Below are positions 1 through 32,801 of a stretch of 32,801 bases of DNA, in pieces. Both the position numbers and the translations under genes were made by a program. The notes under the pieces were generated by a model. It worked only from the letters and a program-made list of their open reading frames with translations. It made no database searches and was not told where the DNA came from. Source of the stretch: an uncultured Bacteroidota bacterium. Lineage in GTDB: Bacteria > Bacteroidota > Bacteroidia > UKL13-3. Positions within the stretch are counted from its first letter, which is position 1. Each line of letters starts with the position of its first letter. Location of the stretch: NCBI GenBank assembly GCA_903888395.1, contig CAISTO010000263.1:1-32801 (forward strand), given 5' to 3'.

Positions 1-364
1 CTAAATTCATAATTGGCATCGCGTTTCTAAATCCAATTGCTCCAGTTATACCTTTACTATAGGTGGTATTACTATCTGTAAAAGCATAATTTTGTCGATG
101 GCAGCTTGCACATGATTGTGTATTATCTAAGGATAAAATTGGATCATAAAATAACTTTCTACCTAATGCAATTCCTTCTACTGTTAATGGATTTATTGTT
201 GGAATTTTTATTGGGGGAAAACCAGCAGGTGTTACTAAATTGTATGGAGTTGCAGGTGAATCAACCTCCAACTTTGGAACAGGAGAAACAATATCATTGT
301 CTTTCTGACATGCAATAAGTATTGCAATAAATGCTACAAAAAAAATGATGATTTTATTCTTCAT
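1..364 (-). CDS. Di-haem cytochrome c peroxidase / MauG (MbnH-like) lipoprotein, partial (C-terminus off the left edge)
   Basis: Reverse-strand reading from ATG at 364: MKNKIIIFFVAFIAILIACQKDND...NPLTVEGIALGRKLFYDPILSLDNTQSCASCHRQNYAFTD...; lipobox-like Cys and a CxxCH haem motif (CASCH) with typical GRKLFYDP.LS context. Not in the ORF track because it is truncated. Confidence 0.85.
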   Translation of the reverse strand, partial: MKNKIIIFFVAFIAILIACQKDNDIVSPVPKLEVDSPATPYNLVTPAGFPPIKIPTINPLTVEGIALGRKLFYDPILSLDNTQSCASCHRQNYAFTDSNTTYSKGITGAIGFRNAMPIMNL

Positions 365-369
365 TGATG

Positions 370-1131
370 TTATTCAGCTTTAGAAAAAGTAAAAGATTTT
401 TCAAGATTTCTTCTCATACTTGACATCCAAGAAGTATCAGCTGCTGAAGTTGATTGGCGATCATTGTCAATATTGAAATCTATGATATTTTGAGCGGAAT
501 AAACTTTATTCAAATCAAAATCAATGAATAGTTTTGATAAGGATCCATTTATATTTACCATTGGTAAATTGACCTCCACATTTCCTCTTCCCAAATCTTT
601 TCCCAGATGTAAGCGTAAAGGTTTTAGTTCATTAATGGTATTCTTGTAATTTCCTTCATGTTTAAAGAAAATATAGCCAGTATTCCAATCCCACAGCATG
701 CCATAACTTGGGTCTAAAAATCCATCTTGAACACCGGTTAAATTTCTCAATGAATCAACCCCTAACATAAACTTCATTTTAGTATATTTTGTGTTAGGAA
801 CTCCACTAAGTATAAATGTATTTTGAGTGGGTTCGTCAATGTTTATTAAATTATAGTTTTTGGCAAACCACTCTTTGTTATTTTCATCAACTAATACCAT
901 ATTAGTAACATAATACTTTAGTATATTTATTGAATATAAATTACCTGCAGCATTTCTATAATTAGTGTCAGACGAACTAATTGTTTTACCATTCACTGTA
1001 TTATTAAAAGTAATTGATAAGTTAGTTGTGGTTACTGTTGCTATTGGTGGAAATGGTGGAGGTGTTTCTTTTTCACATGACAACAATACAGTAATTGCAA
1101 CAACTAATATCCTTAAATATGTTTTTTTCAT
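370..1131 (-). CDS. MbnP-like lipoprotein
   Basis: Lipoprotein signal (LLSCEKE); LSITFNNTVNG..., YSINILKYYVTNMVLVDENNKEW, GMLWDWNTGYIFFKHEG resemble MbnP family; directly upstream of the MauG-like gene. Confidence 0.75.
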   Translation of the reverse strand: MKKTYLRILVVAITVLLSCEKETPPPFPPIATVTTTNLSITFNNTVNGKTISSSDTNYRNAAGNLYSINILKYYVTNMVLVDENNKEWFAKNYNLINIDEPTQNTFILSGVPNTKYTKMKFMLGVDSLRNLTGVQDGFLDPSYGMLWDWNTGYIFFKHEGNYKNTINELKPLRLHLGKDLGRGNVEVNLPMVNINGSLSKLFIDFDLNKVYSAQNIIDFNIDNDRQSTSAADTSWMSSMRRNLEKSFTFSKAE

Positions 1132-1284
1132 TCTTGAATTGATTTTTTTTTGATAGCTAGATTTATTATCAATATTGTAAAAAATAAAAATTGTTAAAAC
1201 TGATTTTTATAAATTTAAAATAAAACAACAGTTAAAATATAAATGCCATTAGAATATTAATTAAAACGGCAATAAATTCCAATG

Positions 1285-1692
1285 CTAAATTAGCAGAAAA
1301 ATTGCATTTAAATGCAATAAATTATAAGGAGGTTTTTTGTCAAAAATATAAAATGTTTGAGTTTTATAAACTTCATTTATACTATATACTTTTTGATAAA
1401 AAGATAGAATTAGTTTATTAAATTTTTGAGTGAAATTAAAACTTATTTGTTTGAGTGAATTGGTACTATTTTCATTGGTTTTAAATTGAAAATTCAAATC
1501 ATTGCAACATGATTTATCAGACATTTTATTACATTCACAGTTATCATCAGCGTTATGTTCAAAAAAACTAATGCTAGTTATACTACCTCCACAAAAATGA
1601 ATACTCGCACTTAAATGAGTAGAAAGTGTTAGGTAAAAAATTGCAAATAATATGTAAGGTATCTTTTTCAATTGCATAGCAAACATAAACAA
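1285..1692 (-). CDS. HYC_CC_PP-like small secreted/membrane protein
   Basis: N-terminal hydrophobic segment, then HFCGG, CC, and KKPP motifs in the order characteristic of this Bacteroidetes family. Confidence 0.65.
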   Translation of the reverse strand: MFMFAMQLKKIPYILFAIFYLTLSTHLSASIHFCGGSITSISFFEHNADDNCECNKMSDKSCCNDLNFQFKTNENSTNSLKQISFNFTQKFNKLILSFYQKVYSINEVYKTQTFYIFDKKPPYNLLHLNAIFLLI

Positions 1693-1707
1693 AAATATAA
1701 AATTCAG

Positions 1708-1732
1708 TTCTTAATTTTTTATAAATTAAGAA
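1708..1732. repeat. Perfect 10-bp inverted repeat, 5-nt loop (TTCTTAATTT-TTTAT-AAATTAAGAA)
   Basis: Arms are exact reverse complements; lies just 5' of the 1285..1692 ORF. Confidence 0.6.
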
Positions 1733-2047
1733 AACACCTAAGACAGAGATTAGTTTTATACTAACAAAAATTCAATATTTTATATGCATTTGAGTATATT
1801 TAAATTGAAAGAATTTTGCCAGTATTTACCTCAATTGAAACTTCTTCTATGTTTATAATTTCATTGTCTTCATCAGTTAGTGGATTTATGAATAAATTGA
1901 TGGAAAGAAAGCTTTGATTAGCCACTAACTAGGCATGTTAAAAAATTTTGAATAGATTTACATTTTCTAATTCTATCAACAAAACTATAAAAATAAATTG
2001 CATTTCAAATTTACTTATAATCAACATTGAAAAATAAAATATTTTTC

Positions 2048-2093
2048 AGTAATATTACTTTTTTATAATAGAAGATTTTTAGTTTTAGCTTTG
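2048..2093 (+). promoter_or_regulatory. Palindrome AGTAATATTACT (2048-2059) + N26 + TAGCTTTG -7 box (2086-2093)
   Basis: Exact match to recurring palindrome AGTAAYRTTACT with fixed spacing to a Bacteroidetes TAnnTTTG element; precedes the 2140..7229 operon. Confidence 0.7.
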
Positions 2094-2139
2094 CCCAAGA
2101 ATAATACGAAAACTAATTTTTTTAAATGTTCGCCAACAA

Positions 2140-2952
2140 ATGGAAATAAAAAACACAAGCATAATAGATAACAATGATTCACTGTATACCGGATTCAATG
2201 AATTAGATAATTTGATTGGTCCATTAAATGCTGGTCTTTATGTGGTTGGTTCAAGACCAGGAATGGGGAAAACTGCACTCCTATTAAACATAACAGCAAA
2301 TTTGATGGCTAATGATAATTTTAAAGGAAAAATTGTTTACGTTTCTACTAACGATAGCAAGCAAATAAACCTAGAGCGTTTGACAAGTTTAATTACAAAA
2401 ATTCCAATTAGGGTTATACAGAACGATGAAATAATTTCGGATGAACAATTAAAATTAATGGATGAACATCTCATTTTAAAAATGGTAAATTCAAATCAGT
2501 TGAATATAATTACTTTCAACGGTCAACCAAAAATTGATAAAATTTCAAGTATAATACAACAGTCAAAATCACCTATTTCAATATTAATAATTGACTGTTT
2601 ACAAGATTTTATAAAAGAAAATGAAAGTTCCTTTGAAATACAAATAGAAGATATAATGGAATCTTTAAAAGTACTGGCCTCAGAACAAAATATTCTAATT
2701 ATTATCAGTGCTAGTATTGAAAGAAGGGTGGAACAGAGGAGCAATAAAATGCCAACATCAAATGACCTAATAGGAAATGTAGAAAAATATGCTGATGTAT
2801 TGCTGTTTTTACTTAGACCAGAATACTACCAAATTTTTGATAAAAATGAAAAGACGTATGCAAATATTTCAGTTACTAAAAATAATTTCGGTTCAACTGG
2901 AGAGATTGAATTAGCTACTGAAATGGATAAACTATTATTTAAAAACAAATAA
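2140..2952 (+). CDS. Stand-alone DnaB-like helicase C-terminal (RecA-fold) domain protein
   Basis: YTGFNELDNLIGPLNAGLYVVGSRPGMGKTALLLNITANLM (Walker A GSRPGMGKT), ILIIDCLQDF (Walker B-like); no N-terminal DnaB domain. Confidence 0.75.
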   Translation: MEIKNTSIIDNNDSLYTGFNELDNLIGPLNAGLYVVGSRPGMGKTALLLNITANLMANDNFKGKIVYVSTNDSKQINLERLTSLITKIPIRVIQNDEIISDEQLKLMDEHLILKMVNSNQLNIITFNGQPKIDKISSIIQQSKSPISILIIDCLQDFIKENESSFEIQIEDIMESLKVLASEQNILIIISASIERRVEQRSNKMPTSNDLIGNVEKYADVLLFLLRPEYYQIFDKNEKTYANISVTKNNFGSTGEIELATEMDKLLFKNK

Positions 2953-3005
2953 TTTTCAATTAATAAATAACCTAATTTTATAATAAATTTTAAAAAAATA
3001 AAACC

Positions 3006-3629
3006 ATGAAAAAAATTTACTTTTTAATTGTATTTACAATATCTGTCACCAATGTTTTTGCTGATACTCCATTAACCGAAACTAGTTTCTACAAAGCTTA
3101 TTTAGATGTTCCTATGGTTCAACAAGCACTTAAATCGAAGGGCAGATTAACGCATGATATGGTATTTTATTTGGCAAACGATACAAACGCCTTGGATATT
3201 AAAATTGCAATTATAAATGCTCTTGGTTGGAATCACAAAGGACGTGGCAATAGCAGTTCATACTTAAACTATGTTGTAAAATCAAAAAAGTATAAAGGAG
3301 AATCAAAATCTATTGCCTTTAAATTACAGGCAACATCAGATGAATTAATTTGCTATGCATATTTATTGTGCTTAGATAATTATTTTGATATAGTATATGC
3401 AAATGAAATAGCTCAATTAGCTTTAAAGAAAAGTCCAAATAGCTATGCTGTAAATATGATTGCTAATTTAATTAAAGTTCAAGGGTTGTATTTACTTGGC
3501 GAAAATTGTTATGCATATAAACTGTTCAATGAATTAAAAACAAATTCTACATTAAAAATAGACATGCGTAATGATGCTGAAAAATATATTTTTGAATACA
3601 TGAATTCAATTGGAGCAAATTGCAAATAG
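3006..3629 (+). CDS. Hypothetical secreted protein
   Basis: ORF with N-terminal signal peptide MKKIYFLIVFTISVTNVFA; ribosomal gene order between DnaB-like and SbcD-like genes. Confidence 0.6.
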   Translation: MKKIYFLIVFTISVTNVFADTPLTETSFYKAYLDVPMVQQALKSKGRLTHDMVFYLANDTNALDIKIAIINALGWNHKGRGNSSSYLNYVVKSKKYKGESKSIAFKLQATSDELICYAYLLCLDNYFDIVYANEIAQLALKKSPNSYAVNMIANLIKVQGLYLLGENCYAYKLFNELKTNSTLKIDMRNDAEKYIFEYMNSIGANCK

Positions 3630-3663
3630 TATTTTCAATAAATAAAAAAATAATAATAATAAA

Positions 3664-4779
3664 ATGAGTATAAAAATTATACATACAGCCGATAATCATA
3701 TTGGAATTAGCTATAACAGTGTTTCTCAAGCCAAAACAGAATTAGTATTAGAGCGCTTAACCTCGTTAAAGCGAATAGTTGATGAAGGAAATAAAGAAGG
3801 TGCAAATTATTTAGTGATAGCAGGTGATTTATTTGATGTAACAAAAGTGGTAAAGACTAGAATAATGGAGGTTATTAAAGTTTTGAAAACTTTCAATGAA
3901 AAGGTTATCATTATACCAGGCAACCACGATTTTTTTGTGGATGAATTTGACTCACTTTGGAACTATTTTAAAACAAATATTGATACTGAAAAAATTATTG
4001 TTTTAGATAAATACGAAGTGTTCATTGACCACTTAGGTGAGCAAGAAGTTAGGTTTTATCCAGCAGCATGCAGAACATTGCATTCTGAACAAAATATGAT
4101 TGGTTGGGTTAATTTAGAGAAGAAACCTATTCACTCAATAAATATTGGAATTGCACATGGAAACGTGGAAGGTCTTGGAAGAGATGATGATGGTAAATAT
4201 TTTAACATGACTCATTCTGAATTAACTAATTCCGGCCTCGACCTTTGGTTATTAGGACATATTCATGTTGCATATCCAACACAAAATGAGGTAAATGAAA
4301 ACCCAGGATATTTTATGAGTGGCACACACATGCCCGACTCTTGGAAGTCGACAAATGCTGGAAATGCATGGATAATAGAAATACATGAAGACAAAAAAGT
4401 AAAGGCTAAAAAATTTCAACCCTCTGCGTTTAAATATAAAGTAATAGAAAGTGATATCCGTTCACTTTCCGACATTGATAATTTTAAAAATCAAATATTG
4501 AATTGTGACAAAAAAAATACTGCAGTTAGGTTAAATTTAACGGGCACATTAGTTCAAAATGATTTATCTTATTTGGAGGAAACAATCAATGAAATTCGCA
4601 ATGAATTTATACATTTTGAAGAAAACAAATATATAAAGAGAAGGATAGATATAGATGCTATCAATAGCGAATTTGTTGAAGGTTCATTACCGCATATTTT
4701 ACTTTCAGAATTACTTCTTGAAGATCCGGATGGTATGAGTACACAAAAAGCATTTGAGGCTATTAAAAAAAATAATTAA
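3664..4779 (+). CDS. SbcD/YhaO-like metallophosphoesterase (DNA repair exonuclease)
   Basis: IIHTADNHIG, VIAGDLFD, IPGNHD, GHIHVA motifs of the Mre11/SbcD calcineurin-like fold. Confidence 0.88.
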   Translation: MSIKIIHTADNHIGISYNSVSQAKTELVLERLTSLKRIVDEGNKEGANYLVIAGDLFDVTKVVKTRIMEVIKVLKTFNEKVIIIPGNHDFFVDEFDSLWNYFKTNIDTEKIIVLDKYEVFIDHLGEQEVRFYPAACRTLHSEQNMIGWVNLEKKPIHSINIGIAHGNVEGLGRDDDGKYFNMTHSELTNSGLDLWLLGHIHVAYPTQNEVNENPGYFMSGTHMPDSWKSTNAGNAWIIEIHEDKKVKAKKFQPSAFKYKVIESDIRSLSDIDNFKNQILNCDKKNTAVRLNLTGTLVQNDLSYLEETINEIRNEFIHFEENKYIKRRIDIDAINSEFVEGSLPHILLSELLLEDPDGMSTQKAFEAIKKNN

Positions 4780-4784
4780 AAAAC

Positions 4785-7229
4785 ATGAAACTATTAAATT
4801 TACACTTGCACCCTTTTGCAGGCACCATTGATAAACAATATAATTTTGAAGATGGCCTTAATGTGGTATACGGACATAATGAAGCGGGAAAATCAACCAT
4901 TGTAAATGCTTTTTTAGCAGTTTTACTCGAATCAACGGATTTAACAAAAACAGTGTTTAAAAACACCTTGGCAAAATACATGCCCATTGGTGGCGATACT
5001 ATAAATATAGATTTAACATTTGAAGTAGCGGGAATTAAATACCAACTTAAAAAATCGTGGGGAGCTAATAATTTTTCTTCTTTAAATAAAGTTGGTGAGG
5101 CTCCAATAAATAATGCGGATACCGTTCAGAAAGAATTATTTAAATTATTGAATTTAAATAAATCAACTGTTAGAGAAATGATTTTTACTACACAAGCAAA
5201 AATTTCAAATACAATAGATGCTATTAAAAAAGATCCTGAAATAAATAATAGTTTAGACCAAATATTAAGGGGTGCAATTTTAAATACTGGCGGCATTATT
5301 CCCGAAAAATTAAAAGTACAACTTGAAAAAGAATTTAATGAACTTTCGTTGAATTGGAATTTGGAAAATGATGCTCCATCAATTAGTTCAAATAATAAAG
5401 GTTCATATGAAAATAGATGGGAAAAAGGTTTAGGAGAAATTTTAAAATTGGCTTATGAAATAAATGACAAACAAAAGGCCAAATTATATAGGGAACAATA
5501 TGATGAGAAGCTAAGTAACCTAGCTAATGAGATAAATATTCTGAGAGGCCACGTAAATTTAGATCAAAATTATATTGATTCTAATAAAGCTTTGATGGAA
5601 AGTTTATCCAATAGAATAACAATTCAAAGTGAACTAAAAAGTATTGAGTCAAATAAAGAAATAATTGTTGGTGCTCAGTCGGAATGGTATAAAATTAATG
5701 CCATGTTGCCGGTGTTAAGTGGTCAAATTATTGCTGATAAGGAGCAATTAAATCAATTAAATACTGAACTTGAAAATGCAAGAAAATCAGGTGATATAAC
5801 AATAAAAATTGCACAATTTGATAAGGTAAGTGCTTTAAAAATAAAATATGATACCACCAAAGAATTATTAACAAATACAAAGGTGGTAACAAATGTTGAC
5901 GTAGAAAATGTTAAAAAATTAGAGGATGAACTTATAAAAGCTCAAAACGAATTAAATGCATTGGCGTCTGCTCAAAATTTTATTGTTGAAATACAACCTA
6001 AGAAAAATTTAACCATTGAACTTCAACATGGAACAGCATTGGCCTCTCAAATTAATCTTGTTCAAGGAGAACCTTATGCCATTGAAGTAAATAAGAGTTT
6101 TGTATATTCTTCCGATGAAGTAACAATTCAAGTAAAATCATTGACACAAGAAATTAGTATATTAAACGATAAAATCACCTTGCTTAAAAAACAATTTGAA
6201 GATGCTGTAGCAATATTTGGAGTGATTAATATGGAGGAATTGAAACAAAATAATTTAATCTATAATCAAAATAATGATCAATATAAATTAGCAAAAACCA
6301 CTTTTGAAAACAGTATTGCAGGTACAACTTTCGAAAAATTAAAACAAGATATTGAAGAATTAAAAAATATTCCAAAAACAAGAGAAAAAGAGGTTTTAGA
6401 GAAATTATATCAAAATTTAATTGGTAAAATGGCAACTGATGATAATTCATATAAATTGTATGAGAAAAAGTTAAAAGAATTTGAAAACCTTTATACCTCC
6501 TTAGAAAATTTAGTGGAATTAATAATTGGTATCAGACAAAATGAAAAAATCACTCAAGACAAATTGAATTTACTTCCTGCCATTGATCCTTCCAATGATA
6601 TGGAAACATTTCAAATTGAATTTAAAGCCGCAAACGAAAGATTTAATAAAAATAAAAGTTTACTACAAGAAAAAGAATTAGAGAGAGCGAAACATGAAGG
6701 ACAAGAACAATTTGATTTAGCAATGGAAATACAAGATCAAATTGAATTATTAGATAGGAAAAAAAATCAAAAAGTTCAAGAAGCAAAAGCCATTCAATTG
6801 GTATTGAACAAGCTGAATGATATATTAAATAGGGCAACTATTAATCCATACCAAGCCTACGAAACTAATTTAAGTAATTATTTATCTGTTTTATCAGGTG
6901 GAAAATATCAATCTCTATCCAATTCTGAAGTTTCACCAAATGCTATTAAAAACACAACAAATAATTTAGAATTACCAATAGAAATGCTTTCTCAAGGTAC
7001 GTCTGGAATTCTTGGTTTGTCATTACGACTTGCAATGGCTGATTACTTTTTAGGTGAAAACAATGGCTTTATTGCCTTTGATGATCCTATGGTTGATTTT
7101 GATGAAAATAGGCAATTATTTGCAGCTACTTGTTTACAAAATTATTCGCAAAACAAACAGGTAATCATTTTCACTTGCCATCAATCTCATGCTGCGCATT
7201 TAGGTGGTTATTTAATTAATTTAAACTAA
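4785..7229 (+). CDS. SbcC/YhaN-like SMC-type AAA ATPase
   Basis: N-terminal VVYGHNEAGKSTIVNAFLAV Walker A, long coiled coil, C-terminal LSQGTSGILGLSLRLAMADYF...FIAFDDPMVDFD signature/Walker B; 5 nt downstream of the SbcD-like gene. Confidence 0.85.
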   Translation: MKLLNLHLHPFAGTIDKQYNFEDGLNVVYGHNEAGKSTIVNAFLAVLLESTDLTKTVFKNTLAKYMPIGGDTINIDLTFEVAGIKYQLKKSWGANNFSSLNKVGEAPINNADTVQKELFKLLNLNKSTVREMIFTTQAKISNTIDAIKKDPEINNSLDQILRGAILNTGGIIPEKLKVQLEKEFNELSLNWNLENDAPSISSNNKGSYENRWEKGLGEILKLAYEINDKQKAKLYREQYDEKLSNLANEINILRGHVNLDQNYIDSNKALMESLSNRITIQSELKSIESNKEIIVGAQSEWYKINAMLPVLSGQIIADKEQLNQLNTELENARKSGDITIKIAQFDKVSALKIKYDTTKELLTNTKVVTNVDVENVKKLEDELIKAQNELNALASAQNFIVEIQPKKNLTIELQHGTALASQINLVQGEPYAIEVNKSFVYSSDEVTIQVKSLTQEISILNDKITLLKKQFEDAVAIFGVINMEELKQNNLIYNQNNDQYKLAKTTFENSIAGTTFEKLKQDIEELKNIPKTREKEVLEKLYQNLIGKMATDDNSYKLYEKKLKEFENLYTSLENLVELIIGIRQNEKITQDKLNLLPAIDPSNDMETFQIEFKAANERFNKNKSLLQEKELERAKHEGQEQFDLAMEIQDQIELLDRKKNQKVQEAKAIQLVLNKLNDILNRATINPYQAYETNLSNYLSVLSGGKYQSLSNSEVSPNAIKNTTNNLELPIEMLSQGTSGILGLSLRLAMADYFLGENNGFIAFDDPMVDFDENRQLFAATCLQNYSQNKQVIIFTCHQSHAAHLGGYLINLN

Positions 7230-7430
7230 AAAAAAATGTCAAGATACCTAACAAATTGTAAATTCTTTATTTTTTAAAGAAACAAAAGCAAGATCAATAT
7301 TTAAAAAATTTATTTTTTTGAATATTAAATAGAAAGAGTCAAAGATGGTATACTTAAAGTATCATTAGAATTTTACAAACAAGAAATAACAACAAGATTA
7401 ATAGAATAATTAAATATTTATAAAAATCAA

Positions 7431-8552
7431 ATGGATAGAGTTCATAAAATTGAAGCAACAGAAAGTCTTCTTAAAGTTCATTTTTTTCAGTTATATTCAG
7501 CAAGCAAGGAATATGAATACCCTATAATTGATGAATTTGGGATTAATGAAAAATATCCTGGATTTTTAGAAACTTTTGATTTTTCAAAAGTTGAACTGAA
7601 GGTTTTATTTGAATTTATAAGTTATAGAAGAAAATGGGGATATGAACATGAGTATTTCGATTTAATTCCCAATTATTTCTTTTATATCTGGGATAACGAT
7701 AATCCATTTTATGGCGATATATCTGATTGGATTATTGATACTAAAAAAACAAATGATAAAGATATTTTATCGTGTCCCCATCCCTATCTTTTTACAGACT
7801 TTATAACATCCCAAAACAATGATTTAATTGCTGTTGACTATTATAATTTAATTTTATTACTAAATAAAAAAGATGAGATTATATATCATTGGGATAAGGC
7901 ATATCACGAATGCGATTGCAAATTAACATTCATTAACGAAGAATATATTGCCTTAGAGGCATCTTATTTTGAGAGAGGCAGAGGAGATGAGACTATTTTA
8001 ATGAAATATTCTAATGGGGGAATTATTGATAGTTTTAGTGAAGTAAGTTCAATAGAATTGTTCAACTTAATCATTCAGAATGGTGTTAGATTAGAAATTT
8101 ATCATTTATCTGACGAACTTAAATCTGATAAAAAAATTATTTTAGAACTATTGAAAAGCAATTGGTTCGAAATTTGCGTCTTGAGTAATCTAAATGAATC
8201 CATATTGGGTGACAAAGAATTCATTTTAGAAATACTTAATTTACATTATGGGTTAAATTACTTTGATTATGTCTCAGAAAATCTAAAAAATGACCCGGTA
8301 TTTATAATTGAGGTGGTTAAGCAAAAAGGTGAAGCATTAAAATATGTCTCTAAGGCTTTACAAGAAAACAAAGAGGTGGTTTTAGAAGCTGTTAAGCAAG
8401 ACGGTAGTGCATTAGAATTTGCTTCAGAAGAATTGAAGTCTGATGAAGAAATTGTATTTGAGGCGTTAGTGCAAAACGGATTAGCTATAAAGTTTGCCTC
8501 TGAGGAACTAAAAAACAATAAAGAATTTATGAAAAGGATAAACAATATATAA
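7431..8552 (+). CDS. DUF4116-type repeat protein
   Basis: C-terminal tandem repeats (LKSDKKIILELLKS..., LKNDPVFIIEVVKQKGEALKYVSKALQENKEVVLEAVKQDGSALEFASEELKSDEEIVFEALVQNGLAIKFASEELKNNKEFM). Confidence 0.75.
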   Translation: MDRVHKIEATESLLKVHFFQLYSASKEYEYPIIDEFGINEKYPGFLETFDFSKVELKVLFEFISYRRKWGYEHEYFDLIPNYFFYIWDNDNPFYGDISDWIIDTKKTNDKDILSCPHPYLFTDFITSQNNDLIAVDYYNLILLLNKKDEIIYHWDKAYHECDCKLTFINEEYIALEASYFERGRGDETILMKYSNGGIIDSFSEVSSIELFNLIIQNGVRLEIYHLSDELKSDKKIILELLKSNWFEICVLSNLNESILGDKEFILEILNLHYGLNYFDYVSENLKNDPVFIIEVVKQKGEALKYVSKALQENKEVVLEAVKQDGSALEFASEELKSDEEIVFEALVQNGLAIKFASEELKNNKEFMKRINNI

Positions 8553-8555
8553 AAA

Positions 8556-8704
8556 ATGGAAAATGATAGTTTGTCTGAACATTTTTTTTTACTGTAAAAT
8601 CGGTCATATGCAGGTTTCCAGATAATGTAAAATTTGATAATGAAAGTGGATGCGAATATGTTGTTAATTTAACACCAAATTTGTCAACCTACATTTGCAG
8701 CTAA
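8556..8704 (+). pseudogene. Small ORF interrupted by a frameshift in a T9 homopolymer
   Basis: ATG at 8556 gives MENDSLSEHFFLL*; in the shifted frame from 8591 translation continues TVKSVICRFPDNVKFDNESGCEYVVNLTPNLSTYICS* to TAA 8702-8704. One extra T in the run 8582-8590 would restore a single ORF. Confidence 0.5.
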
Positions 8705-8748
8705 TAATTTTTGATTTAATGTAAAATTAAATATATAAAAACTAATTT

Positions 8749-9042
8749 ATGAATTTAGATTTAAGAAAAGATGACCTAAATAGAATCGGCAACACTAAGT
8801 TTGAAGAAAATGGATTTTTGTGCATAATTTGTAATTCAGAAACTGCTAATATTGAACAAATATTGCTTCGAAATATTTTAAAATTATTTGGTAAATACGA
8901 GATTCTAAAAGTAAATGATTATGCATGGAACGAGGAAGACGCTGAAAACTGGAAATTTGACGTTAAAATATTAACAAACATGCCCATAAAAGTATACAAC
9001 ATAGAATTTAACGTAACAATCGGTAAAAACCTAACTACTTAG
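8749..9042 (+). CDS. Hypothetical protein
   Basis: 97-aa ORF, coding-like composition, no recognised motif. Confidence 0.45.
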   Translation: MNLDLRKDDLNRIGNTKFEENGFLCIICNSETANIEQILLRNILKLFGKYEILKVNDYAWNEEDAENWKFDVKILTNMPIKVYNIEFNVTIGKNLTT

Positions 9043-9233
9043 AGTCATGTTTTATGATTCGGGCTAATTACCCCAACTTATGATTAAACGATTATTGAAC
9101 ACCATTGAAAAATGAGTATATACAAAATTAATTAACCCAACAACCAACAAAGTAAACCAATGATAGATAAAAATTATTAATACTTAAATTGAAAATTTAT
9201 CTGAAACAGAAGAAATGGTATTAATTTGACTTG

Positions 9234-9503
9234 TTATTTTAATTCTATAAAGCTGTTTTCTTGAACTTTATTTAGTTTTTCTAACTCTAATTTTAGTAAT
9301 TTATCCAAGTCGCTATACCATAGTAGGTGTTTGCTCCATTTATGGCATTTTGGACAGGAAGTGTCTTCCCATTTCTTTTTACATTTAGGACAAACGGCTC
9401 CCGTTTCAAAAGTATTCCATATATGTTTGCATGAGCATATCCATAATTTTTCACCTGTTGGTTTCCAAGAACATTTTGGACATTTAATTTCTAGTTTCAT
9501 CAT
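9234..9503 (-). CDS. Zinc-ribbon protein
   Basis: Repeated CPKC/CxCK motifs: IKCPKCSWKP, WICSCKHIWNTFETGAVCPKCKKKWEDTSCPKCHKWS. Confidence 0.65.
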   Translation of the reverse strand: MMKLEIKCPKCSWKPTGEKLWICSCKHIWNTFETGAVCPKCKKKWEDTSCPKCHKWSKHLLWYSDLDKLLKLELEKLNKVQENSFIELK

Positions 9504-9551
9504 TATATTTTATGCTAAAGTTTATTATTCATCATTCAAATTGATCCTATG

Positions 9552-10322
9552 TTAAAAAGGTAAATCTTCGATATTTTTCTTAATCATCAATGCTATTAAT
9601 TTATCTCTAAAGTCTATGTCCTTAGAATTCTCTATAGGAACATGTTCATAAGGTATATTTGTACCCTCGGGGTTAATTGAACTCCAAATATCAATATTAA
9701 TACAATGAGCATATTCACTTATTGGTATTGAAATTAAATCTTTTATAGCTATTTTATTTTTATAAATAATTTTCCCCGTGTCCCCTATTTCAAACTCTAA
9801 AGTGTAATTTTCATATTCTTCAAAATTTTCATTATCAAATCTTCCATTAATTATATTTGGAAACTTGGAAGGCAGAACCTCAAACATTCGACATGGAAAT
9901 AAATTACCAGATATTTTATCAATCAGATAAAATGAAGAAGCGGATACATTATTGTGTAAAATATAATAATGAGGTAAATCTGGGTGCTCAAAAATATGAT
10001 CATATAAAAAATTATCAGCTATAAATTGATTTTTAATTTCCCATGTTAAATTATGCATTGGAATATAAGAAAGACCTTCTACAATATTTTGAATTAAAAC
10101 ATTATAATTATTTGTATTTATAAAATGATCATTTAACAGTAATTCCTCTAGTGGTATTAGGTTTCCATTGTTAAAATTTAAATTATAATCATTAACTGCA
10201 TTGATACAATTTTCAAATTGTAATTCGTTGTTAAAATATCCCCTGAAAAAATGTTTTTCTAGAAGATAATCAAATAAAAATCCGTAGTCTTTTCTTGTGT
10301 TCTCTATTTTTTTAAAAATCAT
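9552..10322 (-). CDS. Hypothetical protein with SSB-like C-terminal tail (NIEDLPF)
   Basis: ORF in the 12703->9234 reverse-strand gene string; ends ...MIKKNIEDLPF*. Confidence 0.6.
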   Translation of the reverse strand: MIFKKIENTRKDYGFLFDYLLEKHFFRGYFNNELQFENCINAVNDYNLNFNNGNLIPLEELLLNDHFINTNNYNVLIQNIVEGLSYIPMHNLTWEIKNQFIADNFLYDHIFEHPDLPHYYILHNNVSASSFYLIDKISGNLFPCRMFEVLPSKFPNIINGRFDNENFEEYENYTLEFEIGDTGKIIYKNKIAIKDLISIPISEYAHCINIDIWSSINPEGTNIPYEHVPIENSKDIDFRDKLIALMIKKNIEDLPF

Positions 10323-10346
10323 GGTTACTTTTTAAATTATTTTATA

Positions 10347-10721
10347 TTAATTAACAATTGGCGTACTTTTGGTTGGAACTTTGTTATATAAAACAAATTC
10401 ATTATTTTCATTATCTATAAAATAAAATTGGTCTATAATATATCCCAACTTTAAAAATTGATAATTTGCTTTTCTCCTCAAAAATAAGATATTTAAAAGT
10501 GCAAAAAGAGAATAACACTCCTCTACGCTTAATTCGAGCGGCAAATCAATGCTAAATCCAAAACCTTCATTGATTTTTTTAATTCCAGCTTCCGTAATTA
10601 CATCTAATTCCTCTTGCTTAGATAATATTAAACTAATAAAATATTCACCTGATATCGGTAGTTGAATAAATGATTCTAAGTCATCAAAAAACAACTTACA
10701 TTTTTGTTTTATGTCTTCCAT
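10347..10721 (-). CDS. Hypothetical protein; possible paralogue of 13590..14042
   Basis: ITEAGIKKINEGFGFSIDLPLELSVEECYSLFALLNILFLRRKANYQFLKLGYIIDQFYF aligns by eye with LANGCRQVLEGVGLTIEKPFTEIDVMGFSALFRLFHFKNIQRKCKHGFIFNGKRGALDSITF. Confidence 0.6.
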   Translation of the reverse strand: MEDIKQKCKLFFDDLESFIQLPISGEYFISLILSKQEELDVITEAGIKKINEGFGFSIDLPLELSVEECYSLFALLNILFLRRKANYQFLKLGYIIDQFYFIDNENNEFVLYNKVPTKSTPIVN

Positions 10722-10726
10722 ATTAT

Positions 10727-12703
10727 TTAAAATAAAAACATATTTTCACCTATGATCTCTTTAAAATGCTCGTAAATCATCACCATTGCTAAGGTATCTA
10801 ATTCACAGTATTTCAATAAAGCTTTAGTAATTTCTGTTCTTTCTTTTTCAGTCATATCTTGATACTGCAATTTAGAATACCCTGTAAGCGCTGCTCCTCC
10901 ATCTGATATTTCTTCTATTTCTGAAATGTTGTTTTTTAAATCCTCATCTATCCAACCATCAAATACCGGTGGTAACATTTTGTATGGATTTACAATTCTA
11001 CCATCTTCTATTTTTAACCAAATATGATTGACATCAAAATTTTTACTTGTCAAATTAATTGAACCAATTGCTTGACTGTATTTTTGTTTTAAATAGTCAC
11101 TCGAATTCAATGAGGCTGGCAATACTGCTTTGATGGAATTGGAACCTTTTGTATATGGATTATAATAATAATCTTTTACAATTTTATTTAAATCCACCAT
11201 GTTACGATCTCCCTCCCATTTTTCAACGCTTTTATCAGTTGATTTGGTAATAGTTTTTAGAAATGTAATTAATTCTTCCTTGTCCACTTCATTGCTTGCA
11301 TTCAGTTGTACTATAATTGCATTTAAAATCGAATTCTCATGGGTAGCAAATTTAAAAATAGTTCCATTATCGTTCTCTAATGCTTTTTTTAATGCTCGGG
11401 CAAAAATGAAATTCGGAAATTCTCCTGGGGTATTGCTTATAAATTCAGATTTATGCTCAATGGTTCCATCCTCAAGATACATATGATGAGAGAATTGAAA
11501 TGCAACTGACTCATATGGTTTTCTGCCAGCAGTAAAAGGCAGGGCAACAGTGCTTGTTTCAAAATCGATAAAATGCAATGGGAATTTCCATTTTGCCATT
11601 TCGTTTTTCAAACCATCCTTTTCTACATGTATTGAATTGTCATTGTCTCTTGCTTTTTCTACCTGAATCCATTGTCTTTCACCCGATGAAATTTTATCGG
11701 CTAAAACTTCAATTTTAAAATCATCTTCGGTAAGGTCTTGCATAAAAAGACGATTGGATTCCATCAAATCTTTGCCTCTAAAATTCCAAACTTCCATGGC
11801 ATTTGGCTTCTTAAAATCATCTTCTAGCCAATTATGTTGCTTTTTAAAACAATATTCAAATCCAGACAACAAACCGTTTTGTTTGTCTTCAATAGTAGCC
11901 TTGAATTCGCATTTCTTACAGGCACTATATTTTGTTTCCCAATTAATATATTTTGAGGCTAAATAGGAATCTTTAAACAATTTTAAGGCCTCGTGGAAAC
12001 CTAAATTATCATGGTATCTATATTTGTCATTAATAATATCATTTACAATAATATCTACATTTATTTCCGATAAAACGGATTCTCCAATTTCCTCAATGCT
12101 GCTAACTTTTGTAATAATATCTGTTCTAGGATTTCCATTAGCAGGAACTCTAAATAGTTGATTTAATCCATCAATTGTAGCTGATTTAGTTTTATCAGCC
12201 ATCATAAAATAAGCCTCAAATTGAAAGTTAGGACAAGTTAGCGAGGCAATATGTTTTTGAAAAGCCAAATCAAATAAATAAGGTTTCCAGCTACTAACTA
12301 ATCCACCACGGACACCAACGAAAATATTTTTTTCATTGGGATTGAAAGATTTTGCTTTCACTTCAATCAATCGAATGTGATTGCCTTTTTTTACTAAAAT
12401 ATCTGTTCTAATAAAGAAATTATCTACTAAAAAAGCGGCCTCGTATATAACAACATTCTCTAATAATAATGCTTCCTGAGTTAACTGAAATGCTTTTTCG
12501 TATTCGTAATTCTCCGTATTAATAAAAATACCATTTGGATAATGCAAACGTGCCAATTCTTCTACTTGAAATCCGCCTTTTGCAAGCGCCTGCAAAAAAG
12601 AATCAGCATTTTTTTGATTTGCAAATTGCTTATCACTTGTAAAAAACAATTTATTAGGACATTCTAGCCCTAACTTAAAACGAGATTTTGAGAGTACTTT
12701 CAT
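10727..12703 (-). CDS. DUF2779 protein (Cas4-like PD-(D/E)XK nuclease plus DEDD exonuclease-like domain)
   Basis: N-terminal LSKSRFKLGLECPNKLFFT, IRLIEVKAKS (ExK), Cys cluster CKKCEFKA...YC; C-terminal HFIDFETSTVALPF...PYESVAFQFSHH and LLKYCELDTLAMVMIYEH. Confidence 0.8.
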   Translation of the reverse strand: MKVLSKSRFKLGLECPNKLFFTSDKQFANQKNADSFLQALAKGGFQVEELARLHYPNGIFINTENYEYEKAFQLTQEALLLENVVIYEAAFLVDNFFIRTDILVKKGNHIRLIEVKAKSFNPNEKNIFVGVRGGLVSSWKPYLFDLAFQKHIASLTCPNFQFEAYFMMADKTKSATIDGLNQLFRVPANGNPRTDIITKVSSIEEIGESVLSEINVDIIVNDIINDKYRYHDNLGFHEALKLFKDSYLASKYINWETKYSACKKCEFKATIEDKQNGLLSGFEYCFKKQHNWLEDDFKKPNAMEVWNFRGKDLMESNRLFMQDLTEDDFKIEVLADKISSGERQWIQVEKARDNDNSIHVEKDGLKNEMAKWKFPLHFIDFETSTVALPFTAGRKPYESVAFQFSHHMYLEDGTIEHKSEFISNTPGEFPNFIFARALKKALENDNGTIFKFATHENSILNAIIVQLNASNEVDKEELITFLKTITKSTDKSVEKWEGDRNMVDLNKIVKDYYYNPYTKGSNSIKAVLPASLNSSDYLKQKYSQAIGSINLTSKNFDVNHIWLKIEDGRIVNPYKMLPPVFDGWIDEDLKNNISEIEEISDGGAALTGYSKLQYQDMTEKERTEITKALLKYCELDTLAMVMIYEHFKEIIGENMFLF

Positions 12704-12729
12704 TGTTAATAAATGTTTTAATTATTACA

Positions 12730-12776
12730 CAATGTTAGCTAATTTACTTTAAATATAATTATTAAGTAACGTTACT
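12730..12776 (-). promoter_or_regulatory. Palindrome AGTAACGTTACT (12765-12776) + N27 + TAACATTG -7-like box (12737-12730)
   Basis: Perfect 12-bp palindrome with conserved spacing; upstream of the DUF2779 operon. Confidence 0.65.
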
Positions 12777-12835
12777 TTCAGAACTATATTTCAACATCGT
12801 ATAAATAAAATATCGATTATTAATAAAAAAAATAA

Positions 12836-13549
12836 TCAACTTATCCAAATCATTCTTGAACTTTGAATTACCCATTTTTTGTTGGTTTTAACAAAAATAA
12901 ATTCATGACCTTTGCCTATATTTGGAACTATTTTATAGCCGTTATATACTCTTCTTGAATTTTGTTTGGATACAGATAAATAGATGTTATTTCCTGGTTT
13001 TGGACGTTTTAAACTAATCCTATTTTCCATTGGTACTGGTAAGGCTTTATTGTCTTTTATTTTATAATGTTTAATTATTTTTATGCTATTTTCTATTTTA
13101 GGAAATTGGTTTAAAATTTCTGTTTTAACTGCTTTTAACGGTGCTGTATTTAAATATTTATCACCTGCCGTCATGTTCGTTATTATTTTTTGAATTCTAC
13201 GAATGTCTGAATTCAGAATAAAATCAAAATTTAGCATAGCTAATATTTCATTTTTTTGAGCGATTAAATCCTTTGTATTTAATTCTTTTCCAGAAGCAAG
13301 ATTCATGTCATCAATATATTTTATTATATTGTTCAGTTCATTGGTAAAATATTCTTTATCCTTTAATTCCTTTCTTGCTACTTGAAGCTCTTCAAAAAAG
13401 TAAAGATCTATTTCAAATTTCAATTTATAGAGTGGTTCAATTTGATTATTGGTTAAAACATCCAAATAAAATGTATCATTGGTATTTTCAGCATCTTTAA
13501 CTTCTATTACCTCTGAAAAATCAATTGCATTTTTTATCATTCTCTTCAT
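12836..13549 (-). CDS. Hypothetical protein
   Basis: 237-aa ORF, no recognised motif; 41 nt downstream of 13590..14042. Confidence 0.55.
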   Translation of the reverse strand: MKRMIKNAIDFSEVIEVKDAENTNDTFYLDVLTNNQIEPLYKLKFEIDLYFFEELQVARKELKDKEYFTNELNNIIKYIDDMNLASGKELNTKDLIAQKNEILAMLNFDFILNSDIRRIQKIITNMTAGDKYLNTAPLKAVKTEILNQFPKIENSIKIIKHYKIKDNKALPVPMENRISLKRPKPGNNIYLSVSKQNSRRVYNGYKIVPNIGKGHEFIFVKTNKKWVIQSSRMIWIS

Positions 13550-13589
13550 TGATGATTGGAGTTTAGTTTTTTTTCTTTAAAGGAAGTTC

Positions 13590-14042
13590 TTAGTCAAAAG
13601 ATGGGTATTCACAAAAATTATAATAAACTACTTTACTCCCATCTATTACATGTTGAAATGTAATACTATCAAGTGCTCCTCTTTTACCGTTAAATATAAA
13701 ACCATGTTTGCATTTTCTTTGAATATTTTTAAAATGAAACAATCTAAATAATGCACTAAAACCCATGACATCTATTTCTGTAAACGGTTTTTCAATTGTT
13801 AATCCAACACCCTCAAGTACCTGCCTACATCCATTGGCCAAAACTTCTAAATCTTCATGATCAAAATCAACTGGAGGCTGATTAAATGCATCGTCTTTCC
13901 TGTATTTTTCTGGACCCAACTTAGTATAAAGCCATGCTTTTGAAAATATGTATACAAAACGATTTGAATCAACAAGATTTTTTTCTTTTTCAGAAAATTG
14001 ATTAATTGTTTTATCTAATAATGCTGTTTGACTACTTTCCAT
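13590..14042 (-). CDS. Hypothetical protein; possible paralogue of 10347..10721
   Basis: See the alignment described for 10347..10721. Confidence 0.55.
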   Translation of the reverse strand: MESSQTALLDKTINQFSEKEKNLVDSNRFVYIFSKAWLYTKLGPEKYRKDDAFNQPPVDFDHEDLEVLANGCRQVLEGVGLTIEKPFTEIDVMGFSALFRLFHFKNIQRKCKHGFIFNGKRGALDSITFQHVIDGSKVVYYNFCEYPSFD

Positions 14043-14156
14043 TTTAATTAATTAAATTATACAAAATGTTCAAGAATGCTGCTTTAAATTACGATAATGA
14101 TAAAACACTGTTAATGTTTTTATTTTTTTAAAATTCATAATTTTATTAATTTTTCA

Positions 14157-15113
14157 TCAAAAAGGTAAATTATCCAAATCCATTCCTTTAATACTAAAAG
14201 GTAGGTCATCGTCATTTATATTCATTTTAAATTCATCATGCAAATCCTGTAATATTTTATGTTTAGCTATTAAATTATTATTTACTAAACCCATAATTTT
14301 AATATTTAACTTACTGGCTTCAATGATAAATTCTTCGTCATTACTAAGTGTTCCTGAGCAATATATAAATGCTTCTGCGTTTTCCTTAATTGCTTTGAGC
14401 ACAATTTCTTTATCTGCTATAAAAGCTGGAGCATATTGAAGATTTAAACCGTTATTTTCTACTGCGGCTAACACAATGTTCCTGTCTATAATTTTATATA
14501 ATAAATCTAATTCTTCAAAAGGATATGTTTCGTCATCCGTATTTCCGAGACTCTTTAAAGTTTTATCATCCTTTGAATATTTAAATACTTCCCTATAATC
14601 ACCATTATTTTCGTCATCAATTATTATTTCCAATAAACCTTCACTGAATTTAAAATCTATATTACAATATCCATCATCATATAAATTAGCATTCCAGCTA
14701 TTTAATAATTCACCGTCATGATTATAAAGAAAAATTGAACCATAAAAGTTTATACTTATCAAATCATTAAAAGGTGATTTTTTGTATTTATAAAAAAGTA
14801 AAGGAAAATTTTCTAAGTTAATATCTTCATTTATTTCTAATTCATTATCTGAAAAATAATAAAAATCTTTATGTCCACATGAAAAACTATCTGATGTCCA
14901 TCTCCTATCAATTCTTATTTGACCGAATAAAAAATCAATGTCAACATTTTTAAAATCAAAGGTTTCTAAAAATCCAGGAAATATTTTTTCAATATTCATT
15001 TCATCAATCTCCAAACCAAATGACATATTACCTAATTTATAGTTCTGATAAATTTGGCAAAAATGAATTTGAAGTAACTTTTTATTTGAAGCTATTTTAT
15101 GAATTGTTTTCAT
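14157..15113 (-). CDS. DUF4116-like protein with SSB-like tail (NDDDLPF ... LDNLPF)
   Basis: N-terminus homologous to 7431..8552 (PGFLETFDF, RRxW); weak C-terminal DUF4116-like repeats; ends EFKMNINDDDLPFSIKGMDLDNLPF*. Confidence 0.65.
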   Translation of the reverse strand: MKTIHKIASNKKLLQIHFCQIYQNYKLGNMSFGLEIDEMNIEKIFPGFLETFDFKNVDIDFLFGQIRIDRRWTSDSFSCGHKDFYYFSDNELEINEDINLENFPLLFYKYKKSPFNDLISINFYGSIFLYNHDGELLNSWNANLYDDGYCNIDFKFSEGLLEIIIDDENNGDYREVFKYSKDDKTLKSLGNTDDETYPFEELDLLYKIIDRNIVLAAVENNGLNLQYAPAFIADKEIVLKAIKENAEAFIYCSGTLSNDEEFIIEASKLNIKIMGLVNNNLIAKHKILQDLHDEFKMNINDDDLPFSIKGMDLDNLPF

Positions 15114-15131
15114 GTATAATTTTTTAATTAA

Positions 15132-15200
15132 TTAGTAATTGGCGTTCATTTGGTTGGAACCTTAATGAAAATAACAAATTCATCATTTTCATTCTCCAAA
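15132..15200 (-). pseudogene. 3'-terminal remnant of a paralogue of 10347..10721
   Basis: Reverse-strand reading LENENDEFVIFIKVPTK* matches the intact gene's C-terminus IDNENNEFVLYNKVPTKSTPIVN*; nucleotide similarity with 10347-10418 is visible by eye. Confidence 0.6.
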
Positions 15201-15217
15201 TGTTGTTTATTATTACA

Positions 15218-15263
15218 CAAAATTATGCACTTTACATAAAATCGAAAATTTAGTAATATTACA
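15218..15263 (-). promoter_or_regulatory. Palindrome AGTAATATTACA (15252-15263, 11/12) + N26 + TAATTTTG -7 box (15225-15218)
   Basis: Same architecture as the other sites; upstream of 14157..15113. Confidence 0.6.
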
Positions 15264-15290
15264 ATTTAGTGTTGTATAACATTCAAAGGC

Positions 15291-16511
15291 TTAATTAATA
15301 GCTAGCTCATAAAATTCCTTATAATCTTTGCGTGTAAATAATTGAATAACATAGGGAAATGCTTTTGCACGCTGTATAGGGTTTTCTATTCTTTTTTCTA
15401 AATTTTTTATTTTTATTTCAAGTTTGGATATTTCCTCAGCTGTTTCTCTTGTGTTGGTTTTCACCTTGTTTTTAACTAATAATTTTATTTCTGATTTTAA
15501 ATTCTCAACTTCTTTTTTAATTTCTTGAACTAATTTTTCAATTGCAATTTCATCATGTGAATTCTTTTTGATGATATAAAATTTAGCTAAATTAAAACCA
15601 AGCGTTTCGTTTAACTTATTATTTATGCCATTTATATATTTAGCAGTTTTTTCAGCATTCAAATAATAACTTCCAATATTTGCAGACCTTAAATTTCCAA
15701 AATTACTCATTGAATCAATTAAAAATTGATTGATTAGTTCTCCTTTTTTATCATAAATTTTCTCTGAAAAATTATTACCTAGTCCTTCAGCGGAAGCTAA
15801 TATATAATAAAGGAACAATTCTGTTTTTGTAAATTTAATGAAGTTCTCTCCTATCCAAATTTCCAAATTATTATTCTTCTTCCGAACAGATAAGTTTAAA
15901 GGTTTTAGGTTTTTATTATAACTATCCTGTAATAAAAAATTACTCCTTAAATCCTCCAAAAATTTCATTGATTGGAATAATGTGGCATTTGACAGTCCGC
16001 CTTTTATAAATTCTTTAATGCAGGTGGTACAAATATCAGCTGTTCGTAATTTGAGTGTTATGTCAATTTTGGAATTACACATGTCGTTGATACAACCAAT
16101 AGATTTTTGGTGAGCATGCTTTGGATTGAAATTACTCACACATTGTAAAATATTCTCAATTACTTGATATGCAACCAATACTTTCTTTTCGGCATTAGAA
16201 AATAGCTCCCAATGTTCTGTGCAAACAAAAATATTTTTGCTTTTTGAATTATAAAAAGAAAAAAATCCACTGTAAGATAAAGGAGAAATGAGTATAGCAA
16301 TATCCGTTGCTGGAATTTTATTTTTTTTTCTAAAGTCGTTACATATATCAAACAAGGAGTCAAAAGAATTGATGTTTTCAAACTCAATATTGTGATTATA
16401 CTCGGTATTTAAAACAAATTCGAATTGACCTTTAAAATTTTTCAATTCATTAAATGTTTCATTTAACAAATTGTTTTGGTCAGAATTAATGGAAAAAAGA
16501 TGAATATTCAT
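15291..16511 (-). CDS. Hypothetical protein with Cys4 metal-binding-like motif and C-terminal coiled coil
   Basis: GCINDMCNSKIDITLKLRTADICTTCI; C-terminal EEISKLEIKIKNLEKRI. The ORF track starts at a TTG (16541); first in-frame ATG (MNIHLFSIN) is at 16511. Confidence 0.6.
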   Translation of the reverse strand: MNIHLFSINSDQNNLLNETFNELKNFKGQFEFVLNTEYNHNIEFENINSFDSLFDICNDFRKKNKIPATDIAILISPLSYSGFFSFYNSKSKNIFVCTEHWELFSNAEKKVLVAYQVIENILQCVSNFNPKHAHQKSIGCINDMCNSKIDITLKLRTADICTTCIKEFIKGGLSNATLFQSMKFLEDLRSNFLLQDSYNKNLKPLNLSVRKKNNNLEIWIGENFIKFTKTELFLYYILASAEGLGNNFSEKIYDKKGELINQFLIDSMSNFGNLRSANIGSYYLNAEKTAKYINGINNKLNETLGFNLAKFYIIKKNSHDEIAIEKLVQEIKKEVENLKSEIKLLVKNKVKTNTRETAEEISKLEIKIKNLEKRIENPIQRAKAFPYVIQLFTRKDYKEFYELAIN

Positions 16512-16579
16512 AAATTTAATTATTTGATTATTATATAGCAACGTTAATTATTATTTATGAAAATAAAAATTAAAAGTAG

Positions 16580-17062
16580 TTAATTATAGGGTTTATTTCT
16601 TGAGTATTTATTCAATTTGTGATGCTTAATACTGTATATAAATCCTAATCCAAAATAATAGTCAGCACTCAAATCACAACAAATGCTCAAATCAACTGGG
16701 ATGTTTTTATTGTAAAATATAAATGTAAAAGGATGTAAGCGAACATTTATATCAGGTGAAATATAAATATCTGGTCCCGAAATCATATCTGTTTTTATAC
16801 CTAATCCAATGACAATGCCACTTTTTAAAACACCAGCAGTAATTCCAAAACTTCCAATGCTAGCTTCATTGCTGTGGTAAACTAATCCATCCCAAAAACC
16901 ATATTTTAATTGAGTACCTATGTAAAAGCCAATTATTTTTTTTGACATAGTACACAATAACATTTTGGATTCAGGCGTATATGATATTTCAATATATGAT
17001 TGTGAATAAAGCTGATTTTGGAATAAAAAAAGGAGTATTATAAATTGCTTTAAATACTTCAT
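16580..17062 (-). CDS. Hypothetical secreted protein
   Basis: ATG at 17062 gives signal peptide MKYLKQFIILLFLFQNQLYSQ and a 4-nt ATGA overlap with the upstream gene; the longer ORF (to 17125) overlaps that gene by 67 nt and is unlikely. Confidence 0.6.
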   Translation of the reverse strand: MKYLKQFIILLFLFQNQLYSQSYIEISYTPESKMLLCTMSKKIIGFYIGTQLKYGFWDGLVYHSNEASIGSFGITAGVLKSGIVIGLGIKTDMISGPDIYISPDINVRLHPFTFIFYNKNIPVDLSICCDLSADYYFGLGFIYSIKHHKLNKYSRNKPYN

Positions 17063-17559
17063 GGCCCAATTCTGGTAAGGTAAAGCGTTAATGAAACATT
17101 TGAACCTACAGTTGAATATCCCCAACGTCCCATTGTATTCAAGGTAAGTGATGTTATCCCGTCATCTAAAATTTTAAACATCCTTCTTCCATTACAGTTA
17201 AAATCAATATATCCTAAATCGTAATTTGAATAATGGTTAAATACATTGTAATAATATTTTTTCTCCCAAATAACCCACCCCTGTTGTATTTGCGATGGCT
17301 TCATTGAAATGGTAGTATAATCAAAATGCCACTTTGTAATACCTAGTTCAATGGTATCTAAGGGAAATGTTTCTAAAGTATCAATATAAACTGAACCTGG
17401 TAAATAAATAGAATCATTTTTAGAGGAGGTATTATCAATGCCGTTGTAAGTTATTTTATTGATGATGTATTCTCCCGACAATGAAAGTAAAGTAGGCTGC
17501 TCATAAACCTGGCAACCTACTATTATACTAACCAAACTAACCAATAATAAAAATTTCAT
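17059..17559 (-). CDS. Hypothetical lipoprotein
   Basis: MKFLLLVSLVSIIVGCQVYEQPT lipobox; ATGA-coupled to the next gene. Confidence 0.6.
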   Translation of the reverse strand: MKFLLLVSLVSIIVGCQVYEQPTLLSLSGEYIINKITYNGIDNTSSKNDSIYLPGSVYIDTLETFPLDTIELGITKWHFDYTTISMKPSQIQQGWVIWEKKYYYNVFNHYSNYDLGYIDFNCNGRRMFKILDDGITSLTLNTMGRWGYSTVGSNVSLTLYLTRIGP

Positions 17560-17586
17560 ATGCTATAAATTTATAAATATAATCAA

Positions 17587-18030
17587 TCAATATCTTTCAA
17601 AAACATCCATATTTCTAACGCCCATTTTATCCCTCATATAAATAATTTTATCCTTCATCATTCCTCTAAAAATATCGTCCTTCACCAATACTGAACAAAT
17701 GGTAAATATAGGCCTATTAGGATCTGCAGTTCTAATAATATAGGTGTAAACACCAATTAACTTTTCCCAAGTATTTTGTTCAACGCTTATTGATTTTATT
17801 CTATAAAAATGTATTTCTTCCCTTGATGAAATCAAAACTCCTTTCTTCTCACAGATGGTAGAATTATAAATTTCATAATTCCAACAGCTAAATTCTAATC
17901 TTTTCCAGAAATAAATAACGGCAATAATCCCACCTAAAATTGGGTGAATAAAAACACCACCAAATGCAAATAATATCCAACCAAAATTCATCCATTGACT
18001 TGGCTTTACTGTTAATTCTAATTCTTCCAT
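17587..18030 (-). CDS. Bacterial PH domain (YdbS/bPH2-like) membrane protein
   Basis: Two hydrophobic segments followed by YEIYNSTICEKKGVLISSREEIHFYRIKSISVEQNTWEKLIGVYTYIIRTAD. Confidence 0.65.
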   Translation of the reverse strand: MEELELTVKPSQWMNFGWILFAFGGVFIHPILGGIIAVIYFWKRLEFSCWNYEIYNSTICEKKGVLISSREEIHFYRIKSISVEQNTWEKLIGVYTYIIRTADPNRPIFTICSVLVKDDIFRGMMKDKIIYMRDKMGVRNMDVFERY

Positions 18031-18054
18031 TATAGTTTTTTAAATTTATAATGA

Positions 18055-18492
18055 TTAAATATCAATCAAGAAATTATATTTCACTAAAATTGATTTTACC
18101 ACTTCTATTTCATAATAAAAATAGGTATCTATGATATCAATTACACCATAACCCTCTGTATTTAAACCATCATAATCAGTTTCATCTAGTTCAAATTCAA
18201 TTGTTTTATTGTGACCTATTTCATAAAAATTGTATTCTTTTTCATTGCTAATTATTTTTTTATCTAACATTTTAATACATCCATGAGCATATAATGCCGC
18301 GAGGTAAATTAATTTTTGTGCATCGCTGTTTCCTTCCTCATCAAAGCATTTAAAAAACTCTTCTTTGGTTTTTGCATCATATACATTTCCAAAATTTTCT
18401 ATTTGAAAATGGTTGTATAAAAGTAATAAATCGCCTAATGAAATACTATCAAAATTGAAATTGAATTGCTGTGTTTTTTTTGTTAATGACAT
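18055..18492 (-). CDS. Hypothetical protein, paralogue of 20064..20525
   Basis: KKTQQFNFNFDSISLGDLLLLYNHFQIENFGN aligns with KTHQFKFDLDAISLADLKTLYKHFQIEDFGN. Confidence 0.65.
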   Translation of the reverse strand: MSLTKKTQQFNFNFDSISLGDLLLLYNHFQIENFGNVYDAKTKEEFFKCFDEEGNSDAQKLIYLAALYAHGCIKMLDKKIISNEKEYNFYEIGHNKTIEFELDETDYDGLNTEGYGVIDIIDTYFYYEIEVVKSILVKYNFLIDI

Positions 18493-18532
18493 ATTTTTTA
18501 AAAAAATTATATTGAGAATTATGTATTATAAA

Positions 18533-19174
18533 CTAAAATCTAAATGCATATAATTTTGCTACTTGATGAAAAGGATGTCTGTTTCCCATATTGAATGTTA
18601 AACCAAAATCTTCTACAACTTGACGCTTTGAAATATTATTTGCTATATAATTAAATAGGCCAGGAAACAAGGCATCTAACAAATAGGTGTCTTCATTTTC
18701 ACGTTCAAAACCAATGACTACCACCCATTTTTCAAACTTATTATCGCTATCGTGTTCACGATGAAATTTTGAAAGCTTTTCAACATCAATAAAAGTGGAA
18801 TAGGAAGTAGGATGTGGATCAAAAACTTTTTTAAACCAAGTATCTTCAGGTTGACCATTATCTCTTAACGGGCGTGCTATTTTAAATTCAATAATTTTAT
18901 TCCCTAATATTAAGTCTGGCGTTGCTGCACGTCCTGTAATTCCAACATAATTTTGTAAACCTAATGCTATTTTTTGATCCATATTAGGTCTGATAAAAAA
19001 TGCTTCTTCCACCTCACCATTTTTTGATAAATTTGCCATCACCATATCTACAATAAGGTCTTCACTGTAAGGGCCAATTCCTGGCTTGTATTCATTGTCA
19101 TTGTTATTATGACCTGCTAATACTTGATTCAATTGAACCATTGAATTTCCAAAATTTTCTATAAATCTATTCAT
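18533..19174 (-). CDS. Candidate PD-(D/E)XK nuclease
   Basis: ATPDLILGNKIIEFKIARPLRDNG: PD-x(7,8)-ExK spacing with hydrophobic strand context; no recognised subfamily. Confidence 0.5.
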   Translation of the reverse strand: MNRFIENFGNSMVQLNQVLAGHNNNDNEYKPGIGPYSEDLIVDMVMANLSKNGEVEEAFFIRPNMDQKIALGLQNYVGITGRAATPDLILGNKIIEFKIARPLRDNGQPEDTWFKKVFDPHPTSYSTFIDVEKLSKFHREHDSDNKFEKWVVVIGFERENEDTYLLDALFPGLFNYIANNISKRQVVEDFGLTFNMGNRHPFHQVAKLYAFRF

Positions 19175-19204
19175 GTTTTTATTTTTTAATTTTTGTTTTT
19201 CTAA

Positions 19205-20053
19205 TTAATTGGAATTGACTGAGAAAAATGAAACATCACCATGACAAGACCAACTTTCGCTTGAAACCTTATAAATAGGTTTTAAGTTTATATTATCATT
19301 ACTTCTTAAAGTTGGATATAATTTAATTGCAGCATAATCCCCATCATTCATGTCTAAATATGGGTCACTGATAAAATATTGAGTTTTTAGTTTTGATAAA
19401 ATTCCCTTCAAGTAACTCCCTGTAGCTTTTGCCAATCCAAAGCCAGCACCATATCTTACATGGGTAATGTGTGAAACTTCAGCCGCTGACTTTATTAATT
19501 GATCGGCAAAATATTCGTTTTCCACGTTTGCATATATTAAATTCACATCAAAATAACCATACTTGTTTGACCAAACTTCTAATAACATGTATGCAACTTT
19601 TTTAGGGTTTTTGCTTATGTCTGTAAAATCTACTAACTGCCTATCCACTTTTGCATCCATTGATGGTAAATATTCAAAGCGTTTTACCCTAATGCTTGTT
19701 CTATCATCACTATATAATTCCCACCCACCAATATTGGCATATTCACTGAGTATTAATTCCATTTTAGATCTCGGGTTAACAAAATTTTCGGTCATTTGCT
19801 CCGGAAACAATTTGTCGAAATAGGGTGTATAATAATCGGTGTAAATGAAAATATCTGGCTGCTCCCATTTATTCCCTTTTTTCATGCGTTCGGCACAATA
19901 CTTTTCATTTAAGAAAATAAGGTTTCTGAAATCGTCTCCACAGGAAGGATACCAAGCTATTTTAGGATTGTTTGATTCGTCCATTGTATTTAATAAGGCA
20001 TCAAAATGTCCTTTATTATTTCCGTTTAATTGCTTTAAAAACTGTAATGACAT
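19205..20053 (-). CDS. Uncharacterised protein with WYPSCGDDFR motif
   Basis: 282-aa ORF between the small paralogue and the nuclease candidate; IAWYPSCGDDFRNLIFLNEKYC near N-terminus. Confidence 0.55.
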   Translation of the reverse strand: MSLQFLKQLNGNNKGHFDALLNTMDESNNPKIAWYPSCGDDFRNLIFLNEKYCAERMKKGNKWEQPDIFIYTDYYTPYFDKLFPEQMTENFVNPRSKMELILSEYANIGGWELYSDDRTSIRVKRFEYLPSMDAKVDRQLVDFTDISKNPKKVAYMLLEVWSNKYGYFDVNLIYANVENEYFADQLIKSAAEVSHITHVRYGAGFGLAKATGSYLKGILSKLKTQYFISDPYLDMNDGDYAAIKLYPTLRSNDNINLKPIYKVSSESWSCHGDVSFFSVNSN

Positions 20054-20063
20054 ATAGTAATAT

Positions 20064-20525
20064 TTAAATTGTTTGTAATGAATTTGATTGAATAGTTTCG
20101 AGAAAATGATATTTGGATAATACAGGAATCATGGCCTCCACATCATAATCTCTAACTATGCTTACCATACTTATACCATCTTCATTTAATTGTTCATAAT
20201 CGAATGAATCAAATTCAATTTCATGATTTACATTGAAACCTAATTCTACCATTATTATTTCAGAACCGTCATACCATATCTTTTGATTTTCGATAATTTT
20301 TGCCGAGTTACTAGCCATTAATGTGGCCAATCTAATGAGTAAATAGGCATCTTTATTACCATCTGTTTCCTCATCAATGAAACAGTTAAAAAAAGATACT
20401 CTGTCAATTGCTTCTTCCGGATTGCCAAAATCTTCAATTTGGAAATGCTTGTAAAGCGTTTTTAAATCTGCTAATGAAATAGCATCAAGATCAAATTTGA
20501 ATTGGTGTGTTTTATTTTTCATCAT
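20064..20525 (-). CDS. Hypothetical protein, paralogue of 18055..18492
   Basis: See 18055..18492. Confidence 0.65.
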   Translation of the reverse strand: MMKNKTHQFKFDLDAISLADLKTLYKHFQIEDFGNPEEAIDRVSFFNCFIDEETDGNKDAYLLIRLATLMASNSAKIIENQKIWYDGSEIIMVELGFNVNHEIEFDSFDYEQLNEDGISMVSIVRDYDVEAMIPVLSKYHFLETIQSNSLQTI

Positions 20526-20544
20526 TTTAATTATTTTATGAGTA

Positions 20545-20591
20545 CAAAAATATTACATGATGAAACCAATAAGATAAAAAGTAATGTTACT
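20545..20591 (-). promoter_or_regulatory. Palindrome AGTAACATTACT (20580-20591, minus reading) + N27 + TATTTTTG -7 box (20552-20545)
   Basis: Same architecture; upstream of the 20525->16580 gene string. Confidence 0.65.
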
Positions 20592-20615
20592 AATCAAATA
20601 TTATAAAATCAATTT

Positions 20616-21104
20616 ATGGAGAAAATCAATTTGAATTGGTTTTTTATTGAAATTACTTTTACATTTGAATTTATGTATAAATTAGAAAATGAACTAAATT
20701 ATGGCTTTAATATATTCGATGAGAATAATGAAGTTTTTGATAAAATTTCTGGACCTGGCGATCCTGGATCATGGCTAAGTCAGCCTGATAGTCCTGATGT
20801 AGTTGCATTTTTTTCAATACCAATAACTGATGCTATCAATTTTATTAATAAAAGTCTATGCTATAGAGTACAAAGATTTAAATTAGATTCTTCAAAATTG
20901 GAAATTATTGGAACAAGTGAAGAATTTTCGGCATGTATAATAAATTCTATGAATGATGCTTTTGACCTAGCTGAAAAATTAAAAGTTAATTTCTTTTACT
21001 TTTCTGAATGGGATTTTGAACGTACTACAATAATACTTGATAGCAAAGGAAGCAGGGACCCATATAAAACAAAAGACTATATTTATTATTCTAATGAATA
21101 TTAG
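20616..21104 (+). CDS. Hypothetical protein
   Basis: 162-aa ORF, coding-like composition. Confidence 0.5.
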   Translation: MEKINLNWFFIEITFTFEFMYKLENELNYGFNIFDENNEVFDKISGPGDPGSWLSQPDSPDVVAFFSIPITDAINFINKSLCYRVQRFKLDSSKLEIIGTSEEFSACIINSMNDAFDLAEKLKVNFFYFSEWDFERTTIILDSKGSRDPYKTKDYIYYSNEY

Positions 21105-21610
21105 TATTCATCAACTGAGATATCTTCAAAACATTGTGGCCTAATTAATCTTATGCTAGATAAATCCATTGGAACTAATTCTATTCCCGACAAAAGATAA
21201 GAAGTTTTTTCATCAATAAAATTATGACTCTTACTATGTTGAATAAGTTTCTTGTTTTCACCTTCTAATACATAATTCCATATACCAAATTTTTTATAAT
21301 ATAATCTCTCTAAATTTTCCAAATCATTTTCAATTAATGTTAAATATTCAGTATAACATAATTTTCCCGTAATTTTACGTGGAAATGGATGTTCTTTTAC
21401 AAGTTTTGTTTTATTATTTTGTTCTAAAGCAATTAATGCTGCTTTACTGATATATCCTGAGTATAAATTAGTACCATGTGGCAAATAAAAAACACCAGCA
21501 CCCACAATAGTTTCCATCAAAGCTTTTTGCCTACCATTGGTTTCCTTAGCATGATAAATAGGTGCGGTTGAAATGATAAATTTGGCTAATAATTCTATTC
21601 TAGTATTCAT
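21101..21610 (-). CDS. Uncharacterised protein, paralogue of C-terminal part of 21600..22595
   Basis: YHAKETNGRQKALMETIVGAGVFYLP...LYSGYISKAALIAL...EHPFPRKITGKLCYTEYL aligns with YHATTTNDEQRGLLETIIGAGIWYLP...LYSGYASVALLEDI...EHSFPRKVAGNRLYSQYI. Confidence 0.6.
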   Translation of the reverse strand: MNTRIELLAKFIISTAPIYHAKETNGRQKALMETIVGAGVFYLPHGTNLYSGYISKAALIALEQNNKTKLVKEHPFPRKITGKLCYTEYLTLIENDLENLERLYYKKFGIWNYVLEGENKKLIQHSKSHNFIDEKTSYLLSGIELVPMDLSSIRLIRPQCFEDISVDEY

Positions 21611-22595
21611 TCTTATAATGTTTTAAAATGTTTGCCGCTTCATTCCTAATTTCAAGAAACGTTTGATTAACAAATGATTTTTTCTTCAATATTTTTTCTA
21701 AAAGTAATTCATCATTAGTTTCAGTTAATTGCTTGTTTGAGTCTTTATTTGATTTTTTTATACTAACTAACTTACTAAACAACTCTAATGGAAAATTAAC
21801 TAAGTGAATCTCCGCTGCTTCATATGATAAATTATCATTTATAAAATTATCAACGGTAGCAAATTTTTTTAACTTATTATTTTCATTAGTTGTTACAATA
21901 TTAAAACAACCTAATGTTGAAAGATATAACTCCTTCAAAAATTGCGAATTACTATTTACTTCATTAATATACTGTGAGTACAATCTATTTCCGGCAACTT
22001 TTCTAGGAAATGAATGTTCCTCTGTCCATTTAATTTCGTTTAAGTCCTTATTACATATATCTTCTAATAAAGCAACACTGGCATAACCACTATACAATTC
22101 GTTTTTATGCGATGGCAAATACCAAATTCCAGCTCCAATTATAGTTTCTAACAAGCCCCTTTGCTCATCATTAGTTGTGGTTGCATGGTATAATTCTGTG
22201 GTAGCTTTTATCATGTCACTTAACAGCTCACATTTTTCTGTTAAATCATTCAAATCAGTCCCAGTATATTTAATTTTTTCACCGAAATTAATTTCTAAAT
22301 TTAAATTTAACTCTTTGGCAATTGAATACGGGAATACTTTCATTTGCTTTAAAGTGTAAGTATCTTTTTTATAATAAAACCCTTTTTTCTCAATCAGTTT
22401 GGCTTTTTTAAATTCATGTTTTGATACATCCAACTTAAAATGTTCTCTTAAAACATCAGATTGAGTTAGTTTTTCAGCATGGTTATGAATACAATATTCT
22501 AAAAAAGCCCTAATCCAAATTATACTTGAATTCTTACTTTCTTGATTAATTAGTAACACTTCATTGTTTACAAGAATTTGTTTTATTTCTTCCAT
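21600..22595 (-). CDS. Uncharacterised protein with EHSFPRK motif, tandem paralogue of 21101..21610
   Basis: As above; overlaps the next gene by 11 nt. Confidence 0.6.
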   Translation of the reverse strand: MEEIKQILVNNEVLLINQESKNSSIIWIRAFLEYCIHNHAEKLTQSDVLREHFKLDVSKHEFKKAKLIEKKGFYYKKDTYTLKQMKVFPYSIAKELNLNLEINFGEKIKYTGTDLNDLTEKCELLSDMIKATTELYHATTTNDEQRGLLETIIGAGIWYLPSHKNELYSGYASVALLEDICNKDLNEIKWTEEHSFPRKVAGNRLYSQYINEVNSNSQFLKELYLSTLGCFNIVTTNENNKLKKFATVDNFINDNLSYEAAEIHLVNFPLELFSKLVSIKKSNKDSNKQLTETNDELLLEKILKKKSFVNQTFLEIRNEAANILKHYKNEY

Positions 22596-22659
22596 TATTT
22601 ATTTAAAAATAGTACAAGTCAATAATTTTCAATCAATTTATGTATAAATAAAATTTATC

Positions 22660-23574
22660 TTATTTGACCCCTAAAATTTTATTTGTTTTTCTATCTACAA
22701 CATAATGTTTTCCGTCACTTCCTTTGAAAATTTCTACTTTATATTTTAAAAATAATTCTCTAGATTTTTCTTGGTCTAATTCAGCTCCTTCAACATCTGA
22801 AATTTTCATTTTTGCCTCACTTCTTCTTTTATACGCATCCCCCGCATCAGTAGGGTCTAATTCAATTGCTTTTGTAAAATCTAAAATAGATTCATTATAC
22901 ATTTTTAAAAGAAACTTTACTTGTCCTCTATGTATATAAGCTTCTGGGTTAAAACTATTAATCTCAATTGATATATCATAATCATTTATTGCATCTTCGA
23001 AATTTTGCAATTTTAAGTTAACATTTCCCCTATTATAATAACATGTTGTATCAGCTGGTGTTAAATTAATTAGTTTAGTAAAGTCCGCCAATGCTCCTTT
23101 AAAATCCTCAATTTCGTATTTAGCTAATGCTCTTAATTCTATAGCTTCAATATCAGTTTCACTCATATCTACTAAATAATCAAAGTCTAATATTGCAGCG
23201 TAAAAGTCCCTTGTTTCAAATTTTAGATTCCCTCTTTTCCAATAAATGTCTAAATTTGGAGTTTCTGGACTTAATTTAATAGCCATATCATAATCATTAA
23301 TAGCCTCTATATTGTAGAGTAATTTCTCTTTTGCACATCCTCTATTAAAATAACAAATTACATAATTTTCATCTATAGCAATGGCTTTATCAAAATCCGC
23401 TATTGCTCCAATATAATCCTCAATTTTAAACTTTACCTCTCCCCTATGATTATAATAATCCGCATTATTTCCATCTAATTCTATTGCTTTAGTATAGTCG
23501 GATATTGCATTTTCAAATAGATTTGATTCTTCATTTGCAAGTCCAATGTTAAAATATTCTTGTGCTGTTTTCAT
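22660..23574 (-). CDS. Tetratricopeptide repeat protein
   Basis: Multiple TPRs (AISDYTKAIELDGNNADYYNHRGEVKFKIEDYIGAIADFDKAIAIDENY...). Start likely MKTAQEYFNIG at 23574 rather than 23613. Confidence 0.85.
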   Translation of the reverse strand: MKTAQEYFNIGLANEESNLFENAISDYTKAIELDGNNADYYNHRGEVKFKIEDYIGAIADFDKAIAIDENYVICYFNRGCAKEKLLYNIEAINDYDMAIKLSPETPNLDIYWKRGNLKFETRDFYAAILDFDYLVDMSETDIEAIELRALAKYEIEDFKGALADFTKLINLTPADTTCYYNRGNVNLKLQNFEDAINDYDISIEINSFNPEAYIHRGQVKFLLKMYNESILDFTKAIELDPTDAGDAYKRRSEAKMKISDVEGAELDQEKSRELFLKYKVEIFKGSDGKHYVVDRKTNKILGVK

Positions 23575-23757
23575 AATTATAAAATAAAAAACGAATGTAT
23601 CAATAAAATCCAAAAAACTAAAACTAACTAAATAATATTCATTGATAGTTTGAAATATTAAGCATATTTATTAAAACCAAAACTGACTGTCTTTTCCAGT
23701 AATGATTATAATAATTATTATACAAATGTGGTTTAATAAACAACTAAAAAGACAAAT

Positions 23758-23803
23758 AGTAATATTACTAAATTCAAATATTGTAATTAGGTAAATAATT
23801 TTG
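23758..23803 (+). promoter_or_regulatory. Palindrome AGTAATATTACT (23758-23769) + N26 + TAATTTTG -7 box (23796-23803)
   Basis: Same architecture; upstream of 23827..24519. Confidence 0.7.
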
Positions 23804-23826
23804 TAATTATAAAAAATATACACCAT

Positions 23827-24519
23827 ATGACATTATTTACAAAACAATTGCTGATGATTTCAATATTTATATTGATTGCAAATACATTTGTATATGCTAA
23901 AGAGCACAATAAAAAAAAGGTAAAAACCAATTCTTTTTTATCAACTATTTCTAAAAAAATAAATTCAAAATCGATAGCTTTATTTGTAAAACAAATAAAA
24001 AAATATGCTCCAGTCATAGTCATTGGCTTGTTATCTTTTGTTTTTTTGATTACCCTACTTTCGTTGAAACTAGAAGAAAAGGAAAATAAAACTTCGATTA
24101 ATTTCAAGTGGTTCAAAGAATATGAATTGAACACGAGCAAAGCTGCCTACATAAGAGAAGTATTGAAATGGTGTGCTATAAACATGAATGATAAAAAAGT
24201 TAAAACACATCCACTTTTGGAAATCAGTTATCATAAACATAAAAAAAATGCAGGAGTATATTATAGCCATAATAAATTAATTAGAATAAATGTAAACAAC
24301 CACAATAATGTATTGGCTCTTACTGACACTATTATTCACGAATACCAGCACCACTTAGATATGCCATCTCAAAAACACCAAAAAGAATACAATGAATTGA
24401 TAGCAACCATTGGATATTGGAACAATCCATATGAAATAAAGGCCAGGGAAAGTGCTAAAAAACACAGAGAAATTTGCGCAAAGGACATGTGTTCTAAAGG
24501 ATTATTATTGTATAAATAA
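23827..24519 (+). CDS. Membrane-anchored protein with HExxH metallopeptidase-like motif
   Basis: N-terminal hydrophobic segments; TIIHEYQHHLD followed by NPYEIKARE. Confidence 0.55.
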   Translation: MTLFTKQLLMISIFILIANTFVYAKEHNKKKVKTNSFLSTISKKINSKSIALFVKQIKKYAPVIVIGLLSFVFLITLLSLKLEEKENKTSINFKWFKEYELNTSKAAYIREVLKWCAINMNDKKVKTHPLLEISYHKHKKNAGVYYSHNKLIRINVNNHNNVLALTDTIIHEYQHHLDMPSQKHQKEYNELIATIGYWNNPYEIKARESAKKHREICAKDMCSKGLLLYK

Positions 24520-24523
24520 TAGT

Positions 24524-24551
24524 TTCAAAATTCAATTATTATAATTTTGAA
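24524..24551. terminator. Hairpin between convergent genes (TTCAAAATT-N10-AATTTTGAA)
   Basis: 9-bp perfect inverted repeat in the convergent intergenic region; no long U tract. Confidence 0.35.
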
Positions 24552-24598
24552 TACTGCTTCTCCCCTAGTATTTTAGGGCATTGTTCTAATCAAAAATA

Positions 24599-25147
24599 TT
24601 ATAAAGACAAATACAATCTTTCACTGTTAAATTTCGCAATGGGATTTACCCTACCTAAATTCCCGTATACCTCTTTAACAATTTTGTAAGTTGTTTCAAC
24701 CGGCATGTGAATGGTGTCGCTTAACAAGCTGCTGAATAATTCATTCGATTCGTCAATATCACGTTGTTTAATATTTCTAAAATTATAAAATTCAGCTTCC
24801 ATCATCTCAGATATAAACATCCCAGTATAAAAACCTTTAAGCTTATACCTTTCAATAAACTGATTTGCGTTACACCATATGTAAAAATTATTTATATTGT
24901 TTTTTAAAAATGGAATAAAACTTTCATCAATCACATAACCATTTTCTGTATAAAACTGTCCTACTGCTAACAAGCCATTTGGTGATCCATGTCCCATCAT
25001 CATTACCCTATCGCTCAATTTAATTAAATCTATAATTGTTGGTTTATCCGTGTCAGCAGTAACTAATGTTTTATTTGGAATGCTAGCATATATGAAATCT
25101 AAAAAATCTGTTGTGCTGTCTTGTGGATGTATAATTAGTGTTTTCAT
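24599..25147 (-). CDS. Uncharacterised protein (GHGSPNGL ... IWCNAN)
   Basis: RVMMMGHGSPNGLLAVG and NFYIWCNANQF; start placed at ATG 25147 (MKTLIIHPQDS) because the -7 box lies inside the ORF track's longer N-terminus. Confidence 0.55.
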   Translation of the reverse strand: MKTLIIHPQDSTTDFLDFIYASIPNKTLVTADTDKPTIIDLIKLSDRVMMMGHGSPNGLLAVGQFYTENGYVIDESFIPFLKNNINNFYIWCNANQFIERYKLKGFYTGMFISEMMEAEFYNFRNIKQRDIDESNELFSSLLSDTIHMPVETTYKIVKEVYGNLGRVNPIAKFNSERLYLSL

Positions 25148-25151
25148 GCCA

Positions 25152-25198
25152 CAAATTTCATTCAACCAATTTTATAATCAGTATTAAGTAACATTACT
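25152..25198 (-). promoter_or_regulatory. Palindrome AGTAATGTTACT (25187-25198, minus reading) + N27 + GAAATTTG -7-like box (25159-25152)
   Basis: Same architecture, one mismatch in the -7 box. Confidence 0.55.
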
Positions 25199-25268
25199 AA
25201 TTTATAAACTTCATGCATTACTTAAAAGATATATCCTAAATTTTTATATTTTTGATTTACTTAATTAT

Positions 25269-25307
25269 TACTATGCATTAACATTGCATAGTATTGCAAT
25301 AAATTTG
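25269..25307 (+). promoter_or_regulatory. WYL-type operator candidate TACTATGCATTAACATTGCATAGTA (25269-25293) + N6 + TAAATTTG (25300-25307)
   Basis: 9-bp arms; shared with sites at 26498 and 30764, same 6-nt gap to the -7 box. Confidence 0.65.
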
Positions 25308-25360
25308 TTTTAAATCTCAATAATGGGATGTGATATTTAAGTACTAACAATTTAAAAAAT

Positions 25361-26500
25361 ATGGGAGAAAACAAAAAAATTAAACAAGCAGAATTATACC
25401 CACTTTCAAAAAAAGAATTTAAAAAATTATATAACGATGCGTGGAAAAATGGTTGGGTTTATGGTAAATTTTTTCAAGAATTATATGATGAATATTTAAT
25501 AAACTGGGTTTATTTTGTTGATTACCTTGATTTACTTATGGGTTTAAACAATGAAAACAGAAAATACAAAAGAATTCCTGATAACTTTGTAATTGTTAAA
25601 GCAAAAAATCAAAAACCTATATTAATTGAGGCAAAAGATTTTTATAATTTTGATATAGAGATTCCTTTTAATAAATCTAAAAACATTGAAATTCTAATTG
25701 GTGAGGCACCTCCTTATTGGAAAGGAAATGCGGAGGAAAATGAAAAGGCTTATTTCTATAATCCGAGACAAACATATAACAGTCCATGGCTTAATACTCC
25801 TGTAAACTGGAAAAGTAATAAAAGGAAATTTCGAGATAAGAATGAAAAAGAAAAAAATGATTTTTATAAAACAGCAAAACTAGAATTATTAGCAAGTAAA
25901 AGAGTTGTTTTATTTGATATTTTCCCATTCCCAATTATTCAAGATACTAAAGTAAGAACTGAAATTACTGGTGGTTATGCAAATCATATTGAAAATTATT
26001 TTTTAAAAAAGTATACAGAAATTACTGAATATTTAAAATTTAAAGAACAAAATATTACATTTAGTCATGGAATGGTAGCAACTGAATTAGGTTCAATTCA
26101 GTTTCTTTGCGATAAAACAATTGAAAATTTTCCTATATATCAGTCTATTATTAAAAATAGTATTGAATTTAATGCTTTTGATGATTGGGAATCATGGATA
26201 CAAAAACTAATTAACATTACTCCAAACAAAGCTAAAATAAGCGAAGAAAAAACAGATATGAAAAATCATTATTTGAAATATAAAATAAATTATATTCCTA
26301 TTGTAAAAGTAAATTCAGATGAAAAATATGATTTTTCAGATAAGTTGAAATTTATTAGAAATCTCATGGGAATAGATAGTTTATCTATTAATGAATCAGA
26401 TATACAAAAAATATACAAAAAAATAACAATGCTACCAATTTTTATAAAGGGTCAAAGCGTTGTTATTAATGGTATTTTTATAAATGGAAATATATCCTAA
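25361..26500 (+). CDS. Uncharacterised protein (possible uracil-DNA-glycosylase-like fold)
   Basis: 379-aa ORF; IEILIGEAPPYWKGN recalls the GExPG motif A of the UDG superfamily, but assignment is weak. Confidence 0.4.
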   Translation: MGENKKIKQAELYPLSKKEFKKLYNDAWKNGWVYGKFFQELYDEYLINWVYFVDYLDLLMGLNNENRKYKRIPDNFVIVKAKNQKPILIEAKDFYNFDIEIPFNKSKNIEILIGEAPPYWKGNAEENEKAYFYNPRQTYNSPWLNTPVNWKSNKRKFRDKNEKEKNDFYKTAKLELLASKRVVLFDIFPFPIIQDTKVRTEITGGYANHIENYFLKKYTEITEYLKFKEQNITFSHGMVATELGSIQFLCDKTIENFPIYQSIIKNSIEFNAFDDWESWIQKLINITPNKAKISEEKTDMKNHYLKYKINYIPIVKVNSDEKYDFSDKLKFIRNLMGIDSLSINESDIQKIYKKITMLPIFIKGQSVVINGIFINGNIS

Positions 26501-26537
26501 CTCTGCAATCATATTGCAGAGTTATTTAGTATCTTTG
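26498..26537 (+). promoter_or_regulatory. WYL-type operator candidate TAACTCTGCAAT-CAT-ATTGCAGAGTTA (26498-26524) and TATCTTTG -7 box (26530-26537)
   Basis: Perfect 12-bp arms with 3-nt spacer; begins in the stop codon of the upstream gene. Confidence 0.75.
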
Positions 26538-26551
26538 TTAAAAAATTAATT

Positions 26552-28069
26552 ATGTCAGAAAAATATCCTCATGTATTATCCAAATCCCGCTTTGTGTCGG
26601 GTGTGCAATGTGCTAAAAAATTATTTTTAGAATTGAACCAAAAAGAATTGAAACCTGCTATTTCTGCTAGTCAGCAAGCTGTTTTTGATCAAGGACATAG
26701 AATTGGTAAAATGGCTCAAGACCTTTATCCAAATGGAATTGATTTAACCAGTTTAACACATTTTGATTATACCGATGCCATAGACAATACTTTAAATGAA
26801 ATGCGAAAAAAAACACCTGTTTTATATGAAGCAGCATTTTATAACAATGAAGTATTATCGGTTTTGGATATTTTATTACATGATGCCAATGGAAATATAC
26901 ATGCCATAGAAGTTAAAAGCAGTGGCTCACTGAATGATTATTATATTACAGATGCCTCTTTACAATATTGGGTGATGGCAAATGCGGGACATGCCCCTGA
27001 AACCTTTTCTATTTTAAATATAAATACCAATTATAAAAAAAATGGACCAATTGATTTAAAAGATTTTTTTAAGATAACAGATATCACAAAAACAGTCATT
27101 GCAAAACAAGCATGGATTTCAGAAAATATTGAACAGCTTAAACTAATCCTAAAAGGTTCGGAAGTTCCAGTAAAAGAAATTGGAAAGCATTGTTCAGACC
27201 CGTTCCAATGTGATTTTAAAAGTCATTGTTGGGGTAATTTATTAGACCCAGATAAAATTTTCAATATTTATGGCGGAGGAAAAAAAATGTGGGACTTGTA
27301 CCATGATGGAATTACATATTTAGCTGACATCCCAGAAAATTATAAATTAAACCACCGACAAATTTGCCAAGTAAATGGTCAAAAAACTGGAGCAAGTTAT
27401 ATAGACAAAAAAAACATTGCCACCTTTATAAATAAGGCAGTTTATCCATTGCATTTTTTTGATTTTGAAACTATCAATACCATCGTTCCTGTATTAAATG
27501 GAACCAAACCCTTTCAGCAAGTTGGATTTCAATATTCATTACATATTTTAAACAATATGAATGAAGAACCAATACACAAAGAATTTTTAGCGAATGAAAA
27601 TGATTTTAGCAATATTCAAGCTAAGAATCCTCGTCAAGCCATGATTGACCAAATGAAAGCTGATTTTGGGGAAACAGGAAGTATTGTAGCTTACAAAGCT
27701 GATTTTGAAATGGGAATTATTAAAAAATTAGCAGAGGATTTTCCAAATGATAAAATATTTTTAGAAAGCTTAATTACACGTTTTATTGATTTATTAGATG
27801 TTTTTAGTAATGCTTGGTACTACTTGCCTGTAATGGGGAAAAGCGCATCAATAAAAGATGTTTTACCAACATTGGTTCCTCATTTAACTTATAAAGGTTT
27901 AAACATTAATAATGGTGAATTAGCCAGTAAAACATTTGCAAGCATGGTGGAGGGAAATTATGTGGGCAATTTAAATGACACAAGAAACGATTTATTAGCT
28001 TATTGCAAATTAGATACTTTAGCCATGTTTGAAATTTGGAAAGTGTTAAACAATGAAATAAAAATTTAA
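26552..28069 (+). CDS. DUF2779 protein (Cas4-like nuclease plus DEDD-like domain)
   Basis: LSKSRFVSGVQCAKKLFLE, IHAIEVKSSG, HCSDPFQCDFKSHC, HFFDFETINTIVPVLNGTKPFQQVGFQYSLH, LAYCKLDTLAMFEIW. Confidence 0.82.
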   Translation: MSEKYPHVLSKSRFVSGVQCAKKLFLELNQKELKPAISASQQAVFDQGHRIGKMAQDLYPNGIDLTSLTHFDYTDAIDNTLNEMRKKTPVLYEAAFYNNEVLSVLDILLHDANGNIHAIEVKSSGSLNDYYITDASLQYWVMANAGHAPETFSILNINTNYKKNGPIDLKDFFKITDITKTVIAKQAWISENIEQLKLILKGSEVPVKEIGKHCSDPFQCDFKSHCWGNLLDPDKIFNIYGGGKKMWDLYHDGITYLADIPENYKLNHRQICQVNGQKTGASYIDKKNIATFINKAVYPLHFFDFETINTIVPVLNGTKPFQQVGFQYSLHILNNMNEEPIHKEFLANENDFSNIQAKNPRQAMIDQMKADFGETGSIVAYKADFEMGIIKKLAEDFPNDKIFLESLITRFIDLLDVFSNAWYYLPVMGKSASIKDVLPTLVPHLTYKGLNINNGELASKTFASMVEGNYVGNLNDTRNDLLAYCKLDTLAMFEIWKVLNNEIKI

Positions 28070-28072
28070 AAA

Positions 28073-28960
28073 ATGATAGTATTAGTAAAAGTAAATAAAA
28101 CGTATAAATATGGAACCGATGCAAAATTAGCTGCTTACAGTTCTTGGTGTATTGGCAGTTTGTTAGACAATGAAGCTCTTAGAAATGAATATAAATATTT
28201 GGTGGCTTATGCCAATAATGAAATAGTTGGAACATACCAAATTCAAGGGTTAGCTTTAGCCAACAATAATTTTAGGGGTAATCGAAGAATCAAATTTAAT
28301 TTAGCCGATGTTGACGAAAATTGCAGTGCTCAATTAAGTAAAATAATCAATGATTTAAAATCAACCTGCTCTAATAAAGTAAGAAATAAAAGTCCATTTA
28401 GCTTAATCAGTAGAGAACATTTAAATGAATTTGAGGTGGAGCATCATCACCTCAATTGCAACCCATTAAATGAAATTCCTGTTTTGGATTCCGAAGAATT
28501 AGAAACATTAATAAACCTAAATGGCAGCCATATAAGTAATCAACATTGGTTAAAAATTACTGTTAAAAGGAACACTTATGATTCATTTAGTAAACAGCAT
28601 TCCATTAGCCATTTATCAATCGCGGAACTACATCCCAATGGAAAAATGACCTTGAACATTTCAAACAATGCAAGTGGTAAAATGATGCTTGTAAAAAACA
28701 CCATTTCAAGCTCAGAAAAACAAGATTTGTTAGCAATATTTACTACTTTTAATAACAATTCAAAAAATGCTATCAAACAAATTATAGACAGTGATGTAAC
28801 ATCACATGTTGCTCATTTCAATGAAATGGCAATAACATTTGAGAGTTTTGAAGATGCCTCACACACTATTAAAAACAATCATGAACATTGGAATGGCAAT
28901 GTATTGTTTACCAAAAGTGGCTTACTCAATGATATCGTAAATTTAATGACAATATGTTAA
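28073..28960 (+). CDS. Hypothetical protein
   Basis: 4 nt downstream of DUF2779 gene; N-terminal AYANNEIVGTYQIQGLALANNNFRGNRRIKFNL could be a PUA/ASCH-like beta domain (weak). Confidence 0.5.
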   Translation: MIVLVKVNKTYKYGTDAKLAAYSSWCIGSLLDNEALRNEYKYLVAYANNEIVGTYQIQGLALANNNFRGNRRIKFNLADVDENCSAQLSKIINDLKSTCSNKVRNKSPFSLISREHLNEFEVEHHHLNCNPLNEIPVLDSEELETLINLNGSHISNQHWLKITVKRNTYDSFSKQHSISHLSIAELHPNGKMTLNISNNASGKMMLVKNTISSSEKQDLLAIFTTFNNNSKNAIKQIIDSDVTSHVAHFNEMAITFESFEDASHTIKNNHEHWNGNVLFTKSGLLNDIVNLMTIC

Positions 28961-28965
28961 TATTT

Positions 28966-29610
28966 TTAAACTACAGGGTAATACACCGTTCCCCAATCTT
29001 CGTCAATATTTTCTAACATAATATCAATGATTAAAGGCACAAGTAAAGATAACATATTAGCACCATCATTTACCTGAGCCCTATTTACTTTACTTTTAAA
29101 AGTAGCCCCACCATGTATTAACTGGTTCCTAACAGTGTACAACCTATCTAAAACAATTTCTAATAGCAAGTCTACTTTTTGATTAGATAAATATTGGTGT
29201 GCATTAGCTATCGATATTTGAAGAAGTTTGTGCCAATCAACTTTATCACCCCTATTATAATCCCAAAAAGGTTTGAAAACATATTTGTTTTCAATTAATA
29301 AGCGAATATTTGCAGGGAATTTTAACCACATTAAATTATAAAACCTATCATCAACATCGTGAGTAACCAGTTTATTTATAAAAATTTTGAATCGTTGTTG
29401 TTCATTTAAACTAATACTATTTTCTTCCATTGCATAACAAGAATTGAATGCAATCCATAAACTAATGAATTTCAAATCCATATTATCATCAATTTCCTCG
29501 GCACATTTTAACCAACTTATGGCCCTGTGTATCCTAGTATTAATTGGCTTTTCGCCAATTTTAATCAAATTAAATTTTTCTTTTAAATAAATTGCATCAA
29601 ATGTTTTCAT
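28966..29610 (-). CDS. HEPN-like (Apea-type) protein
   Basis: All-helical sequence with C-terminal LYTVRNQLIHGG (R-x4-H), the HEPN RNase-type motif. Confidence 0.6.
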   Translation of the reverse strand: MKTFDAIYLKEKFNLIKIGEKPINTRIHRAISWLKCAEEIDDNMDLKFISLWIAFNSCYAMEENSISLNEQQRFKIFINKLVTHDVDDRFYNLMWLKFPANIRLLIENKYVFKPFWDYNRGDKVDWHKLLQISIANAHQYLSNQKVDLLLEIVLDRLYTVRNQLIHGGATFKSKVNRAQVNDGANMLSLLVPLIIDIMLENIDEDWGTVYYPVV

Positions 29611-29661
29611 ATTACTTACAATAATATAATTAAAGCGCTAAAATTATAATCCAATTTATTT

Positions 29662-30744
29662 TTAATTGACTATTTCAAAAAAATCCCTGAAACGACCCAA
29701 TAAAAATGAAAGTTCAGGTGCCCTTTTAAAAACAGTATTTGCATTTTCTGAATAGGGTAATAATTTTATTTTTATTATGACTGTCATTTCATTTTTTAAT
29801 TTATCAATTGAAATTATTTTTTGAGAATGATGCAATGGCATTTTCTTCACATAGGAAGCCGCCCAACCTTTGAATTTGATTTTTATATCTTCTATTTTCT
29901 CGTTTTCCCTATGATTCCAAATGCCAATACTATATTTGAAATAATCTTTTAGCTTAAAAAACTTTGCTAATTCTTTATAATTAAAATGAATGATTTCTTC
30001 TGTTTCCTGATCTAAAAGTACATCAACCTGAAGTTTAAAAATTTGATCTAATCGATAGTTTACAATATATTTTTTTTGATCGCTAACAACTGCTGCCGTT
30101 AAATAATAAATATTTTCATACAATCTAATTTGTAAAGGAGATACCTGATGCCATTTAGATTTATTTTTATTATCATCTAATTGATTTACATCTATGTAAT
30201 TGAATTCAATACATTCTTCTCTTTTAATATTACCTAATATTTTAATTGCTAAACTTATTATATCTTCTTCATTTATTAAACTAGGTTTAGTAACAATTAC
30301 CGCACTGGAACAAGCCATTTCTTCCTCGTCAATTTTGTAATCCTCTATCAAATTAGCCATAATTTTACTTACAGCTGGAATGTTTTCGTAATTTTTAAGT
30401 ATGCCAATTAAAAATGGAATGGTAAGTCGCTCATCTTCTTCCAAATCGCCAAATTCTGGCATAATTGCATTTTCAGGATAACGATATAATTTGTTTTCAT
30501 ATATCAAATTAAAAAACCATCCTTTCTTGTTTTTCCTTATCCCTGCATTACTATAAATAAAATCACCTAATCTTAAACTTTTTATATGGGAGTTCAACAT
30601 CCGAATCTTAATGGTTTCCATTCCTAGGCTAATTAATTTTTGGTTTACATAATTAAGTATTTCTTCTAGTGTGGAAGGTCTTGTCCTAATTAATTCATCA
30701 ATGAATTGAATTCTTATTTGCTTTGGAGAATTATAATTTAACAT
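29662..30744 (-). CDS. WYL-domain transcriptional regulator
   Basis: N-terminal wHTH-like region (RTRPSTLEEILNYVNQKL...), central IEFNYIDVN...WHQVSPLQIRLYENIYYLTAAVVSDQKKYIVNYRLDQI, typical WYL layout. Confidence 0.78.
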   Translation of the reverse strand: MLNYNSPKQIRIQFIDELIRTRPSTLEEILNYVNQKLISLGMETIKIRMLNSHIKSLRLGDFIYSNAGIRKNKKGWFFNLIYENKLYRYPENAIMPEFGDLEEDERLTIPFLIGILKNYENIPAVSKIMANLIEDYKIDEEEMACSSAVIVTKPSLINEEDIISLAIKILGNIKREECIEFNYIDVNQLDDNKNKSKWHQVSPLQIRLYENIYYLTAAVVSDQKKYIVNYRLDQIFKLQVDVLLDQETEEIIHFNYKELAKFFKLKDYFKYSIGIWNHRENEKIEDIKIKFKGWAASYVKKMPLHHSQKIISIDKLKNEMTVIIKIKLLPYSENANTVFKRAPELSFLLGRFRDFFEIVN

Positions 30745-30748
30745 GCTT

Positions 30749-30802
30749 CAAATATAATTTTTCTACTCTGCAATACCATTGCATAGTAAAAATATATATT
30801 TG
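30749..30802. promoter_or_regulatory. Divergent promoter with WYL-type operator TACTCTGCAAT-ACC-ATTGCATAGTA (30764-30788)
   Basis: Flanked by TATATTTG on the + strand (30795-30802, 6-nt gap) and TATATTTG on the - strand (30756-30749, 7-nt gap). Confidence 0.75.
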
Positions 30803-30907
30803 TTAAAAAAAATATTATTTGAACTCAGATACCTCATTTCAAAAAATAAAAAATTAAATTAAATACCTAACAGTTAATTATTTAACAATTATATCAAATA
30901 TAAAATT

Positions 30908-32569
30908 ATGGAATCAACACTGAACAATCCCTTGCTTACAAGTATTACTCATATATATGAAAACAGGGATGATTTATTTAAAAACACACTAATAATTGAA
31001 AATTTAAGTGCTGATTTTAAAACTGTAACTGACTTTTTATTAGTTGACGATAAAACCGCTGCTGTATTGTCTATAATCATATGCGAGCAAATAATGGGAG
31101 ACGGAAAGCCATTTAAAAAAACATTGAAAATTTTAGGTTTTAGTCCTTTAGACTTTATTTTTATAAGTAATAAATTTAAAGAACTTAAAAAGAAGGGTTG
31201 GGTCAGGCTATGCAAAAAAAGATACAATTCAAGGTCTGAAGACATAGAAATAGCGAAAGAATTAATGGATGCTATTATGTATAATAATATAGAAAAATTG
31301 ATAATTTATGAACCAAAGAATTTATCGGAGGCTTTACTACAAATTAGAAATTTTACTAAAAATATTATAGGTGACTTTTACCAAGATGAACTCATAGAAG
31401 CTACTTATGATTACATAGAAAGACTTACTACTTTTCCTTATATTAATCAAATTTTAGAAGAGGATAAACTTGAAAAATTAGAAAAAGTAATATTGATATG
31501 GCTTTCAGCTGAAAACATTTTTAATAAGGAAGAATTTGATTTAGATAATATTATAGAAATGTTTAGTGAAGACCATTCCGTTTCTTATAGTTTAAAACAA
31601 AGAATAATAAACCATGAAAGTATAATCATGAAAGATGGATACCTAGAATATTTGAAACCCAATTTAGCCGATTTTTCCTCCGTAAAATTAGGTGATAGAT
31701 TAACAGACTTACTAAATGTGCATTGCCCAAAAATGGAACATGTTAAAGTTGCACCCAAATATTGTCAATTGATTGATCCAAATGATGTAGAAACTCAGCA
31801 ATTGTTATTTAACGATAATAACAAAAAATCAATAGACGATATTATCAATCTTACTTCTGAGTCTAAATATTTAAATTTAACTAAAAAATTTACTGATAAG
31901 GGAATGAAACCGGGACTAACCATGTTGTTTTACGGATTACCTGGAACAGGAAAAACCGAATTGGTAAAACAAATTTCTAAAACACATAATAGAGCAATAT
32001 TTCAAGTGGAAATGTCGGCTATTAAAGACATGTTTGTGGGTAATTCCGAGAAAAATTTAAAAAGAGTTTTTAAAGATTATAGCGATGCGGTTAAACAATA
32101 TAAAATTACTCCCATACTGCTATTTAATGAAGCCGATGCAATATTAGGCAAAAGGAATTTAGTTCAAAATGCAGTTGATCAAATGCTCAATTCTATGCAA
32201 AATATTTTATTGCAGGAATTAGAAGATTTTAAAGGTATTTTTATAGCAACCACCAATCTAATTGAAAATATAGATGGAGCTTTTGACCGAAGGTTACTTT
32301 ATAAATTAAAGTTTGAAAACCCCAATGATGAAACTCGTTATAAAATATTACAAAATCAATTTGCAAATATCAATAACAAAACGCTAAAGCTAATTAGTAC
32401 GCAGCACCAATTAAGTGGCGGGCAAATTCAAAACATAAAAAAGAAGTTTGTAATTGACCAATTGCTTTTTGAAAACAATTCAAATATTTCTAATAAATTA
32501 ATTGATTTTATTGAAGAAGAAACACAGTTTAGGTCAATAACTAAAAACAAAATTGGATTTAATAAATAA
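30908..32569 (+). CDS. AAA+ ATPase (CDC48/VPS4-like ATPase module)
   Basis: TMLFYGLPGTGKTELVKQIS Walker A, PILLFNEADAILGKR Walker B, IFIATTNLIENIDGAFDRRL. Confidence 0.85.
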   Translation: MESTLNNPLLTSITHIYENRDDLFKNTLIIENLSADFKTVTDFLLVDDKTAAVLSIIICEQIMGDGKPFKKTLKILGFSPLDFIFISNKFKELKKKGWVRLCKKRYNSRSEDIEIAKELMDAIMYNNIEKLIIYEPKNLSEALLQIRNFTKNIIGDFYQDELIEATYDYIERLTTFPYINQILEEDKLEKLEKVILIWLSAENIFNKEEFDLDNIIEMFSEDHSVSYSLKQRIINHESIIMKDGYLEYLKPNLADFSSVKLGDRLTDLLNVHCPKMEHVKVAPKYCQLIDPNDVETQQLLFNDNNKKSIDDIINLTSESKYLNLTKKFTDKGMKPGLTMLFYGLPGTGKTELVKQISKTHNRAIFQVEMSAIKDMFVGNSEKNLKRVFKDYSDAVKQYKITPILLFNEADAILGKRNLVQNAVDQMLNSMQNILLQELEDFKGIFIATTNLIENIDGAFDRRLLYKLKFENPNDETRYKILQNQFANINNKTLKLISTQHQLSGGQIQNIKKKFVIDQLLFENNSNISNKLIDFIEEETQFRSITKNKIGFNK

Positions 32570-32605
32570 GTAATAGTAGTGTAATTATTGCATTTAATAG
32601 GCAAC

Positions 32606-32644
32606 AAAAAACCTAGGTTAATTTGATAATTAATCTAGGTTTTT
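32606..32644. terminator. Rho-independent terminator
   Basis: AAAAACCTAGGTTAA-TTTGATAA-TTAATCTAGGTTTTT: 15-bp stem with one G.U pair, A tract and T tract (usable bidirectionally). Confidence 0.8.
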
Positions 32645-32693
32645 ATACATTACTCCAGTAATCAATAAAAAAAATCACAAGCTTATCTTTACT

Positions 32694-32801
32694 TTATAAA
32701 TAATTATGCCCTTCAATTACCTCAATTGTTAATCCTAAATCGCCCTTAACAATTCTATAATAAATGAATGGTTCATGCTTATCAAACATAAAAGCGTCAG
32801 C
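32694..32801 (-). CDS. Partial CDS, C-terminus of an unidentified protein
   Basis: Open reverse-strand frame from the window edge: ADAFMFDKHEPFIYYRIVKGDLGLTIEVIEGHNYL*. Confidence 0.5.
   Translation of the reverse strand, partial: ADAFMFDKHEPFIYYRIVKGDLGLTIEVIEGHNYL

Follow-up and report, generated by a model that had tools for sequence, protein, structure and literature searches.

The window, by which we mean the whole 32,801-nucleotide stretch of DNA analyzed here, carries three copies of a 25-bp palindrome in a gene cluster that encodes a WYL-domain regulator, each copy standing 6 nt from a TAnnTTTG promoter box, and these sites and their fixed geometry are conserved with WYL orthologs and target genes in other Bacteroidota. 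Judged from sequence, the WYL protein very probably binds these predicted operators. The initial annotation had described three long inverted repeats sharing the consensus TACTMTGCAAT-N3-ATTGCAKAGTA, and all three were recovered where it had placed them, with one, two and no mismatches for sites 1, 2 and 3, respectively, and no match in shuffled sequence (n = 100). As read from the sequence, operator 1, TACTATGCATTAACATTGCATAGTA (25269-25293, + strand), has TGCATT and not TGCAAT in its left arm and lies 67 nt upstream of the ATG of a gene for a 379-aa protein. Operator 2, TAACTCTGCAATCATATTGCAGAGTTA (26498-26524, +; 25-bp core 26499-26523), ends in A/T and not T/A, overlaps the stop codon of the 379-aa gene and is located upstream of a DUF2779 gene. 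Operator 3, TACTCTGCAATACCATTGCATAGTA (30764-30788), is common to the divergent promoters of the WYL gene and an AAA+ ATPase gene.

On the + strand, the -7 boxes TAAATTTG (25300-25307), TATCTTTG (26530-26537) and, for the AAA gene, TATATTTG (30795-30802) follow operator 1, core 2 and operator 3 at 6 nt. The proposed 6-nt gap was therefore upheld for sites 1 and 3, and for site 2 when the 25-bp core is considered, as the 27-bp palindrome leaves 5 nt. A further box proposed to face the WYL gene on the - strand was also present, as TATATTTG at 30756-30749; it is separated from operator 3 by 7 nt and precedes the ATG of the WYL gene by 4 nt.

The first gene of the cluster (25361..26500, +) encodes the 379-aa protein, which belongs to no family and has an IGEAPP motif; homologs were found in the sister loci L064 and L065 only, plus weak ones in L060 and L036, and its low-confidence structure model gave no PDB match. 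The DUF2779 protein (505 aa; 26552..28069, +; 118.7 bits) shows weak Cas4/RecB-like and RNase_H_2 similarity, which suggests that it may be a nuclease, and the gene for a 295-aa protein (28073..28960, +) begins after a 3-nt gap and probably shares its operon. The WYL gene itself (360 aa; 29662..30744, -; PADLOC WYL E 2.9e-12) is followed 51 nt behind, on the same strand, by a gene for a 214-aa protein (28966..29610, -), with which it is likely co-transcribed. The AAA+ ATPase (553 aa; 30908..32569, +; Pfam AAA 2.2e-22) is distantly IetA-like: IetA is its best PADLOC match (2.5e-28), but it falls far short of the curated NCBIfam IetA model (87.7 bits, cut-off 510), and no protease gene, such as an IetAS system would have beside it, is seen before the contig ends at 32801. 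What follows the AAA gene is a strong inverted repeat with A/T tails (32607-32644), likely a bidirectional terminator, and MMPL is the next gene in L054. The controlled genes may have a role in phage defense. Elsewhere in the window, positions 2140-7229 encode in a row a DnaB-like helicase domain, a 207-aa protein, a metallophosphatase and an SMC-like ATPase, with weak Lamassu LmuB similarity, and are a candidate defense or repair operon; a second, longer DUF2779 protein (658 aa) is encoded at 10727-12703, without the operator palindrome.

The PADLOC match of the 360-aa protein, together with the domain order in its structure model and its Foldseek matches, place it among WYL-domain transcription factors, while against Pfam WYL alone it scored 18.2 bits, just below the cut-off of 21.8. 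The model, which is moderate (pLDDT 73, pTM 0.51), has an N-terminal winged-helix-like region, a helical linker, a WYL barrel and a C-terminal extension. Foldseek matched DriD, PafBC, CapW and BrxR, the first two ranking above the last two, and a profile of nine WYL orthologs found no PDB chain at E<=1, BrxR and CapW included. The kinship with BrxR and CapW suggested by the initial annotation was thus not borne out, as there was no PDB sequence match, the fold comparison favored DriD and PafBC, and the operator lies upstream of the -7 box.

A motif search of the organism's own genome (3.28 Mb, 484 contigs, completeness 88%) at <=3 mismatches returned the three sites of the window and no further copy, with none for the reversed control. 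Among 376 Bacteroidia genomes, the full motif at <=2 mismatches occurred in the own genome only. At 3 mismatches it was found in 16 others, with one match each; that of genome G020 alone adjoins a WYL ortholog, and in the other 15 the fetched stretch gave no WYL-profile match. One of these matches (contig C27 of G297) lies between convergent genes and has a terminator-like look. In genomes without this WYL gene the full motif is essentially absent, in line with the proposed link to the regulator. These numbers also bear on the idea that the repeats arose by chance or represent terminators or remnants of transposons, which we regard as extremely improbable: the overlap of site 2 with a stop codon would suit a terminator, but the repeats have no GC-rich stem with a T-run, the equivalent of site 2 in L065 sits 35 nt beyond the stop, chance expectation is zero, the boxes keep a fixed offset and the genome holds just three copies.

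WYL orthologs were found at 12 Bacteroidota loci (38-47% identity, duplicates between collections included); on genome contigs, an alignment-based scan succeeded where a protein-only one had found no relative, and two tblastn searches of plasmid sequences gave no match. All 12 orthologs have a palindrome beside the WYL gene. It is clear in L063 (AAGTTTGCAATGCCATTGCATAGTA), L064 (CGCTATGCATTTTTATTGCAGACTT), L067 (AACTACGCAATTGGCTTGCGTAGTT), L068 (CACTACGCATTTACGTTGCGTAGTT), L071 (TGCTACGCAATTATGTTGCGTAGAA) and L073 (TACTACGAAATTACGTTGCGTAGAT), as well as in L065, and degenerate in a four-genome clade (L066, L069, L070 and L072). The gene divergent from the WYL gene is an AAA gene in L064-L067, L069, L070 and L072, and a small unrelated gene (cluster c3) in L068, L071 and L073. 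Wherever a close DUF2779 homolog occurs, its operon is preceded by a second operator, directly upstream of the homolog in L064 (9449-9473) and L065 (9641-9665) and upstream of a 297-aa/DUF2779 operon in L067, thereby matching site 2 of the window. The WYL gene is the only family common to all orthologous loci, in part because the loci were found through it. When operator and box were searched as a composite in eight WYL-bearing genomes outside clade g41, the WYL and DUF2779 sites were the main matches; clade g41, with only the degenerate palindrome, gave none. Two composite matches with 3 mismatches (G000, contig C19; G224, contig C4) were judged to be chance. That the palindrome tracks the orthologs, recurs at the DUF2779 operon and is nearly absent where the ortholog is missing strongly supports what had been claimed, namely a single regulon that belongs to the WYL protein and includes its own gene.

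To score the spacing, TAnnTTTG was sought at offsets 0 to 19 from the core edge for 17 cores, giving 34 flanks. A box matching at 5 or 6 of 6 positions was found at 6 nt in 21/34 flanks and at any other offset in at most one, although many of the scored sites are related by descent and the flank counts are not independent events. The same 6-nt spacing occurs at different promoters, these being sites 1, 2 and 3, the DUF2779-operon sites and a retron site (see below). In L068, L071 and L073, a perfect box lies 6 nt away on both sides of the core. A clean two-sided rule was dropped, as several sites have a one-sided box and the forward box of L063 is at 0 nt. The ATG of the WYL gene comes 3-4 nt after its -7 box in the window (30744-30756) and in L063, L068, L071 and L073, from which the WYL mRNA is predicted to be probably leaderless.

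The retron site was found in genome G263, where a composite site with 2 mismatches lies upstream of a reverse transcriptase gene, on a contig other than that of the WYL gene; G263 is a metagenome bin, and the two contigs are assumed to come from one cell. The element reads AACTCTGCAAATAGACTGCACAGTT, 6 nt, TAATTTTG (L123:4623-6130). The leader behind it greatly outdoes shuffled sequences in folding (z -6.9), and 14-nt a1/a2-like complementary ends, UUUAAGCCUGCUGC...GUAGCAGGCUUAA, close it in the manner of a retron RNA, after which comes a retron-type reverse transcriptase (RVT_1 4.3e-25; PADLOC retron RT 6e-97). With such an enzyme preceded by a folded RNA with an a1/a2 inverted repeat, the locus qualifies as a retron; an Rfam search of L123 matched no retron RNA family. 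In G020, a weaker composite site with 3 mismatches (L124:5929-5965; its palindrome, AAGTATGCAATCATATTGCATACTT, is perfect, and TAGTATTG lies 6 nt away) lies about 430 nt upstream of recD-recC and is a possible regulon member.

A relaxed composite motif (<=2 mismatches) was then run against 368 genomes, with 48 matches listed against 2 for the reversed pattern. Thirty-one loci were fetched, all outside the known orthologs. A WYL gene lay within about 250 nt of 12 of these 31 blind matches, and about seven further matches fell at RNA-repair genes that have no WYL gene close by. With 61 WYL genes counted across 59 genomes, about one per genome, such proximity would rarely arise by chance. The WYL genes so found form a second Bacteroidota clade related to the WYL protein of the window (hhalign probability 97.8, E 8.5e-13), with RtcB, T4-type RNA ligase, RlaP and TROVE/Ro proteins as neighbors and with the operator CTRCGCAA-N5-TTGCGYAG (loci L154-L184, e.g. 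L158, L160, L161, L167, L169, L176 and L180; three sites each in some, namely L166 and L168). Conversely, in a sample of 38 WYL genes drawn through the Pfam model, the core occurred at 0-1 mismatch in four; in two others it had 3 mismatches, and a box matching at 5-6/6 positions stood at the correct offset. These six are all from the second clade, whose members L223 and L224 are without the core, and the rest of the 38 resemble the null. In our literature search we found no described operator of this type or WYL-rtcB link in Bacteroidota, which is no proof of absence.

The sample also bears on whether the palindromes might be owned by another regulator, the WYL gene being merely one target. 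The own genome has six WYL-domain matches, one of them from the related clade, so other candidates exist; we nevertheless consider this improbable, since the palindrome tracks two WYL clades, the other sampled WYL genes lack it, and no family besides WYL is shared by all orthologous loci, partly through how these were found. One further WYL gene, which belongs to the RNA-repair clade, lies on contig C56 of the own genome (L218:8336-9373) and is preceded by TTGTGCAACCTATCTGCACAA and TAAATTTG; cross-talk between the two WYL proteins in one cell is possible.

We propose that the WYL protein (360 aa) regulates transcription as a dimer and that its operator is the 25-bp palindrome exactly 6 nt upstream of TAnnTTTG. 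The protein would have three targets in the window: the overlapping divergent WYL/AAA promoters, the 379-aa gene and the operon of the putative DUF2779 nuclease. The bound dimer would cover about -42 to -18, the site of the would-be -33 contact, and by default would repress the promoters of all three sites, including that of the WYL gene. If its WYL domain then bound a nucleic acid, for example ssDNA from phage attack or DNA damage, the protein may change conformation and the genes be switched on. Repression appears the likelier default because the bound operator covers the -33 region and because the defense-linked WYL regulators of known sign, CapW and BrxR, repress. We judge it somewhat probable that the WYL protein represses, and we hold the whole model, from dimer and spacing to repression and ligand release, with the same moderate confidence.

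With the same regulator and sites, the WYL protein could instead be a ligand-dependent activator that replaces a missing -33 element and hands the polymerase to the -7 box. PafBC offers a precedent, as it performs sigma adaptation at a -26 motif once it has bound ssDNA (PMC11804915), and the distance of 6 nt is invariant at non-homologous promoters. TTG at 17-23 nt was rare (2/45 sites vs 12/55 background boxes), but as the background rate is itself close to the chance value, little weight attaches to the -33 argument. Many RNA-repair sites have imperfect -7 boxes, as activation would allow, whereas those of the window are consensus. Structurally, the modeled protein comes nearest to DriD and PafBC; on the other hand, PafBC without polymerase does not bind its promoter (PMC11804915), and the signs of CapW and BrxR speak for repression. 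We take activation as a serious alternative, though one less probable than the default repression preferred here.

Among known systems, CapW is a CBASS-associated repressor in defense whose operator overlaps the -10 (PMC9122588). It resembles the WYL protein of the window in its winged-helix-WYL-WCX layout, in a palindrome of ~20-25 bp in the promoter and in proposed ligand sensing by WYL (PMC9122588); it differs in that in the window the core stops 6 nt short of the -7 box, that the window WYL has no sequence match to it and a fold match weaker than that to DriD/PafBC, and that no CBASS genes were found in the window cluster. BrxR, also a repressor in defense, of BREX and defense islands (PMC9122601), is similar in regulating itself and in having another operator at an operon further downstream (PMC9122601), but its boxes have 11-bp arms with a 5-bp spacer and lie between promoter and gene, its homologs are mainly from Proteobacteria, and no BREX genes were found in the cluster. 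Neither placement, over the -10 or between promoter and gene, is that of the window operators. DriD and PafBC, the best fold matches to the modeled protein, are similar in that DriD has a 20-bp pseudo-palindrome and one site ahead of its own gene (PMC12340889) and PafBC works through a -26 motif (PMC11804915); both, however, are proven activators, the site positions of DriD vary and PafBC is a heterodimer. RtcR is a ligand-sensing regulator controlling rtcB (PMC7790460), but it is a CARF-domain activator, while the Bacteroidia sites found here adjoin WYL genes.

More tentatively still, this WYL branch of the Bacteroidota could be a promoter class of its own, in which the palindrome, at its exact 6-nt distance from the -7 box, would replace the -33 element and a ligand-bound dimer would activate, often bidirectionally, with one clade directed to DNA defense or repair genes and a retron and the other to an RNA-repair regulon (rtcB, RNA ligase, rlaP and Ro/TROVE). 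The work gives this branch of WYL sensors an exact and searchable DNA code, a palindrome, 6 nt and TAnnTTTG, which finds candidate regulons blind: a retron, the cluster of DUF2779 nuclease and AAA ATPase, and RNA-repair genes. With it, the ligand of the WYL sensor and the question of whether it represses or activates become directly testable with short DNA probes.

Follow-up and report, generated by a model that had tools for sequence, protein, structure and literature searches.

A candidate WYL-controlled nuclease, ATPase, and HEPN module for nucleic acid damage or defense in an uncultured Bacteroidota bacterium

The window (the whole stretch of DNA analyzed, 32,801 nucleotides from an uncultured Bacteroidota bacterium) carries a six-gene cassette which, in our assessment, fairly probably forms a self-contained, inducible module for nucleic acid damage or defense under WYL control, in which an activator would sense nucleic acid fragments and switch on a nuclease, an ATPase, and a HEPN RNase. 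The occurrence of relatives in other phyla and on plasmids makes it probable that the cassette, as yet unnamed, is induced to respond to attack by phages or to nucleic acid damage. All six open reading frames listed in the earlier note are present (Table 1; genes are named by their lowest position), and the terminator that it placed at 32606 was recovered as a hairpin followed by a T-run.

Table 1. Genes, operators, and promoter elements of the cassette, with positions in the window
Feature	Positions	Strand	Remarks
Operator O1 ACTATGCATTAACATTGCATAGT	25270..25292	.	Upstream of GEAPP gene; operator class conserved in L055, L065, L093
-7 box TAAATTTG	25300..25307	+	Starts 7 nt past O1
GEAPP-motif protein, 379 aa	25361..26500	+	No family match; L065 relative 49% identical
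Operator O2 ACTCTGCAATCATATTGCAGAGT	26500..26522	.	At GEAPP stop codon; position identical in L065
-7 box TATCTTTG	26530..26537	+	Starts 7 nt past O2
DUF2779 protein (likely nuclease), 505 aa	26552..28069	+	Cas4-like PD-(D/E)XK, four Cys, plus DEDD-type exonuclease domain
28073 orphan protein, 295 aa	28073..28960	+	Begins 3 nt past DUF2779 stop; no family match
HEPN-type protein	28966..29610	-	Same operon as WYL, downstream; invariant RNQxxHGG
WYL regulator	29662..30744	-	Pfam WYL 18.2 bits (sub-threshold, cutoff 21.8); PADLOC WYL 2.9e-12
-7 box TATATTTG, WYL-HEPN operon	30749..30756	-	Starts 8 nt past O3
Operator O3 ACTCTGCAATACCATTGCATAGT	30765..30787	.	Between divergent WYL/AAA genes; likewise in L065, L093
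-7 box TATATTTG, AAA gene	30795..30802	+	Starts 7 nt past O3
IetA-like AAA+ ATPase	30908..32569	+	AAA E 2.2e-22; ~330-aa N-terminal region
Intrinsic terminator hairpin	32607..32644	+	17-nt arms, 94% complementary, T-run

Genes of the cassette and their promoters

The DUF2779, WYL, and AAA assignments of the earlier note agree with Pfam and PADLOC matches. The product of 26552 matches PF11074 with 118.7 bits (cutoff, 23.3; E value, 2.5e-34), and its nuclease activity is likely because three groups of residues are invariant in three cassette DUF2779 copies: C20, C214, C220, and C226, which we take to be Cas4-type cysteines; D106, E120, and K122, presumably of the PD-(D/E)XK site; and D304, E306, D413, and D488, presumably of the DEDD site. 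The AAA domain of 30908 matches the PADLOC IetA profile (2.5e-28), and the protein scores 87.7 bits against NCBIfam IteA (NF042959), for which the cutoff is 510, so that the IetA equivalog level is not reached. No peptidase family that could represent an IetS-type serine protease partner was found among the scanned cassette genes.

The 28966 protein matches no Pfam family, and its HEPN assignment, also made in the earlier note, is upheld by annotated homologues and an invariant motif. Full-length homologues with 45% identity carry the annotation "HEPN domain-containing protein," and RNQxxHGG (R161, N162, Q163, and H166) is invariant in 10 homologues, in keeping with the HEPN Rx4-6H motif. Its predicted structure is all-helical and confident (pLDDT, 84.6); Foldseek found no fold match in the PDB. 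The WYL regulator (29662) has a profile that matches those of plasmid WYL proteins with an hhalign probability of 96%. The O3 palindrome sits in its own promoter, an arrangement shared with L055, L065, and L093, and the regulator is likely autoregulated.

In the GEAPP protein, G114, E115, A116, and P118 are invariant among relatives, and the motif is presumably akin to GEAPG, which marks family-4 uracil-DNA glycosylases. Neither Pfam, a PDB sequence search, nor Foldseek (with a weak model; pLDDT, 61.8) returned a profile or fold of this kind, and a glycosylase identity stays a lead. The orphan 28073 protein has no homologue in 294 other genomes of the class, in plasmids, or in viral contigs.

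Three 23-bp palindromes (ACTMTGCAWT-N3-ATTGCAKAGT) lie in the window, versus 0.02 expected from shuffled sequence. The rest of the 3.28-Mb draft genome contains no further copy with ≤2 mismatches and a single weak site with 3 mismatches. Wherever an operator faces a cassette gene, which is the case on four sides (toward 25361, 26552, and 30908 on the plus strand and 29662 on the minus strand), it is followed by a perfect TAnnTTTG box (6/6), a motif with a background rate of 0.0028 per intergenic position; the gap between palindrome and box is 7 nt for 25361, 26552, and 30908 and 8 nt for the WYL gene. At that spacing, the window's two operator sides without a cassette gene, including the side toward gene 24599, score 1/6 and 3/6. 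At sites detected by operator alone in L065, L093, L096, L100, and L101, the box likewise scores 5 to 6/6 at a gap of 7, and operator sides without a cassette gene score 1 to 3/6. L055 (gap of 1) and L099 (gap of 3) depart from this spacing, and the sites in f28 genomes are weak. The divergent gene 24599 was weighed as a further member of the regulon and dropped, as the side of O1 that faces it has no -7 box and the gene is missing in L065. The link between genes through WYL-type operators, as proposed in the earlier note, is borne out by three palindromes that are unique in the genome at ≤2 mismatches, with a -7 box on each cassette-facing side.

In Bacteroidota, TAnnTTTG serves the housekeeping sigma factor as its -7 box and spans -12 to -5 (PMC9723704). 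With the box so placed, the window operators span about -42 to -20, which includes the -33 region. None of the cassette promoters has a TTG at the spacing that we presume for a -33 element. As the operator lies over the -33 region and the TTG is missing, we infer that the WYL regulator takes over the -33 contact at these promoters.

Recurrence of the cassette and of its promoter signature

Related cassettes occur in other Bacteroidota. In L065, from another family, the GEAPP, DUF2779, WYL, and AAA proteins are 49%, 69%, 47%, and 41% identical to those of the window, and operators lie at the GEAPP/DUF2779 and WYL/AAA junctions, as in the window, with boxes at a gap of 7. L093, from a third family, has a WYL-operator-AAA arrangement and an operator followed by genes for a 297-aa protein and DUF2779 (44% identity); its operator has diverged (ACTACGCAA..TTGCGTAGT), and the gap is still 7. 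In a fourth family, L067 and L097 share one chromosomal site, and both keep WYL, AAA, a 146-aa protein, and a Cas4-like PDDEXK nuclease; the extra cargo differs, being GEAPP, a 193-aa protein, and PDDEXK_4 in one and two unknown proteins in the other. A WYL-AAA pair is also found near a DnaA-like gene in one conserved chromosomal place in four f28 species, a placement that looks like that of a resident function.

Across families, the WYL regulator shows linkage to an IetA-like AAA ATPase and to a Cas4-like nuclease, either DUF2779 or PDDEXK. The other Bacteroidota cassettes examined have neither HEPN nor 28073, both of which are accessory genes, and GEAPP is present in some. Conservation of the neighborhood, which the earlier note had put forward as a check, is thus partial: WYL, AAA, and DUF2779 co-occur with operators in two other Bacteroidota families, but HEPN and 28073 do not accompany them. 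Good WYL matches were obtained in 15 of 395 class genomes. In 9 of the 13 genomes whose WYL match is good, the AAA gene adjoins WYL; these genomes come from five Bacteroidota families, and the figure counts cases rather than independent events, as many of them are related. The WYL orthologues of L055 and L096 stand without cassette genes. GEAPP was found in 3 of 395 class genomes; it has relatives in L065, L057, L066, L067, L069, and L071 to L073, and GEAPP relatives also occur alone, outside cassettes. The HEPN protein is absent from the 294 other class genomes.

Beyond Bacteroidota, the 45%-identical HEPN homologues are located on alphaproteobacterial plasmids, mostly conjugative, and the majority of the distinct contexts inspected have a WYL gene within about 7 kb. 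In L103 and L105, WYL is directly upstream of HEPN in one operon, in the same order as in the window; WYL and HEPN thus share an operon in two phyla. A TM0106-family RecB-like nuclease gene, often with SbcCD, lies near the alphaproteobacterial HEPN and WYL genes, and viral contigs L113 to L115 have HEPN, WYL, and TM0106-type genes alongside prophage tail genes. Annotated phages gave no WYL or HEPN match, and a search of viral contigs with the window's WYL and GEAPP proteins gave none. Among Bacteroidota and Campylobacterota plasmids, there are combinations of AAA, PDDEXK, and WYL (L153, Segatella), PDDEXK, DUF2779, and WYL (L154, Aliarcobacter), SbcCD, DUF2779, and AAA (L152), and WYL and AAA (L155); the WYL gene of L153 bears the operator/-7 signature at 3 mismatches. 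Since the alphaproteobacterial WYL proteins are relatives of the window WYL at profile level only, their sequences suggest that the WYL-HEPN pairing probably either arose on several occasions or is ancient.

The signature operator-N7-TAnnTTTG, a pattern derived from the window, was used to probe 295 class genomes at ≤2 mismatches and gave 16 matches, the window's three by construction, versus one control match. Outside the window and L093, it lies 9 to 27 nt before genes for RtcB (twice), RlaP, a UvrD-PDDEXK protein, a Pif1 helicase, and a T4-Rnl1-like ligase followed by PNKP, and 264 to 284 nt before two retron-type reverse transcriptase genes; repair genes thus make up most of its targets elsewhere. 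Five of these loci outside the window and L093 have a WYL gene next to them, and the WYL proteins of four signature loci form a clade separate from the cassette type (support, 99/99), so that a single promoter design is common to two WYL groups. A match in G111, inside an open reading frame, was taken as chance. In G020, a palindrome lies 440 nt before recD with a 5/6 box, which is suggestive.

Function and control of the cassette

We envisage the following mechanism. A WYL dimer would bind the palindrome across the -33 region, and its WYL domains would be occupied by nucleic acid fragments (ssDNA or oligonucleotides) that arise during infection or damage. The ligand-bound regulator would then help RNA polymerase to start at promoters without a recognizable -33 element, in the manner of PafBC and SiwR. 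The DUF2779 protein would degrade DNA, and the AAA ATPase would remodel a substrate made up of protein or of DNA and protein. RNA would be cleaved by the HEPN protein, which might thereby arrest growth as a last resort; the GEAPP protein may take part in nucleic acid processing.

We rate defense against mobile DNA as somewhat likelier than repair alone, given the mobile and prophage contexts, the HEPN protein, the patchy distribution, the variable cargo, and the retrons under the same signature. A DNA- and RNA-repair regulon rather than a defense system, in which WYL senses damaged nucleic acid and induces an end-processing nuclease, an ATPase, and RNA-processing genes, is nevertheless a real if doubtful possibility. 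The signature precedes the RtcB, RlaP, ligase-PNKP, UvrD-PDDEXK, and Pif1 genes, but retrons, a defense type, bear it too. The four f28 species have the WYL-AAA pair on the chromosome and in synteny, whereas cargo is swapped at the one chromosomal site of L067 and L097, GEAPP and good WYL matches are scattered among the class genomes, and cassette relatives occur on plasmids and beside prophages. PafBC (PMC11804915), SiwR (PMC10693628), and DriD act in DNA damage responses, which accords with repair; HEPN RNases are effectors rather than repair enzymes. Defense and repair need not exclude each other. The earlier note's antiviral or stress island is consistent with the plasmid and prophage relatives, but antiviral is not the sole reading, as the signature elsewhere precedes RNA- and DNA-repair genes.

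The inducible module that we favor could also be controlled by repression, with WYL as a CapW- or BrxR-like repressor of an anti-phage island that silences all four promoters by obstructing the -33 contact until an infection-derived ligand releases it. We consider this rather unlikely. Genes for a nuclease and a HEPN protein that harm their own cell would have to be kept tightly silent, and the operator lies within the WYL gene's own promoter as well, but the contact to be blocked has no TTG at its expected spacing. The characterized WYL regulators of defense loci, CapW and BrxR, are palindrome-binding repressors; CapW palindromes overlap the -10 site and BrxR repeats lie downstream of the predicted -10 (PMC9122588, PMC9122601), unlike the cassette palindromes, which stop before the -7 box. 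Their placement matches that of SiwR, an activator with a 19-bp palindrome between -35 and -10 of the neighboring operon (PMC10693628), and PafBC lodges between sigma region 4 and the DNA of the promoter (PMC11804915). Because the operator is placed as in SiwR and not as in CapW or BrxR, activation of the PafBC or SiwR type appears more likely, by analogy, than repression of the CapW or BrxR type.

It is highly improbable that the genes are chance neighbors in a gene-rich island, with only WYL and its own promoter of consequence: this would accommodate an orphan 28073 without relatives, a HEPN gene missing from the other class genomes, and WYL orthologues without cassette genes, but the cassette genes are connected by three operators whose promoter spacing is fixed, and the refutation by chance neighborhood that the earlier note had named fails for the core, as operator-linked WYL/AAA/DUF2779 recurs in other families.

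More broadly, we tentatively propose, at somewhat short of an even chance, that Bacteroidota have a LexA-independent nucleic acid damage and anti-phage response run by WYL activators through one promoter design (palindrome, 7 nt, TAnnTTTG). The window cassette would be one branch, with RtcB/RlaP RNA repair, RNA ligase-PNKP, retrons, and helicase-nucleases as others, and would itself be a new defense system of WYL, IetA-like AAA, Cas4-like nuclease, and exchangeable effectors. If this is right, the Bacteroidota genes that respond to nucleic acid damage or infection can be predicted in each genome from a single promoter signature, an unnamed nuclease-ATPase-HEPN cassette is tied to RNA-repair genes and retrons, and a WYL-based damage/defense response in Bacteroidota becomes directly testable.

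Comparison with known systems

The earlier note's description of a WYL-controlled nuclease/HEPN/ATPase cassette without a name holds: its core recurs with operators, HEPN, TM0106, DUF2779, and WYL relatives occur on plasmids and by prophages, and PADLOC reported no complete named system in the cassette, only partial IetA-, Cas4-, and WYL-type matches. No account of this combination was found in the literature covered on WYL with HEPN, DUF2779, TM0106, and SbcC, in which subscription papers and preprints were largely not included.

Like PafBC, SiwR, and DriD, the cassette is governed by an HTH and WYL regulator, with an operator upstream of the -7 box and within the -33 region. It differs in belonging to another phylum, in its TAnnTTTG promoters, in its nuclease, AAA, and HEPN targets, and in a WYL protein that is likely a homodimer on a 23-bp palindrome and whose ligand and activating role are putative. 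With CapW and BrxR of CBASS and BREX it shares a WYL regulator over a nuclease-type operon, an autogenous palindrome, and defense-like content; unlike theirs, the cassette operator ends 7 to 8 nt before the -7 box, neither overlapping nor following it, and Pfam and PADLOC identified no CBASS or BREX genes among the cassette genes.

The cassette ATPase is IetA-like across the AAA domain but, unlike IetAS, is far below the equivalog cutoff, with a longer N terminus and no partner protease. The 26552 protein resembles DUF2779/TM0106 RecB-like nucleases in its PF11074 match, Cas4-type cysteines, and DEDD residues; at 505 aa, it is without the long C-terminal part, with helicase-type matches, of the ~1,100-aa plasmid TM0106 proteins. 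The 28966 protein shares the invariant R-N-x3-H with HEPN-superfamily RNases and is modeled as all-helical but, unlike them, has no Pfam family or PDB fold match and is coupled to a WYL regulator. The parts of the cassette are of known kinds, whereas their combination and shared promoter design appear to be undescribed.

RNA repair and reverse transcriptase genes behind the promoter signature

The signature formed by the 23-bp operator palindrome, 7 nt, and the −7 box TAnnTTTG lies directly 5′ of genes for RtcB, RlaP, and an RNA ligase with PNKP (loci L143, L144, L145, and L148; genomes G103, G306, and G178), and this position suggests that RNA repair in Bacteroidota is under WYL control. The signature also precedes two retron-type reverse transcriptase genes, by 284 nt in L147 and 264 nt in L149, leaving room for a WYL-controlled noncoding RNA; no Rfam match to such an RNA was found. 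In genome G020, a perfect palindrome of the operator class found in the window, with a 5/6 match to the −7 box, lies 440 nt 5′ of a recD-recC pair. This genome has a WYL orthologue, with no cassette adjoining it.

Cassette ATPase, cargo-like genes, and GEAPP neighbors and relatives

The Walker B motif of the cassette AAA proteins is FNEAD (residues 406 to 410 of the window protein; A3 alignment), in which Asn replaces the usual Asp and is invariant (4/4 aligned). Two related species (L067 and L097) retain WYL, AAA, 146-aa protein, and PDDEXK genes at one chromosomal site but differ in the extra genes there, which resemble exchangeable cargo.

The gene divergent from the GEAPP gene carries GHGS and WCNA motifs of caspase/CHAT-like appearance; a promoter box linking it to operator O1 is absent. 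The genome containing the window encodes a second, shorter GEAPP-family protein (32% identity), with no WYL, AAA, or operator nearby.

Coordinates of associated features
Feature	Locus	Position
DnaB C-terminal helicase, stand-alone	Window	2140-2952
SbcD/SbcC pair	Window	3664-7229
Second DUF2779 protein, 658 aa	Window	10727-12703
Divergent gene	Window	24599-25165
Palindrome before recD-recC	L056 (G020)	5944-5966
Second GEAPP-family gene	L066 (G000:C443)	7716-8609
Retron-type reverse transcriptase	L147	7281-8891
Retron-type reverse transcriptase	L149	5623-7129
DnaB C-terminal helicase, stand-alone	L154	5256-5846

Related plasmid-borne modules

A module of WYL, HEPN, and a TM0106 helicase-nuclease, often with SbcCD, recurs (L103, L105, L106, L108, and viral contig L113) on alphaproteobacterial plasmids and adjoining prophage tail genes; it matches no PADLOC system. 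A stand-alone DnaB C-terminal helicase is encoded in the window and also on an Aliarcobacter plasmid (L154), adjoining PDDEXK, DUF2779, and WYL genes. The cassette operator is absent at the window SbcD/SbcC and 658-aa DUF2779 genes, which together resemble the SbcCD-DUF2779 clusters of plasmids (L152).
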